This document shows positions 1-64,000 of a stretch of 64,000 nucleotides of DNA, piece by piece. Below the pieces are notes generated by a model. It was not told the origin of the DNA, did no database searches, and saw only the letters and a list, made by a program, of their open reading frames with translations. Source of the DNA: Micromonospora olivasterospora (GTDB lineage Bacteria > Actinomycetota > Actinomycetes > Mycobacteriales > Micromonosporaceae). The stretch covers positions 6,014,001-6,078,000 of the forward strand of contig NZ_VLKE01000001.1 of NCBI RefSeq assembly GCF_007830265.1, in the 5' to 3' direction. The translations under genes were made by a program, and so were the position numbers. The first letter of the stretch is position 1. The number at the start of each line of letters is the position of its first letter.

Positions 1-754
1 GCGGCGAGATCGAACGGCGGTGGCCCGGCCCCGGCCGCGTGCTGACCGACAGCGGGCACCACGCCGACCACCGGCCCAACGTCCGGGGCGCCGTCGACGC
101 GATCGACGTGGACGTCGCCGGCCTCGACGTCGAGGCGCTGCTCGCCGCGTTCACCCGCCACCCGGCCGCCGGTGCCTGGGTCCACGCCGGACGCGGCGCG
201 CGGGCCGACGACGGATGGACAATCCGCCCGTACGCCGGCACCAACCCCGGCGAACGACGGTTGCACCTGGCCCTGCGGCCGACGGCCGAGGCCGAGCAGG
301 ACCGCGGCCCGTGGCTGCTCGCCGGGGACGACGGGACGGACGCCGGCCGGCTGCTCTCCCTGCTGCGGGACCCGGCGGTGGCCGCGCAGCTGCGGGCCCT
401 GCCGTGGCAGTACACCGGTGCCGGCCTCCCGCGCGGCATGTCGGCGCTGGACGTCCTCCACGAGCTGCTGCTGACGGTCCGCGCGCTCGGCGAGATCGTC
501 GCCGAGCAGAGCCCTGACCCGGCGCGGGTGCGCGCGGCGCTGGCCCCGCCGCGGGGGACGCCGACGCGCTCGCCGCCGCGGCGGCCGCCGAGGACGCCCG
601 ACAGGCCCCTTCCGAGCGGGGCGGAGGAGACGCGACGGCCGTCTCGGACACCGACATCGACTACCAGGTGACCGTGTTCGAAGAGGACGACGACCCCGAA
701 GCCCTCATCGGCGACGCCATCGAGTTCGACCTTTCCGTCGAGAAGGAGAAGTGA
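1..754 (+). CDS. Partial peptidoglycan-peptidase-like protein, apparent frameshift
   Basis: The 5' end lies outside the window. The readable frame (codons starting at position 3) is related to the first half of the next gene: both share an ERRWP/NARWP stretch, an acidic D-x-D-V core (AIDVDV here, ALDVDVDGID there) and a late HLAL/HLHV motif, as in small M15-type or phage-endolysin-like domains. Around 553-557, a run of five G, the frame breaks. After the run the frame one base back stays open and gives an acidic tail (DYQVTVFEEDDD, ending DLSVEKEK) stopping at 752-754. This fits one missing base, or less likely a -1 slip. One base separates its stop from the start of the next gene, so the pair is co-transcribed. 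The enzymatic role is inferred only from this relatedness. Confidence 0.6.
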
Positions 755-755
755 C

Positions 756-1613
756 GTGACCGCGCACCTCGCGCCCGTCCTGCGGGTGCTACGTGAGGAG
801 ATCAACGCCCGCTGGCCGCACCGCGACCGCGGCTCGGACGGCTGGATCGGCGACGCCGCCCACCAGGCCCGGCAGTCCGACCACAACCCCGACCGGGACG
901 ACTCGTCGGTCAACGCGTTGGACGTGGACGTCGACGGAATCGACCCGCTCCTGGTGGTGCGCCAGTGCATCGCCCACCCGTCCACCCAGTACGTGATCCA
1001 CAACCGGGTGATCTGGAGCCGGAGCCGGGGATTCGCCGCCGCCCGCTACACGGGCTCCAACCCGCACACCAAGCACCTGCACGTGAGCGTCAGCCACCAG
1101 CGGGTACTGGAGGACAGCACCCGTTCCTGGGGCATCGCCACCTCGACCGCCCGGCGGCTGGGCGATCGCGTGCTTCGCCTCGAGTGCCGGGGCGGCGACG
1201 TACGGGAGTTGCAGACCCTGGCCAACCGCCTCGGCGCCCGGCTCGTGGTCGACGGCGTCTTCGGACCGCGGACCAACGCCTGGGTGCGGAGCTTCCAGAA
1301 GGCCCACGCCCTGGAGCTCGACGGCATCGTCGGCCCGGCCACCCTGGCCGCGCTGCGGAAGGCGACCACGCCCCCGAAGCCGCAGGCGGGGCGCGCCCCC
1401 GGCTCGCGCACCCTGCGGCGCGGCAGCACGGGCGAGGACGTCGCCTTCGTCAAGCGATTCATCGGGGCCCGCCGCTGCGGCCCGGCCGGCCCGGACTTCG
1501 ACGAACGCACCGACGCCGCCGTGCGCTGGTACCAGCGGATGCGTGGCATCGCCGACGACGGTGTGGTCGGCCGGATCACCTGGGGGCAGATGGGCATCCG
1601 GGTCACCTACTGA
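756..1613 (+). CDS. Peptidoglycan-binding protein with two PG-binding domains
   Basis: This 285-residue protein starts at a GTG one base after the preceding stop. Residues ~1-125 form an M15/endolysin-like domain with conserved acidic and histidine residues (QSDHNPD, ALDVDVDGID, HTKHLHVSV). Two PG_binding_1 repeats follow: ~140-198 (GDVRELQTLANRLG, VDGVFGPRTN, LDGIVGPATL) and ~215-282 (STGEDVAFVKRFIG, DDGVVGRITW). No signal peptide is visible, as in phage-type lysins and unlike secreted hydrolases. It probably binds or trims peptidoglycan. Linkage with the related upstream ORF suggests a duplicated pair or a prophage remnant, although no other phage gene is in view. Confidence 0.8.
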   Translation: MTAHLAPVLRVLREEINARWPHRDRGSDGWIGDAAHQARQSDHNPDRDDSSVNALDVDVDGIDPLLVVRQCIAHPSTQYVIHNRVIWSRSRGFAAARYTGSNPHTKHLHVSVSHQRVLEDSTRSWGIATSTARRLGDRVLRLECRGGDVRELQTLANRLGARLVVDGVFGPRTNAWVRSFQKAHALELDGIVGPATLAALRKATTPPKPQAGRAPGSRTLRRGSTGEDVAFVKRFIGARRCGPAGPDFDERTDAAVRWYQRMRGIADDGVVGRITWGQMGIRVTY

Positions 1614-2038
1614 GAGCTGGCCGGCCGCCCGCGCTCGTGGGGGGCGGCGGCGCGTCCCCCTTCCGGACCTGTTGCGAGACGTCGACGGCGTGTTCTCATA
1701 CCGGGACGGCGATGCTGGTGATCCTCTCGCGGCGGCCCCAGGACTCCTGCATGAACATGTTCACCCCGGGCCAGGCGGACCGGATGAGCGATGCCTGGGT
1801 GGCGTTCCGGGCCGGCGGCGGCAAGTAACCACGCCCTCGTGGCACCTGTCGGGGTCGATGGGCCGCCGGCTGGCGGCCCGTCGACCCCGCACCCGAGCGC
1901 CGCTGTTTTCCTTCAGGCGCTTCGCGCGTGGCCGGACCGGCTTGACCAGTAGGTCCGGACGTTGACGAACTCGCGCAGTCCTGTCGCCGCCCCCGGCATG
2001 GTCGGCCGCGACCCGGGCACCGCGACCCGCTGACGCGG
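1614..2038. other. Intergenic stretch holding a protease scrap
   Basis: Convergent intergenic region between the PG-binding protein and the minus-strand dehydratase. Apart from the M43 protease remnant at 1742-1828 I see no gene, RNA or clear terminator here. Confidence 0.5.
1742..1828 (+). pseudogene. Remnant of M43-type secreted metalloprotease (C-terminus)
   Basis: The frame ending at the TAA at 1826-1828 reads DSCMNMFTPGQADRMSDAW followed by VAFRAGGGK. This matches the C-terminal signature of actinobacterial M43 (pappalysin-type) zinc metalloproteases, where a Met-turn region MDY..DSCM is followed by FTPGQ..RM..AW. Only about 28 residues are recognisable. The zinc-binding HExxH region and signal peptide are absent upstream, so this is a leftover of a deleted gene. 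Confidence 0.5.
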
Positions 2039-3175
2039 TCAGGCGAATGCGAGGGAGCCGTCGGGTCGCACCGGAAGGGACCGTTCCCAGTGCACGTAGT
2101 CGTCGGTCGCCAGCGCCGCCTCGTCGATGGTGACGCCCCAGCCGGGCCGGTCCGGGCGAAGCTCCAGGTGCCCGTCGACAGGCAGGTAGGGATCTGGGCA
2201 CCAGGTCACGTCGTCGAACTTGTACTCGAGGTACGCGAAGTTGCTGCACGCGGCGGCGAAGTGCACATTGTGGGCGGTCGCGAGCGGCCCCATCGGGTTG
2301 TGCGGCGCGACGGGTACGAAGTGGGTCTCGGCGAGGGTCGCGATGCGGCGCATCTGGGACAGCCCACCCACGACGGCGATGTCGGGTTGCAGGATGTCCA
2401 CCCCGCCGGAGCCGAGCAGCGCGAGGAACTCGTTCGGCGTGTAGAGCGACTCCCCGGTGGCGAGCGGCACCGTCAGCGCGGCACGCAGGTGCGCCCACGC
2501 GGGGACGTACTCCGGCCGGATCGGCTCCTCGAAGAACATCGGCTGCCAGGGCGCAAGGGCGTTGCCCAGTTGGATCGCCTTGTACGGCTCGAAGATCTTG
2601 GCGTGGGCGTCGAAGGCGAAGTCCCAGCGTGGATCGGCGGCCTCCCGGACGGCGGCGAAGTAGTCCGCGGACTCCTTGACGACGAGGCCCCAGCGGCGAT
2701 TGTGCAGGTCCCCGCGGTACGGGCTCAGCTTGAACGCGGTCAGGCCGTACCGCTCGTGCAGCTCGGCGGTGATGTCCCGCGCCGCGACCGGGTCGGGCGC
2801 CGAGTAGACGCCGCAGTAGACGGGGACCCGGTCCCGGGTACGGCCGCCGAGCAGGGCGTAGACCGGCACGTTCAGCGAGAGGGCAGTGATCTCCCAGAGC
2901 GCGTGGTCGATCGCGGCGATCGCGGCGAGGCCCAGCGCCCCGGGTGGGAACCGGGCCAGCCGGAGGAGTTTCTGCGTCACGAACTCGACCCGGCGCGGGT
3001 CCTCGCCGGCCATCTGCCCGAGCAGGTGCTCCAGCAGCGGCAGCAGGGCGCGGTCCGGGCCGTGGTTGTACGCCTCGCCCCAACCGCTGACGCCCTCGTC
3101 GGTGTCGACCCGGACGAGCACCCTGGGGCGGTCCCCTACGCGCTGTAGGTACGCCTTCAAGCCGCTGATCCTCAT
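2039..3175 (-). CDS. Enolase-superfamily sugar-acid dehydratase (galactonate dehydratase-like)
   Basis: This 378-residue protein belongs to the mandelate racemase/muconate lactonizing group. It shows an N-terminal capping domain and a barrel with metal-ligand segments FAFDAHAKIF, FFEEPIRPEY and PLATGESLYT, then the late-barrel APHNPMGP motif typical of galactonate/mannonate-type dehydratases. It should remove water from an aldonic or aldaric acid in the cytoplasm to give a 2-keto-3-deoxy acid. The ATG at 3175 is chosen because it starts MRISGLKAYLQ, a typical family N-terminus, and overlaps the stop of the upstream lyase gene (ATGA), implying translational coupling. The exact substrate cannot be read from sequence. 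Confidence 0.88.
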   Translation of the reverse strand: MRISGLKAYLQRVGDRPRVLVRVDTDEGVSGWGEAYNHGPDRALLPLLEHLLGQMAGEDPRRVEFVTQKLLRLARFPPGALGLAAIAAIDHALWEITALSLNVPVYALLGGRTRDRVPVYCGVYSAPDPVAARDITAELHERYGLTAFKLSPYRGDLHNRRWGLVVKESADYFAAVREAADPRWDFAFDAHAKIFEPYKAIQLGNALAPWQPMFFEEPIRPEYVPAWAHLRAALTVPLATGESLYTPNEFLALLGSGGVDILQPDIAVVGGLSQMRRIATLAETHFVPVAPHNPMGPLATAHNVHFAAACSNFAYLEYKFDDVTWCPDPYLPVDGHLELRPDRPGWGVTIDEAALATDDYVHWERSLPVRPDGSLAFA

Positions 3176-4109
3176 GCCGCGGCCGTCGCCTCGACCGGCG
3201 TCCGCACCAGCTCGCCCGCCATGCCCCAGTCGGCCAGGACCTCCCGCACCTCGTGTCGCTCGGCCTCGGTGAGTTGGCTGCTCGGGGCGCGTACCTCCCG
3301 GCTGCACAGGCCGAGCTGGGCGAGGGCCTCCTTGACCGCGCTGACGTTGTGGGCCGAGTTGTTCCGGGCCCGGAGTTCCTCGAAGCGGCTGATGCGGTTG
3401 ATCAGCTCCGCCGCCGTCACGTTGTCGCCGGCCCGCAGCGCGTCCCGCAGGTCCAGCGAGATCCGCGGGTTCACGGTCACCAGTCCCGAGGTGAAGCCGG
3501 CGGCGCCGTGCAGGGCATAGCTGAGGGCGTAAGGCTCGGCGAGGCCGGCGACCCAGGTGAACCGGTCGGCCCCGCCGCCTCGCGGGTCCGGGCGAAGGCG
3601 ACGGGATCCGCGACGGCGTACTTCACGCCCACCACGTTGGGGCACCGCTCGCCCAGCTCCCGGATCATCTCCCCGGTCACGTGGGGCGTCTTGACGTACA
3701 GGACGATGCCCAGCTCGCCGAGTTCCCCCGCGATGGCCGCGTGGTAGTCGATCCAGCCCTGGCTGGAGATGTACGGGTGCAGCGGCTGGTGCACCATCGC
3801 CATGGTGGCCCCGGCCGACCGCGCGAGCCGGCCCTCCTCGACGGCGGTCTGCACGTCGAGGCCGATTCCGGCTACGAGCGTGGCCCGGTCGGCGACCGTG
3901 CGGCCGCTGAGCTCGAGGAGTTCGCGCCGCTCGCGCGCGGTGAGCGCGTAGAACTCGCTGGTGTTGCCGTTGGGGGTCACGACGTGCACGCCCGCGTCGA
4001 GCAGGCGCTCGAGAAGACGGACGAAGGTGGCCTGGTCGACCCGGTTGCCGTCGAACGGCGTCACCGGGATCGCGACGACGTCGGCGAGCGCGCTGCCCGA
4101 GGGGCTCAT
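3172..4109 (-). CDS. DHDPS-family keto-deoxy sugar acid dehydratase/aldolase, frameshifted
   Basis: This is a dihydrodipicolinate synthase/N-acetylneuraminate lyase family protein. The N-terminal frame has VVAIPVTPFDG, TPNGNTSEFYAL (dicarboxylate-binding loop), and VVGVKYA carrying the Schiff-base lysine. The C-terminal frame (from DRFTWVAGLAEPYAL, with GAAGFTSGLV) runs to the stop overlapping the dehydratase start. The two halves are one frame apart and meet near 3571-3585, in a G-rich stretch on the coding strand; one missing base would restore a protein of about 312 residues. Beside a dehydratase and an aldehyde dehydrogenase the likely reaction is conversion of a 2-keto-3-deoxy sugar acid toward 2-oxoglutarate semialdehyde. 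It may be a real mutation or an assembly error. Its ATG overlaps the GntR stop (ATGA). Confidence 0.8.
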
Positions 4110-4789
4110 GTGCCGGACTCCAACTGTTCAAGGGCCCGCTGGGCCCGCTGACCGAACGTGTAGATGTGCGCCTCGGTGAGGCGGCGGGCCTCGTCGCTGT
4201 CGCCGCGGCGGGCCGCGTCCAGGATCGCGGCGTGCTCCTCCGCCTCCGTGTCCCAGGACGGGAGGCTGTTCCAGGCGGTGACCGTGATGAGGGCGGTCTG
4301 GTCCCGCAGGGAGTCGAGGATGCCGACGAAGACCGGGTTGTCGCAGCCGGCGTACAGCAGCCGGTGGAACTCCCGGTTCGCCATGCTCCGCTCGGCGCCG
4401 TCGCCCGCCTCGGCCGCGCGGTTCAGGGCGTCCTGGGCGGGCCCCGTGTCCAGCCCGGCCTCGACCGCCCGCTGCACCGCCGCCGGCTCGAGCAGCACCC
4501 GGACGTCGAACACGTTGTGCGCCATGCGCGCGTCGACCACCCGGACGAGCGCCCCCCGGTAGTCGCTGATCGTCACCAGGCCGACGCCGGCGAGTGTCTT
4601 GAGCGCCTCCCGGACGGGAGTCTTCGACAGCCCGAACGACCGCGCGAGGTCGGCCTCGACGAGTGGCTGACCGGCGCGGAGCTCGCCGTTCAGAATCGCC
4701 GTCCGCAGCGCGTCCACGACGAAGCCCGTCCGGGACGCGTAGACGACGGTGGGCGCAGCAGGCGCAGAACCCACGTTTTCTCCTTCCAT
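4106..4789 (-). CDS. GntR-family (FadR subfamily) regulator of the sugar-acid locus
   Basis: This protein of about 227 residues has an N-terminal winged helix (ALRTAILNGELRAGQPL, DLARSFGLSKTPVREAL) and an all-helical FCD ligand-binding domain with the usual D/H metal-site residues (EFHRLLYAG, EEHAAILDA). An in-frame ATG at 4810 is possible, but MEGENVG at 4789 is preferred because the upstream residues carry no domain and lie in the promoter region. It is first in the minus-strand operon and divergent from the transporter operon, so it probably controls both from the shared 119-bp gap, with a sugar acid or keto-deoxy acid as effector. Confidence 0.88.
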   Translation of the reverse strand: MEGENVGSAPAAPTVVYASRTGFVVDALRTAILNGELRAGQPLVEADLARSFGLSKTPVREALKTLAGVGLVTISDYRGALVRVVDARMAHNVFDVRVLLEPAAVQRAVEAGLDTGPAQDALNRAAEAGDGAERSMANREFHRLLYAGCDNPVFVGILDSLRDQTALITVTAWNSLPSWDTEAEEHAAILDAARRGDSDEARRLTEAHIYTFGQRAQRALEQLESGT

Positions 4790-4810
4790 CGGTGGCTCAC
4801 CGTACCACAC

Positions 4811-4840
4811 TTGCGGAGTCTGATCGATCGTATATCATCC
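4811..4840 (+). promoter_or_regulatory. Divergent promoter and putative GntR operator
   Basis: A -35-like TTGCGG (4811-4816) and a -10-like TATCAT (4833-4838), 16 bp apart, face the solute-binding protein gene. Between and across them lies TGATCGATCGTATATCA (4821-4837), with TGAT/ATCA ends and a GATCGATC palindrome. It is unusually AT-rich for this DNA and sits where a FadR-type repressor would bind. Operator identity is inferred. Confidence 0.45.
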
Positions 4841-4908
4841 ACCAGATCCCATCGCCCTCGACGATCACCCGAGCTACATCAACCCCCGTCCCCCAAGGAG
4901 AAGCCCCA

Positions 4909-6270
4909 ATGGAGCATCGGAGCCATTCCGCTCAGCCCTCCCGGTCCCGCCGCCGACCTCACGTCGGCCGGCGGGCGCTCGCGGCAGCGATGGCGTTGGC
5001 AGCGCTCGCCCTCACCGCCTGCGGCGGATCGACGCCGGGCAGTGCGGGCGCCGACGGCGAGGTGACGCTTCAGCTCTGGGACACGGACACGCGCCCCGAG
5101 CGGTCCGCCAACCTGAAGCAGCTCATCGACATGTTCGAGAAGAAGAACCCGGGCATCAAGGTCACCTACCTGGGGCTGCCCACCGACTCGTACATGCAGA
5201 AGATCGACACCGCCATCGCGACGAAGTCCACCCCGGACCTGCTGACGCCCAAGGCCTCCGACCTGTCGGCGCTCGTCGCGCAGGGTGCGCTCGCTCCGCT
5301 CGACGACCGGTTCGCCAAGGGCGGCTGGGCCGAGCGGGTCGACCGGTCCATGGTCGACATCACCAAGGCCGCCGCGCCCGACGGCAAGCTCTACATGACC
5401 CCCGCCACGAGCCTCGCCGACGCCGTCTACTACCGCAAGGACTGGTACGACAAGGTGGGGCTCGGCGCGCCGGCGTCGTGGAACGACTTCTTCACCGCCG
5501 CCCAGAAGCTCACCGACAAGGGCAGCGGCCGGTTCGGCTACACGATCCGGGGCGGAGCGGGCTTCTTCCCGCAGTTCGTCCAGATGGTCTACCCGCAGGC
5601 CGGCGTGGCGTCGTTCTTCCGCGAGGACGGCACCTCCACCCTCGACGACCCCGCCGTCGTCGAGGCGGCGCAGAAGTACGTCGGCCTCTACAAGACGGCG
5701 ACGGCCGAGAGTGACCTGACCGCCGACTTCAAGGCGATGGTCGCGCAGTTCACCGCCGGCGGCGCCGGCATGCTGAGCCACAGCATCGGGTCGTACCCGA
5801 CCATCACGAAGACCCTCCAGCCCGCCGCGGTCGGCGTCGCCGCGCCGCTCCCCGCCGCGGACGGCAGCACCGTCCTCACCGGGCGGGTGACCACCGGCTT
5901 CGCGATGTTCAACAACAGCCGGCACCGGGACGCCGCCTGGAAGTTCCTGGAATTCACCATGAGCCAGGAGGGCAACAGCTTCTGGGCGAAGGCCTCCGGC
6001 TACATCCCCGGCAATCTCGCCGTCGAGAAGGAGTCCTGGGTGCAGGACAGCCCCGTCCTCAACGCTGCCGTCGCGGCCGGCAAGGCGCCCAACGTCAGGT
6101 TCCTCAACCAGCCGTACTACCTGCCCGAGTTCAACTCGATCACCAACACCGACATGCGGCCGGACTGGCAGCGGGTCCTGCAGGGGCAGCTCTCCGTGCG
6201 CGAGTTCCTCACCACCTGGGCGGCGAAGCTGACGCAGGCGCAGCAGCGCTACCAGAAGCTCAAGAAGTAG
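4909..6270 (+). CDS. Sugar ABC transporter solute-binding lipoprotein
   Basis: This 453-residue family-1 extracellular binding protein has an Arg-rich n-region, a hydrophobic core and a lipobox LTAC (Cys ~38), so it is membrane-anchored outside the cell. The mature part has the usual LQLWDTDTRPERS start and FEKKNPGIKVTYLGLP. The ATG at 4909 has a good AAGGAG site 6 nt upstream; a longer in-frame reading from 4663 overlaps the GntR gene and lacks a signal-peptide rationale. It is followed by two permeases and a dehydrogenase but no ATPase, so it presumably shares a multitask MsiK-type ATPase as in other actinomycetes. The ligand is probably a sugar acid or an oligomer of one. Confidence 0.9.
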   Translation: MEHRSHSAQPSRSRRRPHVGRRALAAAMALAALALTACGGSTPGSAGADGEVTLQLWDTDTRPERSANLKQLIDMFEKKNPGIKVTYLGLPTDSYMQKIDTAIATKSTPDLLTPKASDLSALVAQGALAPLDDRFAKGGWAERVDRSMVDITKAAAPDGKLYMTPATSLADAVYYRKDWYDKVGLGAPASWNDFFTAAQKLTDKGSGRFGYTIRGGAGFFPQFVQMVYPQAGVASFFREDGTSTLDDPAVVEAAQKYVGLYKTATAESDLTADFKAMVAQFTAGGAGMLSHSIGSYPTITKTLQPAAVGVAAPLPAADGSTVLTGRVTTGFAMFNNSRHRDAAWKFLEFTMSQEGNSFWAKASGYIPGNLAVEKESWVQDSPVLNAAVAAGKAPNVRFLNQPYYLPEFNSITNTDMRPDWQRVLQGQLSVREFLTTWAAKLTQAQQRYQKLKK

Positions 6271-6411
6271 CGCGCGACGCGCCCGTTGCGATGTGCGAAC
6301 CGACCGCGCGGCACGGCTCCGCTCGGCGGAGGAGAACCCCTCGCCCGGCGGAGGCCGTGCCGCCACCACCCGGATCCCGGGCCCAGCCCATCCTCGACCT
6401 GAGAGGCCCGC

Positions 6412-7323
6412 ATGACGACAAGTGCCGCCGCGTTACGCCAGCGACGGCGCCGGGACCGAAACTGGCACCCGTACGCCCTGATCGCCCCCGCGGCGATCCT
6501 GGTCCTGGTGTTCCTGCTCTACCCGGTCGCCAGCGTCTTCTACTACGCGCTGCAGAACTACAACGTCACGCTCCCGATCTACAACGGCTTCGCGGGGCTG
6601 GACAACTTCCGCGCGATCGCCGAGGACCCGCTGTTCTGGGACAGCCTCGCGTTCACCGGCAGATGGGTCCTGGTCGAGGTCGGCCTGCAGTTCGTGTGCG
6701 GCCTCGTGCTCGCGCTGCTGATCAACCAGTCCTTCGCCGGCCGGGCCGTCGTCCGGGCCCTGGTCTTCTCGCCCTGGGCGGTGGCCGGCATCCTGACCAC
6801 CACCATCTGGATGCTCATCTACAACCCCTCCACCGGGGCCGGCTACTACCTGGCGGAGATGGGGCTCGGCTCGTACGGGACCTCGCCGCTGTCCGGCACC
6901 ACCTCGACGTTCTGGGCCGTCGTGCTCGCCGAACTGTGGCGCGGTGCGCCGTTCTTCGCGATCCTCATTCTCGCCGACCTGCAGTCGGTGCCGAACGACC
7001 TGTACGAGGCGGCCGACGTGGACGGCGCGGGCCGACTGCGCAAGTTCGTGTCGATCACCTGGCCGCACATCCGGCGGGCGGTCGTCATCGCGGCGCTGCT
7101 GCGCGGCGTCTGGGAGTTCAACAACGTCGACCTGCTCTACACGCTCACCGGTGGCGGGCCCGGCCACGCCACCACCACGCTGCCGCTGTACGTCGCGCAG
7201 ACGGCGATCCACAAACACGACTTCGGGTACGGCTCGGCGCTCACGGTCGTCGCGTTCCTCATTCTCGCGGCGGTCACCGTGCTGTATCTCCGCATGACCA
7301 GGCTAGGACGGGAAGACACATGA
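6412..7323 (+). CDS. Sugar ABC transporter permease (MalF/UgpA type)
   Basis: A 303-residue inner-membrane protein with six predicted helices, beginning HPYALIAPAAILVLVFLLYP after a basic cytoplasmic start. The coupling (EAA) loop reads YEAADVDGAGRLRKFVSITW, which docks on the ATPase. It forms the importer channel together with the next permease, whose ATG overlaps this stop (ATGA). The 141-bp gap after the binding-protein gene shows no strong terminator. Confidence 0.9.
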   Translation: MTTSAAALRQRRRRDRNWHPYALIAPAAILVLVFLLYPVASVFYYALQNYNVTLPIYNGFAGLDNFRAIAEDPLFWDSLAFTGRWVLVEVGLQFVCGLVLALLINQSFAGRAVVRALVFSPWAVAGILTTTIWMLIYNPSTGAGYYLAEMGLGSYGTSPLSGTTSTFWAVVLAELWRGAPFFAILILADLQSVPNDLYEAADVDGAGRLRKFVSITWPHIRRAVVIAALLRGVWEFNNVDLLYTLTGGGPGHATTTLPLYVAQTAIHKHDFGYGSALTVVAFLILAAVTVLYLRMTRLGREDT

Positions 7324-8198
7324 CTCTCGTGCAGGAAGTAACCGGCCCGGCGCTCGCGAGGACGAGCGTTCCCCGGCGGAAGCGCACCCGATCCTGGGTC
7401 GACCGTGCCCTGCTCGTCGGCCCCCTGACGGTCGGGCTGCTGTTCACCCTGGTGCCGTTCTACTGGATGCTGCTGTTCGCGCTGCGCCCCGCGGGCTCGA
7501 CCTCGCTGGTGCCCTGGCCCGTCACCTTCGACCACTTCGCGGCCGTGTGGAACGGCTCCGGGTTCGGCGTCTACTTCCTCAACAGCGCGTACGTCGCCCT
7601 GGTCAGCCTCGTCGTGTCGACGGTCATCGCGCTGCTCGGCGGCTACGCGCTCGCCCGGTTCAGGTTCCACGGCAAGACCGCCTTCATGGTGGTCATGCTG
7701 TGCACCCAGTTCATCCCGGGCGCCATGATGCTCATCCCGCTCTTCGAGGTCTTCAACACCCTGAGCCTGACGAACTCGCTGTGGAGTCTCGTCGTCGCCG
7801 ACACGGTCTTCCACCTGCCGCTCTCGCTGATGCTCATGGCCGGGTTCATCCGCAACGTCCCCGTCGAACTGGAGGAGGCCGCCTGGGTCGACGGGTGCAG
7901 CCGCCTGTCGGCGTTCCGGCGGGTGGTGCTGCCGCTGCTGCGGCCCGGCATCGTCGCCGTCGGCTCCTTCGCGTTCATCAGCGCGTGGAACAACTTCCTC
8001 TTCGCGGTGATGTTCCTGAGCACCCAGGACCGGTTCACCATCCCGGTGGGCCTCAGCTACCTGCTCGGCGAGTACGGCGCGGACTTCGGGGCCCTCGCCG
8101 CCGGCGGCGTCGTCGCCGTGGTGCCCGTCGTCCTGGTCTTCGCGTACGTGCAGAAGTTCCTCGTGCAGGGCCTGAGCGCAGGGGCGGTGAAGGGATGA
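7320..8198 (+). CDS. Sugar ABC transporter permease (MalG type)
   Basis: A 292-residue membrane protein, second permease of the importer. It has a hydrophobic first helix (VGPLTVGLLFTLVPFYWMLL) and an EAA loop EEAAWVDGCSRLSAFRRVVL in the position typical of MalG-type subunits. Four-base ATGA overlaps link it to the permease before and the dehydrogenase after it, so all four genes form one translationally coupled unit. Confidence 0.9.
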   Translation: MTLVQEVTGPALARTSVPRRKRTRSWVDRALLVGPLTVGLLFTLVPFYWMLLFALRPAGSTSLVPWPVTFDHFAAVWNGSGFGVYFLNSAYVALVSLVVSTVIALLGGYALARFRFHGKTAFMVVMLCTQFIPGAMMLIPLFEVFNTLSLTNSLWSLVVADTVFHLPLSLMLMAGFIRNVPVELEEAAWVDGCSRLSAFRRVVLPLLRPGIVAVGSFAFISAWNNFLFAVMFLSTQDRFTIPVGLSYLLGEYGADFGALAAGGVVAVVPVVLVFAYVQKFLVQGLSAGAVKG

Positions 8199-9667
8199 CC
8201 GAGGGCGTTCCCCCGAGGGTCGACGCCGACCTGGTGGACGAGACCAGCCCGGACAGGGTCGACGAGACGTGCCGCGCCTCCGCTCGGGCCTGGAACGACT
8301 TCCGCCTGCTGCCCCGTCGCCGACGGGCCGCCCTGCTGCGCGACATCGCCGACGCGCTCCAGGACGCGCGCCACGAGATCGTGCCGCTGGCGCACGCCGA
8401 GACGGCGCTCCCGGTGCCGCGCCTCGACGGCGAGATGGACCGGACGGTCCAGCAGGCGAGGTTCTTCGCCGACGTCGTCGAGGACGGCGGCTACCTGGAG
8501 GCGACGATCGACCACGGCGGTCAGGGAACGCCGGAGCTGCGGAAGATGCTGCTACCGGTCGGCCCCGTGGCGGTCTTCGCCGGCGGCAACTTCCCGTTGG
8601 CGTTCAGCGTCTTCGGCGGGGACACGGCCTCCGCCGTCGCGGCGGGATGCACGGTCGTCGTGAAGGCCCACCCGGACCATCCGCGCACCGCGGCCGCCAC
8701 CCTCGCCGCCGTACGCCGCGGGTTGCGGGACCTGGACCCCGGCGTCGTGGCCATGGTCTCCGGCTTCGCGGCGGGCGCGGAGCTGGTGCGGCACCCGCTG
8801 ATCCGGGGCGCGGGCTTCACGGGCTCGCTCGGCGGCGGACGCGCGCTGTTCGACCTCGCCAGCAGCCGGCCGACCCCGATTCCCTTCTTCGCCGAGATGA
8901 GCAGCGTCAACCCGGTGGTGGTCACGGAGCTGGCCGCCAGCCGCCGAGGGGCGAGCCTCGGCGCCCTCCTCGGCCAGGCGATCGTCGGCAGTGTGGGGCA
9001 GCTCTGCACCAAGCCCGGTCTCGTCTTCCTGCCCCGGGCGGCCGGCGGCGCCGTACTCGTCGCCGGGATCCGGGACGCCATGACCGCGGCCGGGCCCCAG
9101 CGTATGCTCTCCGGCCCGATCGCGGCCCGGTTCGCCGAGGGGCTGGACGGCTGGCGGGGCGGCGTCCGGTTCGAGGTGGACGGCGTCCTGGACGCCGACA
9201 CGGCCGCCCCGTCACTCGCGGCGGTGTCGATCGCCGACCTGCGACCGTCCCTCACCCACGAGGTGTTCGGCCCGGCCGCGATCATCGTGTGGTACGACGC
9301 CCTGGACCAGGTCACCGACGCGATCGAGGCGCTCGGCGGCCAGCTGACCGTCTCCCTCCACTTCGAACCGGAGGACCGGACCGCGCTCACGGCCCTCGTC
9401 CACACCGCCACCCGGCAGGCGGGCCGGGTGCTCGCCGCCGGGGTACCGACCGGCGTACGGGTGGGCTGGGCGACGACGCACGGCGGCCCCTACCCCGCGA
9501 CCACCGCCGCGGGCACCACCTCCGTCGGCGCCGCCGCCATCGCTCGCTGGCTACGGCCCGTGACCTGGCAGGACGCGCCGGAGTGGATGTTGCCGGACGA
9601 GCTGCGGGACGAACCTGAGGCGCCGCTGCCCCGCCGGGTCGACGGTCACCTGTCGCCCCGGTCGTGA
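8195..9667 (+). CDS. Aldehyde dehydrogenase, probably 2-oxoglutarate semialdehyde dehydrogenase
   Basis: This 490-residue member of the aldehyde dehydrogenase superfamily has the oxyanion Asn in AGGNFPLAF (~132), the coenzyme Lys in VVVKAHP (~157), the general-base Glu in FFAEMSSVNPV (~234) and the catalytic Cys in SVGQLCTKPG (~271). The GQ-CTKPG form is characteristic of ketoglutarate semialdehyde dehydrogenases. With the dehydratase and DHDPS-type lyase it completes the short route sugar acid to keto-deoxy acid to 2-oxoglutarate semialdehyde to 2-oxoglutarate, feeding the TCA cycle. Start is the ATG overlapping the permease stop. Pathway assignment is family knowledge plus context. Confidence 0.87.
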   Translation: MTEGVPPRVDADLVDETSPDRVDETCRASARAWNDFRLLPRRRRAALLRDIADALQDARHEIVPLAHAETALPVPRLDGEMDRTVQQARFFADVVEDGGYLEATIDHGGQGTPELRKMLLPVGPVAVFAGGNFPLAFSVFGGDTASAVAAGCTVVVKAHPDHPRTAAATLAAVRRGLRDLDPGVVAMVSGFAAGAELVRHPLIRGAGFTGSLGGGRALFDLASSRPTPIPFFAEMSSVNPVVVTELAASRRGASLGALLGQAIVGSVGQLCTKPGLVFLPRAAGGAVLVAGIRDAMTAAGPQRMLSGPIAARFAEGLDGWRGGVRFEVDGVLDADTAAPSLAAVSIADLRPSLTHEVFGPAAIIVWYDALDQVTDAIEALGGQLTVSLHFEPEDRTALTALVHTATRQAGRVLAAGVPTGVRVGWATTHGGPYPATTAAGTTSVGAAAIARWLRPVTWQDAPEWMLPDELRDEPEAPLPRRVDGHLSPRS

Positions 9668-9675
9668 CGAACGTC

Positions 9676-9700
9676 GGCGGGGGCGGACGCCGCCCCCGCC
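9676..9700. terminator. Bidirectional stem-loop between convergent operons
   Basis: GGCGGGGGCGG and CCGCCCCCGCC form a perfect 11-bp stem with an ACG loop, 8 bp after the dehydrogenase stop and facing the small minus-strand gene. It has no T-run, as is common in high-GC actinomycetes. Confidence 0.7.
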
Positions 9701-9711
9701 GAGCTGGGCTG

Positions 9712-9900
9712 TCAGGGCAGCAGGACGTCGCGCATCCGGGCCCCGAGCCACCGCTGGAACGACTCGGCCGGCCAACCGCACCGCAGTACGAGGGAGCCGT
9801 AGTGCGCCGGGTCGTTGTAGAACCACAGTTCGTCGATCGACCGCTCCAGGTCGGCGCCCTGCCGTAGCGGTCCGTCGAAGGTGCGGACCCGCTCGGACAT
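9712..9900 (-). CDS. Small 62-residue protein of unknown function
   Basis: MSERVRTFDGPLRQGADLER begins a short soluble protein rich in Arg, Trp and acidic residues, with a central DELWFYNDPAHYGSLVLRCG and a C-terminal WLGARMRDVLLP. I do not recognise a family. It is the last gene of the minus-strand peptide-importer operon, 27 nt after the aroM-like stop, and its frame has strong third-position G/C bias, which supports it as real. It could be an accessory or regulatory subunit of the locus. Confidence 0.5.
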   Translation of the reverse strand: MSERVRTFDGPLRQGADLERSIDELWFYNDPAHYGSLVLRCGWPAESFQRWLGARMRDVLLP

Positions 9901-9927
9901 CAGCGGCGCCCGGCGAGATCAGGCGGT

Positions 9928-10674
9928 TCAGCGACCCGGCGGACCCTCGTGGTCGGCGCCCGAGGCGGAGGACAGGCGACGGACGGCGTCCGCCACCGCG
10001 AGGTGCCGGGCGGTCTCGGCGCGGATGCCGTCTGCGGCGAGCACGTCCCGCTGCTCCCCGGTGTAGCCGATGCAGTCGAGGAAGACGACGTCGGCTCCAC
10101 CCGCCGCGACGTGTCGCCCGGCGGCCGCCACCTCGTCGAGTCCCGCCGTGTAGGGATCCACAGCCGCGGCGGCCACGGAGCGGCCCAGGCGCCCCTCCCA
10201 CCGGTTCCGGATGTCCGGCAACTGCTCCGGCACGGGGCACAGCACGCCCAGGCGGCCCGCACCGACGAGCCGCGCCACGAGGTCGTGGGCGAGGTCCTCC
10301 GCGTGCAGCACCGGCACCGCCGCCGGGCCGTGCTCGACGCGGCCGGTGCACAGCACGAGGACGGCACCACAGCGATCGGCCACGCACCGCCGGAGGGCGT
10401 CGTCGAGCGCCGAGGCGATGCTCGTCGCGCCGAGGCGTACACGCGAACCGTCCCGCAACCGGGAGACGAGGGTACGCTCCCCGCCGCGGGGCGCCAGCCG
10501 GGCGATGCCGTCCGCGTCGAGGTGGTCCAGCGCGCCGTGTTCGACCCAGTCGACGCCGGAGAGGGCGGCCTCGACGTCGGGGATGAGGTCGACGCGGGGC
10601 GCCTGGCCGATCGTGACGAGACCGAGTTTCGGCCGCCCGCGGCGCGCCCCGCCGTCAGCGGCTACGTGTGTCAC
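9928..10674 (-). CDS. AroM family protein
   Basis: This 248-residue protein opens with LGLVTIGQAPRVDLIPDVE and later has VLHAEDLAHDLV and VVFLDCIGYT; the GQ-PR and LDC-GYT motifs define the AroM family (named after E. coli aroM, biochemical function unproven; fold related to Asp/Glu racemases). The GTG at 10674 is favoured because it overlaps the ATPase stop (GTGA). It sits in an operon with DUF1177, an M20 peptidase and a peptide importer, where a racemase-like or amino-acid-handling role is plausible. Confidence 0.8.
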   Translation of the reverse strand: MTHVAADGGARRGRPKLGLVTIGQAPRVDLIPDVEAALSGVDWVEHGALDHLDADGIARLAPRGGERTLVSRLRDGSRVRLGATSIASALDDALRRCVADRCGAVLVLCTGRVEHGPAAVPVLHAEDLAHDLVARLVGAGRLGVLCPVPEQLPDIRNRWEGRLGRSVAAAAVDPYTAGLDEVAAAGRHVAAGGADVVFLDCIGYTGEQRDVLAADGIRAETARHLAVADAVRRLSSASGADHEGPPGR

Positions 10675-12431
10675 GCCGCCTCCTTCTCGGGCAGGTCCGC
10701 GGCTGCGACGCCGCGCTCGACGATGCGGCGCCGCACGGCCCGGTCGACCCGCGCGGTGGGGTCGGCGACCGGAATCGCGGCGAGGAGCGCCTTGGTGTAG
10801 GGGTGCTGCGGCGCTCTGAAGATCTGCTCGACGGTGCCCTGCTCGACGACGCGGCCCTGGCTCATGACGACGATCTCGTCGGCCATCATCTCGACGACCG
10901 ACAGGTCGTGCGAGATGAAGACGTAGGTGAGCCCGAGGTCCCGCTGCAACCGCCTCATGAGGTCGAGCACCTGGGCCTGCACCGACACGTCGAGCGCGGA
11001 CACGGGCTCGTCGCAGACGACGAGGCTCGGGTTGAGGATGAGGGCCCGCGCGATGCCGATCCGCTGGCGCTGACCCCCCGAGAACTCGTGCGGGAAGCGG
11101 TCCATGTCCTCCTCCCGCAGGCCGACCGTCTCGAGGACCTCGACGATGCGGGCGCGGATCGCCGCGTCGTCGAGGTCCGTGTGCAGTCGCAGCGGCTCGG
11201 CGAGGGCCCGGTGGATCGTCCACCGCGGGTCGAGCGAGGCGTACGTGTCCTGGAAGACGATCTGCATCTCGGAGCGGAGCCGGCGCATCTCGTCGTCACC
11301 CGCCGCGAGGAGGTCGACCCCGTTGAACGTCACCGCCCCCGACGTCGGCTCGTGCAGGCGCAGCAGCGCCCGACCGGTCGTCGACTTGCCCGAACCGGAC
11401 TCGCCGACGATGGCGAGCGTGCGGCCCCGGCGGACCCGGAAGGACACGCCGTCGACCGCCTTGACGGTCTCGGCCGGACGTCCCAGCCGGCGGCGTCGCC
11501 CGGCGAAGACCTTCGTCAGGTCGGTGACCTCCAGCAGCACCGGGGCGTCGTCGTCGGGTGCGTCGGTGCGTGCCGACTGCGAGCGGTCGGGCGCCGCGTC
11601 CTGCTCGGCGAGCGCCTCGACCGCCTCGACGACGTGCCCGTTGGCGGACGGGATGAAGCTGAGCAGCCGCTTCGTGTAGTCGGCCTGCGGCGCGGCGAAG
11701 ATCCGCTCCGTCGGCGCCGTCTCCTGTAGTTCGCCGCCGTACATCACGGCGACCCGCTGGCAGGTCTGGGCCACGACACCGAGATCGTGCGTGATGAGCA
11801 GGACAGCCGTCCCGTGCTGCTCCTGCAGGTCCATGATGAGGTCGAGGATCTGCAGCTGGGTCGTCACGTCGAGCGCGGTCGTCGGCTCGTCGGCGATGAG
11901 CAGCTTCGGCTCGCACGCCATGGCCATCGCGATCATGACGCGCTGGCGCATTCCGCCGGACAGCTCGTGCGGGTACCCCGCGAGGACGCGTGCGGTGTTG
12001 CGGATCCCCACCATGTCGAGCAGTTCGCCCGCTCGGTCCGCCGCCCTCCGTCGGCCGAGGCGCATGTGCTGGCGCAACGGCTCGATGAGCTGGTCGCGGA
12101 TCGTGAAGACCGGGTTGAGCGCGGTCATCGGCTCCTGGAAGATCGTCGCGATGTCCTTGCCGCGGATCCCGCGCAGCTGCCGGTCCGACAGCGCGGCGAG
12201 GTCGCGCCCGTCGAAGCGGATGTGCCCGCCGGTGATGTGCGCCTGCCGCGCCGGCAGCAGTCCCGTGATCGACATGGCCGTGACGCTCTTGCCCGAGCCC
12301 GACTCGCCGACCAGCCCGACCATCTCGCCGCGCGCGATGGTCAGGTCGAGGCCCCGGACCGGGTGGATCGGGCCGCGGGACGTGTCGATACGGATCGAGA
12401 GGTTCTCGATCGACAGCAGGGTCTCAGCCAT
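10671..12431 (-). CDS. Fused dual ATP-binding protein of a peptide ABC importer (DppD-DppF type)
   Basis: The 586-residue protein holds two complete ABC cassettes. The first has Walker A GESGSGKS at ~42-49, signature LSGGMRQRV and Walker B LLIADEP. The second has Walker A GESGSGKS at ~343-350, signature FSGGQRQRI and VVCDEP. Each is followed by the peptide-importer-type C-terminal segment with P/DYTKRLL or PYTKALL. In many importers these are separate DppD and DppF subunits; here both are in one chain joined by an acidic linker (~265-297). It powers the dipeptide-type permeases encoded upstream in the same orientation. Confidence 0.92.
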   Translation of the reverse strand: MAETLLSIENLSIRIDTSRGPIHPVRGLDLTIARGEMVGLVGESGSGKSVTAMSITGLLPARQAHITGGHIRFDGRDLAALSDRQLRGIRGKDIATIFQEPMTALNPVFTIRDQLIEPLRQHMRLGRRRAADRAGELLDMVGIRNTARVLAGYPHELSGGMRQRVMIAMAMACEPKLLIADEPTTALDVTTQLQILDLIMDLQEQHGTAVLLITHDLGVVAQTCQRVAVMYGGELQETAPTERIFAAPQADYTKRLLSFIPSANGHVVEAVEALAEQDAAPDRSQSARTDAPDDDAPVLLEVTDLTKVFAGRRRRLGRPAETVKAVDGVSFRVRRGRTLAIVGESGSGKSTTGRALLRLHEPTSGAVTFNGVDLLAAGDDEMRRLRSEMQIVFQDTYASLDPRWTIHRALAEPLRLHTDLDDAAIRARIVEVLETVGLREEDMDRFPHEFSGGQRQRIGIARALILNPSLVVCDEPVSALDVSVQAQVLDLMRRLQRDLGLTYVFISHDLSVVEMMADEIVVMSQGRVVEQGTVEQIFRAPQHPYTKALLAAIPVADPTARVDRAVRRRIVERGVAAADLPEKEAA

Positions 12432-12481
12432 GTCCGTGCTCCTTGTTCCGTACGCCGCTGGGCTCGGTCGCCCGCGCCCGC

Positions 12482-13438
12482 TCAGGCGTCCGCGGGGGCC
12501 TTGCCGCTCGTCTGCAGATGGGTGGCCGGGCCGTAGAGGGTCTCGAGGAGCGCCGCCTGGGCCTCGTCGTGGAAGGACACCGCACCCGCGGTGAAGCCCT
12601 TGGCCACCTCGACGGCGAAGCGCGCGGCCAGGGCGATGTCCACCTCGTGACTCGCGCCGGTCGCGCAGCCCGCGACGGGCGTCACCGTGGTGATGGCGAC
12701 ACCGACGACGGGCGCGGCCGTCGCGACGGCCGGCTGGAGGATCGAGTTGAGGTGGTGGAGGCCGTTGCCGTAGGGCGTGATGTCCTGCGTCGACAGCGGG
12801 AAGACGACGGCGGGCTCACCCGACACGGTCTCCAGGACGCCGACGAGGTCGGCGCTCGCGGGAAGGATGTAGCCGGCGCGGACCGTCGGGGAGATGGCGA
12901 TGCCGCGGTGGTTGACGACGCGGTTGCCCTTCGTGGTGTCGATGGACAGGACGGCGTCCATCTCCGGGGTGACCTCGTGCTCGTTCATCGCCGTGATGTC
13001 GACGGGCGAGTCCATGAAGGGCACGGGGTCGTGCGGTCGGGTCGGCGCGTCGGGGCAGATGTGCGTCGAGATGACGACGTCGCCGGGCAGGACGTCGCCG
13101 CGGGCGTGCATCGCGAGGAGCTTGGCGGCCGTGGCGACGGCGGCGGTCGCCCCGTCGCCGTCGGACACGTAGCCGATGAGCTCCGGGCGGGCGCCGATGC
13201 CGCCGAGGCGCCCGACGACGCCGAGCGTCGGGGCGTCGCCGCCGACGGTCTTGCCGCGGCTGCCCGGGACGGTGACCTGGATGAAGTCGGTCGAGCCGCG
13301 CTCGCCCGCGACCGTCGCGACGGTGATCGAGCAGGCGTCGTCGCAGAGGGTACGCAGGTGCTCGGCGACGAGCTTGCCCGACGCGTCGGGACGGTCGAGG
13401 AGGTCGAGGGCCGTGAGGACGTGGGACAGCACGATCAT
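12482..13438 (-). CDS. DUF1177 family protein
   Basis: This 318-residue protein begins MIVLSHVLTALDLLDRPDAS, the typical DUF1177 N-terminus, and continues with GVVGRLGGIGARPELIGYVS, VVISTHICPDAPT, and VVFPLSTQDITPYGNG. The family has no experimentally known function; it recurs beside AroM-type genes, M20 peptidases and peptide importers. The ATG at 13438 overlaps the peptidase stop (ATGA). Histidine- and aspartate-rich loops such as STHICPD hint at metal binding, which is speculation. Confidence 0.82.
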   Translation of the reverse strand: MIVLSHVLTALDLLDRPDASGKLVAEHLRTLCDDACSITVATVAGERGSTDFIQVTVPGSRGKTVGGDAPTLGVVGRLGGIGARPELIGYVSDGDGATAAVATAAKLLAMHARGDVLPGDVVISTHICPDAPTRPHDPVPFMDSPVDITAMNEHEVTPEMDAVLSIDTTKGNRVVNHRGIAISPTVRAGYILPASADLVGVLETVSGEPAVVFPLSTQDITPYGNGLHHLNSILQPAVATAAPVVGVAITTVTPVAGCATGASHEVDIALAARFAVEVAKGFTAGAVSFHDEAQAALLETLYGPATHLQTSGKAPADA

Positions 13439-14760
13439 TCGCTTTCGACAGCGGTCTCGGCGACGCCGAGGTACCGGAGGGTGGTCAGGGCGTAGGTCTT
13501 CGCGGCGAGGACGACGTCGGCGACGGGTGCCCTCTCGTCGAAGCCGTGGATGGTGGCCAGCTCGGCCGGGCCGTACTGGAGCACGGGAATGCCGTGGCTG
13601 CGGAAGGTACGGGCGTCGGAGGACGCCCACTGGAGCACGCCCTCCGCGGTGGGGTCACCGGTCAGTTCGCGCAGGGCCGCCACGAGTTCGGTGACGACGG
13701 GGTCGCTCGGCAGCGTCCAGTTCGGCTCGCTGCGGAAGCCGGTGGGCTCGATCGTCGCCTCGACGCCCGCCTCGGCGAGCAGCTCGTCGACCCGGGCGAG
13801 GACCTCGGCGCGCGACAACCCGATGGGTACGCGGGTGTCGACGTCGACGACGCACCGGTCCGCGACGACGTTGGAGGACGTACCGCCGTGGATGGTGCCG
13901 ATGTTGACGGTGACGTGCTCGAAGACGGCGCCGATGCCGGGGGCGTAGCCCTCGCGCTCCTCGGCGAACGTCTTCGACCGCTCGATGAGCTCGACCACGT
14001 CCTCGGGCGGGGACGGCTTCATGTCCCAGAGCTGCTGGAGGGCGACGACGGCCCGGGCCGCGAGGAGGTTCGCGCTGACGCCGTGCAACGGCTGGAGGCT
14101 GCCGTGCCCCGGCTTGCCGTCGATCGTCATGCGGAACCAGTTGCTGCCCTTCTGGCCGATCGTCGGGTGCGTGCGTTCGGCGGGCTCGGCGATGATCGCG
14201 CCGGTCGCGCCGTCGAGGACGCCCTGGTCGAGCAGCCAGTCCGCGCCGCGCGAGCCGCCCTGCTCCTCGTCGGGGACCGCCGCGAGCGACAGCTTCCCGG
14301 CGAGCGGGACCCCGAGGCGGTGGAGGACGACGAGCGTGTGGATGACGCCGGCGAGGCCCGCCTTCATGTCGCTGGCCCCGCGACCGCGGAGGTAGCCGTC
14401 GACGATGTCGCCCGCGAAGGGCGGAAACGTCCAGCGGCTGAGGTCACCGACGGGGACGACGTCGGTGTGGCCGGCGAGCACGAGGTGGCGCGCCGAAGTG
14501 GGATCGTCGTCCACCGCGGCGTTGCTCGCGGCACGGTGGACGACGATGCTGAGGCGACCATCGCCCGCGTCGTGGACCTCGGGGTCGAGGCCCGCGGCGC
14601 GCAGGTGGTCGGCGATGAACCTGCCGATGTCCGTGCAGTCCCCCGGCGGGTTCTCGCTCGGGATGCGGATGAGGTCTCCGGCGAGCGTCAGCAGTTCGTC
14701 CCGGGTGCGCTCGATCTCGTCGAGGACTCGGGTCTCCCAGTCGGGGGATGTCGTGGTCAC
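13435..14760 (-). CDS. M20 family metallopeptidase/deacylase
   Basis: A 441-residue ArgE/DapE/ACY1/CPG2-type enzyme. Metal-site motifs are LAGHTDVVP (H98, D100), GRGASDMKAG (D131) and VPDEEQGG (E165, E166), with the dimerisation lid starting at KGSNWFRMTIDGKPGHG. It should hydrolyse an N-acyl amino acid or dipeptide in the cytoplasm after import by the adjacent ABC system. Start is GTG at 14760. Between this gene and the binding-protein gene is a 120-bp GC-rich gap with no further ORF. Confidence 0.88.
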   Translation of the reverse strand: MTTTSPDWETRVLDEIERTRDELLTLAGDLIRIPSENPPGDCTDIGRFIADHLRAAGLDPEVHDAGDGRLSIVVHRAASNAAVDDDPTSARHLVLAGHTDVVPVGDLSRWTFPPFAGDIVDGYLRGRGASDMKAGLAGVIHTLVVLHRLGVPLAGKLSLAAVPDEEQGGSRGADWLLDQGVLDGATGAIIAEPAERTHPTIGQKGSNWFRMTIDGKPGHGSLQPLHGVSANLLAARAVVALQQLWDMKPSPPEDVVELIERSKTFAEEREGYAPGIGAVFEHVTVNIGTIHGGTSSNVVADRCVVDVDTRVPIGLSRAEVLARVDELLAEAGVEATIEPTGFRSEPNWTLPSDPVVTELVAALRELTGDPTAEGVLQWASSDARTFRSHGIPVLQYGPAELATIHGFDERAPVADVVLAAKTYALTTLRYLGVAETAVESE

Positions 14761-14880
14761 GTCAGGCTCCAGGTGTCGTGTTCGCCTGTGGGGGTCGGGA
14801 TTCGCGACGGGTGAGGGAGGCGGCCGCCGGGCACGTCGTGCTGGCGGCGGGCCCGGCGGCTCGCCTCTCCTTCTCCCGCG

Positions 14881-16458
14881 TCAGCCCTTGTTGCTCAGCT
14901 GGAAGAAGCGGATGATCCCGTCGGGGTACGAGGTGTACCCCTGCACGCCCTCGCGCTCCGCGACGACGATGTTGTACTCGTAGAGGTACGCCCACGGCGC
15001 CTGGGTGTTGATGATCTCCTGCGCCTTGCCGTACAGGTCGTTCCGGACGTTCTGGTCCGTCTCGGTCGAGGCCTGCTTCCAGAGCCTGTCGACCTCGGGG
15101 TTGTGGAAGTTGGCGTAGTTGCTCGTGCCGTCGCTCGTCAGCAGGAGGCCGAGGTGGTAGCCCGGGTCGTTGACGAAGGAGGTCCAGCGGGTGATGTAGC
15201 TCTGCACCTTCTTGGTCGCGAGCGCCTCGAGGAACTGCGCGCGGGCCATCTTGTTGATGTTCATCTTCACGCCGATCTTCGCCAGCTCGGCCTGGATGAG
15301 GACGGCGTCGTCCGACCAGTCGTCGAAGCCGCTGCCGAGGGTGAAGTCGAAGCTGAAGCCGTCGGGGTAGCCGGCCTCCGCGAGCAGCGCCTTGGCCTTG
15401 TCGAGGTCGTGCGAGTAGACGTAGCCGGCGTCGCTGAAGCCCGGGGTCGAGCTGGCCACGGACGAGCGCATCGGCGACGCCTGGCCCTTCATGACGTCGC
15501 TGATCAGCTTGTCGTACGGGATCGCGTACGAGATGGCCTGCCGGACCTTCGGGTTGTCGAACGGCTTGACGGCGTTGTTCATCCCGAAGAAGAGGACCTT
15601 GTTGCTGGCCCGGGAGTCGATGGTGACACCGGACTGCTTCGACAGGCTGTCGACGTCCTTCGCCGGCACCTCGAGCGCGAGGTCGACCTCGCCCTTGGTG
15701 AGGAGCTGGACCCGGTTGCTCGCCTCGCCGATGAACTTCGTGTTGATCTTGCGCAGGGCGGGCTTCTCACCCCAGTACGTGTCGTTGCGATCGAGCACGG
15801 CCTCCGTCGCGGGGTCCCACTTCGTCAGCCGGTAGGGGCCGGAGCCCGCGGTGTGCGTGTCGAGCCACTTGGCGCCGCCCTCGGCGTTGACCTTGTCGAT
15901 GTTGATGATCGAGAACGAGTACATCGGCAGGATCTGGAGGAAGAGGTGGTTCGGCGCCTTGAGGTCGATCTGCACCGTCTGGGGGTCGATCGCCTTCACG
16001 GTGTCGATGCCGGCCATGCCGTACAGGAAGCTCGCCGAGCTCGACTTCTTGATGAAGTCGAAGCTCTTGACGACGTCGTCGGAGTCGAGGGGCGAGCCGT
16101 CCTCGAACTTGATGCCCTGCCGCAGCGTGAAGGTGTAGCTCTTCGCGTCGTCGCTGGCCTTCCACGACTCCGCGAGCATCGGCACGATCTTGTCGGTCTT
16201 GGCGGTCGGCTTGCCGTCCGTCGTCGTGCGGTCGTACGTGACGAGCTGGTCGTAGGCCGCCACGACGAACGTGTCGGAGGTGACGTCGTTGGCCTCGGCG
16301 GGGTTGAGGGTCTTGCCGCCCTCGGAGTAGGCGGCGACGAGGGTGTCCTTGGCGGTCCCGTCGCCCTGCGAGGAGCCGCCCTGGTTGGCGTTGGCTCCAC
16401 AGCCGGCTGCGACGAAGACGAGGGCGACCGCGGCGGCCGCGGTGGCGCTGCGCTTCAC
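14881..16458 (-). CDS. Peptide ABC transporter solute-binding lipoprotein
   Basis: A 525-residue SBP_bac_5 (DppA/OppA-type) protein. A short basic n-region and hydrophobic core end in the lipobox VAAGC (Cys 20). The mature domain has KTLNPAEANDVTS and SWKASDDAKSYTFTLRQGIK, typical of family-5 binding proteins, followed by GSGPYRLTKW. The start is GTG at 16458 with AAGGAG 7 nt upstream. It captures a peptide-like ligand for the two permeases encoded just upstream. Confidence 0.9.
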   Translation of the reverse strand: MKRSATAAAAVALVFVAAGCGANANQGGSSQGDGTAKDTLVAAYSEGGKTLNPAEANDVTSDTFVVAAYDQLVTYDRTTTDGKPTAKTDKIVPMLAESWKASDDAKSYTFTLRQGIKFEDGSPLDSDDVVKSFDFIKKSSSASFLYGMAGIDTVKAIDPQTVQIDLKAPNHLFLQILPMYSFSIINIDKVNAEGGAKWLDTHTAGSGPYRLTKWDPATEAVLDRNDTYWGEKPALRKINTKFIGEASNRVQLLTKGEVDLALEVPAKDVDSLSKQSGVTIDSRASNKVLFFGMNNAVKPFDNPKVRQAISYAIPYDKLISDVMKGQASPMRSSVASSTPGFSDAGYVYSHDLDKAKALLAEAGYPDGFSFDFTLGSGFDDWSDDAVLIQAELAKIGVKMNINKMARAQFLEALATKKVQSYITRWTSFVNDPGYHLGLLLTSDGTSNYANFHNPEVDRLWKQASTETDQNVRNDLYGKAQEIINTQAPWAYLYEYNIVVAEREGVQGYTSYPDGIIRFFQLSNKG

Positions 16459-16534
16459 TCTGTGCTCCTTGAGGTCGGAGTGGGGGAAGGGACGGGCGGA
16501 TGGGCTGGCGTCCGTGGCAGGTCCGCACCGGGGG

Positions 16535-17443
16535 TCATCGGCTCGTCCGCAGGCGCGGATCGAGGACGTCCCGAAGGCCGTCGCCGATGAGGTTGAAGCC
16601 GAGAATCGAGGTGGCGATGGCGATGCCGGGGAATACGGTCATCCACCACTCGCCGCTGATGATGTAGCCACGGCCGTCCGAGATCATGACGCCCCACTCC
16701 GGCGTCGGCGGCTGCGCGCCGAGACCGATGAAGCTGAGCGAGGCGGCCGTGAGGATCGCGTAGCCCATACCGAGGGTCGATCGCACGAGGATCGGGGCGA
16801 CGGTGTTCGGGACGATGTGGCGGACGAGGATCGTTCGGTCGCGCAGGCCGATGGCGCGGCCCGCCTCGACGAAGTCACGCTCACGCAGCGAACGGGTCTG
16901 GCTGTAGACGATGCGGGCGAACTCGGGGATGCCGACGACGCCCACGGCGACCATCGCGCTCGCCAGCCCCGGGCCGAGGGCGGCGGCGATCGCCATGGCC
17001 AGCACGAGCGACGGGAAGGCGAGGAGCACGTCCATCACCCGCATGAGCACCGCGCTCACCGCGCCGCCGACGAAGCCCGAGACGGCGCCGATCGGAACAC
17101 CGATGAGAAGCGAGATCCCGACGGCGATGAGCCCGGTCCAGAGCGAGATCCGTCCGCCGGCGAGCACCCGGGCGAGGATGTCCCGGCCGAAGTTGTCCGT
17201 GCCGAAGAGGTGGGCGCTGGAGGGCGGTTCGAGGAGCCCTCCGGCTCCGGTCTCGGTGGGCGAGTACGGCAGCAGGCTGGCCACGAGAGCGCCGATGGTC
17301 CAGATCGCGATGAAGACGAGACCGACCATCGCCAGGCGGTTGCGGAACAGGAGGCGCCAGGCCGTCGTGGGCCTCGACCCCGCCCGGTCGGACGACCCGA
17401 CCCGGTGGCCCCTCGCGGTGGCGGACACGCTGGTGTCAGGCAT
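16535..17443 (-). CDS. Peptide ABC transporter permease, DppC type
   Basis: A 302-residue membrane protein with the DppC layout: basic N-terminus, a first helix (LAMVGLVFIAIWTIGALVA), a periplasmic segment HLFGTDNFGRDILARVL, then five helices with the coupling motif FVEAGRAIGLRDRTILVRHI and the closing SLSFIGLGAQPPTPEWG. Its ATG lies 8 bases upstream of the stop of the DppB-type gene, so the two permeases are coupled. Confidence 0.92.
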   Translation of the reverse strand: MPDTSVSATARGHRVGSSDRAGSRPTTAWRLLFRNRLAMVGLVFIAIWTIGALVASLLPYSPTETGAGGLLEPPSSAHLFGTDNFGRDILARVLAGGRISLWTGLIAVGISLLIGVPIGAVSGFVGGAVSAVLMRVMDVLLAFPSLVLAMAIAAALGPGLASAMVAVGVVGIPEFARIVYSQTRSLRERDFVEAGRAIGLRDRTILVRHIVPNTVAPILVRSTLGMGYAILTAASLSFIGLGAQPPTPEWGVMISDGRGYIISGEWWMTVFPGIAIATSILGFNLIGDGLRDVLDPRLRTSR

Positions 17444-18443
17444 TCTCGATCCTCGGGTCCAGGCGGGCGTTGAGCAGGTCGACGCAGAGGTTGACCGTCA
17501 GGTAGATGACCGCGGCGAGCAGGGTGAAGGCCTGGACCGGCGCATAGTCGGTCGCGAGGACGGACTGGACGACGTAGAAGCCGATGCCGGGCCAGCTGAA
17601 GACCGTCTCGGTGATGACCGCGCCGCCGAGGAGCTGGCCGAACTGCAGGCCGACGACGGTCACGATGACGGGGGCGGCGTTCTTCAGCGCGTGCTTGAGG
17701 ATGACCTTGGCCGGCGGCAGGCCCTTGGAGCGAGCCGTCCGTACGTAGTCCTGGTTGATCACCTCGAGCATCTCGGACCTGGTCATCCGGGCGATGATCG
17801 CCGTGCTCCCGGTCGCGAGGCACAGGGCCGGCCAGATGATGTGGGCCAGTGACGACTTGAGCGCGACGATGTCACCGGTCAGGAGCGAGTCGAGGACGTA
17901 GAGCCCCGTGATCGACGTCGGGGGGTTGACGTCCTGGGCGATGCGGCCCAGCGGAGCCGGCTCCCACCCGAGCTTGTTGTAGCAGACGAAGATCACGATG
18001 AGGGCGAGCCAGAAGAGCGGCATCGACGCCCCGACCAGCGAGAAGATGCGGCTGGCGTGATCAACGGGCCGGTCACGACGCGTCGCGCTGACGACACCGA
18101 TCGGAACCCCCACGACCAGCGAGATGACGATCGCCACGACGGCGAGCTCGACCGTCGCCGGCAGCCGGGAGGCGAAGTCCGTGAGGACGGGCTGCCCGGT
18201 GTGCCACGCGAACCCGAAGTCTCCGGTGAAGAGGCCGCGCACGTAGGTGACGAACTGGGCGACCAGTGGCTGGTCGAGCCCCATCTCGGCGCGGATCCTC
18301 TCGACCGTCGCCGGGTCGGCCTGCTCCCCCGCGAGGGTCCGGGCCGGGTCACCGGGCAGGACGCGCGTGAGAAGGAAGATGCAGAGCACGACACCGAGGA
18401 GTGCCGGGATCATCGCGAGAACTCGTCGCACGACGCGGTTCAC
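17436..18443 (-). CDS. Peptide ABC transporter permease, DppB type
   Basis: A 335-residue membrane protein starting VNRVVRRVLAMIPALLGVVL, with RVLPGDPARTLAG and IRAEMGLDQPLVAQFVTYVR after helix 1 and YVRTARSKGLPPAKVILKHA as coupling loop. I chose GTG at 18443 because GGAGG lies 5 nt upstream; an in-frame ATG at 18467 has no good ribosome site. It is the promoter-proximal gene of the importer operon, divergent from the IclR gene. Confidence 0.9.
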   Translation of the reverse strand: MNRVVRRVLAMIPALLGVVLCIFLLTRVLPGDPARTLAGEQADPATVERIRAEMGLDQPLVAQFVTYVRGLFTGDFGFAWHTGQPVLTDFASRLPATVELAVVAIVISLVVGVPIGVVSATRRDRPVDHASRIFSLVGASMPLFWLALIVIFVCYNKLGWEPAPLGRIAQDVNPPTSITGLYVLDSLLTGDIVALKSSLAHIIWPALCLATGSTAIIARMTRSEMLEVINQDYVRTARSKGLPPAKVILKHALKNAAPVIVTVVGLQFGQLLGGAVITETVFSWPGIGFYVVQSVLATDYAPVQAFTLLAAVIYLTVNLCVDLLNARLDPRIENA

Positions 18444-18526
18444 GGCCACCTCCAATCTGCGCTTCATGGGGCCTGACCTGGTCTCGGCGCCAAGGATTCG
18501 CTCGCCCGACACCCACCTGCAATAGT

Positions 18527-18543
18527 TTCTCTGTATATGAGAA
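18527..18543. promoter_or_regulatory. Putative IclR operator in divergent promoter region
   Basis: TTCTC-tgtatat-GAGAA is an inverted repeat in an AT-rich island between the importer operon and the iclR-like gene (gap 18444-18606). IclR proteins commonly bind TTC/GAA-type palindromes; the assignment is by position and form. Confidence 0.5.
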
Positions 18544-18606
18544 GGCGTCCCGAGCTGGGTCGGGGTGCGGTAGGTTCTCACATGTCCCACCCATCCCGGA
18601 GGACCC

Positions 18607-19476
18607 ATGTCAGACAACGGCGCCCGCCCCCGCTCGCCGCTCCAGACCGTGGACCGCGCCCTGGAGGTCCTTCTGTCGTTCACCGAGCGGCGCCGCGACT
18701 GGGGCGTGCTGGAGCTCGCCGAGGCCTTCGGCATCGACAAGTCGACCGCGCAGCGGATCCTCGCCGCGCTCGCCGCGCGCGGCTTCCTCAGCGCCGATCC
18801 GGTGACCCGGCGCTACAGCCTCGGGCCGACGATGTGGCGGATGGCCGCCGTCTGGGAGCGCACGGGAGGGCTGGCCGCCCTGGCCCAGCGGGTGCTCGAG
18901 CCGCTCGCCTTCCAGACCGATCGCACGGCCCTCTTCGCCGTCCCGGACGGGCTGCACGTCCGCTGCGTCGCCGCCGTCAACGGGGGCGAGCCCCTGCGCA
19001 GCCACCCGCTCGTCGGCGAGCTGTATCCGGCCAACGCGGGCGCCACCTCCCGCGGCTACTTCGCCTTCCTCGACAGCAACGAACGGCGTGCCCTCATCTC
19101 CGGTCGCGTCTTCGCGACGTTCACGGAGCTGACAAAGATCGACGAGCACGAGCTCGAGCGGCTCTTCGTCGAGACCGTCGCGCGGGGCTACGCCTACTCG
19201 GAGGGCGAGTACGACTACGCCACCCGGGCGCTCGCCGTTCCCATCGTGCTCAGGGGGCGGCCCGTCGGCTCGCTCAGCCTGGGCGAGAGCAAGTATCCGG
19301 CGCGTCCCGACGACATCCGGGACCACCTGCCCGCGCTACAGGCCGCGGCGGAACAACTGGCCGCCCTGCTCGACAACCGGGCGAACTCGGCCGCCGCACC
19401 CCGGCAGGCCAGGACGGGCCGGGCCCTGAGCCCCGCGCGGACGAGCCAGACCGGCAACATCGGGGAGACACCATGA
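18607..19476 (+). CDS. IclR-family transcriptional regulator
   Basis: A 289-residue protein with an N-terminal winged helix (SPLQTVDRALEVLLSFTERR, ELAEAFGIDKSTAQRILAAL) and the IclR effector domain (VRCVAAVNGGEPLRSHPLVG, RGYAYSEGEYDYATRALAVP). GGAGG precedes the ATG by 4 nt. The last ~35 residues are a low-complexity Ala/Arg tail. It is divergent from the peptide importer and overlaps pepE by ATGA, so it likely senses the imported compound or a product and controls both arms. Confidence 0.92.
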   Translation: MSDNGARPRSPLQTVDRALEVLLSFTERRRDWGVLELAEAFGIDKSTAQRILAALAARGFLSADPVTRRYSLGPTMWRMAAVWERTGGLAALAQRVLEPLAFQTDRTALFAVPDGLHVRCVAAVNGGEPLRSHPLVGELYPANAGATSRGYFAFLDSNERRALISGRVFATFTELTKIDEHELERLFVETVARGYAYSEGEYDYATRALAVPIVLRGRPVGSLSLGESKYPARPDDIRDHLPALQAAAEQLAALLDNRANSAAAPRQARTGRALSPARTSQTGNIGETP

Positions 19477-20213
19477 CCCAGGCCCGCCACGACCTCCTGC
19501 TCCTGTCCAACTCGACGGCGCCGGGGCGGGCCTACCTGGAGCACGCGCGCGACGCCATCCTCGATGCACTCGACGGCCTGCGCTCCATCGTCTTCGTCCC
19601 CTTCGCGCTGGCGGACCACGACGGCTACACCAACACGGTCCGGCGGGCCATGGAGCCGCTGGGCATCAGCGTCAGAGGAGCGCACGAGGGTACGCCACGC
19701 GACCTGGTCGCCGGCGCCGAGGCGGTCTTCGTCGGCGGCGGCAACACCTTCCGCCTGGTCAAGGCGATCCACGAGCTCGACCTGATCAGCGTCGTGCGGG
19801 CCCGGGCAGCCGAGGGAATGCCCTACATCGGGTCGAGCGCCGGCACCAACGTCGCGACGCCGAGCCTGCGTACGACGAACGACATGCCGATCGTCCAGCC
19901 GCCGTCCTTCGAGACCTTCGGTCTCGTGCCCTTCCAGATCAACCCCCACTACCTGGACCCGGACCCGGCCTCGACGCACCAGGGTGAGACCCGGGAGGAG
20001 CGGCTCACGCAGTTCCTCGAGGAAAACGACGTTCCCGTGCTCGGCATGCGCGAGGGCACCTGGCTGCGGGTGCGCGACGGCGCGATGCGGCTCGACGGCG
20101 TCGCGGCGGGCGGGCGAATCTTCCGTCGGGGTTCCGCGCCGGTCGAGGTTCCGAGCGGCGCCGATGTGACCTGGCTCGTCGAGCGGGTGGGTTCGTTCGA
20201 CACCCCCCGCTGA
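19473..20213 (+). CDS. pepE: Dipeptidase E (peptidase S51)
   Basis: A 246-residue cytoplasmic serine peptidase. It has the S51 signature VFVGGGNTFRLVK, the nucleophile elbow IGSSAGTNVA (Ser ~122), RTTNDMPIVQPPSF, and VPFQINPHY with the likely catalytic His ~159. The family hydrolyses dipeptides with N-terminal aspartate; the exact specificity here is not known. It is coupled to the IclR regulator and faces a peptide importer plus an M20 peptidase, a consistent peptide-use module. Confidence 0.92.
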   Translation: MTQARHDLLLLSNSTAPGRAYLEHARDAILDALDGLRSIVFVPFALADHDGYTNTVRRAMEPLGISVRGAHEGTPRDLVAGAEAVFVGGGNTFRLVKAIHELDLISVVRARAAEGMPYIGSSAGTNVATPSLRTTNDMPIVQPPSFETFGLVPFQINPHYLDPDPASTHQGETREERLTQFLEENDVPVLGMREGTWLRVRDGAMRLDGVAAGGRIFRRGSAPVEVPSGADVTWLVERVGSFDTPR

Positions 20214-20515
20214 AACCGATCGGTCGGGGCACCGGTCGCGCCAGCGCGATGGCCCGGTGCCATCTCGGCGAGCAGGCCGATGTCGCAGGTCCAGTGGCTT
20301 ATGGTGAGAGGCCGGAGCCGCCACAGCCGCACGCCGGCACGAGGCGGACGCCCACGAACCGAAGGTTGTCCGGCCGAGAGGTGCACCGTTGACCGAGAGG
20401 ACGCCGCCGCGCCGGGTGCCGACGGCCCGGAGCCGCTGCTCGGCCGGTCAGACCCGGCCATGTGCGCGGCTGACCGGTGCCGCCGTCGGCACGATCCACG
20501 TCGACCACCGCTGAG
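20214..20515. other. Intergenic region after pepE
   Basis: Contains a stem-loop at 20228-20261 close to the pepE stop. The rest is ordinary GC-rich DNA in which I recognise no gene, RNA or operator; the promoter of the following membrane-protein gene is presumably here. Confidence 0.4.
20228..20261 (+). terminator. Stem-loop after pepE
   Basis: GGCACCGG (20228-20235) pairs with CCGGTGCC (20254-20261). An inner TCGCG/CGCGA stem is closed by a CCAG loop, with a short bulge between the stems. It lies 15 bp after the pepE stop. Confidence 0.5.
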
Positions 20516-20992
20516 ATGGACTGGGCCGGATGGGCGCTGTTCGGGTTGGTCGCCACCGTGGCGCTCACCGCGGCGCTGATCGCCGCCCAGTTGGCCGGCC
20601 TCACCCGCCTCGACCTTCCCCTGGTGCTCGGGGCCCTCGTCACCGAGGATCCCGACCGGGCCCGGATCGCCGGGTTCTTCATCCATCTCTGCGCCGGCCA
20701 GGGCTTCGCCCTCGGTTACGCGGCCGCGTTCGCCCTGCTGCACCGCGCCAACTGGTGGATCGGGGCGCTGTTCGGGATGCTCCACGTCGGGATCGCGCTG
20801 ACGGTGCTCCTGCCGCTGCTTCCGGGTGTCCACCCGCGGATGGCCTCGCAGCGGGCGGGCCCGGCCAGCACCGCCGTGCTGGAGCCGCCCGGCCTGTTCG
20901 CGCTCAACTACGGCATCCAGACGCCGGCCGTCGCGGCCGTCGTCCATGTCATGTACGGGGTCGTCCTCGGACTGCTCCTCAAGGCCCACTGA
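20516..20992 (+). CDS. Small integral membrane protein
   Basis: A 158-residue protein with about four hydrophobic helices (WALFGLVATVALTAALIAAQL; a FFIHLCAGQGFALGYAAAF stretch; WWIGALFGMLHVGIALTVLL; VAAVVHVMYGVVLGLLLKAH) separated by short polar loops. No catalytic motif is visible and I do not recognise a named family. It lies 64 bp before the GH15 gene in the same orientation, so they may be co-transcribed. Confidence 0.7.
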   Translation: MDWAGWALFGLVATVALTAALIAAQLAGLTRLDLPLVLGALVTEDPDRARIAGFFIHLCAGQGFALGYAAAFALLHRANWWIGALFGMLHVGIALTVLLPLLPGVHPRMASQRAGPASTAVLEPPGLFALNYGIQTPAVAAVVHVMYGVVLGLLLKAH

Positions 20993-21056
20993 TCCGCGCC
21001 CCGAGACCGTCTCCACCGCCGCGCCCACCCGCGCGACCTGCCAGGAAGCAAACCCC

Positions 21057-22889
21057 ATGACCGGCCGCCCGGACGTCACATGTCCCCGGCCCCCGACGCC
21101 GCCGATCGGCGACTACGGGCTGCTGGGCGACACCCGCACCGCCGCCCTCGTCGCCGGCGACGGCGGGATCGACTGGCTCTGCGTCCCCCGCTTCGACGGC
21201 GACCCCCTGTTCGGCCGGCTGGTCGGGGGCCCCGAGGCGGGAACCTTCCGGGTCGGCCCGGCCCGGCCTGCGGCGGTCGTCGAACGACGTTACCGGCAGC
21301 ACACCGCCACACTGACGACGACCTGGGCGGCGGGCAGCGGCCGCCTCACCCTCACCGAGGCCATGGTGGCCGAGATCAGCGGCCGCCTGCTGCCCACGAC
21401 ACTGGTCGTGCGGCGGCTGTCGGCCGAGGAGGACGCGGTCGACGCCGTCGTCGAGTTCGACCCCCGCCTCGGCGCACGACACCGCCGGCCCCGAGTCCAC
21501 CACCGGCGTCAGGCGCTGGTGTGCGAATGGGGGTCGCTCGCGGTCTCGCTGGGCAGCGCACCCGGCCTCACCCTCGCCCCGGGCCGGCCGACCCGGATCA
21601 CGGTCAGGCCGGGCCGGGACGTCACCCTCGTGCTGGCTGTGGCCCACCGCGAACCGCTGATCCACGTCGAGCCGGCGGCAGCCTGGGAACTGCTCCTGGA
21701 GGACGAGGACCGGTGGCGGGCCTGGACCGCGGAAATCGACGAATCGCTGCCTTTCCGGGAACACGTCGTACGAAGCCTGCTGACCCTGCGGCTGTTGACG
21801 TACTCGCCGTCGCAGGCCCCGGTGGCGGCGCCCACCACGTCACTGCCCGAGGACCCCGGCGGCATCCGGAACTGGGACTACCGCTACGTCTGGCCCCGTG
21901 ACGCCAGCATCGGCGTCAGCGCCTTCCTCAGCGTCGGCAAGCCCGACGAGGCCCACGGTTTCCTCGCCTGGCTGTTGCACGCCAGCCGGCTGCAGCGGCC
22001 CCGCCTGCCGGCGCTGCTCACCCTCCACGGCCGCCACGTACCGGCGGAACGGGCACTGCCCGGCTGGCCCGGCTATCTCGACAGCGCCCCGGTGCGGGTC
22101 GGCAACGGCGCCGCCGGCCAACACCAGCTCGACGGCTACGGCTGGGTGATCGACGCCGCCTGGGCGTTCGCCCAGGCAGGGCACCGCCTCTACCCGGAGA
22201 CGTGGCGGGCGGTGCGCGGCTTCGCCGACCTGGTCGCCCGTTGCTGGCAGGAGCCCGACGCCGGCATCTGGGAGGTGCGCGCACCCGCCCAACACGTACA
22301 TTCCAAGCTCATGGGCTGGCTCGCCCTGGACCGAGCCCTGCGCATCGCCGACACCCACCCGCTGCCGGACCGTCAACGTCGGCGCTGGCAGAAGACCCGG
22401 GATGCCATCGCCGCCGATGTCCGAACACGCGGCTTCGACCCGACGGCGGGCAGCTACGTCCGCAGCTACGACTCCCGGGACCTCGACGCGGCCCTGCTCG
22501 TCCTGCCGCTGCTGGGCATGGACGGCATCGCGTCGCCCCGGGTGCGTGGCACCATCGACGCCATTCGGGACAGGCTCTCCGCCGGCGGTCCACTCCTCTA
22601 CCGCTACCCGCCGGGACGCGACGGCTTCCCCGGCACCGAAGGGGCGTTCCTGCCCTGCTCGTTCTGGCTCGTACAGGCCCTCGCCCGGACCGGGCGCCGC
22701 CGCGAGGCGGTCGACCTGTTCCAGACCATGCTCGACCACGCCAGCCCACTCGGCCTCTACGCCGAAGAACTGGACCCCGCGACCGGCGCCCACCTGGGCA
22801 ACTACCCCCAGACGCTGACCCACGCCGCGCTCGTCCAGGCCGCACTGGCGATACGGGACGCCCCCGCGCCTGCCCCTGGATCCGCCTGA
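21057..22889 (+). CDS. GH15 family glucoamylase/trehalase-like protein
   Basis: A 610-residue protein with the two-domain layout of bacterial GH15 enzymes. The N-terminal beta-sandwich starts IGDYGLLGDTRTAALVAGDG. The (alpha/alpha)6 barrel has IRNWDYRYVWPRDASIG, the probable general acid in DAGIWEVR and the general base in LYAEELDPATG followed by NYPQTLTHAALV. No signal peptide, so probably cytoplasmic. Substrates in this clade are maltooligosaccharides or trehalose, which the sequence does not separate. ATG at 21057 fits the conserved start; the frame stays open upstream without homology. Confidence 0.88.
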   Translation: MTGRPDVTCPRPPTPPIGDYGLLGDTRTAALVAGDGGIDWLCVPRFDGDPLFGRLVGGPEAGTFRVGPARPAAVVERRYRQHTATLTTTWAAGSGRLTLTEAMVAEISGRLLPTTLVVRRLSAEEDAVDAVVEFDPRLGARHRRPRVHHRRQALVCEWGSLAVSLGSAPGLTLAPGRPTRITVRPGRDVTLVLAVAHREPLIHVEPAAAWELLLEDEDRWRAWTAEIDESLPFREHVVRSLLTLRLLTYSPSQAPVAAPTTSLPEDPGGIRNWDYRYVWPRDASIGVSAFLSVGKPDEAHGFLAWLLHASRLQRPRLPALLTLHGRHVPAERALPGWPGYLDSAPVRVGNGAAGQHQLDGYGWVIDAAWAFAQAGHRLYPETWRAVRGFADLVARCWQEPDAGIWEVRAPAQHVHSKLMGWLALDRALRIADTHPLPDRQRRRWQKTRDAIAADVRTRGFDPTAGSYVRSYDSRDLDAALLVLPLLGMDGIASPRVRGTIDAIRDRLSAGGPLLYRYPPGRDGFPGTEGAFLPCSFWLVQALARTGRRREAVDLFQTMLDHASPLGLYAEELDPATGAHLGNYPQTLTHAALVQAALAIRDAPAPAPGSA

Positions 22890-22957
22890 CTGCTCGACAG
22901 GACGCCGCGCCTGCCGGGCCACGGCCGGGTGCCGGTGCGTGCGGCGCCGCGGCCCGA

Positions 22958-23245
22958 TCAGGGGACGAGCGCGCGCAGCGGCACGCTCGGGTCGGCGAGC
23001 CGGCCCAGGTCCACCTCCCGTCCGGCCCAGCCAGCGCGCACCAGGGCCTGGATGTCGTCCTGCACATCCCAGACGTTCACGTTCATCCCGGCGAGCACCC
23101 GGCCGGCCGACACCCAGAACGCGAGGAACTGCGGGGGTGCGCCGTCGTGGACGGCCGGATCGCCGCGGAAGACCACACGGTCGTAGCCGCCCGGCTCGAC
23201 CCAGCCCGCGTACTCCATGCCCAGGTCGTACTGGTCGTTGACATC
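22958..23245 (-). pseudogene. C-terminal fragment of a ferredoxin/rubredoxin reductase
   Basis: The minus-strand frame reads NDQYDLGMEYAGWVEPGGYD, then VVFRGDPA, QFLAFWVSAGRVLAGMNVNV and VDLGRLADPSVPL. This is the C-terminal Reductase_C domain of FAD-dependent ferredoxin reductases, normally preceded by a ~310-residue two-dinucleotide-binding core. Homology stops abruptly at ~23240, where the TnpB element begins, and the missing core is not found on the other side of the element. A deletion therefore accompanied or followed the insertion. Confidence 0.75.
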
Positions 23246-23400
23246 CTCCCCCGCCTAAACGCGGGGGATTCCCACCCTCGCAGGTTGGGGTTCCTGGTTC
23301 ACCGCAGACCGCACGGAAGGAGATCCTTCGTGTCTGACGTCCGCTCCGCAGGCGTTTTTCGTCTCGACCAGCCCGGCCGCGACGGCGATGTTCTGAGCGG
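23238..23400 (-). ncRNA. Predicted omega RNA (TnpB guide RNA) scaffold
   Basis: In this family the guide RNA scaffold overlaps the 3' end of tnpB and the right end, and the guide is the DNA immediately outside. Here the tail of tnpB runs into the right-end hairpin and GGGGGAGGATGTCAA (minus strand). The predicted guide would begin in the adjoining reductase fragment (CGACCAGTACGACCTGGG, minus strand). The 5' boundary is arbitrary. Confidence 0.4.
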
Positions 23401-24493
23401 CGTTGACGTCCCGGTCATGCCGGGTGCCGCAACCCGGACACCGCCAGTGGCGCATGCCGAGGGAGAGTGTGGCGAGCAGATGCCCGCACGCCGAGCAGGT
23501 CTTCGACGACGGGTACCAGCGGTCCACCACGGCGAGGGTGCGGCCGTCGCGATGGGCCTTGTAGGTGAGCAGGGTACGGAACTCCGCCCAGCCGGTACGG
23601 GAGATCGATCTGGCCAGGGACCGGTTGCGGACCATGTTCGCCACGGCCAGGTCCTCCACAGCGATGGCGTCGAACCGGCGTACCAGGGTGGTGGACTGTT
23701 GGTGGAGGAAGTCCCGGCGGGCGTCGCGTACCCGCGAATACGCACGGGCGACCTTCCGCTTGGCTTTGGCGCGGTTGGCGGAGCCCTTCTGCCGGCGGGC
23801 CATCATCCGCTGGTACCGCTTGAGTCGGCGCTCCCGACGCTCCATGTGCTTCGGATGCGGGATGCGCTCGCCGGTGGACAGCACCGCGAAGTCGGTCAAC
23901 CCGAGGTCCACACCCACCACCTGACCGGTGGCTTCGGGTGCGACGGGTGCCCCGATGTCGACGGCGAACGTCACGAACCAACGGCCGTCCGGGTCACGGG
24001 ACACCGTCACCGTCGTCGGATCCAACCCGGCCACGTCCACGCCGGGCCACGACCACACGAACCGCAGCACACCCGGTGTCTTCCCCAACGTCAGGTTCCC
24101 GCCACGCATCCGCAACGCCGACCGGGTGAAGCTCGCGGACTGGCGGCCGTGCCGGGACTTGTAGCGCGGATACCGGGCCCGCTTCTGAAAGAAGGCGGTC
24201 ATGGCGGTGTGCTGGTGCCGCAGCGTCTGCTGCAACGACACCGACGACACCTCACCCAGAAACGCCAGGTCGGGCTGCTTTTTCATCTCGGTCAGCGCCC
24301 GATCCGTCTCCGCGTACGAGGTCGACCTGCCCTCAGCGCGGTAACGAGCACGACGGGCGGCGAGAGTGCGGTTCCACACCACCCGGACGCAACCGAACGT
24401 GCGGCTCAGCACCACCACCTGTTCCGGGGTCGGATACGCCCGACACCTGTACGCCGTCCGCACAGAACCCAGCCAACCAGAAAGGACAGTCAT
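23255..24493 (-). CDS. tnpB: TnpB RNA-guided nuclease
   Basis: A 412-residue protein with the TnpB architecture. The N-terminal wedge starts YRCRAYPTPEQ and includes FGCVRVVWN. The split RuvC nuclease has all three acidic residues: D196 in VGVDLGLTDFAV, E280 in IAVEDLAVANM and D362 in RHDRDVNAAQNIA. The zinc ribbon between the last two has CSACG (C333, C336) and CPGCG (C352, C355). All catalytic and zinc residues are intact, so it could be active. ATG at 24493 is the chosen start; the frame stays open upstream but without homology. Its stop lies inside the right-end hairpin. Confidence 0.92.
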   Translation of the reverse strand: MTVLSGWLGSVRTAYRCRAYPTPEQVVVLSRTFGCVRVVWNRTLAARRARYRAEGRSTSYAETDRALTEMKKQPDLAFLGEVSSVSLQQTLRHQHTAMTAFFQKRARYPRYKSRHGRQSASFTRSALRMRGGNLTLGKTPGVLRFVWSWPGVDVAGLDPTTVTVSRDPDGRWFVTFAVDIGAPVAPEATGQVVGVDLGLTDFAVLSTGERIPHPKHMERRERRLKRYQRMMARRQKGSANRAKAKRKVARAYSRVRDARRDFLHQQSTTLVRRFDAIAVEDLAVANMVRNRSLARSISRTGWAEFRTLLTYKAHRDGRTLAVVDRWYPSSKTCSACGHLLATLSLGMRHWRCPGCGTRHDRDVNAAQNIAVAAGLVETKNACGADVRHEGSPSVRSAVNQEPQPARVGIPRV

Positions 24494-24556
24494 GGTTGAC
24501 GGCGCGTCCGCCATTCCTCCCCGCCCTGAAGGACGGGGCATCCTGGCGGTGATCCG

Positions 24557-25231
24557 GTGACCGTGGACGACCCGTGGACCGGGGTGAGCGCCCTGGTCGA
24601 CCCGTCCCGGCGCGCTCTCTACGACTACGTGCGGCGCGCCGGCCACCCGGTCAGCCGGGAAGAGGCCGGCGACGCCACCGGGACGTCCCGGGGCCTGGCC
24701 GCGTTCCACCTCGACAAGCTCGTCGACGCCGGCCTGCTCCAGGCCAGGTACCAGGCACCGCCCGGCCCCCTGCGCGGCCGAGGCCGCACCCCGAAGGTGT
24801 ACGAGCCCGTCGGCGAGGGGGTCACCGTAACCATCCCCGAGCGCCGCTACCAGCTCATCGCGGAGATCCTCGCCGCCGCCGTCGACGACGACCCCGGCCA
24901 CGCGGACCGGGCCGCCGGACGGCATGCCCACGAACGCGGACGAGCCATCGGCGCCGCACTCGCCGCCGATGGCGCCGACCTCACCACGGCGCTGACCGAC
25001 CTCGGTTTCGAGCCCCACCCCACCACCGACCGGGTCCTGCTACGCAACTGCCCGTTCCACGGGCTGGCCGCCCGCCACACCGCCCTCGTCTGCGGGCTGA
25101 ACCACGCCTTCCTCGCCGGCCTGCTCCACGGGCTCGGCGCCACCGACCGGCACGCCGCCCTCGCACCCCGCCCCGGCCACTGCTGCGTCGAACTCGCCTC
25201 GGCACCGAGCGGCATTCACCCCGGCCCGTAG
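24557..25231 (+). CDS. COG2345-type winged-helix regulator with C-terminal cysteines
   Basis: A 224-residue protein. Residues ~10-80 form a winged helix (VDPSRRALYDYVRRAG, GTSRGLAAFHLDKLVDAGLL). The C-terminal half contains C165 (RNCPFHG), C179 (LVCGLNH) and C209-C210 (PGHCCVEL), similar in arrangement to the iron-sulfur-cluster ligands of the SufR-like branch. This suggests a redox or metal-responsive repressor; cluster binding is an inference. Start is GTG at 24557, directly beyond the TnpB element left end, so the insertion sits in or replaces its upstream region. Confidence 0.72.
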   Translation: MTVDDPWTGVSALVDPSRRALYDYVRRAGHPVSREEAGDATGTSRGLAAFHLDKLVDAGLLQARYQAPPGPLRGRGRTPKVYEPVGEGVTVTIPERRYQLIAEILAAAVDDDPGHADRAAGRHAHERGRAIGAALAADGADLTTALTDLGFEPHPTTDRVLLRNCPFHGLAARHTALVCGLNHAFLAGLLHGLGATDRHAALAPRPGHCCVELASAPSGIHPGP

Positions 25232-25345
25232 CAGGCGCCCGCGGTCCTCGGCGCGCCCCGGCATTCAGCCAGCCGGCGATGCGCGGCGACCACCACCCAC
25301 ACGGCACCGGGAGTCCCACCGCAACTCCGCTGCGGGCGGCCACCG

Positions 25346-25380
25346 GACGCCGACGCCGGCGTGCTGCCGGCGTCGGCGTC
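25346..25380. terminator. Perfect 15-bp stem-loop between convergent genes
   Basis: GACGCCGACGCCGGC and GCCGGCGTCGGCGTC pair perfectly around a GTGCT loop, between the COG2345 regulator (plus) and the MFS exporter (minus), so it probably terminates both. Confidence 0.75.
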
Positions 25381-25445
25381 GGTCGTCCGTGTCGTGGACG
25401 GACGGGTCGGCGGAACCCGGTCCGGGCCGCCGTCCCGGCCCGGTA

Positions 25446-27029
25446 TCAGTGGATGAGGATGGGGCTCTTCCCCTGCTCCGCCTGCGGGTCGTCGGGCGTT
25501 TGCGACGGCTCGTTCCGGCGGGGCATGAGGAAGGCCGGGACGAACGTGACCAGCACGAGGGCGAGCGCCACCCAGAACGTGGTGGCGAACGAGTCGGCGG
25601 CGAAGTCGAGCCCCCGTTCGACGAGCCCCGGCGGGACCGGCACCTGCTGGGTCAGCTCCGGCTGCTGCTGGGCGGCGATGGCCAGGCCGGCCTCGGTGAG
25701 CGGCTTACCGCTCGGGTCCGTCACGCCGGGGATCGGCCGGGAGCCGTTCAGCTCGTTGGTGAGGATCACCGACATCAGCGCGGCGCCGACGGAACCACCG
25801 ATCTGCTGGAGGATGTTGACCAGCGTGGAGCCACGGGCCACCTCCTGGGGGTGCAGGGTCTTCAGCGCCGCGGTCATGATCGGCATCATGGTGGCGCCCA
25901 TGCCCAGACCCATGACGAACAGAGAACCGCACAGCAGCCAGTACGAGGTGTGCACGTCCACCTGGGTGAAGGCGAAGAACCCGAGGACGATCAGCACCAG
26001 CGCGAACGGCACCGTACGACCGACCGGCACCCGGTCGGCGAGCGTCCCGGCGAGCGGCATGGTGATCATGGCGCCGATGCCCTGCGGCGCGATGAGCAGG
26101 CCGGCGGCCAGCGTCGACTCACCGCGCACCTGGAGGAAGTAGCTGGGGAAGAGCAGCCCGGCGCCCATGAACGCGATGATGAACACGAACATGGTCACCG
26201 TCGCGATGGTGAGGTTGCGGTTGGCGAACAGCCGCAGGTCGACCAGCGGGTGCCGGGGCTTGAAGGAGTAGCGGACGAACGCCACCAGGAGCACGGCACC
26301 GACGAGCATGGGGGCCCACACCTTCGCGTCGGCGAAGGTGCCGACCTCGGGCAGCGAGGAGACGCCGTAGAGGAACAGGGCGAGGCCCGGCGACAGCATC
26401 AGCATGCCGAGGAAGTCGAACGACTCCGACGGCTCGGGGTTGTCCTTCGGCAGAGCCAGCTGGGCGTAGACGAGCGTGACGGCGCCGATGGGCAGGTTGA
26501 TCAGGAAGATCCAGTGCCAGCTCGCCGTGTCGATCAGCCAGCCGCCGAGGATCGGGCCGCCGATCGGCCCGAGCAACATCGGGATGCCGAGGACGGCCAT
26601 CAGGCGGCCGATCCGGTGCGGCCCGGCCGCCCGGGTCATGATCGTCATGCCGAGGGGCAACAGCATGCCGCCGCCGAGCCCCTGGAGGACGCGGTAGGCG
26701 ATGAGCTGCCCGATCGTGTCGGCGGTGGCGCACAGGCCGGACCCGATCGTGAACAGCGCGAGCGCGACCATGTAGAGGCGCTTCGTGCCGAACCGGTCGG
26801 CGGCCCACCCGCTGAGCGGGATCACCGTGGCAAGCGCGAGGGTGTAGGCGGTCATCGTCCACGCGACCCGGGCGTAGGACGCGTCGAACTCGGACTGGAA
26901 GGTCGGCAGCGCGACAGTCACCACCGTCACGTCGAGGATCGACATGATGGCGCCGAGGACGACCACCCCCGCCACCTTGAGGACCGCGGCGTCGAGCTTG
27001 TCCGCTGTCGCGGCAGGTTGTTGGGTCAC
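25446..27029 (-). CDS. MFS drug exporter, DHA2 (EmrB/QacA) family
   Basis: A 527-residue, 14-helix drug/proton antiporter. Motif A is LSGWAADRFGTKRLY, motif C is GIPMLLGPIGGPILGGWL, and the DHA2 motif D1 is in helix 1 (SILDVTVVTVALPTF). GTG at 27029 has AGGAG 8 nt upstream; a longer in-frame reading to 27128 adds only a non-hydrophobic stretch. No regulator is directly adjacent. Substrate is unknown; this subfamily exports lipophilic drugs, cations or antibiotics. Confidence 0.92.
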   Translation of the reverse strand: MTQQPAATADKLDAAVLKVAGVVVLGAIMSILDVTVVTVALPTFQSEFDASYARVAWTMTAYTLALATVIPLSGWAADRFGTKRLYMVALALFTIGSGLCATADTIGQLIAYRVLQGLGGGMLLPLGMTIMTRAAGPHRIGRLMAVLGIPMLLGPIGGPILGGWLIDTASWHWIFLINLPIGAVTLVYAQLALPKDNPEPSESFDFLGMLMLSPGLALFLYGVSSLPEVGTFADAKVWAPMLVGAVLLVAFVRYSFKPRHPLVDLRLFANRNLTIATVTMFVFIIAFMGAGLLFPSYFLQVRGESTLAAGLLIAPQGIGAMITMPLAGTLADRVPVGRTVPFALVLIVLGFFAFTQVDVHTSYWLLCGSLFVMGLGMGATMMPIMTAALKTLHPQEVARGSTLVNILQQIGGSVGAALMSVILTNELNGSRPIPGVTDPSGKPLTEAGLAIAAQQQPELTQQVPVPPGLVERGLDFAADSFATTFWVALALVLVTFVPAFLMPRRNEPSQTPDDPQAEQGKSPILIH

Positions 27030-27345
27030 GAAGAAGTCTCCTGGAATCGGTTCGGCCGGCGTGAGACGGGTGGCTGCGGCGTGCCGCGACCACGAGTCAC
27101 GAAAGATGTCGCCCGCGAGGGGCGACACTCGCGCAGCCTAACGACCGGCACCGACATTCCGCTGCGGATTACCGGCGGCCGTCGCACAGCCCACACCAAG
27201 ACATCGGCCCGGCACCCACCGAACCCGGCCTGGCCGGCCCCCTGACCGACGCGCACCGGCAGACCCCGTACGGTCTGCCGGCGGCGCCGCGGGAACACCG
27301 GCTCCAGCGGTCAACCGGCCGCCGTTCGACCAGGGGCCCGACGAC
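27030..27345. other. Intergenic region upstream of the MFS gene
   Basis: Holds the promoter side of the MFS exporter and a strong stem-loop at 27256-27281. No gene is recognised in it. Confidence 0.4.
27256..27281. terminator. Stem-loop downstream of the sialidase remnant
   Basis: CCGGCAGACC and GGTCTGCCGG form a perfect 10-bp stem with a CCGTAC loop, about 65 bp after the stop of the minus-strand sialidase fragment. Confidence 0.6.
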
Positions 27346-27531
27346 TCAGGCGGGCCGGTACCACCGGGCGGGCACGCGCAGGTGACGGATCGCCCGCCGG
27401 TGGCGGGTGAACGCGACGTGCACGTCACCCGCGGTGTCCACCACCATCGACGGGTAGCTCAGCTCGCGGTTGACCCCGTCGCGGGAGTTGTTCGACAGGG
27501 CGACCGCGTCGCGACGGCTCGGCGTGCCGGA
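27346..27531 (-). pseudogene. C-terminal remnant of a sialidase-like (BNR-repeat) enzyme
   Basis: The frame ending at the TGA at 27346 reads AVALSNNSRDGVNRELSYPS, MVVDTAGDVHVAFTRHRRAI and RHLRVPARWYRP. This is the characteristic last blade of exo-alpha-sialidase/BNR-repeat proteins (LSYPS-V-D-G-HVA-T-HRRAI-H). Upstream sequence in the same frame is unrelated, so about 90% of the gene is gone. The 425 bp beyond it, up to the TetR gene, holds no further gene. Confidence 0.6.
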
Positions 27532-27865
27532 GCCGCTGCCACCACGATCCCCAGCCGTCGTGGTCGTGGTGGTGCGGCCCATGGCCCTGGTCGCCGAGGT
27601 CGTGGGTGCCTGCGGACACCGAGCCTCCCCACGTGCTCCGGCGTGGCCACTCCCCGCCGGTTCCACGGCGGACGATACGTGCCCAACCTGCCGTGCGACA
27701 ACGCTGCGACTGCCAATGACCAGCGACAACACGCTTCGGGCAGCGGTTCACCCGCTGACCGTTGCCCGCCGCTCCTCGTCGTCGCGGTCGACGGGCCTCA
27801 CGCACGGCGTCGTGGCGTGGCCGGCTCCGGGTCGCCATGAGGGTGGGCAGGTTGTCGCGTACCGG

Positions 27866-27914
27866 TTGACAGCCGGAGCTAATCGCATTAGCTTTAAGGC
27901 TATGATGATTAGCC
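27866..27914 (+). promoter_or_regulatory. Promoter overlapped by TetR-type palindromes
   Basis: TTGACA at 27866-27871 is a consensus -35. With 17-bp spacing the -10 position falls at 27889. The palindrome GCTAAT-CGC-ATTAGC (27878-27892) covers the spacer and reaches the -10. A second one, GGCTA-tgatgat-TAGCC (27898-27914), follows. This is 43-80 bp upstream of the TetR ATG and fits autorepression. Confidence 0.65.
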
Positions 27915-27956
27915 AAATCGGCCGCCGGCCCCGACCCGGAGGCCGGGAGTGCGGTC

Positions 27957-28514
27957 ATGCCTAGGGCCGGGCTGTCCACCGCGGCCGTCGTCGACGCGGC
28001 CCTCGACGTCATCGACGACCGGGGCCTGGACGCCCTGACCCTGGCCGCCGTCGCCGAACGCACCGGAGTCGCCGCACCCTCGCTGTACAAGCACGTCGGC
28101 AGCCTCGCCCAACTGCGGACACTGATGGGCGCACGGATCATGGAAGAGCTGACCGAGCGCTTCACCGCCGCGTTGGTCGGCCGCAGCGGCGACGACGCGG
28201 TCGCCACCCTGATGCGCGCCTACCGTCGCTACGCGCTGGAACACCCGGCCCGCCACGCCGCGATGCCGCCGGATCCGCTGCACGACCCGGCCCTGGCGAG
28301 CGCCGGCCTGCGGCTGATCGAGGTCTTCCTCGCGGTGCTGCGCGGCTACGGGCTCGAAGGCGAGGCCGCCATCCACGCCACCCGCTGCCTGCGGTCGATC
28401 GCCCACGGCTTCTCCTCGATCGAGACGGCCGGCGGCTTCGGCCTGCCCGAGGACCTGGACACCACCCACGAGCAGCTGACCCACATGTTCATCGCAAGCC
28501 TGCCCCGCAGCTGA
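27957..28514 (+). CDS. TetR-family repressor with WHG-type C-terminal domain
   Basis: A 185-residue protein. The helix-turn-helix is LTLAAVAERTGVAAPSLYKH near residues 34-53. The C-terminal half (RYALEHPARHAAMPPDPLHD; HATRCLRSIAHGFSSIE) matches the WHG effector domain of TetR proteins. It is followed 19 bp later by a membrane protein gene it probably controls, and preceded by a promoter carrying palindromes. Confidence 0.88.
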   Translation: MPRAGLSTAAVVDAALDVIDDRGLDALTLAAVAERTGVAAPSLYKHVGSLAQLRTLMGARIMEELTERFTAALVGRSGDDAVATLMRAYRRYALEHPARHAAMPPDPLHDPALASAGLRLIEVFLAVLRGYGLEGEAAIHATRCLRSIAHGFSSIETAGGFGLPEDLDTTHEQLTHMFIASLPRS

Positions 28515-28533
28515 TCTAGTCACCGGAGAAACG

Positions 28534-29178
28534 ATGTCCCCCTCCCCCTCTCGCACCCGCCTCGGCGCCCTCGCCCTCGCCGTCGCCGGCGTCCTGTTCG
28601 CCCTCTACCCGGCGACCCGGCCGTGGCACGACGAATCCACGGTCGACGGCGCGACCCGGGCGATGAGTTCCGACTGGTGGGTCGCCTCGCACCTGTTCGC
28701 CATGATCGGCTTCATCCTGGTGACGCTGGGCCTGCTCGCCGTACGCGACGTGGTCAGGCACACCCGGGCCGAGCGGCTCGCCTTCACCGCCGTCGTGACC
28801 GGCTGGATCGGCGTGGGGCTGGTCCTGCCCTACTACGGCGCCGAGGACTTCGGCCTGCACGCCATCGCCGGCACGTCCGCCGCGGGTCAGCCCCTTGATC
28901 TGCTCGACGTGGTCGACACGGTCCGGTACAACCCGGTCGCGGTCACCACGTTCGGGATCGGTCTGATCGCGCTCGCGGTGTCGGCGGTCGTGATCGCCAT
29001 GGCGGTCTGGCGCTCGGGGGTGCTGCCGCGCCTCAGCGGTGTCCTCTTCGCGCTCGGCTTCGCCCTCTTCCTCCCGCAGTTCTACACACCCGCCGCCGTC
29101 CGGATCGCACACGGCCTGCTCGTCGCGGTCGGATCGGCCTGGCTCGCGCTGGCACTCTGGCGGTCGAGGCTCGACTGA
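28534..29178 (+). CDS. Six-helix membrane protein of unknown function
   Basis: A 214-residue integral membrane protein with about six hydrophobic helices (ALALAVAGVLFALYP; WVASHLFAMIGFILVTLGLLA; AFTAVVTGWIGVGLVLPYYG; VTTFGIGLIALAVSAVVIAM; LSGVLFALGFALFLPQFY; GLLVAVGSAWLALALW). GGAGA precedes the ATG. Coupled downstream of TetR; a role in stress or small-molecule response is only inferred. Confidence 0.75.
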   Translation: MSPSPSRTRLGALALAVAGVLFALYPATRPWHDESTVDGATRAMSSDWWVASHLFAMIGFILVTLGLLAVRDVVRHTRAERLAFTAVVTGWIGVGLVLPYYGAEDFGLHAIAGTSAAGQPLDLLDVVDTVRYNPVAVTTFGIGLIALAVSAVVIAMAVWRSGVLPRLSGVLFALGFALFLPQFYTPAAVRIAHGLLVAVGSAWLALALWRSRLD

Positions 29179-29221
29179 GCCCTCCCCCACAACGCTCTCG
29201 GCGACGCCGGAGACCGGTCGA

Positions 29222-29249
29222 GTGGTCGCTCCCCTGTCGTAGCGACCAC
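29222..29249. terminator. Stem-loop between convergent gene and pseudogene
   Basis: GTGGTCGCT and AGCGACCAC pair across a 10-nt loop, 43 bp after the membrane-protein stop. Confidence 0.55.
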
Positions 29250-29307
29250 GAACGTGCGGGCCAATGCTCCGGCCACGGGCACCACGGGCCGCCCCGCCGC
29301 CGGTGGC

Positions 29308-29790
29308 TCACCTCCGGCGGGGTCGCACGTCCTCCGCGGACGCCCCGCCGGACGGCACCCTGGACGACGCGCTGCCGCGCCACCAGTACAGGGGCTCGGG
29401 GCGGCCGGTGCTGCCGTACCGCAGCTTCAGCTCCACCTTCCCGGCGCGGGCGAGGTCGGCCAGGTAGCGCTGGGCGGTGGCGCGGGAGACGCCGACCAGG
29501 TCGGCGACCTCCACCGCGGTCACCGGCCGGCCGGCGTCGCGGATCGCGGCGAGCACCTGCTGCGCGGTGACCGACGACCGGCCCTTCGGCAGCGCCGCGG
29601 CCGGCGTGTCGTGCTGGTGCAGCAGCGCCATCGCCTGGTCGATCTCGGCCTGGCTGAGCTCGCGCTCCGCGCCGAGGCACTCACGATATCGGCGCTAGGC
29701 GACCAGCCGGTCGACCAGTTGCTGCGCGGTGAACGGTTTGAGGAGGTAGTTCAGCGCTCCGGCGCCCAGCGCGGCGGTGCTCGCGGCCGC
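29308..29790 (-). pseudogene. Response regulator (CitB/DcuR type), 5'-truncated with in-frame amber
   Basis: Reading on the minus strand, the end of a receiver domain (GALNYLLKPFTAQQLVDRLV) is followed by an in-frame TAG at 29695-29697. The same frame then continues through RRYRECLGAERELSQAEIDQ and a C-terminal winged helix (VTAQQVLAAIRDAG, EVADLVGVSRATAQRYLADL) ending with GSTGRPEPLYWW. This is the layout of citrate/malate-type two-component regulators. Homologues usually have Tyr at the stop position (TAC to TAG). The first ~90 residues, including the phospho-acceptor Asp, are absent. Without a partner kinase nearby this is a dead gene, although the C-terminal domain alone (ATG at 29631) could still be made. 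Confidence 0.72.
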
Positions 29791-29850
29791 CGTGCTGTTC
29801 GGCACCGTCTGAGGCCGTTGGTCGGCGGCCCTTCCGGGTACGCCGGGTGG

Positions 29851-30597
29851 ATGGCCGACCTGCTGGAGGACGGAGACATCTACTTCCTCTACCGACCCCG
29901 CGTCGCGGAGGAGCACGTCGACTCCCTGGACGAGGTGCAGCGGCTGCTGGTGGTGCTTCACCCGTGGCACGGGAGGCACCTGCGGCTGCTGGTGATCGGC
30001 CGGAAACGCCTGCCCGGCATCGAGGAACACGACCGCTTCTGGGCGTTCGTCGACGAGGTGGTGGACCGGCCGGAGCAGCTGCACGAGGCGCTGCGGGCGC
30101 GCGCGTACGGGACGCGGACCCGCGGCCGGCGGGAGCAGCCGCCGGCCCGACCCGCCGCCGAGGGCGCGTACGTGATCGCCCGGCACGACGACCACACCCA
30201 CCTCGCGTACCAGCTCGAACTCCCGCTGCGGCTCGGCGAGGCGCAGCACGACCTCAGCATCGAGCCGGAGGCGAGCTACATCGTCACGGTGAAGAACCCG
30301 CAGGCGCCCTCCCCGCCCGGGGTGGGGCTCCAGGCATCCCGCAGGGTCAACCTGCCGGCCGCGCTGCAGCGCAGGTTCCACGGTCGCCGCTTCGCCCCGC
30401 TCGACCCGCCGGGCTTCCTCGACCACCCCGGGACCGAACTCGTGCTCATCGGCGCAGCCCATGACGCCTCCGCGGAGCTACGGATCGACCTGGACGCCGA
30501 GGTCGACCGGGCGCAGCGGAGCACCGTCTTCGGGGACCTACGGATCGGCCGCCGGGAGCGGCCGGTCACCCCGCTCTTCGAAGGCGAGTGGGCCTGA
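29851..30597 (+). CDS. Conserved actinobacterial hypothetical protein
   Basis: A 248-residue soluble protein starting MADLLEDGDIYFLYRPRVAE, with an internal RLLVIGRKRLPGIEEHDRFW and HDDHTHLAYQLELPLRLGEA, then a region resembling a substrate-binding beta-domain (YIVTVKNPQAP, RFAPLDPPGFLDHPGTELVL). I recognise it as a recurrent actinobacterial protein of unknown role. No membrane segment or catalytic motif stands out. It starts right after the broken response-regulator gene, which runs in the opposite direction. Confidence 0.75.
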   Translation: MADLLEDGDIYFLYRPRVAEEHVDSLDEVQRLLVVLHPWHGRHLRLLVIGRKRLPGIEEHDRFWAFVDEVVDRPEQLHEALRARAYGTRTRGRREQPPARPAAEGAYVIARHDDHTHLAYQLELPLRLGEAQHDLSIEPEASYIVTVKNPQAPSPPGVGLQASRRVNLPAALQRRFHGRRFAPLDPPGFLDHPGTELVLIGAAHDASAELRIDLDAEVDRAQRSTVFGDLRIGRRERPVTPLFEGEWA

Positions 30598-30693
30598 CCG
30601 GCGCGCCTGGGTGACCGATGTCAGCAACCTGCGTACCTGGCGGATCCAGCGTCGGATCACCTGACCCTGCGAGGTCCCGGGGTCGTCGTCCTG

Positions 30694-31398
30694 TCAGGCC
30701 TGCCCGCGGGACGTCCACCCCTGGCGGTGGAGCCTGTCGAAGCCATCGAGCAGCAGGTCGAGGGCGAACTCGAACTCGAACTGGTCGTCGCAGCCGCCGC
30801 CCACGACCGACCCGTCGTCGTGGGCGGCGGCGGACGTGACTATCTCCGCGATGTGGGGGTACCTGCCGGCGAGGTCGCGGAACATGGTCGCCGCCAGCTC
30901 CGGGTCAGCGGGCAGCGGCGACCCGGGAAACAGTTCCTGGGTGAACCCCCACACCCGGCTGCCGAGAGCGTGCATCACGTGGTGGGTGAGGTCCGCGGAG
31001 AAACCGCCGGCCCGGAACATGCCGACGATCGAGTTCAGGTAGTCCAGGACGACCAGGGTGGGCCGCGGGCGGGACTCGATCACGCGCGAGGCCCAGGGGT
31101 GGCGTAGCAGCGCACGTCGCGCCGACAGGATGCGCCGGCGGATCGCCGGCTTCCAGTCGCTGCCGCCGGCCGGCGGATCGATCTCACCGACGATGACGTC
31201 GACCATGCCGTCGAGGAGTTCGTCCTTGTTGGCCACGTGCTTGTAGAGCGCCATCGGCACGACGCCCAGTTCCTGGGCGAGGTTGCGCATGCTCACCGCG
31301 TCGATGCCGTTGTCGTCGGCGAGCGCGACGGCGGCGCGCAGCACCCGGTCCCGGTTGAGTGGGGCCCGGCGCACACCGTCCGCCTGCAGCTGGGCCAT
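30694..31398 (-). CDS. TetR-family repressor (TetR_C type)
   Basis: A 234-residue protein: N-terminal RDRVLRAAVALADDNGIDAV and helix-turn-helix MRNLAQELGVVPMALYKHVA, then a tetracycline-repressor-type C-terminal domain (ALLRHPWASRVIESRPRP; FEFALDLLLDGFDRL). ATG at 31398 starts MAQLQADGVRR; the frame stays open upstream only through the operator region. It is divergent from a DUF2306 membrane gene, with two identical-core palindromes between them. Confidence 0.9.
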   Translation of the reverse strand: MAQLQADGVRRAPLNRDRVLRAAVALADDNGIDAVSMRNLAQELGVVPMALYKHVANKDELLDGMVDVIVGEIDPPAGGSDWKPAIRRRILSARRALLRHPWASRVIESRPRPTLVVLDYLNSIVGMFRAGGFSADLTHHVMHALGSRVWGFTQELFPGSPLPADPELAATMFRDLAGRYPHIAEIVTSAAAHDDGSVVGGGCDDQFEFEFALDLLLDGFDRLHRQGWTSRGQA

Positions 31399-31446
31399 GT
31401 TCGTCGCCTTCCCTTGAGCGGTCGCCAAACCGTACCCCCTCTTGAC

Positions 31447-31496
31447 GGTGTACGACGTACACCCTACTCTGACCGTTAGGTGTACGCCGTACACCT
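31447..31496. promoter_or_regulatory. Two near-identical TetR operators in divergent promoter
   Basis: GGTGTAC-GAC-GTACACC (31447-31463) and AGGTGTAC-GCC-GTACACCT (31478-31496) are perfect palindromes with the same half-site GGTGTAC. Their centres are 32 bp apart, about three helical turns. A -35-like TTGACG (31442-31447) abuts the first, so binding would block transcription to the DUF2306 gene, and probably also to the repressor itself. Confidence 0.8.
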
Positions 31497-31543
31497 CTCA
31501 CCGCCGCGTCGACGTGGCCACCCGGAAGAGGAAGGGATCTGCC

Positions 31544-32296
31544 ATGACCTCCCCGACCAAGCGAGAGTGGCTGGTGCCCGGTGGGTTGATACTGCTCAGC
31601 GCCGTTCCGGTGATCGCCGGCGCCGCCCGGCTCACGGAGCTCACCGGCGGCGCGACGGTCACGCCGGACAACGCCCGGTTCGTCGCCTCGCCGGCACCCG
31701 TGCTGGTGCACATCGTCGCCGCGAGCCTGTTCTGCCTCCTGGGCGCGTTCCAGTTCGCCCGCCGCCTCCGCCGCCGCAGACCCGGCTGGCACCGGATCGC
31801 CGGGCGACTGCTGATCCCCTGCGGGCTCGCCGCCGCGCTGTCGGGCCTGTGGATGACCGTGTTCTACCCCCGCCCACCCGCCGACGACGTGCTCCTGACC
31901 CCGATCCGGCTCGGCGCCGGCTCGGCGATGGCCTGCTGCATCGTTCTCGGCGTCGCGGCCGTCCGGCGCCGCGACATCCCGCGGCACCAGGCCTGGATGG
32001 CCCGCGGCTACGCCATCGGCCTCGGCGCGGGCACGCAGGTCCTGACCCACCTGCCCTGGATGCTGCTGGCCGGCCCGCCCAGCGGACACACCCGCGTACT
32101 GCTGGTGACCGCCGGCTGGGTGATCAACCTGGCCGTGGCGGAGTGGGCGCTGCGCAGGCGGCGGACCAAGCCGGGCCGCACCGCCGGAGAGCTCGCCGAG
32201 CCCTCGCCGGCCGCCCGGGCTGCCGCGAGGCCGCAGCAGCCGCCGGCACCGGCGACGTCGCTCGCGCGGACGCCCACCTCAGGCGGCAGTTTGTGA
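31544..32296 (+). CDS. DUF2306 membrane protein
   Basis: A 250-residue integral membrane protein with DUF2306 features: a helix pair after the N-terminus (LILLSAVPVIAGAARL), VHIVAASLFCLLGAFQFARR, HRIAGRLLIPCGLAAALSGL and RRRDIPRHQAWMARGYAIGL with conserved histidines. The last ~50 residues are a Pro/Ala-rich cytoplasmic tail. Function in the family is unknown. Regulated by the divergent TetR, judging from the operators. Confidence 0.82.
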   Translation: MTSPTKREWLVPGGLILLSAVPVIAGAARLTELTGGATVTPDNARFVASPAPVLVHIVAASLFCLLGAFQFARRLRRRRPGWHRIAGRLLIPCGLAAALSGLWMTVFYPRPPADDVLLTPIRLGAGSAMACCIVLGVAAVRRRDIPRHQAWMARGYAIGLGAGTQVLTHLPWMLLAGPPSGHTRVLLVTAGWVINLAVAEWALRRRRTKPGRTAGELAEPSPAARAAARPQQPPAPATSLARTPTSGGSL

Positions 32297-32355
32297 TCTA
32301 GGTCACCGACCGTCGCCGCGTCAGGCCACCGCCCGACCGCCCACGGCGCGCCCGA

Positions 32356-32392
32356 ACCGGCCGGACCTGCGACTCCCGCAGGTCCGGCCGGT
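32356..32392 (+). terminator. Perfect 16-bp stem-loop after the DUF2306 gene
   Basis: ACCGGCCGGACCTGCG pairs with CGCAGGTCCGGCCGGT around ACTCC, 60 bp after the stop. Confidence 0.75.
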
Positions 32393-32545
32393 CGCGTCCC
32401 GACGGCCCCGGCGCCGGCACGTCCGTCGCCGCCAGCCAAGGGGCGCCTGTCCTGTCGGTCACTACTGTTAGCGTTCGCTGCGTTGTCGATCGTGGCCGAT
32501 TCCTCACGAAATCTGGCTATTTTGCCACTGCGGAGGGTGTTCCTG

Positions 32546-33403
32546 ATGGGCTGGCTACCGGTGGGAGACTCGTACGAGATCTCTCTCGTGGACGGAAAGG
32601 TGGCAGCCCGGTCTGCCGGCCCGCAGGCCACCGGCCGTCCACTGTAGACCCTGCCGAAGGTGCTGCGGGACAACCCCGAGGTGGACCGGTTGCGCCAGCT
32701 CGCCCAGTGGCTGGATCGGCACGCCGCCGAGTGCCTGGCCCGGGTCGACGCCTGGGTGGTGTCCTCGCTGCCGGTGCCGACCGGGCTGCTGGCCCGGGTC
32801 TGGCCGGACCCGGCCTGGCAGGGCGCGCTGCGCGACCTCGTGGTGCTCGGGGACGACCCGGCCGAGCCGGGTTTCCTGCGGGACGTCACCGACGCCGGTG
32901 ACCTGCGCGTGGTCAACCTCGACGGGGAGACCGTCCGGCTCTCGCCGGCCAGCGCCACGCTGCCCCACCCGGTACGCCTGCCCGACCTGGCCGACCTGCG
33001 CGAGTTCGCCGACGAACTGGACGTCACCCAGCGGATCGAGCAACTGCACCGGGGCACCTGGGGCAAACCCACCGACCTGAGGGACCGGGACACCACCGTC
33101 ACCGACTTCCGCGGCACCACCGTCCCCAACCGGCTGGCCGCCCGGGCCGCCACGCTCGGCTTCCGGGTCTCCGGCTCCCAGGTCACGTGCCCGGTCTGGG
33201 AGGCCGGCCGCACGGTCGAGGCCGCCCTGCGGTTCGACGAGGACTACTGGGACTCCGAGGCGACCCTGGGCACCCTCTCCTGGCCGCTCGTGGACGGGCC
33301 GACGCTGCGGTTGATTAAGGTCGGGCCCGTGGCCTGGTCGGAAGGAATGCGAATGGCGACGGCCCTGTCCGGCGCCGTGACCGGAACGGGGAGAAAGGCG
33401 TGA
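32546..33403 (+). pseudogene. DUF4132-type protein with in-frame amber codon
   Basis: The frame begins with ATG at 32546 (MGWLPVGDSYEISLVDGKVA), hits TAG at 32645-32647, and continues in the same frame with TLPKVLRDNPEVDRLRQLAQ, RVWPDPAWQGALRDLVVLGD and CPVWEAGRTVEAALRFDEDY. Both sides belong together as the DUF4132-containing (MolR-like) family of actinomycetes, where this position is usually a residue such as Lys (AAG to TAG). Translation could restart downstream (ATG at 32660), giving a protein lacking ~38 residues. The stop at 33401-33403 overlaps a GTG of the next gene. Either recent inactivation or N-terminal shortening. Confidence 0.65.
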
Positions 33404-33417
33404 CCGGGAGGACGACG

Positions 33418-37114
<3,697 letters not shown>

Positions 37115-38125
37115 GTGACCACCGGTTCACCGCCGACGATCTACCAGGTCGCCCAGGCGGTCGGCGTTTCCGCCTCTACCGTGAGTCGGGTGCTGGCCGG
37201 CGCGAACGGCATCGCGCCGGAGACCAAGGCGCGCGTCCTGGCGGCGGCGGACCAGCTGGGCTACCGGCGCAACAGCCTGGCCAGCGATCTTGCCCGCCGG
37301 GCGTCGAACACCGTCGCGGTACTGCTGCCGGACATCTCGAACCCGTTCTTCTCCAGTCTCGTCAAGGAGATCCAGATCCTGGCCGAGCGGTCGGGGTTGG
37401 CGGTCCTGCTGTGCAGCACCCGGGACGACGAGCGGATCGAGCAGCGGAACCTCGACGTACTGCTGTCCAAGAAGATCAAACACGTACTGGTGATGGGGCT
37501 GCGGGCCGATTCCGGGGAGGTCCAGGCGTACGAGGACGCCGGCCTGCGGTTCATCGCGCTCGACCGGGCGGTCCCGTCCACCCACGCGGTGCGGATCCAC
37601 TCGGACAACTTCGCCGGCGCGCGGGCGGTGACGGAGCATCTGATCGAGCTGGGGCACCGGCGGATCGCGCACCTGCGCGGTCCGGAGTTCTGCGACGTCG
37701 CGCTGGAGCGGTACGAGGGTTACCGGGCGGCGCTGAAGGCGCACAGGATCCGCTACGACCGGCGGCTGGTGGTCACCAGCACCTTCGACGAGGCGGGTGG
37801 CCGCGCGGCGCTGGACACGCTGGTCCGACGGGCGGCGCCCTTCACCGCGGTCTTCGCCTCGAACGACCTCATCGCGATCGGCGTGCACTGCGCGGCGCGC
37901 GACCACGGCCTGCGGATCCCGCGGGACTTCTCGCTGGCGGGCTTCGACGACGTGCCGGTGGCGTCGTACACCACTCCGGGGATCACGACGGTGCGACAGG
38001 ACGTGCGGGCGATCGCGGCAGCGGCGATGGACGCCGTGCGGTCGGGATCGCCGACCGATCCGCGGGAGGTGTGCATTCCGGTGGAACTGCGGATACGCGA
38101 CTCCACCGCCGCTCCGGCGACCTGA
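37115..38125 (+). CDS. LacI-family transcriptional regulator
   Basis: A 336-residue repressor: DNA-binding domain TIYQVAQAVGVSASTVSRVL with hinge helix NSLASDLARRAS, and a periplasmic-binding-like effector domain (VAVLLPDISNPFFSSLVKEI; GFDDVPVASYTTPGITTVRQ). GTG at 37115 with AGGAGGA 4 nt upstream. It heads an operon for a sugar importer, a lyase, a nucleoside hydrolase and a kinase, so the effector is likely a nucleoside, ribose-like sugar or product. Confidence 0.92.
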   Translation: MTTGSPPTIYQVAQAVGVSASTVSRVLAGANGIAPETKARVLAAADQLGYRRNSLASDLARRASNTVAVLLPDISNPFFSSLVKEIQILAERSGLAVLLCSTRDDERIEQRNLDVLLSKKIKHVLVMGLRADSGEVQAYEDAGLRFIALDRAVPSTHAVRIHSDNFAGARAVTEHLIELGHRRIAHLRGPEFCDVALERYEGYRAALKAHRIRYDRRLVVTSTFDEAGGRAALDTLVRRAAPFTAVFASNDLIAIGVHCAARDHGLRIPRDFSLAGFDDVPVASYTTPGITTVRQDVRAIAAAAMDAVRSGSPTDPREVCIPVELRIRDSTAAPAT

Positions 38126-38172
38126 CGGTCAACAAACAGCTGAATTCAGGAAATAGGGAGTTGGATACTGCC

Positions 38173-39474
38173 ATGAATTGGCGTGCCGGAAAAAAGATCA
38201 TATTTTCGGTCCCGTTGCTGGCCGTGCTGGCCACGACGGCGTGCCTCGGTCCCGTCTCCGGCGGCGACAGCGGGAGCGGGGGTGACGTCACCCTCCAGTT
38301 CGTCGGCGGCCAGCCCGACGGCTACTACGACAAGGCGATCGCGGCGTTCGAGCAGGCGAACCCGGGCATCAAGGTGAAGTACGTGTCCAACCCGGCGAGC
38401 CAGCTCTCCCAGGTGCTGCAGGCCCGCCTCGGCGGCAAGGACAGCTCGATCGACGCGTTCACCGCGGACGAGCCGAAGATCCCCTCGATGGTCGACCGGG
38501 GCTTCCTGCTGCCGCTCGACGATCTGAAGGACGAGGCCGACAAGCAGGCCAGCCCCGAGGCGGTCCAGGCGACCACCTTCGACAGCAAGCTGTACGCCCT
38601 GCCGCTGTGGACGTCCACGATGCTGCTGTACTACAACAAGGACCTGCTGAAGAAGGCCGGCATCGCCGACCCGGCGATGGCCACGGACAAGCGCCTCAAC
38701 TGGGAACAGCTCACCGCCGACGCCAAGAAGGCCCAGGCCGCCGGCGCCCAGTACGGTTTCGCCTTCGAACAGCCCGGCCGCTACTACCAGCTGGAGCCGC
38801 TGATCGTCTCGGCCGGCGGCGGCACCGGGCTGTCCGGTGACAAGAACCTCACCCCGGCGATCCAGGACCAGGGCTGGAAGAAGGCGCTGACCTTCTACCA
38901 GGGGCTGTTCAGCCAGGGCATCACCCCGAAGGGCATCCAGTACACCCAGCTGCCCGCGCTCTTCGCCAACGGCAAGATCGCGTACTTCCTGGCGAACACC
39001 CCGTCCGTCGCGACCTTCAAGAAGAACGCCGACCTGAAGTTCGGCGTCGCGCCGTCGCCGACCTTCGCGGGCGGCAAGCCGGCGACCCCGACCGACTCGT
39101 GGGCCCTCGCCGTCAGCCCGTACTCGAAGCACCAGGCCGAAGCCAAGAAGTTCATCTCGTTCCTGACCCTGAACGACGAGGGCGCCGTGCTCTCCGGTCA
39201 GGACATCGCCCGGATCCCGGCCAACAACCACGCGTACGCCGCCTGGGCCAAGCTCATCGACAGCGCCGGGCCCGAACTGGCCGGCACCTCGCAGCTGATC
39301 GCCGACGAGCTGTCGCAGACCGCGGTGAAGCGCCCCTCCAGCGTCGGATACACCGATTTCGAGGCCGTGGTGAACAAGATGATCGACAACATCGGCAACG
39401 GTGCGAACGTCGACAGCGCACTCGCCGACGGTCAGGCGCAGCTGGTCAACACTCTGGGACGGTTCGGGAAATGA
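38173..39474 (+). CDS. Sugar ABC transporter solute-binding lipoprotein
   Basis: A 433-residue family-1 binding protein with basic N-terminus MNWRAGKKIIF and lipobox TTAC (Cys 24). The mature chain opens VTLQFVGGQPDGYYDKAIAA and FEQANPGIKVKYVSNPAS. The ATG at 38173 follows AGGAAATAGGGAG within a 47-bp gap after lacI; that gap is more AT-rich than the surroundings. Its stop overlaps an ATG (39471) of the probable permease start. Ligand unknown; downstream enzymes suggest a nucleoside or glycoside. Confidence 0.9.
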   Translation: MNWRAGKKIIFSVPLLAVLATTACLGPVSGGDSGSGGDVTLQFVGGQPDGYYDKAIAAFEQANPGIKVKYVSNPASQLSQVLQARLGGKDSSIDAFTADEPKIPSMVDRGFLLPLDDLKDEADKQASPEAVQATTFDSKLYALPLWTSTMLLYYNKDLLKKAGIADPAMATDKRLNWEQLTADAKKAQAAGAQYGFAFEQPGRYYQLEPLIVSAGGGTGLSGDKNLTPAIQDQGWKKALTFYQGLFSQGITPKGIQYTQLPALFANGKIAYFLANTPSVATFKKNADLKFGVAPSPTFAGGKPATPTDSWALAVSPYSKHQAEAKKFISFLTLNDEGAVLSGQDIARIPANNHAYAAWAKLIDSAGPELAGTSQLIADELSQTAVKRPSSVGYTDFEAVVNKMIDNIGNGANVDSALADGQAQLVNTLGRFGK

Positions 39475-39541
39475 CGACGTCCGTCACGCCCGCCGGCGCG
39501 CCCCCCAGGCGCGCCGGCGGGCCGGCCGCCGCAGGCGTCCC

Positions 39542-40384
39542 GTGCGGAAGATCGGCGGTACGGGCCTCGCCGCGTTCCTGATGCTCGGGCCGGCGCTGGT
39601 CGCGATCCTGTTCTTCCGGCTCGTACCGGCGGTCGAGGCCATCCGGACCAGCCTGTCCGACCCGCAGGGGGCGTTCGCCAGCTACGCCCGGGTCTTCGCC
39701 GACCCGGCGTTCCTCGCCTCGGTACGACAGACCCTGCTGTTCACGGTCCTGGTGAACCCGTTCCAGATCCTGCTGGCCCTCGGCCTGGCCGTGCTGCTCA
39801 CCCAACGGCTGCCCCTGGTCGGGCTCTGGCGGACGCTGATCTTCCTGCCCGCGGCGCTCCCGCAGGTGGTCAGCGCGATCATCTGGGGCGTGATGTTCCG
39901 CCCGGACGGGCCGCTCAACGCGGTGCTGAGCGCGCTGGGCCTGCCGCACCAACCGTTCCTCACCTCGAAGTTCCAGGCCCTGCCCGGGATCATCATCCTG
40001 GTCTCGTGGGTGGGCGTGGGGTACTGGATGATGTTCCTCGTCGCCGGCCTGAAGGACATCCCCGGCGACACGCTGGAGGCGGCGAAGATCGACGGGGCCG
40101 GGCCGCTCCGCACGTTCTTCCGGGTGACCCTGCCTCAGCTGAAGCGGCCGCTGCTGTTCGTGCTGGTCGCCGACACGATCGCCAACTTCCTGGTGTTCGC
40201 GCCGGTCGAGACCCTGACCGCCGGCGGCCCGGACCACTCCACGAACCTGATCATGTTCGACATCTACGAACGGGCCTACGTCACCGGTGACCTGCCGGCG
40301 GCGTCGGCGGAGACCTTCATCCTGCTGTGCATCATCCTCGCGGTGGTCTCGATCCAGTTCAAACTGCTTCCCTCGGAGGACTGA
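39542..40384 (+). CDS. Sugar ABC transporter permease (UgpA type), N-terminus uncertain
   Basis: The intact frame from GTG 39542 gives 280 residues with six helices (GTGLAAFLMLGPALVAILFF onward) and EAA loop LEAAKIDGAGPLRTFFRVTL. The natural start is more likely ATG 39471, overlapping the binding-protein stop, with peptide MTTSVTPAGAPPR. That frame joins the permease only if one base is missing, the obvious place being the C6 run at 39501-39506. Downstream of it the permease frame reads a plausible basic cytoplasmic tail (ARRRAGRRRRPVRK). Confidence 0.85.
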   Translation: MRKIGGTGLAAFLMLGPALVAILFFRLVPAVEAIRTSLSDPQGAFASYARVFADPAFLASVRQTLLFTVLVNPFQILLALGLAVLLTQRLPLVGLWRTLIFLPAALPQVVSAIIWGVMFRPDGPLNAVLSALGLPHQPFLTSKFQALPGIIILVSWVGVGYWMMFLVAGLKDIPGDTLEAAKIDGAGPLRTFFRVTLPQLKRPLLFVLVADTIANFLVFAPVETLTAGGPDHSTNLIMFDIYERAYVTGDLPAASAETFILLCIILAVVSIQFKLLPSED

Positions 40385-40385
40385 C

Positions 40386-41246
40386 ATGTCGACCGGAGAC
40401 CAACGTCAGGCGAGGTCGGGGAGCCGGCTGAAGCGTGGCGTCCTGCTGGCCCTGGCGATCGGCGCGACGCTCTACTCCGTGATTCCGCTGTGGTTCGCGC
40501 TGGTCAGCTCGGTGCGCCCGGAAGGGGACATCTTCCGTTACCTCTCCCCCCTGTCGATCAAGTCGATCTGGCCGACCACGTTGACCGGGTCCAGCTTCCG
40601 GACCCTGATGGACACCGGATTCGCCTCGCCGGTGGTGAACTCCGTCATCGTCGCGCTGTTCACCATCGTCATCGGGCTGATCCTCTGCTCCGCGGCGGCC
40701 TTCGCGCTCGGCGTACTGCAGTTCCGGGGGCAGAAGTTCCTGTTCGGGCTCACCCTCGTGGGCTTCCTCATGCCCTTCGACGCGCTGGCGATCCCGCTCA
40801 GCCAGGTCCTCTCCGGTGCCGGGTTCCAGAACACCTACGACGGGTTGATCCTGCCGGCGGTCGGCAACGGGCTGGCGATCTTCGCGCTGCGGCAGTTCTT
40901 CCGGAACATCCCGCGCGAGCTGCTGGAGGCCGCACAGATGGACGGGTACGGCTGGTGGCGGATCCTGTTCCGGATCTACCTGCCACTGTCCAAGCCCGCG
41001 CTGATCAGTGCCGCGCTCATCCTGTTCGTCTTCCAGTGGCACGCGTTCCTGTGGCCGCTGCTGATCGCGCCGGACCCGGCGATCCAGGTCGCCCCGGTGG
41101 CCATCGCGCAGTTCTCCCAGGAGACGTTCGTGGACTTCGGCGCGATCTTCGCGGGCACGGTCATCACCGCGGCGATCCCGCTCTGCCTGCTGCTCTACGC
41201 GCAGAAGTACTTCGTGGCGTCGATCGCCGGAACCGGAGTGAAGTAA
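40386..41246 (+). CDS. Sugar ABC transporter permease (UgpE type)
   Basis: A 286-residue membrane protein with six helices beginning GVLLALAIGATLYSVIPLWF and EAA loop LLEAAQMDGYGWWRILFRIY. It starts 1 base after the previous stop and its TAA overlaps the ATG of the lyase gene (TAATG), so it is coupled both ways. As in the other sugar importers here, no ATPase gene accompanies it. Confidence 0.92.
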   Translation: MSTGDQRQARSGSRLKRGVLLALAIGATLYSVIPLWFALVSSVRPEGDIFRYLSPLSIKSIWPTTLTGSSFRTLMDTGFASPVVNSVIVALFTIVIGLILCSAAAFALGVLQFRGQKFLFGLTLVGFLMPFDALAIPLSQVLSGAGFQNTYDGLILPAVGNGLAIFALRQFFRNIPRELLEAAQMDGYGWWRILFRIYLPLSKPALISAALILFVFQWHAFLWPLLIAPDPAIQVAPVAIAQFSQETFVDFGAIFAGTVITAAIPLCLLLYAQKYFVASIAGTGVK

Positions 41247-42142
41247 TGACACAGCAACCGTGGTCCGGGGTCTTCCCGTACCTGCCCACACCGCTGGACG
41301 CCGACGGCACGGTACGCCGGGCGGCGCTGGCCGACGTCGTCGAGCGTTGCCTCGCCGCCGGCGTACACGGGCTGACCCCGTTGGGCAGCAGCGGCGAACT
41401 GCCCTACCTGACCGGCGACCAGCGGCTGGCGGTGATCGAGGGCACCGTCGCCGCCGCCGGGGGCCGGGTCCCGGTCGTACCCGGGGTCGGGGGTTTCGAC
41501 ACCGCGTCCGTGGTGCGGGGCGCACGCGAGGCGGTGGCCGCCGGCAGCGACGGCATCCTGCTGGTGATCCTCGCCTACTTCCCGCTGCGGCCGGCGGAGA
41601 TCCTCGGCATGATCGGCGCGGTCGCCGCCGCCGTGGACGTGCCGGTGGTGCTCTACCACCATCCGCATCTCACCCACGTCGAGTTCTCCGCGGACGTCAT
41701 CGCGGCGGCACACCGCGACCACGGCGTGCACCACGTCAAGGACGCCTCCGGGCGGATCACCAACGTGGCCCGGTGGCTGGATGCCACCTCGGGCGGGATC
41801 CGGTACTTCTCCGCGACGGCCGTACCCCCCACCGCCGCGATGCTGTCCGGAGCGTGCGGCTGGATGTCCGGTCCGGCGGCCGCCTTCCCCGCCGAGTCGG
41901 TGGAGATCTACGACCTCGCCGTCCGGGGTGAGTGGACGGCGGCGCAGGCGAGGGAACACCGGCTCGACTCCGCGCTGAACGTGTTCCGCACTCTCGGACC
42001 CGGCCGCGGCGTCAAGGGACTCTTCGCCGCGCTGGGGATCGACGTGGGTCAGCCCGTACCGCCGCTCGCGCCGCTCGGCCCGGCCGAGGTGGCCCTGATC
42101 CGCGACGACCTGGCCCGGCTGACGGAACAGGGGACGGCGTGA
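41246..42142 (+). CDS. DHDPS/N-acetylneuraminate lyase family protein
   Basis: A 298-residue class I aldolase-fold enzyme: VFPYLPTPLDADGTVRRAAL, LTPLGSSGELPYLTGDQRLA, VPVVPGVGGFDTASVV, the tyrosine-site region VVLYHHPHL and the Schiff-base lysine in VHHVKDASG. The family cleaves or condenses pyruvate-linked substrates, or dehydrates keto-deoxy acids. It is unrelated in detail to the frameshifted homologue at 3.2-4.1 kb and lacks that gene's dehydratase partner. In an operon with a nucleoside hydrolase and a sugar kinase its substrate is not obvious. Confidence 0.85.
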   Translation: MTQQPWSGVFPYLPTPLDADGTVRRAALADVVERCLAAGVHGLTPLGSSGELPYLTGDQRLAVIEGTVAAAGGRVPVVPGVGGFDTASVVRGAREAVAAGSDGILLVILAYFPLRPAEILGMIGAVAAAVDVPVVLYHHPHLTHVEFSADVIAAAHRDHGVHHVKDASGRITNVARWLDATSGGIRYFSATAVPPTAAMLSGACGWMSGPAAAFPAESVEIYDLAVRGEWTAAQAREHRLDSALNVFRTLGPGRGVKGLFAALGIDVGQPVPPLAPLGPAEVALIRDDLARLTEQGTA

Positions 42143-43155
42143 TGGCGGAGACCGTGACCGCTCGGCGCCGGATCGTGCTGGACTGCGACACGGGCCTCGA
42201 CGACACCCTGACACTGATCTTCCTGTCCGGACGGCCCGACGTGGAACTGGTGGCGGTGGGCTCGGTGCACGGCAACGTCTCGGCCGTGCAGGGGGCGCAC
42301 AACTCCGCCGCCGTGCTGAAGGCCCTCGGCCGTCCGGACGTGCCGGTGACCGTCGGGGCCCGGCGCCCGCTGGCCCAGCCGGTGCAGTACAGCGCCCGGG
42401 TGCACGGCTCCGACGGCCTGGGCGAAATCCCCATCGACCGGGAGGTGCGGGTACGCTCCGACAGCTCCGCCGCCGAGCAGCTCGTCCAGCTCGCCCGGCG
42501 GTACCCGGGCGAGCTGGAGATCGTCGCCGTCGGGCCGCTCACCAACATCGCGCTGGCGCTCATGATCGAGCCGGACCTGCCGAGCCTGATCGCCGGAATC
42601 TCGGTGATGGGCGGCGCGGTGACCGTACCCGGGAACAACACCCCCTGGGCCGAGTCCAACATCGCGCACGACCCCGAGGCCGCGAGCCTGGTCTTCTCGG
42701 CCGGCTGGCGGCGCTGCGTGCTGGCCGGGCTGGACGTCACCCTCACCACCTGGCTGCGGCCGGCGGAGCTGGCCGCGATCGACGGCCTGGCCACCCCCGG
42801 TGGCCGGCTCGCCCAGCAGATCATCAGGAGGTTCTCCGCGTACTTCTCGGTGGCCTACGGGCGGCAGAGCTGTCCCATCCACGACCCGACGGCCGCGATC
42901 CTGCTGCTGCACCCCGAGTACGGTCAGTACCAGCCGTGGAGCGTCCAGGTGGAGCTGGCGCGCGGCTTGACCCGGGGAGCGACGCTGGCCGATCGGCGAC
43001 CGTTCGTCGCCGGCAAGCCGGAGCCTCCGCACCCGCCGATCGAGGTCGCGACCGGGCTGAACGTCGACGCGCTGCTGGAGTGTTTCGTGGCGGGGATCCG
43101 GGCCGCCGGCACCGCGCCGGGGCAGCAGACGGAGAAGGAGGCGCGCGGTGAGTGA
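42142..43155 (+). CDS. Inosine-uridine preferring nucleoside hydrolase family
   Basis: A 337-residue enzyme with the calcium-site motif IVLDCDTGLDDTL (Asp 14, 16, 20, 21), LVAVGSVHGNVS, EIVAVGPLTNIALALM, ISVMGGAVTVPGN and the conserved late SCPIHDPTAA. It should cleave the N-glycosidic bond of nucleosides, releasing base and ribose. The ATG shares its A with the lyase stop. Directly followed by a ribokinase-family gene, which fits salvage of the released sugar. Confidence 0.9.
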   Translation: MAETVTARRRIVLDCDTGLDDTLTLIFLSGRPDVELVAVGSVHGNVSAVQGAHNSAAVLKALGRPDVPVTVGARRPLAQPVQYSARVHGSDGLGEIPIDREVRVRSDSSAAEQLVQLARRYPGELEIVAVGPLTNIALALMIEPDLPSLIAGISVMGGAVTVPGNNTPWAESNIAHDPEAASLVFSAGWRRCVLAGLDVTLTTWLRPAELAAIDGLATPGGRLAQQIIRRFSAYFSVAYGRQSCPIHDPTAAILLLHPEYGQYQPWSVQVELARGLTRGATLADRRPFVAGKPEPPHPPIEVATGLNVDALLECFVAGIRAAGTAPGQQTEKEARGE

Positions 43156-44077
43156 CCTCCTGGTCGTGGGCAGCGTCAACCTGGACGAGGTCTATCCGGT
43201 GCCGGAGTTGCCGATCCGGGGCGAGACGGTGCTGGCGGCGTCGTCGCGCTCGCGGCACTCCGGCGGCAAGGGGGGCAACCAGGCGGTCGCCGCGGCCACC
43301 CGGACCGGGGTGGCGTTCGTCGGAGCCGTCGGCGACGACGAGGTCGGCGAGTTCCTGCGGGCGGACCTGACCGCCGCCGGTGTCGACACCACCCACCTCG
43401 TGGTCAAGCCCGCGGCGTCGGGGACGGCGGTGGTGATCGTCGAGCAGGGCTCGGGCGACAACTCGATCGTTGTCGACCAGGGCGCGAACCTGCTGCTGGA
43501 CACCGCCGACGTCCCGCCCGGCCCGCTGGCGACGGCCCGGGTCGTCCTCCTGCAACTGGAGATCCCGCTGAAGACGGCCCGCGCGGTCGCCGAGCGGGCC
43601 GCCGGGCTCGTGGTGCTCAACCCCGCGCCGATGGTCGATGGGGTGGTCGAGCTGCTGGACCGGGTCGACGTGCTGGTGCCGAACGAGTTCGAGCTGCGCA
43701 GCCTGCTCGGCCGGGACGCGCTGATCGCTCCGGACGAGGCCGCCGCCGCGGTGCGGGAGGCCCCCGGGTACGGCGACGTGGTCGCGACCTTCGGCGGCGC
43801 TGGCGCCTACGTGTACGAGCGCACGCGCGACCTCGTCACGCACATCGCCCCGCCGGCGGTGCGGGTACTGGACACGACGGGTGCGGGCGACTGCCTGTGC
43901 GGGGTGCTGGCCGCCGAGCTCGCGGCCGGGGCGGAGCTCGTCGCGGCGGCGGAGACCGCGGTCTGCGTGGCCAGCCTGTCCACCACCCGGTCGGGGGCCC
44001 GGTGGACCCGGCCCGTCGACGACGCGGAGCTGGACACGCTCCGATCCACGGTGCGGCGGACCGTCATTGCGAGGTGA
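43148..44077 (+). CDS. Ribokinase/PfkB-family carbohydrate kinase
   Basis: A 309-residue kinase: LLVVGSVNLDEVYPVPELPI and GGKGGNQAVAAATRTGVAFV (sugar-binding GGKGxNQA motif of ribokinases), LVPNEFELRSLLG and the catalytic DTTGAGDCLCG with the anion-hole GAGD. GTG at 43148 overlaps the hydrolase end by 8 bases, preceded by AAGGAG. Probably phosphorylates ribose from the nucleoside hydrolase. It is the last gene of the operon; 103 bp separate it from the convergent helR, without a clear hairpin. Confidence 0.88.
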   Translation: MSDLLVVGSVNLDEVYPVPELPIRGETVLAASSRSRHSGGKGGNQAVAAATRTGVAFVGAVGDDEVGEFLRADLTAAGVDTTHLVVKPAASGTAVVIVEQGSGDNSIVVDQGANLLLDTADVPPGPLATARVVLLQLEIPLKTARAVAERAAGLVVLNPAPMVDGVVELLDRVDVLVPNEFELRSLLGRDALIAPDEAAAAVREAPGYGDVVATFGGAGAYVYERTRDLVTHIAPPAVRVLDTTGAGDCLCGVLAAELAAGAELVAAAETAVCVASLSTTRSGARWTRPVDDAELDTLRSTVRRTVIAR

Positions 44078-44180
44078 CCGGCCGGTCGCTGCCCTGGAAA
44101 CTCTCGTCGTTGCGATGCGCGACGCGGCGATGAAGTCGGCGGTTGGGGAGACCCCGTCTGGCATGTCGTCTCGGCCGGCC

Positions 44181-46334
44181 TCAGGGTGTCGTGAGGATGA
44201 CGAGTTGCTGGGTCGCTCGGGTCATCGCGACATAACGGTCGACCGCTCCCTCGATGCCCGTGCCGAACGCCTCGGGGTCGACGAGGACCACCAGGTCGAA
44301 CTCGAGTCCCTTAGCCAGCTCCGGGGTCAACGAGCGGACGCGGGACGTCGACTGGAACGTGGGGTCGCCGATGACGCAGGCGGCTCCCTCGGCGTGCGCG
44401 GCGAGCCAGCCGTCGAGGATCGAGCCCAGGTCCGACACGGATCCGTGTACGACGGGCACGTCGTTGCTGCGGATGGAGGTCGGCACGTTGGCGTCCGGCA
44501 GGACGGCCCGGATGACCGGCTCGGCCTCCGCCATGATCTCTCTCGGCGTGCGGTAGTTGATGGTCAGCGAGGCCAGGTTGATGCGGCCGAGCCCGATCCG
44601 CTCGAGCCGCTCCTGCCAGGACTCGGTGAACCCGTGTCTGGCCTGGGCGCGGTCCCCGACGATGGTGAAGCTCCGGGACGGGCAGCGGAGCAGCAGCATC
44701 TGCCACTCCGCGTCGGTCAGTTCCTGAGCCTCGTCCACGACGATGTGCGCGAACGGGCCGGCGAGCCGGTCCGGATCGACGCCGGGCAGCGCCGTCTCGT
44801 CGACCAGGGCGTCGTGGAAGTCCTCGCCACGAAGCATCGTCACGAGGCCCACACCGTATTCGTCGTCGACGGCCTCGATCAGGTCGTCCACGACCCTGGT
44901 CATGCGCGCGCGTTCGACGGCGACGGCGGCCTCGTGCCGGCGCTTACGCCCTGACGCCTCCGGGTCGCCGAGCCGCTGCCGCGCCGCGTCCAGGAGCGGC
45001 AGGTCGGACACCGTCCAGGCCTGGGCGTCGCCGCGCTGTAGCTTCCGGACCTCGTCGGCGCTGAGCCACGGGGCGCACTTTCGCAGGTAGGCGGGCACGG
45101 ACCACAGGTCTCCGACGAGGTCGGCCGCGTCGAGCAACGGCCAGGCGCGGTTGAAGGTCGCGCGCAGTTCCCGGTTTCGCAGCAGCGACCTGCGGACCAG
45201 GTCGTCCGGCTCGTCGCCGTCGTACCGGTCCAGCAGGATCGTGAGTAGTTCCGCCCAGATCTCGTCACGCGCCTCGTTGTGCGGGGTACCGGGCCCCGGC
45301 GCCTCGAACGCCTCGGCCCAGTCGTCGGCGCTCAGCCGAATGTCGGAGTCGTCGGTCGTGACGGTCATCCCCTTGGCCGGTGGCTCCTCGTAGAACCTGA
45401 CGGCCGCCTCGATCGCCCTGACCAGGTCCGCGGACGACTTCAGCAGGGCCACGTCCGGGTCGGTCTCGATCGCTGCCGTGGCGCCCTCGGGGACGAGGTC
45501 GCGCAGGGTGCAGATCTGCACGTCCTCCTCGCCGAGGCTGGGGAGGACGTCGGCGACGTAGGTCAGGTAGGGCTGGTGCGGGCCGACGAACAGCACGCCG
45601 CCCCGGCGGGGACCGAGACGGGGCTCGGAGTAGAGGAGGTACGCGGTGCGGTGCAGGGCGACGACGGTCTTCCCCGTACCCGGACCGCCGTCGACGACGA
45701 GAGCGCCACGGGATCCCGCGCGGATGATCGCGTCCTGGTCGGCCTGGATGGTGCCGAGCACATCCCGCATCCGGTGCGACCGGGTGCCGCCCAGGCTGGC
45801 GATGAAGGCGGACTGGTCGTCCAGCGCGGCGTGCCCTTCGAACCCGTCCTCGGTGAACACCTCGTCCCAGTAGTCGCTGATCCGGCCGCGGGTCCAGCGG
45901 TACCTGCGGCGGCTCGCCAGGCCCATCGGGTTGGCGTGGGTCGCTCCGAAGAACGGCTCGGCCGCGGGGGAACGCCAGTCGAGCAGCAGCCGACGACCCG
46001 CGCCGTCCGTCAGGCCGAATCGTCCGACGTACACGGGCTCGGGATCGTCCGCGTTGACCATGCGCCCGAGGCACAGATCCAGACCGAAGCGGCGCAGGGC
46101 GCGCAGGCGAACGGTCAACCGGTGGATCTCCATGTCCCGGTCCAGCGCCTGCTGGCCCGTGCCGCCAGGCGCCTTGCGCTCGGTGTCGAGCCGGTCGGAC
46201 AGGTCGGCGATCGACTGCTCGAGGCTCTCCGCGATGGCTGCGAAATGCCGCTCGTCGCCGGCGATCAGCCTCGGGTCGGCCTTGGGAGAGAGGTGGTCGG
46301 GAAGGTCGAACGCGCTGCTGGTCAGCGGGTTCAC
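44181..46334 (-). CDS. helR: HelR-type RNA polymerase recycling ATPase (rifamycin resistance)
   Basis: A 717-residue UvrD/Rep-like superfamily 1 ATPase of the HelD/HelR class. N-terminal coiled arm (ERHFAAIAESLEQSIADLSD), then VYVGRFGLTD and LLLDWRSPAAEPFFGATH, Walker A VVDGGPGTGKTVVALH (216-223), Walker B IVVDEAQELTDAEWQMLLLR, motif IV INYRTPREIMAE and VAMTRATQQLVIL near the end. HelR proteins bind RNA polymerase and displace rifamycins. The RFG.TD and WRSPAAEPFFGATHANP signatures fit HelR better than generic UvrD. GTG at 46334 has GGAG 8 nt upstream. A rifamycin-associated element lies 116 bp upstream. Confidence 0.87.
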   Translation of the reverse strand: MNPLTSSAFDLPDHLSPKADPRLIAGDERHFAAIAESLEQSIADLSDRLDTERKAPGGTGQQALDRDMEIHRLTVRLRALRRFGLDLCLGRMVNADDPEPVYVGRFGLTDGAGRRLLLDWRSPAAEPFFGATHANPMGLASRRRYRWTRGRISDYWDEVFTEDGFEGHAALDDQSAFIASLGGTRSHRMRDVLGTIQADQDAIIRAGSRGALVVDGGPGTGKTVVALHRTAYLLYSEPRLGPRRGGVLFVGPHQPYLTYVADVLPSLGEEDVQICTLRDLVPEGATAAIETDPDVALLKSSADLVRAIEAAVRFYEEPPAKGMTVTTDDSDIRLSADDWAEAFEAPGPGTPHNEARDEIWAELLTILLDRYDGDEPDDLVRRSLLRNRELRATFNRAWPLLDAADLVGDLWSVPAYLRKCAPWLSADEVRKLQRGDAQAWTVSDLPLLDAARQRLGDPEASGRKRRHEAAVAVERARMTRVVDDLIEAVDDEYGVGLVTMLRGEDFHDALVDETALPGVDPDRLAGPFAHIVVDEAQELTDAEWQMLLLRCPSRSFTIVGDRAQARHGFTESWQERLERIGLGRINLASLTINYRTPREIMAEAEPVIRAVLPDANVPTSIRSNDVPVVHGSVSDLGSILDGWLAAHAEGAACVIGDPTFQSTSRVRSLTPELAKGLEFDLVVLVDPEAFGTGIEGAVDRYVAMTRATQQLVILTTP

Positions 46335-46449
46335 GGCATCAGCTCCGATCTGGGGCCGCTCGCAACCGGTGCGCGCGGCGAGGCGTTCTCGGTCCTGGCT
46401 CCACGCTCCCCAGGTCCCGGCCTCGGCCAGCGATTCTGCGGCACGACCC

Positions 46450-46468
46450 GGGTCTTGCCGCAAGCCCC
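46450..46468 (-). promoter_or_regulatory. Rifamycin-associated element (RAE) upstream of helR
   Basis: On the minus strand the sequence is GGGGCTTGCGGCAAGACCC, a 19-bp imperfect inverted repeat (CTTGC/GCAAG arms). As I recall it, the RAE described upstream of actinomycete rifamycin-inactivation genes is GGGGCTTGCGGCAAGGCCC, which differs at one position. AT-rich sequence (AACATATAG, minus strand) follows on its distal side. Confidence 0.85.
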
Positions 46469-46683
46469 CAGGTGCGCTATATGTTGAGAGTGGCAGGGAG
46501 TAGGTGGTTCCCCTCCCTTCGTCGGCCACGGCGAAAGACAATCCCCTCGGCGGCAGGCGCCGACTCGAACGTGACCCACTCCCCCGTGTTCTCGCGAGTG
46601 CGACGTCGTGCCGGAACGCGTGCTTTCAGAAGCCTCGACAGACGCCGGCGGCAGACGACTTCGACGTCGATGCCGGGGGTGAC

Positions 46684-46845
46684 GTTGTCCGCGGTCCAGA
46701 CGGTGAGGTAGCCGTAGCCGGTCTGCCAGGGCGGGAAGTCGTGCGGCAGGTAGCGCCAGACGATGCCGGTGCGGTTGACGTACAGGATCGCGTTGAGGAT
46801 CTCCCGCAGGTCGCGGGTGGCGGCGCGTCCGCCGACACCGGCGCC
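46684..46845 (-). pseudogene. N-terminal fragment of IS5-type transposase
   Basis: The minus-strand frame contains [20 protein letters not shown] and [20 protein letters not shown], then WTADN. This is the N-terminal DUF4096-like region of IS5-group transposases. It then runs into unrelated sequence, so the DDE catalytic domain is absent. It lies between the helR promoter and a palindromic IS end. Confidence 0.7.
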
Positions 46846-46875
46846 GGTGCGGGCCGCCGCGCGGCTGTGGTGGAG

Positions 46876-46920
46876 ATCTTGGACAGTTGCCGTCAGCTGC
46901 TGACGAGAACTGTCCAAGAT
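46876..46920. repeat. 45-bp palindrome, probable abutting IS ends
   Basis: ATCTTGGACAGTT (46876-46888) and AACTGTCCAAGAT (46908-46920) are exact complements. Inside them GTCAG (46892-46896) pairs with CTGAC (46900-46904). Each half resembles an IS terminal inverted repeat (TTGGACAGTT-nn-CGTCAGC), and they sit just 5' of the IS5-type transposase fragment. Confidence 0.6.
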
Positions 46921-47138
46921 TTCGGATGTGTGGCCCTCCGTGGCAGCTCGGCACGAGTTAGCTGGTCTGCGGGTGTCGGCGTCGGTGGTGGTGAGCCGGC
47001 CGACGTGCCCGGCTGGGTGTGCGTCCGCGGCCACGGCCTGGAGTGCCGGTGTCGGGTCAGATCCGGTCGACGACGTCCGCCAGCGCGCCGGGCTCGCCGG
47101 CTACCGGCCCGGCGGGCGTGAGCAGGGTCTCGGCCATA

Positions 47139-47159
47139 TTCCTATTGATCCGATAGGAA
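47139..47159. promoter_or_regulatory. Inverted repeat upstream of binding-protein pseudogene
   Basis: TTCCTAT-tgatccg-ATAGGAA has 7-bp arms in an AT-rich patch ~95 bp before the ATG. It resembles AATAGGAA-type elements I associate with sulfonate/sulfur transport genes of actinomycetes. That link is tentative but fits the sulfonate-binding-protein fragment downstream. Elsewhere in 46921-47253 no gene is recognised. Confidence 0.4.
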
Positions 47160-47253
47160 AAGTTGCCTACCGTGTCGCCTGTGCATCGAGTATCAAGCCA
47201 CTTGATGTCGCCTGACCTCACTCCCCTCCTCTGACCTGCGCAAAGGGATCCCA

Positions 47254-48232
47254 ATGGGCTCGTACATCTTCTTGACGCCGCGGCTCGGCCGGCGGCTGGC
47301 CACCGGGTTCGTCTCCGCCGCCCTGCTCGGGCTGACCGCCTGCGGCGGCTCCCCCGGCGGGCCGGCGGCGAGCCCCGGCACCGCCAGGACCGGGACGGTC
47401 GACCTCTCCGCCCAGGCTCAACTACAGCCCTCCTTCCCCGCCGACGAGTTGTTGCGGGCGTTGCTGCCGCAGAGCGTTCGGGACTCCGGGGTGGTACGGA
47501 CGGCCACCAGCGTCGGCCTGCCCCCGGTCAACTTCCCGGGTGCGAGCTCGACGGAGGTCAAGGGCCTGAACGCGGACCTGATCCGGGCGGTGGAGCAACT
47601 GCTGGCGGTGCGGTTCCAGTCGGAGAACTACGCCAGCACGGCGTCCCAGCTCCTGGCCCTGGACTCGCGGCGGATCGACCTGACCACGTCGACCAACGGC
47701 GACACCAGGGCGTCAGGAGAAGTACGACTTCGTCGACATCCTGCTGTCCCGCAACGTGCTGATGGTCAAGGCGGGCAATCCGGCCGGCCTGAAGGCGGCG
47801 GAGGACGTCTGCGGCCGGAGGTTCGGTGAGGTCAAGGGCTCGTTCTCGGTGCTGCCGAAGCTGCAGGAGGTGTGCCGGAAGGCGGGCAGGAGCAACCCGG
47901 AGGTGTCGAGCTTCGAGGACATCCCGTCGATGCAACTGGCGCTCGTCTCCGGACGGATCGACACGTACGTGGGCAGCGACTTCAACGTGGTGTGGGACAA
48001 GTCCCAGGGCAAGCCGGTGGACTCGGTCGCCCTCCCGGAGGCGGGCACGCTGGTGCTCGGCTGGACCGTGCCCAAGGGCAACGACGGGCTGCGGGACGCG
48101 GTCCTCGGCGCGCTGCGCGAGTTGCAGAAGGACGGCTACTACGCCGAGGCGTTCGCGCGCTGGGGGGTGTCGGACAACCGGCTCGACCCCGGTGTGAACA
48201 TCGGCGCCCAGGGAACCGGGTTCGACGGTTGA
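47254..48232 (+). pseudogene. Amino-acid-type ABC binding lipoprotein, frameshifted
   Basis: ATG at 47254 begins a lipoprotein signal with lipobox LTAC (Cys 30), then VVRTATSVGLPPVNFPG and GLNADLIRAVEQLLAVRF, a family-3 (amino-acid/cystine-type) binding fold. The frame breaks near 47715: after TTSTNGDTRA the next frame reads QEKYDFVDILLSRNVLMVKA and continues through GRIDTYVGSDFNVVWD to the stop at 48232. One extra base (or two missing) explains it. No permease or ATPase follows, so the system is incomplete even if the break is an artefact. Confidence 0.7.
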
Positions 48233-48950
48233 GCACCAACCCGTCCGGCCCGCTCGCGGGGTTCCGGATCATCGACCTCAGCCGGCTGATCGCCGACCCC
48301 TGCGCCGGCGACCTGCTCGGGGCCCTGGGCGCGGACGTGATCAAGGTGGAGGACGCCGCGGGCGATCCGATGCGCAACGCCCGATCGCGACGCGTGGCGC
48401 AGGGCCTGACCGCGCCGTCCTTCGCCGCCTACAACGCGCACAAGCGCTCCGTGGTGCTGAACCTGAAGGATCCCGAGGGGCACGCGGCCGCGTTACGGCT
48501 GTGCGACGGGGCGGACGCGGTGCTGTCGTCGTTCCGCCCCGGGGTGCTGGAGCGGCTCGGACTCGGCGCGGACGTGCTGCGGTCCCGCAACCCGCGGCTG
48601 GTGGTGGCGCGGCTGTCGGCGTTCGGCGAGTCCGGCCCGGATCGTGACCGCGGCGGGGTCGACATCGTGCTACAGGCCGAGTCGGGGCTGATGGCGATCA
48701 CCGGGGAGGCGGACGGGCCGCCGATGAAGGCGGGCGCCCCCATCGTCGACGCGGCCTCGGGTTTCGTCCTGGCACTCGGCGTGGTCAGCGCCCTGCTCGG
48801 TCGCGAGCGGGGCGGGGAGCTGCGGGAGCTGACCGTGTCGATGCTCGACGTCGCGGTCGCGCTGCAGGGCCCAGCCGCTGGCGGAGTACCTGGACTCCCG
48901 GCGGGAGCCGGAACGCGTCGGCAACCGCGCACCGTACGCCGCCACATCGA
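48229..48950 (+). pseudogene. Class III CoA-transferase (CaiB/BaiF) fragment
   Basis: A TTG overlapping the previous stop (TTGA) begins LSTNPSGPLAGFRIIDLSRL. The chain continues through GDLLGALGADVIKVEDAAGD, NAHKRSVVLNLKDPEGHAAA and ESGLMAITGEADGPPMKAGA, the CaiB/BaiF fold; the usual catalytic Asp region (GDPMR) is present. At ~48868 a frameshift occurs: the family continuation AQPLAEYLDSRREPERVGN then APYAA is in the frame one base on. Homology stops at ~48950, so only about half of the ~400-residue protein remains. Confidence 0.7.
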
Positions 48951-49152
48951 CGAGGTCGCCGAGTTGCTCTCGCGCAGCAGCCGCGGGGGCACCCCGGCGT
49001 CGTGGCGGCCGGCCCTGACCGGCCGGCACTGGGGCGTACACGCGGTGGACGAGGAGTTCCTGGCCGAGCAGCAGTACGCGGCCGACCTCTTCCACCGCTT
49101 CGGTGTCATCCCACGCGCGGTGACCGTCGTCGCGGCGGTGGCGGCGCGATGA
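48951..49152 (+). pseudogene. C-terminal remnant of a sulfonate ABC binding protein (SsuA-like)
   Basis: Following the CoA-transferase break, the frame reads IDEVAELLSRSS and, after a disturbed stretch, RHWGVHAVDEEFLAEQQYAA then DLFHRFGVIPRAVTV. This is the C-terminal pattern of aliphatic-sulfonate/taurine binding proteins. Short out-of-frame pieces (HPGVVAAG) show further indels. The joint with the CoA-transferase has no intervening sequence. Confidence 0.5.
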
Positions 49153-49211
49153 GCCGGCGGCGGGATGCGGCCGTCCGCCGGGTCCGCATCCCGCCGCTGT
49201 AACCTGCCTCC

Positions 49212-49688
49212 GTGTCGAAGGCCGAGTCAGCCCAGCCCGACGGCAGCCCGCCGCCGCAGGACCTCCGACTGCTGTACGCGATCGGGCGCCTCGACCGGGG
49301 GATCACCAGAGAGCTGCAGCACGGGCTCAAGCCGCTCGGCCTCTCCCCACACCAGTACGTCACCCTCACCGTGCTGCGGGCCCGCAGCGGCCTCAGCAAC
49401 GCACAGCTCGCCCGCCGCGCCTACGTCTCCCCCCAGGCCATGATCCAGGTTCTCGCCTCGCTGCAGGCCGACGGGCTGATCACCCGTTCCCCCTCCGGCG
49501 AGAACCAGCGGATCCTCGAGACCCGTCTCACCGACAAGGGCCGCGAGATCGCCGAGCGCTGCGACCGGATCGCCGACGAGATCGAGAACCGGATGCTCGC
49601 GGGCGTCCCGCAGAAGGACAGGAAGGCGCTCCTGGCCGCCGTCCGCGCCTGTGTCCAGCGGATCAACGCCGGTCTCCCGGGAGGCTGA
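49212..49688 (+). CDS. MarR-family transcriptional regulator
   Basis: A 158-residue protein with the MarR winged helix: LGLSPHQYVTLTVLRARSGL, SNAQLARRAYVSPQAMIQVL, wing LITRSPSGENQRILETRLTD, and a C-terminal dimer helix. GTG at 49212. It is convergent with the peptide importer operon (119 bp between stops) and downstream of pseudogenes, so its target is not evident from position. Confidence 0.88.
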   Translation: MSKAESAQPDGSPPPQDLRLLYAIGRLDRGITRELQHGLKPLGLSPHQYVTLTVLRARSGLSNAQLARRAYVSPQAMIQVLASLQADGLITRSPSGENQRILETRLTDKGREIAERCDRIADEIENRMLAGVPQKDRKALLAAVRACVQRINAGLPGG

Positions 49689-49807
49689 GCCGACGGGCCG
49701 CGACCGGTGGCGCTCGGTCGACCTGGCGCTCGTGATCCGCTCGCCGAACCGGCGAGGATCCACCACACCCCACCGGGAGATCCGGTTGAACGTTGGTGGA
49801 CACAGCA

Positions 49808-50473
49808 CTACGGGTCGGCAGGCAGGTCGACGGTTCGGGTGGCCCAGCGGGCCATCAGCGCCGGGTCGTGGGTGATGAGCAGGACACCGGCGCCGTGCTG
49901 CCGCTGGTAGTCGGTGATGACGGCGGCGAGGTGGGCCTGGGTGGAGGCGTCGAGCATGGCGGTGGCCTCGTCGCAGAGCAGGTACGCGGGCCGGTGCACC
50001 AGCGCCCGGGCCAGGCAGGCGCGTTGCAGTTGCCCGTCGCTGACCGCGTGCGGGCGGCGGATCAGCAGGTCGGGGGTGAGTCCGACGAGGTCGGCCAGCT
50101 CCGCCGCCCGCTCCGCCGCCTCCCGCGCCGGGGTGCCGGTGGCGCGCAGTGGTTCGGCGACGATGTCGCCGAGGGTGAGCCGGGGGTCGGTGGCGGCGCG
50201 GGGGCTCTGGAACAGGATCGCGACCCGGGTGCGCAGGGCGGCGGGCAGCCGGTGGCGGACGCCGGCGACGGGCCGACCATCGAGGGTGACGTGCCCGGTG
50301 TCGGGTGCGTGCAGCAGGGCGAGGACGCGGGCGAGGGTGGACTTGCCGCTGCCGGACGGGCCGCGTAGGCCGACTGTCTCCCCGGGAGCGAGGTGCAGGT
50401 CGACGCGGTCGAGGACGCGCTGCGGGCCGTAGAAGACGGTGACCTGGTGCGCGGCGAGCGCGGGGGCGGTCAT
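49808..50473 (-). CDS. Peptide/metal ABC importer ATPase (DppF/NikE type)
   Basis: A 221-residue ABC ATPase: Walker A GLRGPSGSGKSTLARVLALL, Q-loop ILFQSPRAATDP, a degenerate signature VSDGQLQRACLARAL (consensus LSGGQ), Walker B YLLCDEATAMLD, H-loop LITHDPALM. Short, ending soon after the H-loop without the usual oligopeptide C-terminal segment. Last gene of a five-gene importer operon, coupled to the other ATPase by ATGA. The VSDGQ signature suggests a nickel- or metallophore-type system, not certain. Confidence 0.88.
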   Translation of the reverse strand: MTAPALAAHQVTVFYGPQRVLDRVDLHLAPGETVGLRGPSGSGKSTLARVLALLHAPDTGHVTLDGRPVAGVRHRLPAALRTRVAILFQSPRAATDPRLTLGDIVAEPLRATGTPAREAAERAAELADLVGLTPDLLIRRPHAVSDGQLQRACLARALVHRPAYLLCDEATAMLDASTQAHLAAVITDYQRQHGAGVLLITHDPALMARWATRTVDLPADP

Positions 50474-51477
50474 GCCGGTGCTCCGGTGGTCAGCCGGTGG
50501 TGGCAGGCGACGCGGCCGACGCCAGTTCCGCTCGAACCGGGCGGCTCGTGGCAGACGGCCGTGGCACGGTCGCAGCGCGGGGCGAACGCGCAGCCGACGG
50601 GAAGGTCGGTGAGCATGGGTGGGTGGCCGGGTACGGGCCGGAAGGCGCGCTCGGGCAGGGCGTCGAGCAGCCCGGCGGTGTAGGGGTGGGCAGGGGCGTC
50701 GAACAGAGCGTCGGCGGGTCGGTGTTCGACGATGCGGCTGGCGTACATGACGGCGATCGTGTCGGCCACCCGGCGCGCGGCGGCGAGGTCGTGGGTGATG
50801 AGCAGGACGGCCGCGCCGTTGTCGCACCGGCGGCGCAGCAGGTCGAGGGTGTGCTCGACCAGCGGCCGGTCCAGGCCGGTGGTGGGTTCGTCGGCCAGCA
50901 GCAGCGGCGGGTCGGGGGCCAGGGCGAGGGCGGTGGCCAGGCGCTGCGCCATCCCTCCGGACAGCTCGTGGGGGTACCGGTCGAGATCGGCGGCGGCGAG
51001 GCCGACGTCGGCGGCGAGCCGGTCGGCGGCGGGTGTGGCCTCGCGGCGGGTGCGGCCGTGGGCGCGCAGGGTCTCCTCCAGCAGCCGACGTCCCGTACGG
51101 ACCGGGGTGAGGGCGGTGGCGGGGCTCTGCGGCACCAGCCCGATCCGGCGTCCCCGCACGGCGCGGAGCTGGCGTTCCCCGCAGCCGACCAGGTCGACCG
51201 GCTCGCCGGTGGACGGGTGCAGGCGGGCCTGGCCGGTGACGGTGGCGTTGCCGGGGAGCAGACCGAGCAGGGCGTGGGCGAGCACGGACTTGCCGCACCC
51301 GGACTCCCCCACCACCGCCAGGAGCTCTCCCGGTTGCGTCGTCAGGTGCAGGTCGGTGACCGCGTGGACCACGGCGTCGCGGAGGCGGAACCGGACGGTC
51401 AGCCCGTCCACCTCCAGCAGCGCGGGTTGGCGGCCGGTGTCGGCGACGGCCGGGACGGCCGGGGCACTGGTGGTCAA
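50470..51477 (-). CDS. Peptide/metal ABC importer ATPase (DppD/NikD type)
   Basis: A 335-residue ATPase: Walker A VVGESGCGKSVLAHALLGLL, signature LSGGMAQRLATALAL, Walker B LLLADEPTTGLD, H-loop LLITHDLAAARR, and the oligopeptide-type C-terminal region PYTAGLLDALPE and CAFAPRCDRATAVC with the cysteines seen in DppD. A TTG start at 51477 overlaps the permease stop (TTGA) and has GGAG 8 nt upstream; GTG codons at 51456 or 51447 are alternatives. Confidence 0.88.
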   Translation of the reverse strand: MTTSAPAVPAVADTGRQPALLEVDGLTVRFRLRDAVVHAVTDLHLTTQPGELLAVVGESGCGKSVLAHALLGLLPGNATVTGQARLHPSTGEPVDLVGCGERQLRAVRGRRIGLVPQSPATALTPVRTGRRLLEETLRAHGRTRREATPAADRLAADVGLAAADLDRYPHELSGGMAQRLATALALAPDPPLLLADEPTTGLDRPLVEHTLDLLRRRCDNGAAVLLITHDLAAARRVADTIAVMYASRIVEHRPADALFDAPAHPYTAGLLDALPERAFRPVPGHPPMLTDLPVGCAFAPRCDRATAVCHEPPGSSGTGVGRVACHHRLTTGAPA

Positions 51478-52343
51478 AGGTGCAGCTCCGCTCGTACGCG
51501 CGGGTCGAGGTGATCGCGCCACCGGCCGGCCAGGACGGCCAGCGCCAGGGTGACCGCGACGAGAAGGAGGCCGGGGACGATGCTGGCCCACCAGGCGCCG
51601 GTGAGCAGGGACCGCTGCCCGTCATTGATCATGTTGCCGATCGACGCCAGGTGCGGGGGCAGGCCGAGGCCGAGGAAGGACAGGGCGGTCTCGTGCCAGA
51701 CCGCGTGCGGCACCATCAGCGTGGTGGCCAGGGCGAGTCGGGGCAGCACGTGCGGTAGCAGGTGTCGGGTGACCACCCGGGTGCGGCTGGCCCCGCCGGA
51801 GACGGCGGCGTCGACGAACGGGCGGGTGCGCAGGCTCAGCAGCTCGGAGCGGACGATGCGGGCGGTGGACAGCCAGTGGGTCAGCCCGACGGACAGGATC
51901 ACCGCGCCGAGGCTGGGCCGCAGCATCGCCACGACGAAGATGCCCAGCAGCAGGTGCGGCAGGGCCGCGATGGTGTCGACCACCCGCATCAGTGTCCGGT
52001 CGACCAGCCCGCCGACGGTGCCGGCGACCGCGCCGACCAGGCCGCCGATGGCGGTGGCGGCGAGCGCGGCGACCGCGCCGACGAGCAGCGAGACGCGCAG
52101 CCCGTAGAGGCTGCGGTGGGCGACGTCGCGGCCGAGGTCGTCGGTGCCGGCGAGGTGCTGCCAGGAGGGAGCGAGCCGGGTACGGGCCAGGTCCACGGCG
52201 CTCTCGTCGAGCGGCCAGACGACGGGGGCGAGCAGGCAGGCGGCGAGCACGCCGACGAGCACGGTTGCCGCGACGGCGACACCCGTGCCGCCGACGGGCC
52301 GTAGCCGCCGTCGGGTGCGGGCGGGCAGGGCGAGGTCAGTCAT
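51474..52343 (-). CDS. Peptide/metal ABC importer permease (DppC/NikC type)
   Basis: A 289-residue membrane protein: HLAGTDDLGRDVAHRSLYGL after helix 1, coupling segment FVDAAVSGGASRTRVVTRHL, closing ALSFLGLGLPPHLASIGNMI. ATG at 52343 lies 8 bases upstream of the preceding permease stop. It forms the channel with the DppB-type subunit. Confidence 0.9.
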   Translation of the reverse strand: MTDLALPARTRRRLRPVGGTGVAVAATVLVGVLAACLLAPVVWPLDESAVDLARTRLAPSWQHLAGTDDLGRDVAHRSLYGLRVSLLVGAVAALAATAIGGLVGAVAGTVGGLVDRTLMRVVDTIAALPHLLLGIFVVAMLRPSLGAVILSVGLTHWLSTARIVRSELLSLRTRPFVDAAVSGGASRTRVVTRHLLPHVLPRLALATTLMVPHAVWHETALSFLGLGLPPHLASIGNMINDGQRSLLTGAWWASIVPGLLLVAVTLALAVLAGRWRDHLDPRVRAELHL

Positions 52344-53382
52344 CGAGGCGTACCCGGGGGTCGGCGGCGGCGTAGGCGAGGTCGGTGGCCAGGTTCGCGG
52401 CCAGGACCACGACGGTGGTGGCCAGGGTGGTCGCCGCGAGCAGCGGGAAGTCACTGCCGAGGGCGGCCTGCACGGTGACCGCGCCGAGGCCGGGCAGGGA
52501 GAACACGGTTTCCACCAGCACCGCGCCGCCGACGAGTTCGGGCAGGTGGGTGCCGACCAGGGTGAGAAACGGCAGCAGCGCGGTGCGCAGGGCGTGACCG
52601 AACAGGACGGTGCGGCCGGGCAGGCCGCGCGCGCGGGCGGCGAGGACGTGGTCGTCGCGGAGGCTCTCGGCGACCGCGTCGCGGATGAACAGCACGAACC
52701 AGGGCGCCTGGGAGATCGCCAGGACGGTCACCGGCAGGACCAGGTGCCGGGCCACGTCTGCGGGATCCGTGGTGGTGGCGGTGACGTCCGTGAGCCCGCC
52801 GGCGGGCAGCCAGCCCAGCGTCAGGGCGAACACGGCGATCGCGGCCAGGCCGAGCCAGAACACCGGCATCGACTGCACCGCGTACGCGGTGGCCCGCAGG
52901 CTCCGGTCGAACCAGCCACCCCTCCGGTACGCGGCGAGCGTGCCGAGCAGCAGGCTGGCCACCAGCACCAGGGCGAGGGCGGCGCCGACGAGCAGCAGCG
53001 TCCAACCGGCGCGGGCGGTCAGCACCGAGGTGACCGGCTCGTGGCGGCTGGTCGACCAGCCCAGGTCGCCGCGGAGCAGGTTGCCCACCCAGCGGGCGTA
53101 CTGCACCGGCAACGGGTCGTCGACACCCCAGTTCGCGCGGATCTGCGCGAGGTTCTCCTCGCTGGCGGTGAACGCCGCCGCGCCGGCGTACTGCATGGCG
53201 GGGTCGATGGGCGAGGCGGCACCGAGGGCGAACATTCCCGCGCTGGTGGCGGCCAGCACGGGTACGGCGACCAGCAGCCGGCGGCGGAGCACCACCCCGG
53301 CGCCGGCCAGCCTCCGTCGCCGGGCCGGAGCCTTCGCCGGGCCCGCCGTCGTCGTCCCGCCGGCCGAGGTGAACGCGGTCAC
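52336..53382 (-). CDS. Peptide/metal ABC importer permease (DppB/NikB type)
   Basis: A 348-residue membrane protein. A 30-residue basic N-terminus is followed by LLVAVPVLAATSAGMFALGA, IRANWGVDDPLPVQYARWVG, GDLGWSTSRHEPV and a coupling region VLAARARGLPGRTVLFGHAL. GTG at 53382 overlaps the binding-protein stop (GTGA). Confidence 0.9.
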   Translation of the reverse strand: MTAFTSAGGTTTAGPAKAPARRRRLAGAGVVLRRRLLVAVPVLAATSAGMFALGAASPIDPAMQYAGAAAFTASEENLAQIRANWGVDDPLPVQYARWVGNLLRGDLGWSTSRHEPVTSVLTARAGWTLLLVGAALALVLVASLLLGTLAAYRRGGWFDRSLRATAYAVQSMPVFWLGLAAIAVFALTLGWLPAGGLTDVTATTTDPADVARHLVLPVTVLAISQAPWFVLFIRDAVAESLRDDHVLAARARGLPGRTVLFGHALRTALLPFLTLVGTHLPELVGGAVLVETVFSLPGLGAVTVQAALGSDFPLLAATTLATTVVVLAANLATDLAYAAADPRVRLDD

Positions 53383-54971
53383 GGCTGCTTCGTCCAGGTG
53401 TGGATGTTCCACCAGAGGCTGTTGGCCACGTCGTGCTCGTGCGGCTCCACCCGCGGCGTCACCCCCGCCACGGCGTCCTTCACCGCGTAGGTGTGCTGCA
53501 GGTAGGTGAGGAACACCCACGGCACGTCGGCGGCGAGCTGCTTCTGGAAGGTCGAGTACGCGGCCCTGCGGGCGGCGGGGCCGGCGTTGCCGCGGCCGGC
53601 CTGCAGCGCCTCGTCCACGACGGGAGAGTGGTAGGAGCCGGGGTTGAAGAAGCCCTGGCCGGCGAAGGCCGAGCCGAACAGCTGGTAGGAGACGAAGTCC
53701 GGGTCGTACGGGGTGCCGTAGCCCATGATCAACGCGTCGGTCTTCATTCGCGGGGTGATCGCGTCCCAGGTCAGCCCCTCCGGGGTGACCTTGATGCCGG
53801 CCTTCCTCGCGTCGGCGGTGACCGCGAGGGCGAGTTCCTTGCGCAGGCTGTCGGTGGCCGGGTACATCAGCGTGAACGCGGCCTGCCGGCCGTTCCTGAC
53901 GCGGATGCCGTCCGGGCCGGGCTCCCAGCCGGCGGCATCGAGGGCGGCGGCCGCGGCCGCCGGGTCGGCGGCGGGCCTGCCTGCGACGGACGGTTCGAAG
54001 AACTCCGACGACGGCGGCACCGGACCGAACGCCGGCTCCCCCGCCCCGCCCAGCACACCGGTGACCATCGCCTGACGGTCCACGGCGAGGTGGAGTGCCC
54101 GCCGCACCGCCACGTCGGCGGTGACCGGGTTGCCCATCGGCAGCATCACCCCCCGGTAGTCGGCGGTGGGCACCCGCTGCACCCGGTAGCCGGCCTGCCT
54201 GTCGAACCCGGCAGCCAGCTTCGGCGCGAGCTCCGCCGCGTCGAACTCCCCCGCCCGCATCCGCTGGGCCCGCACGTTGTCGTCGGCGACGAACGCCACC
54301 ACGACAACCGCGTTGGCCGGCTTGCCGCCCCAGTACGTGTCGTTGGCCGCGAGCACGAGCCGGTCCCCCGGCGTCCACGACGTCACCCGGTACGGGCCGG
54401 TGCCGACCGGCTTGCGGTTGAACTCGGCGGTGTTGACGTCCGCGCCGGCGAAGGCTTCCGCGGGCACGATGCCCAGCGCCAACCGCTGCAGGAACGGCGC
54501 GTAGGCGTACTTCAGGGTGAACACCACGGTCGTCGTGTCCGGCGCGGCAACCGCCGAGAGCATGTCCAGGTCCGAGCGCAGCGTGGAGTCGACCTTCGGG
54601 TCCAGCACCGCCCGGTACGTGAACACGACGTCCCGGGCCGTCAGTGGGCTGCCGTCGTGGAACAGCACCCCGTCCCGCAGCTTTGCGGTGACCGTCCGCC
54701 CATCGGTGGAGACGGTGGGCAGCTCGCGGGCCAGCGCCGGCACCAGCTGGTTGCGGGCGTCGCGGGCCACCAGACCGTCGAAGATCAGCGAACCGCCGTC
54801 GACGCCGAAATTCAGTACGGGGTTCAGGGTGTCCGGCTCACCCGCGGTCGCCACGACGAGCGTGCCGCCACCAGGCGTGGCCGCCGGGGAGGTCACTGGC
54901 GACGAGCAGCCGGCCGTGACCAGCACGGCGGCGGCCAGCGCCGTCACTCGGGTGGACAGGCGCTTACCCAT
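53379..54971 (-). CDS. Peptide/metal ABC solute-binding lipoprotein
   Basis: A 530-residue SBP_bac_5 protein with lipobox VTAGC (Cys 22), opening GGGTLVVATAGEPDTLNPVL and AKLRDGVLFHDGSPLTARDV, then PVGTGPYRVTSWTPGDRLVL. ATG at 54971 has AGGAG 7 nt upstream. First gene of the importer operon. The family takes peptides, nickel complexes or metallophores; the substrate is not readable here. Confidence 0.9.
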   Translation of the reverse strand: MGKRLSTRVTALAAAVLVTAGCSSPVTSPAATPGGGTLVVATAGEPDTLNPVLNFGVDGGSLIFDGLVARDARNQLVPALARELPTVSTDGRTVTAKLRDGVLFHDGSPLTARDVVFTYRAVLDPKVDSTLRSDLDMLSAVAAPDTTTVVFTLKYAYAPFLQRLALGIVPAEAFAGADVNTAEFNRKPVGTGPYRVTSWTPGDRLVLAANDTYWGGKPANAVVVVAFVADDNVRAQRMRAGEFDAAELAPKLAAGFDRQAGYRVQRVPTADYRGVMLPMGNPVTADVAVRRALHLAVDRQAMVTGVLGGAGEPAFGPVPPSSEFFEPSVAGRPAADPAAAAAALDAAGWEPGPDGIRVRNGRQAAFTLMYPATDSLRKELALAVTADARKAGIKVTPEGLTWDAITPRMKTDALIMGYGTPYDPDFVSYQLFGSAFAGQGFFNPGSYHSPVVDEALQAGRGNAGPAARRAAYSTFQKQLAADVPWVFLTYLQHTYAVKDAVAGVTPRVEPHEHDVANSLWWNIHTWTKQP

Positions 54972-55336
54972 GATGTGCTCCTGTGGTTGCGCGGTCACGG
55001 CCGTTCGCGCCGAGTCGACGACAACGTGCCCAACCGGTCGGGCATCCGCCGGTCGGGCCGTTCGCAACCCGGTCCTGGCGCACGCCGGTCACGGTGGCTC
55101 CTCATCGTCGTCGACGGCGCAGCGGGCGCGGTCCCGGCGAGGTGCGGATCATCGCGAGCCGGGACCCCGCCCACTGATGCCAGCATTCCGCAGTTGCAAG
55201 ATTTTGGCAATAAGGAAATGATCACCGGCCGCCTCCGGCAGCGCCGGCCTCCGGCCGCCGTCGCGCCGGGGAACGACCGTCGGTTGCTCCACTCCCTACA
55301 ATCGGGGGACCGCCGGATCCCGTCCTAGGGGGACAC
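54972..55336. other. Divergent intergenic region with AT-rich inverted repeat
   Basis: Separates the importer operon (minus) from the 55337 gene (plus). It has an AT-rich patch TTGC-aagattttg-GCAA (55194-55210), whose minus-strand TTGCCA could be a -35 for the importer (17 bp to AATGCT). No gene is recognised in the rest. Confidence 0.4.
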
Positions 55337-56368
55337 GTGCCACCGTCCAAACCCAGCAAGCGGCCGGTTCGGCGCCGGCCGAAGGCAGCTCCGGCCACGC
55401 CGGCGCCGGGCCCGGACGAGAGCGCGCCGACAGCGAAAGGCGGACGACCCACCGGCGGGGCCGGCCCCCGGCGGCGGGGCACCGAGGCGCCGGGCGGCGC
55501 GCACGACGCGGCCGCCCAGGAGGGCAACCAGCGGCCGTTCTCGCGTCGGGGCCTGCTGTGGGCGGCCGGCGGCGGGGTCGCGACCGCGATCATCAGCGCA
55601 CTGGTTTCCGAGCTGGACGACCGGCTCACCTCGCCCGGGCAGGCGGTGCGGGACGACCGCGCGGTGGAGGCCGCCAAGCGCGAGGATTCCCGGCGGAAGG
55701 GTCCGCTGTCGCTGAACGCCTACTACTACGACCGGTCCGACGACGCGACGATCTGGGTGGCGGCGAGGCCGCTGACCGCCGACGTCCGGCGCAGGCTCGG
55801 CACGGCGGCGTTCTGGCTCGACGACGGCTTCGAGGGCGGTATCCGCGCGGTGCTGGGCGCCAGCGACGAGCACCCGTACCGGCTGTTGACCCGGGTGCGA
55901 CTGTCGGTGGTCGGGCAGTGGTCGGCCCCGGTGTTCGTCACCCAGATCCGGGCCCGGGTGCTGCGCCGCTCGGCGCCCCTGTCCCACGCGTACGTCTTCC
56001 AGCAGAGCCAGGGCGGCGGAGAGCCGCTGAAGATCGGGTTCGACCTCGACGAGCCCGACAGCATCGCGCGGGTCATCGGGCCCGACGGGCGCCTCGGCGG
56101 GGCGTACGTCGACGACCGCTCGCTGACCCTGACGCCGGGTGAGCCGCTCACCATCGATGTGCAGGCGCAGACGGGCCGGTCGTACTGCGAGTGGGCGATC
56201 GAGTTCGACCTCGACCTCGACGGCGAGCAGCGGGTCGTCACCGTCGACGACGACGGGCGGCCGTTCCGCAGCACCAGCCTGGCCAACCACTACCAGGACC
56301 GGTACCACGCCAGCATTACCGGCGGCCTGGCCTTCGACGGCGCCGGCCCGTTCGTGGCGCGGATATGA
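55337..56368 (+). CDS. Uncharacterised protein with Tat-like membrane anchor
   Basis: A 343-residue protein of unknown family. Residues 1-66 are Pro/Ala/Arg/Gly-rich and likely disordered. A twin-arginine-like segment, FSRRGLLWAAGGGVATAIIS, gives one hydrophobic helix that may be an anchor or export signal. The rest (~120-343) looks like a beta-rich extracellular domain (LNAYYYDRSDDATIWVAARP, AYVFQQSQGGGEPLKIGFDL, FDLDLDGEQRVVTVDDDG). GTG at 55337 after GGGGGA. Coupled to the next gene by ATGA. Confidence 0.72.
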   Translation: MPPSKPSKRPVRRRPKAAPATPAPGPDESAPTAKGGRPTGGAGPRRRGTEAPGGAHDAAAQEGNQRPFSRRGLLWAAGGGVATAIISALVSELDDRLTSPGQAVRDDRAVEAAKREDSRRKGPLSLNAYYYDRSDDATIWVAARPLTADVRRRLGTAAFWLDDGFEGGIRAVLGASDEHPYRLLTRVRLSVVGQWSAPVFVTQIRARVLRRSAPLSHAYVFQQSQGGGEPLKIGFDLDEPDSIARVIGPDGRLGGAYVDDRSLTLTPGEPLTIDVQAQTGRSYCEWAIEFDLDLDGEQRVVTVDDDGRPFRSTSLANHYQDRYHASITGGLAFDGAGPFVARI

Positions 56369-57216
56369 GCGCCGCCTGGCGCCGGCGCGCCCTGCTTCTC
56401 GCGACGTGGGCGGTGGCCTGGGCGCTGGCCTTCGCCGCGCTCCACACCCTGCTCGGCGACGGCGGCGACGACCGCCCGGCGGGGCCGCCCCGGGCGGCGG
56501 TCCCGGGAGGTCCGGCCCCCGCCGGTACGACACCGGGCGGCGCCGACGCGGTCGAGCTGACCGCCGCGCTCGAGGGCACCCGGTACAGCGACGAGCTGAC
56601 CTTCGAGGTCACGGAACGGCAGGCCCGGACGGCCCCACCGCCGCAGGTGCGGGACTGCCGGCAGTTCGCGTCGTGGGCGCGCCGGAACGAGGCCGTCCCC
56701 GTCGGCGGCGAACCCGTGCACGTGCTGACCGTACGCGCCGGACGCAGCGTGGACGTGGCGGTCCACAGCGTCGTGGCGGTGCCGGTCGCGGAGGTCCCGC
56801 AGGACCGGGAGCGGGGCCCACGGGTCGAGTTGACCTGCCGCGAGGCCGGTCCCACCCCCACGGTCACGCCCGACGTCCGAAAGGACCGCGGGCCGCACGT
56901 GCTCGTACCAGGGCAGGCGATCCGGCTGCTGGTCGACCTGGACGCCCCCGAGCCGGCCGGCCTACCGTTCCCGAGCCGCACGCGGGACTACTACCTCCGC
57001 GTCGACCTGGAGGTCGACGGGGTGACGCAGGTCCGCGAGCTGCGCGACGAGGCGGGCGGATACTTCCGCTGCTGCGGCCGCATCACGTACATGGGCTACC
57101 TGGCCGCCCGGTACGAGTGGACCCTCTCCCCCACCCCCACGCTCCGCTACTGCCCGGAACTGCGATGGGTCGACGAGCCGCCGCCGCGGGTCTGCCAGGC
57201 GCGGAGACCGGGCTGA
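56365..57216 (+). CDS. Uncharacterised membrane-anchored/secreted protein
   Basis: A 283-residue protein with an N-terminal helix LLLATWAVAWALAFAALHTL after MSAAWRRRA, a Pro/Gly-rich linker (~35-60), then a domain with several cysteines (VRDCRQFASW, VELTCREAGP, YFRCCGRITYMGY, RYCPELRW, RVCQARR). No lipobox. Overlaps the preceding gene by ATGA; the pair resembles a two-protein cell-envelope module, both with beta-rich outer parts. I do not recognise the family. Confidence 0.72.
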   Translation: MSAAWRRRALLLATWAVAWALAFAALHTLLGDGGDDRPAGPPRAAVPGGPAPAGTTPGGADAVELTAALEGTRYSDELTFEVTERQARTAPPPQVRDCRQFASWARRNEAVPVGGEPVHVLTVRAGRSVDVAVHSVVAVPVAEVPQDRERGPRVELTCREAGPTPTVTPDVRKDRGPHVLVPGQAIRLLVDLDAPEPAGLPFPSRTRDYYLRVDLEVDGVTQVRELRDEAGGYFRCCGRITYMGYLAARYEWTLSPTPTLRYCPELRWVDEPPPRVCQARRPG

Positions 57217-57321
57217 GCCTCGCGGCGTGACCGTCGCCGGCCCGGCCACCGGCCGCGGCGTCACCCGGGGCACCTCGGCAGCCGTCCAGCCGGCCCGCGC
57301 CTGCCCCGGCGCCGGCCGCCG

Positions 57322-58437
57322 TCAGAAGGAGGGCACCGGCACCGGGGCGGTGGAGGATCGCCTGATCAACTGGGCGGGAAGCTCCACATGCTCCGGATCG
57401 GGCCGGTCGTCGGCGTCCCTGTCCCAGGCCGGGCCGTTGGCGATGCGGCGCAGCAGCAGGCCCGCGGCCCGCGCGCCGAGCTCGTAGCTCGGCTGCCGCA
57501 CGACGGTCAGTTGGGGTCGGACGACCGTGGTCCATTCCTGGTCGTCGAAGCCGACCATCGAGATCTCGTCCGGGAACCGTCGCCCACTGGCCTGGATGGC
57601 CTGGTAGGCGCCGATGGACAGGACGTTGTCCGTGGCGAAGACGGCCGTCACGCTCGGGTCGGCGTCGAGCAGCTTCTTCATGGCGCGTGCCGCGATCTCG
57701 CGTTGGTATGGGGCGTGCACGACGAGCGCCGGGTCGATGTCCAGCCGGGCCGACCGCATCGCGAGCACGTACCCGGCGAGCCGCGCGGCGCTTGGCCGCA
57801 TGGTGCGGCAGTCGCTCAGCCGGTCGGCGACGTACGGCAGTTCACGGCCGGCCTCGGTCAGGACGGCGATCCGCCGGTGTCCCTGGCTGAGCAGGTGCCG
57901 GACAGCCGTTCGGGCGCTGGCGGCATTGGCGATCATCACGCTGTCCACGTCCGGCCGGTCGGGGACCGGGCGGTCCAGCAGGACGAAGGGCAGCCGGGCG
58001 TCGCGCAGCGAGTCCAGGTGTTCGGTGTCGGCCGGTGAGCCGGTGGCGATGATCGCGCCGTCCACCCGCTTCTCCAACAGCACCCGCACCGCGTTGCGCT
58101 CCGCGTCCAGATTGGAGTCCGTGTTGAACAGCAGGACCTCGTAGCCGGCCGTCCGGACCTTGTCGACGACGCCGCGCAGCGCCTGGGCGAAGAACGGGTT
58201 GCCGACGTCGGTCACCACCACGGCGATGGCCTGCGTCGATCCGTTGATGAGGCTGCGCGCCAGGCCGTTGGGCCGGTAGCCGAGCCGTGCCGCCGCGGCG
58301 CGGACGCGTTCGGCCGTCGCCGGGCTGACCTGACCGTACCCGCCGAGGGCGCGGCCGGCGGTGGCCGTGGACACGCCCGCCTCGGCGGCGACCTCGATCA
58401 GGCTCGGTTCCCGTGTCTGGTGCTCGCGCTCGCGCAT
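57322..58437 (-). CDS. LacI-family regulator of the Amadori/hydantoinase operon
   Basis: A ~371-residue repressor: PSLIEVAAEAGVSTATAGRA (HTH) and hinge GLARSLINGSTQ, effector domain AVVVTDVGNPFFAQALRGVV and ISMVGFDDQEWTTVVRPQLT. The recognition helix has TAGRAL in place of the more usual TVSRAL. An ATG at 58443 is an alternative start. Divergent from the SIS-domain gene, with paired operators between, so it likely represses that operon. Confidence 0.9.
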   Translation of the reverse strand: MREREHQTREPSLIEVAAEAGVSTATAGRALGGYGQVSPATAERVRAAAARLGYRPNGLARSLINGSTQAIAVVVTDVGNPFFAQALRGVVDKVRTAGYEVLLFNTDSNLDAERNAVRVLLEKRVDGAIIATGSPADTEHLDSLRDARLPFVLLDRPVPDRPDVDSVMIANAASARTAVRHLLSQGHRRIAVLTEAGRELPYVADRLSDCRTMRPSAARLAGYVLAMRSARLDIDPALVVHAPYQREIAARAMKKLLDADPSVTAVFATDNVLSIGAYQAIQASGRRFPDEISMVGFDDQEWTTVVRPQLTVVRQPSYELGARAAGLLLRRIANGPAWDRDADDRPDPEHVELPAQLIRRSSTAPVPVPSF

Positions 58438-58569
58438 CCTCATCCCCGTCGTCGGGTGCCGGAAAAGTCCCGCTCGGCTGTTTCGGGGCCGGTCGACCCG
58501 CCGTCTCGGCCCGCGGGAAGTGGCTCGAAGGAATCTTCCCGGTGGGTCTTGACGGCGTCAAGCCAGCCT

Positions 58570-58605
58570 GAGAACCTTCTCGGCAGCCCGCCAGAGAAGG
58601 TTCTC
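58570..58605. promoter_or_regulatory. Paired LacI operators, mutually inverted
   Basis: GAGAACCTTCTC (58570-58581) and GAGAAGGTTCTC (58594-58605) each form a GAGAA/TTCTC palindrome. Extended by one base, they are exact reverse complements of each other (13-bp arms). Centres are 24 bp apart, 41-76 bp before the SIS-domain ATG. Confidence 0.75.
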
Positions 58606-58645
58606 AGACGGGGTGCCAGACGAAACACGTTAAGGAGCGCGTCCC

Positions 58646-59674
58646 ATGCCGTTCACCGCGGTCGAGCCGATCCCGCTCGCAGCAGACCTCGTGTCGACCC
58701 TCGAGCACACGGTCGCCCAGGCCGAGAAGGCGCGGGCCTTCGCCCGCGAGGTCGTCGCCGAGGGCGTCACCAAGATCTTCCTCATCGGTTGCGGTGGCTC
58801 CTTCTACTCGACGTTCCCGGCGCTCGACCTGATCGAGACCTCGACCGTGGAGCTCGTCGCGGCCAAGATGACCAGCGCGGAGCTGATCCACCGCCGGCTC
58901 GCCGGGCTGGACTCCACCTCCCTCGTGGTCGCGTCGTCGCACTCCGGGGCGACGGCGGAGACGCTCCAGGCGGCGCAGATCGCCCGCAAGGCGGGCGCTC
59001 GGGTGGCGGCCATCGCCCGCGCCGGGGACAGCCCGCTCGCCGAGGTCGCCGAGGTGCTCTTCGACTACCCGAGCAACGTCACGGTCACCGAGCCGAAGGC
59101 GATCCACTTCACGCAGATCGCGCTCGCCCTGCTCGAGGCGGTCGGCGACGTGGCCGACGCCGACGAGCGCTGGCAGGCGATCTCGGCCATCCCGTCCGCG
59201 ATCCCGGCCGCGAAGGCAGCCGTCGCCGACCTCGGTCGGTCGGTCGCCCGGCGCTGGAGCGACGCCGATCTGGTGTACGTCCTGGGCGCCGGCCCGAACT
59301 TCGGCGCCGCCAACGCGCTCGCGGCCTGCTACCTGCAGGAGATGAACTGGCTGCACGCCTCGGCCGTGCACGCCGGGGACTTCTTCCACGGACCGTTCGA
59401 GATGCTGGGGCAGCGCCCGGTGCTCGTGCTGGTCGGCGAGGACCAGACGCGGCCGATCGCCGAGCGCGCCGTCACCTTCGTCAACCGCTACTACGAGGAC
59501 GTCGACGTACTCGACTCCCGCGACTTCGCGCTGCCCGGCGTGCCGGACGCGCAGCGCGGGCTGATCAGCCCGCTCGTCGTGGCCAGCCTGAGCCGGCGGC
59601 TGCTGGACTTCGTGGCCGCCGAGCGGGGCCACGACACCGCCGCCCGGCGGTACATGTACAGGGTCGACTACTGA
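58646..59674 (+). CDS. SIS-domain protein, fructosamine-6-phosphate deglycase-like
   Basis: A 342-residue protein with two SIS (sugar isomerase) halves: IFLIGCGGSFYSTFPALDLI, SLVVASSHSGATAETLQAAQ (Ser-rich phosphosugar loop), and VYVLGAGPNFGAANALAACY with MNWLHASAVHAGDFFHGPFE. The last is typical of the FrlB/GlmS-like deglycases that split fructoselysine 6-phosphate into glucose 6-phosphate and amine. Its stop overlaps the ATG of a fructoselysine-kinase-like gene (TGATG). Substrate amine unknown. Confidence 0.85.
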   Translation: MPFTAVEPIPLAADLVSTLEHTVAQAEKARAFAREVVAEGVTKIFLIGCGGSFYSTFPALDLIETSTVELVAAKMTSAELIHRRLAGLDSTSLVVASSHSGATAETLQAAQIARKAGARVAAIARAGDSPLAEVAEVLFDYPSNVTVTEPKAIHFTQIALALLEAVGDVADADERWQAISAIPSAIPAAKAAVADLGRSVARRWSDADLVYVLGAGPNFGAANALAACYLQEMNWLHASAVHAGDFFHGPFEMLGQRPVLVLVGEDQTRPIAERAVTFVNRYYEDVDVLDSRDFALPGVPDAQRGLISPLVVASLSRRLLDFVAAERGHDTAARRYMYRVDY

Positions 59675-60510
59675 TGCGCCTACTCGGGGCCGGCGACAAC
59701 GTGGTGGACCGCTACCTCGACACCGGCGTGATGTACCCGGGCGGAAACGCGGTCAACGTGGCCGTGTACGCCCGCCGGTGCGGCGCCGAGTCGTCGTACT
59801 GGGGGCGGGTCGGCACCGATCGGGCCGGCGACGTGGTGCTGACCGCGCTGCGCGCCGAGCAGGTCGACGTGTCCGGCGTCCGCCGGGTGCCCGGCGCCAA
59901 CGCCCACGCCGACGTGGTCGTCGTGGACGGTGACCGGATCTTCAAGGACTCCGACGACGGCGTTTCCGACTTCGAGCTGACCGACGCCGACTACCGCCGG
60001 CTCGGCGACTTCGACGTGGTACACACCGCCTACAGCGGGTCGCTGATCGAGGCGGTGCCGCGGATGGCGGGGCACACCCGGGTCTCGTTCGACTTCTCCA
60101 ACCGCTACGCCGAGCCGTACGTCGCGCGGCTGCTGCCGCACCTCTACCTCGCCGCACACTCCGGATCGGACCTCGACGACGAGCAGGTCGAGGCACTGCT
60201 CGCCGACGGCCTACGGCGCGGCGCCCGGCACGTCCTGGTGACGCGCGGCGGCGCGGGCGCCCGCCTCGCCACCGCCGCCGGAGAGTTCCGGCAGCCGAGT
60301 GTCGCCGCCGACGTGGTGGACACGATGGGCGCGGGGGACGCGTTCATCGCCGGGCTGCTCACCGGCCTACTGGCCGGGGAGTCCCCCACCGCGGCGCTGA
60401 CCCGCGCCGCCCGTACCGCGGCCGGCGCGTGTGCCGTCTCGGGCGCGTTCGGTCACCCGGCCCCCATTCCCGCACCTCTTCTCCCGCACCCGCAAGGAGA
60501 GCGTTCATGA
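59674..60510 (+). CDS. PfkB-family kinase, fructoselysine 6-kinase-like (FrlD)
   Basis: A 278-residue kinase: LLGAGDNVVDRYLDTGVMYP and GGNAVNVAVYARRCGAESSY (short FrlD-type N-terminus), SLIEAVPRMAGHTRVSFDFS, and catalytic VVDTMGAGDAFIAGLL. FrlD proteins phosphorylate C6 of Amadori compounds before deglycation by FrlB. Gene order deglycase-kinase with overlap supports one pathway. The stop overlaps the ATG of the hydantoinase gene (ATGA). Confidence 0.87.
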   Translation: MRLLGAGDNVVDRYLDTGVMYPGGNAVNVAVYARRCGAESSYWGRVGTDRAGDVVLTALRAEQVDVSGVRRVPGANAHADVVVVDGDRIFKDSDDGVSDFELTDADYRRLGDFDVVHTAYSGSLIEAVPRMAGHTRVSFDFSNRYAEPYVARLLPHLYLAAHSGSDLDDEQVEALLADGLRRGARHVLVTRGGAGARLATAAGEFRQPSVAADVVDTMGAGDAFIAGLLTGLLAGESPTAALTRAARTAAGACAVSGAFGHPAPIPAPLLPHPQGERS

Positions 60511-62621
60511 CTCTGCGCATCGGTGTCGATACCGGTGGCACCTTCACCGACATCTGTGCCTACGACGAGACCACCGGCGACGTGCACGTCCGCAAGGTGT
60601 CGAGCACCCCCGACGACCCGGGCCGGGCGATCGTGACGGGCGTACTCGAGATCCTCGAACAGATCGGTGGGCGCACCCCGGAAGAGGTCAGCTACTTCGC
60701 CCACGGCACCACCGTCGGCACCAACGCGCTGCTCACCTACCGTGGGGTGCCGACCGCGGTGATCACCACCCGGGGCTTCCGCGACCTGCTCGAACTCGGC
60801 CGGGGCCGGCGTCCCCGCCTGTACGACCTGCAGGCCGACAAACCGGAGGCCCTCGCCCGCCGGTCGGCCCGGTTCGAGGTGACCGAGCGGGTCCGCCACG
60901 ACGGACGGGTCGAGACACCGCTGGACTCCGTCGACGTGCGGCGCGCCGCCGCCGCCATCCGGGACCTGGGCATCCGCTCGGTCGCCGTGTGCCTGCTCTA
61001 CAGCTTCCTGCGCCCCGAGCACGAGCGCCGGATCCGGGAGATCCTGCACGCCGAGCTCGGCCCGGACGTCTTCGTCACCCTCTCCTGCGAGGTGCTGCCG
61101 GAGTTCCGCGAGTTCGAGCGGCTCTCCACCACCGTGGTGAACGCGTACGTCGGGCCTGTGGTCGCCGACTACCTGGCCGCGCTGCGCAGGCGGCTCGGCG
61201 AGATCCGGCTGGGCGTCACACCGCACGTGACCCAGAGCAACGGCGGAATCATCCCGTTCGAGGCCGCCGAGAAGTTCCCGGTCCGGATGGTCCTGTCCGG
61301 ACCGAGCACGGGCGTCGTCGGCGCCGCCGGTATCGCCACCGCCGCCGGTCACCCGGACATCATCACCTTCGACATGGGCGGCACGTCCTCCGACGTCTCA
61401 CTGGTGCGCGACGGCCAGCCGAAGGTCACCAACGGCATGGAACTGGACGGCCGGCCCATCCGCAGCCCCATGCTCGACATCCACACCGTGGGTGCCGGTG
61501 GCGGATCCATCGCCTGGATCGATGCGGGCAACCACCTGAAGGTCGGGCCCGCCAGCGCCGGCTCCGACCCCGGCCCCGCCTGCTACGGCAAGGGCGCCGA
61601 GGCCACGGTCACGGATGCCAACGTCGTGCTGCGCACCCTCAACCCGGACTACCTGCTCGACGGCCAGATGGCGATCGACTCGACCGCCGCGGAGAAGGCG
61701 GTCGCCAACCTCGCCGGCCGTCTCGGGCTCACCGTCGAGGCCGCCGCCCAGGGCATCATCCGCGTCGTCGTGGCCAACATGGCCCGGGCCATCCGGGTCA
61801 TCTCCGTCCAGCGCGGCTACGACCCCCGGGACTACACCCTGGTCCCGTTCGGTGGGGCCGGGCCGCTGCACGCCTCGTGGCTCGCCCGGGAGTTGGGGAT
61901 CTCCACCATCCTGGTCCCGCCCACCCCCGGCGCGCAGTCGGCCCTGGGGCTGCTGATGACCGACATCCGGGCCGACTTCTCCCGCACCTCGATCCGCCCC
62001 CTGGACGCCGCGCACCTGGCCGGGATCCGGGAGCTCCAGGCCGGCCTGACCGCGCAGGTCGACGACTGGTTCGTCGCGGAGCAGGTGCCCGACGACGCCC
62101 GCCGGCTCGAGTACGCCATCGAACTGCGCTACGTCGGGCAGAACTACGAACTGCCGGTGCCCCTGCCCTCCGGGCAGCTCACCGAGGACCTGCTGCCCGA
62201 GGTGCTGGAGCGGTTCGCCATCGAGCACGAGCGCCTCTACGGCTACTCGTCGCCCGGTGACCCCGTGGAGGCGGTCACCTACCGGGCCCAGGGCATCGGG
62301 CAGGTGCCGACCGCCAAGCTGGCGACCCGGATCGCCGCGGGCGCCCCGGTCGAGGACGCCCGGATCGGCCACCGCGACCTGCGCGTCGCGGAGGTCGGCG
62401 GCCGGGCGACCGTTCCGGTCTACCACCGCTCCCGCCTCGAGCCGGGGCACCGGATCACCGGGCCGGCACTGATCGAGCAGATGGACACCACCACCGTGGT
62501 GCTCCCCGGCGACGAGGTCGCCGTCGACGAGCACCTCAACCTGATCGTCCGGGTCGCGCCGGAGCAGGCGTCGTCAGCCGTACCCACCTCCACTTCCTCG
62601 GCCACCGGAGCACAGCGATGA
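60507..62621 (+). CDS. Hydantoinase/oxoprolinase subunit A (HyuA)
   Basis: A 704-residue HyuA-family protein: ATP-binding LRIGVDTGGTFTDICAYDET, FAHGTTVGTNALLTYRGVPT, GVVGAAGIATAAGHPDIITF and DMGGTSSDVSLVRDGQP, DIHTVGAGGGSIAWIDAGNH, GPASAGSDPGPACYG. These are the N-terminal and hydantoinaseA domains of N-methylhydantoinase A or 5-oxoprolinase. With HyuB it hydrolyses a cyclic amide, using ATP. Coupled to the kinase and to the next gene by ATGA overlaps. Confidence 0.92.
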   Translation: MTLRIGVDTGGTFTDICAYDETTGDVHVRKVSSTPDDPGRAIVTGVLEILEQIGGRTPEEVSYFAHGTTVGTNALLTYRGVPTAVITTRGFRDLLELGRGRRPRLYDLQADKPEALARRSARFEVTERVRHDGRVETPLDSVDVRRAAAAIRDLGIRSVAVCLLYSFLRPEHERRIREILHAELGPDVFVTLSCEVLPEFREFERLSTTVVNAYVGPVVADYLAALRRRLGEIRLGVTPHVTQSNGGIIPFEAAEKFPVRMVLSGPSTGVVGAAGIATAAGHPDIITFDMGGTSSDVSLVRDGQPKVTNGMELDGRPIRSPMLDIHTVGAGGGSIAWIDAGNHLKVGPASAGSDPGPACYGKGAEATVTDANVVLRTLNPDYLLDGQMAIDSTAAEKAVANLAGRLGLTVEAAAQGIIRVVVANMARAIRVISVQRGYDPRDYTLVPFGGAGPLHASWLARELGISTILVPPTPGAQSALGLLMTDIRADFSRTSIRPLDAAHLAGIRELQAGLTAQVDDWFVAEQVPDDARRLEYAIELRYVGQNYELPVPLPSGQLTEDLLPEVLERFAIEHERLYGYSSPGDPVEAVTYRAQGIGQVPTAKLATRIAAGAPVEDARIGHRDLRVAEVGGRATVPVYHRSRLEPGHRITGPALIEQMDTTTVVLPGDEVAVDEHLNLIVRVAPEQASSAVPTSTSSATGAQR

Positions 62622-64000
62622 GTACAGAAAACGGCGTCGACCCGATCCTGGTCGAGGTGACCGGCGCGGCGCTCGCCTCGATCGTCGAGGAGATGGGCGA
62701 GACCCTGGTACGGGCCGCCTTCTCCAGCAACATCAAGGAGCGGCGCGACTGCACCGCCGGCCTGTTCGACGCGGCCGGGCACATGACCGCGCAGGCCGAG
62801 CAGGCCTCACCGGTCCACCTCGGCTCGCTGATCGGCGTGGTCTCGGCGGTGCTGGAGCGCTACCCGCTCGAGGCGATCGCGGAGGGGGACACCTTCCTCA
62901 GCAACGACCCCTACTCCGGCGGCGGCTCCCACCTGCCCGACATGGTGCTGGTCACGCCGATCTTCGTCGACGGCGAGATCACCGCGTGGGCCGCGAACCT
63001 CGCCCACCACGCCGACTTCGGCGACCGGGGCCACGCGCACATCTTCCAGGAGGGGCTACGCATCCCGCCGGTGAAGCTGATCAGCCGGGGAGAGATGAGC
63101 GAGGCCATCTTCCAACTCGTGCTGACCAACTGCCAGGTGCCACACGAGCGCCAGGCCGACTTCCGGGCCCAGCTCGCGGCGAACCGCCTGGCGGTCGCCC
63201 GGTACCTGGAGCTCGCCGGCCGCTACGGCCGCGACCGGCTGGTCCGCACGACGGCCGCCCTGCTCGACTACACCGAGCGGCGTACGCGGGCGGCGATCGA
63301 GTCGATCCCGGACGGCGAGTACACCTTCTCCGACCGGTTCGACTGCCCCGAACTCGACGACGAACTCGAACTGTCCGTCCGGATCACCGTCGCCGGCAGC
63401 GACATCACCCTCGACCTGCGGGACAACCCGAAGCAGGTACGGGCTTCCGTCAACATGGTCTGGACGGCGCTGTACGCCACCGTGTACTACGCGATCAAGA
63501 CGCTGGTCGACCCCGACGTGCCGTCCAACGCCGGGCTGCACCGCCCGATCAGGATCCGGGCCACCGAGGGGACGATCGTCAACTGCGTCGCCCCGGCGGC
63601 CGTCAACGGCCGCACCGAGACGTGCCAGCGGGTGGTCGACCTGATCCACGGCGCGCTCGCCCCGGCGATTCCCGATCGGGTCACCGCCGCCAGCAACGGC
63701 GCGAACACCGGCGTCCACTTCTCCGGCCTGGACTCGCGGACCGGTCGGTACTTCGTCTACCTGGAGACCATCGGCGGCGGATCCGGCGCCCGCGCCACGA
63801 AGGACGGTCTGGACGGCGTGCAGGTCCACGTCACGAACACGTCCAACCTGCCGGTGGAGAGCCTGGAGACGGAGTACCCCCTGGTGATCGAGGCGTACGA
63901 GCTGGTCCAGGACTCCGGCGGGTCCGGCGAGCACCGGGGCGGCATGGGCATCCGCCGCACGGTGCGGGTGGAGGAGCGGGACGTGCAGTTCTGGCTCGAC
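62618..64000 (+). CDS. Hydantoinase/oxoprolinase subunit B (HyuB), partial
   Basis: Open from ATG 62618 (MSTENGVDPILVEVTGAAL) to the window edge, about 461 residues. It shows NIKERRDCTAGLFDAAGH, LSNDPYSGGGSHLPDMVLVT, WAANLAHHADFGDRGHAHIF, and NCVAPAAVNGRTETCQRVVD, the HyuB family pattern. Acts with HyuA. The end of the protein and of the operon is outside the window. Confidence 0.9.
   Translation, partial: MSTENGVDPILVEVTGAALASIVEEMGETLVRAAFSSNIKERRDCTAGLFDAAGHMTAQAEQASPVHLGSLIGVVSAVLERYPLEAIAEGDTFLSNDPYSGGGSHLPDMVLVTPIFVDGEITAWAANLAHHADFGDRGHAHIFQEGLRIPPVKLISRGEMSEAIFQLVLTNCQVPHERQADFRAQLAANRLAVARYLELAGRYGRDRLVRTTAALLDYTERRTRAAIESIPDGEYTFSDRFDCPELDDELELSVRITVAGSDITLDLRDNPKQVRASVNMVWTALYATVYYAIKTLVDPDVPSNAGLHRPIRIRATEGTIVNCVAPAAVNGRTETCQRVVDLIHGALAPAIPDRVTAASNGANTGVHFSGLDSRTGRYFVYLETIGGGSGARATKDGLDGVQVHVTNTSNLPVESLETEYPLVIEAYELVQDSGGSGEHRGGMGIRRTVRVEERDVQFWLD

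Follow-up and report, generated by a model that had tools for sequence, protein, structure and literature searches.

The rifamycin-associated element (RAE) of Actinobacteria has reportedly been the subject of studies by Spanogiannopoulos (2014), Surette (2022) and Hurst-Hess (2022). Excerpts of three papers describe it as a 19-bp palindrome that precedes rifamycin resistance genes and is probably bound by a factor (PMC10719064, PMC8655204, PMC10194278). In M. smegmatis, the RAE overlaps the −35 region of the mapped promoter P2, and another promoter, P1, lies about 20 bp upstream of the element (excerpts of PMC10719064). The excerpts of PMC12802891 (2026) and PMC10719064 leave the sensing mechanism of the RAE open and consider a factor. 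The closest described case outside this group, in the excerpts of PMC12802891, is the dual-promoter rifampicin alarm of B. subtilis helD and pps, in which an antisense promoter with a 19-bp spacer makes a short terminated RNA and keeps helD low until rifampicin arrests that promoter. The B. subtilis promoters are convergent, with starts 39 bp apart, and induction is lost once this distance is cut by 17 bp, so that the polymerases would clash (excerpts of PMC12802891).

We analysed a stretch of 64,000 nucleotides from Micromonospora olivasterospora (the window), in which an RAE lies upstream of a helR gene and reads as the core of a mirror-like promoter pair for the main sigma factor (Table 1). 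The element differs at one base from GGGGCTTGCGGCAAGGCCC, which we take to be the RAE consensus, and its position is the single place in the window with an RAE-like match at up to three mismatches, against a chance expectation of 0.09 in shuffled windows. The preliminary description had thus placed this minus-strand site correctly, one base off the consensus; its position upstream of the HelR-type gene also holds, the distance to the GTG start of helR being 115 bp and not the 116 bp given there. Exact GGGGCTTGCGGCAAGNCCC occurs at two places in the 7.07-Mb genome, namely the helR site and a site (L002) before a rifampin phosphotransferase-like gene (792 bits on 441 of 864 model positions, whole-protein cut-off 999). 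A copy with two mismatches (L003) lies upstream of a second rox, a rifampin monooxygenase gene (853 bits, cut-off 800), and another with two mismatches to GGGGCTTGCGGCAAGNCCC (L004) lies within a coding frame and has no promoter boxes.

Table 1. Features of the helR upstream region and its neighbourhood (window coordinates; PS, predicted rightward resistance-gene promoter; PA, predicted leftward promoter).
Feature	Position	Strand	Basis or remark
rox, rifampin monooxygenase gene without RAE; neighbour, outside the element	34937..36415	-	834.6 versus cut-off 800
helR, RNA polymerase-protecting motor ATPase HelR, GTG start	44181..46334	-	NCBIfam motor_HelR
Predicted PS transcript start, in helR relatives CGGCCGAGGCC..ACCTGCGGAAA; partly kept in the window	46399..46428	-	
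PS predicted start site	near 46424-46427	-	
PS -10 box CAGAAT, 19 bp from TTGCGG	46433..46438	-	A2 and T6 kept in 117/119 listed sites
RAE GGGGCTTGCGGCAAGACCC	46450..46468	-	interpreted as a pair of overlapping -35 boxes with GGG/CCC arms
PA -35 box TTGCCG	46455..46460	+	
PS -35 box TTGCGG	46458..46463	-	sequence; 19-bp spacing conserved
PA -10 box TATGTT, 19 bp from TTGCCG	46480..46485	+	TAnnnT in 95% of 119 listed sites
PA predicted start site	near 46490-46493	+	
Weak hairpin where the predicted PA RNA begins; position of the relatives' terminator-like hairpin	46495..46518	+	

The locus shares with the RAE of the literature the palindrome itself, its place upstream of a resistance gene and its overlap with the −35 region of a sense promoter, whereas the unit seen here spans about 115 bp and has a leftward promoter-like half, often with a terminator-like hairpin. 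Titles, abstracts and passages of open-access papers, the primary RAE and HelR papers not among them, mention neither a promoter nor a terminator on the leftward side of the element, which is no proof of absence. The likeness to the B. subtilis alarm lies in an antisense promoter with a 19-bp spacer, here TTGCCG-19-TATGTT, conserved at the sequence level. A short terminated antisense RNA may be a further point of likeness: a terminator-like hairpin stands in register in 102 of 178 relatives and is weak in the window. The layouts differ, however: the RAE promoters are divergent and share their −35 region, and there is no convergent sense promoter upstream. When such a promoter was sought at −95 to −40, TAnnnT was present in 4 of 178 sites, and a convergent arrangement of the B. 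subtilis type was rejected.

To define the extent of the conserved unit, we stacked 58 helR loci carrying an RAE (up to two mismatches) and the window on the element without gaps. The 59 sequences are conserved from about −45 to +70 around the RAE (CCAcTctcAAC.TATAgCGcaccgG-[RAE]-.gGtcgTgcCGCAgAATCg.cggCCgaggcC), and the own-genome copies at the phosphotransferase gene and at the second rox contain the same block. A conserved unit of about 115 bp, readable as a mirror-like promoter pair and reaching well beyond the 19-bp RAE, is well supported. The RAE contains TTGCGG on the helR strand (rightward) and TTGCCG on the opposite strand (leftward), overlapping in the middle, and its GGG/CCC arms are nearly invariant. 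At two sites (G415:C1:3479737 and G492:C45:97490) the outer arms read CGG...CCG; the palindrome and both boxes are kept there, and the outermost letters can thus co-vary.

We measured the two-box geometry on RAE sites collected by the core pattern GGGNCTTGCNNCAAGNCCC alone, not by their boxes. This core is found in 38 of 396 genomes of a phylum sample and in 90 of 101 genomes of the genus; the sites originate from twelve families in the phylum sample and from several gene families, and they are related by descent, so that the counts are not independent. In the first scored set (119 sites among the matches listed, L099–L217), xAxxxT stood at exactly 19 bp from TTG on both strands in 116 sites. 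At other spacings between 10 and 27 bp the fraction with xAxxxT was 0.00–0.05, except for values of 0.16 and 0.36 (sense) and 0.42 (antisense). Of nine listed sites added later, six have the exact 19-bp spacing, and in the remaining three both boxes fall at 17–19 bp; combined, among the matches listed, both boxes lie at exactly 19 bp in 122 of 128 sites and at 17–19 bp in 126. The exceptions to the exact spacing are L127, L283, L286 and L288 (17–19 bp), L161, which has lost its right box and precedes a truncated phosphotransferase gene, and L125, which has no boxes and is probably a chance match. Most rightward boxes read CANAAT. In the leftward box, T1, A2 and T6 are kept in 95% of the 119 sites and the inner letters vary (TACGTT, TATGTT, TAAGTT, TACATT, TATCCT and others), as in actinobacterial −10 boxes. 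The left box also fits xAxxxT when read in the sense direction, and TAnnnT so read in 52 of 178 sites. We take it as leftward because of its spacing from TTG, its T1 and the leftward hairpin.

A converse search of the 101 genus genomes used geometry only (ANNNTA-N16-TTGNNNCAA-N17-ANNNT) and left the RAE arms open. The pattern was present in 95 genomes, and a reversed control pattern gave 2 matches. Among the 150 matches listed, 144 carried the core NGGNCTTGNNNCAAGNCCN and five were one letter off, so that geometry alone, with the arms ignored, finds almost only RAEs (149 of 150). In the own genome, it has exactly three matches: the helR site, the site of the phosphotransferase gene and that of the second rox. 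The sole match without an RAE core among those listed is G425:C14:58090.

Just downstream of the predicted leftward start, many relatives carry a hairpin, e.g., GGCAAGGAG-NNNN-CTCCTTGCC followed by T. We scanned 178 sites for it (two of 180 were dropped as duplicates or too near an end, and the nine sites added later are absent from these counts). A permissive scan detected a hairpin at score 10 in 169 of 178 sites versus 124 shuffled, and at score 14 in 129 versus 24, with 280 G.U and 111 A.C pairs. A strict scan, in which G.U and A.C were treated alike, detected a stem in register in 102 sites and none in 76. Read as leftward RNA, the stems have 897 pairs, 823 of them Watson-Crick, 56 G.U and 13 A.C; the bias of G.U over A.C has a binomial p of 1.7e-7, a statistic that ignores descent. 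Such a strand bias speaks for an RNA transcribed leftward. The first three bases of the tail after the hairpin are T at frequencies of 0.55, 0.75 and 0.72, and A at 0.02–0.08. In single-case folding, L002 and L003 reached z scores of −2.9 and −1.8, and the window hairpin, at −0.26, is weak and does not exceed shuffled sequence. Two arr sites (L104 and L109) and some of the phosphotransferase sites (e.g., L145 and L149) have no such hairpin by eye.

Comparison across genomes gives good support to the anatomy of the sequence, to its conservation and to the genes it accompanies. On these grounds, we propose, with a probability of roughly 0.6, that rifamycin induction depends on which promoter the polymerase chooses, the resistance promoter or the leftward one, which is often a dead end. 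The weak hairpin of the window, the 76 sites with no stem in register and the 22 of 29 HelR_2 loci with no RAE within 1.5 kb weigh against this proposal. The palindrome would supply one −35 box per strand, with a −10 box 19 bp further out on each side. PS would transcribe helR, and the position of the M. smegmatis RAE over the −35 region of P2 fits PS; P1 of that species is unaccounted for by the PS/PA model. Of the two −10 boxes, that of PA is the better one, and many relatives have what would be an intrinsic terminator stopping its RNA at about 35 nt, so that PA would be a dead end. A polymerase on one of the overlapping −35 boxes should keep a second polymerase off the other, and competition between the two promoters is likely on this layout. 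In a drug-free cell, PA would occupy the site and helR would be kept low; rifamycin would disturb the use of PA, free PS and allow helR to be made, and HelR would then remove the drug from RNA polymerase. The phosphotransferase gene and the second rox, at their own sites in the genome, would be released in the same way. We infer that both promoters are active and compete, and that the drug shifts their balance. Compared with a palindrome possibly bound by a factor, the mirror-like promoter reading offers a precise, testable architecture.

Plain mutual exclusion was rejected as the full mechanism: in a toy steady-state calculation with arbitrary parameters, it gave no induction (a ratio of at most 1). 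Induction appeared under the extra assumption that the terminated polymerase tends to reload on the dead-end promoter and the drug-bound enzyme leaves. In an extended form of the proposal, Actinobacteria would sense rifamycins through RNA polymerase itself and would need no transcription factor dedicated to this. The enzyme would idle on the dead-end promoter, terminating after about 35 nt and reloading at once, and the rifamycin-bound enzyme would break this loop and open the site to the resistance promoter. We hold this extension tentatively and think it somewhat less probable than its opposite. If true, Firmicutes and Actinobacteria would share one principle in convergent and divergent layouts, respectively.

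A factor bound to the RAE is the main and a live rival to a sensor consisting of polymerase only. As a classical operator, the 19-bp palindrome would bind a transcription factor dimer, either a rifamycin-released repressor or an activator, that controls PS, and the leftward box would either belong to a more extended operator or be a by-product. The palindromic form with its nearly invariant GGG/CCC arms is what such an operator would look like, and a factor is also what the excerpts of PMC12802891 and PMC10719064 propose. The left and right boxes, however, differ in sequence and have only xAxxxT in common, and their distance slips to 17–18 bp at some sites, as promoter spacers do; the leftward hairpin, with its strand-specific G.U pairs and T-rich tail, likewise argues against it. 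Moreover, a regulator was the matched gene in 0 of 148 typed sites (among the matches listed, for genes with a reference match), unlike the case of many self-regulated factors. We consider the operator a possible explanation, though a rather doubtful one. The promoter pair and a bound protein may be combined: the near-invariant GGG/CCC arms, which are dispensable for the −35 boxes, suggest a bound protein, and a further protein on these arms may take part. Control at the RNA level, through alternative 5′ leader hairpins of the RAE and downstream bases (attenuation or a drug-binding RNA), is very improbable. Pairing between the RAE and the bases that follow it is possible in the window (46437-46462) and in many helR relatives (by eye), but the predicted PS start is downstream of the RAE, which places the element outside the PS RNA. 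The second partner strand is not the same in different genes of one genome (GTGCCGCA versus GTGGCGCA); it differs among helR, the phosphotransferase gene and rox, and such sense-leader hairpins were dropped for this reason. No known RNA family exceeded the Rfam threshold (two chance-level matches lie elsewhere in the stretch), and excerpts of PMC10719064 describe helR induction as transcriptional.

The product of the gene behind the RAE matches motor_HelR with 1291 bits (cut-off 750), and HelR_2 (436) and HelD_MYCSM (400) both stay under their own cut-offs, which confirms its earlier assignment as HelR-type. In pairwise alignment, its best solved-structure match is M. smegmatis HelD (6yxu), and its closest named relative is in Micromonospora sicca (88% identical); three other HelD-like genes of the genome are 33–39% identical to helR in the best piece. 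Compared with HelR/class II HelD, the window protein is an ordinary member with no notable difference seen. With the RAE upstream of this HelR gene, the locus is therefore probably one of putative rifamycin-inducible target protection.

A rox-type gene does lie near helR as previously reported, at about 7.8 kb and over its model cut-off; the frames between the two match a LacI-type regulator, a sugar-binding protein, a DapA-like lyase, a nucleoside hydrolase and a ribokinase. The window rox has no RAE at up to three mismatches and no twin promoter. A half RAE site near 36685 (seen by eye) before this gene has no boxes and was rejected. The RAE-bearing second rox lies at 5.64 Mb, 0.4 Mb away, and, at 918 bits, is better than the window rox. 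Within the genus, helR is present in 64 and rox in 79 of 101 genomes, own genome included (E up to 1e-150). Of the 53 genomes with both, two, this genome and G400, have helR and rox on one contig at a distance of up to 30 kb, in a comparison made by eye at the same E-value limit, and fragmented assemblies may hide further cases. The rifamycin resistance island of two genes that had been proposed is thus rejected, given a window rox without RAE or twin promoter, an RAE-bearing rox elsewhere and closeness in 2 of 53 genomes. What stands of the preliminary description is the pairing of RAE and HelR, now within a conserved unit that extends far past 19 bp and has a leftward promoter-like half. In G400 (G400:C310:21113-24939), rox and helR stand in tandem behind a single RAE, bringing drug destruction and target protection into one unit.

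Among 80 helR loci of other genomes, 58 have an RAE (up to two mismatches) in the first 600 bp upstream. When the remaining 22 were followed up to 5 kb, 18 had a core RAE at 0.95–2.2 kb upstream, 14 of which precede an rgt-like frame lying before helR (by eye). In L024, the RAE lies just past the first 600 bp, L076 is cut by a contig end, and L057 and L092 have no RAE within up to 5 kb upstream of helR. L029 has a one-mismatch RAE in the first scan that fails the stricter core pattern. In all, a core RAE lies upstream in 76 of the 80 loci (58 within 650 bp and 18 at 0.95–2.2 kb), and both boxes are present in 75 of these 76. For HelR_2, we used 29 loci from the order, of 30, that were over the cut-off. 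An RAE with up to one mismatch was found in 7 of them, six within 700 bp (five with both boxes) and one at 1.3 kb (with both boxes), i.e., both boxes in 6 of the 7; the other 22 have no RAE within 1.5 kb.

We typed the genes behind the 119 listed sites by tblastn to a few reference proteins. The partners were rph-like (38), helR (33), rox (27), rox-like (8), arr (5), rgt-like (3) and a PPOX-like frame (2), and three sites had no match: L125 (probably chance), L128 (helR 2.3 kb further on) and L161 (a truncated rph, by eye). Twenty further geometry matches were rph-like (12), rgt-like (4), helR (3) and rox (1), so that 20 of 20 precede a gene resembling a known rifamycin resistance gene. The nine added sites were rph-like (7, two with a rox-like piece ahead) and rox-like (2). 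The gene at L104 is over the rifampin ADP-ribosyltransferase cut-off (205 versus 130), and the Rgt-like gene at L116 is under the Rgt cut-off (495 versus 800). The rox-like reference, L105, scores 453 versus the rif_monoox cut-off of 800 and may not be a true Rox. Together with nine relatives (including L126, L289 and L290), it forms a rox-like FAD monooxygenase family behind RAEs, which is perhaps a rifamycin-modifying candidate.

The frame at L186 is a PPOX-class F420-dependent oxidoreductase (147 versus 85.6). Such a gene lies between RAE and helR in L186, L189, L251 and L019 and is a possible further RAE-driven gene. In the own genome, a short frame (VRVLVSMYGGRGDCEP...) lies between the RAE and the phosphotransferase gene (L002:1325-1500, C1 at about 6.2944 Mb). 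It resembles the start of an rgt-like glycosyltransferase and is, by this likeness, a putative remnant of an older gene behind the same promoter. Its motif occurs in 1 of 38 other rph-like sites (L188), and a similar piece is present in L239. In the window itself, the gap upstream of helR also holds an inverted repeat of 13 bp at 46876-46920 (ATCTTGGACAGTT...AACTGTCCAAGAT).
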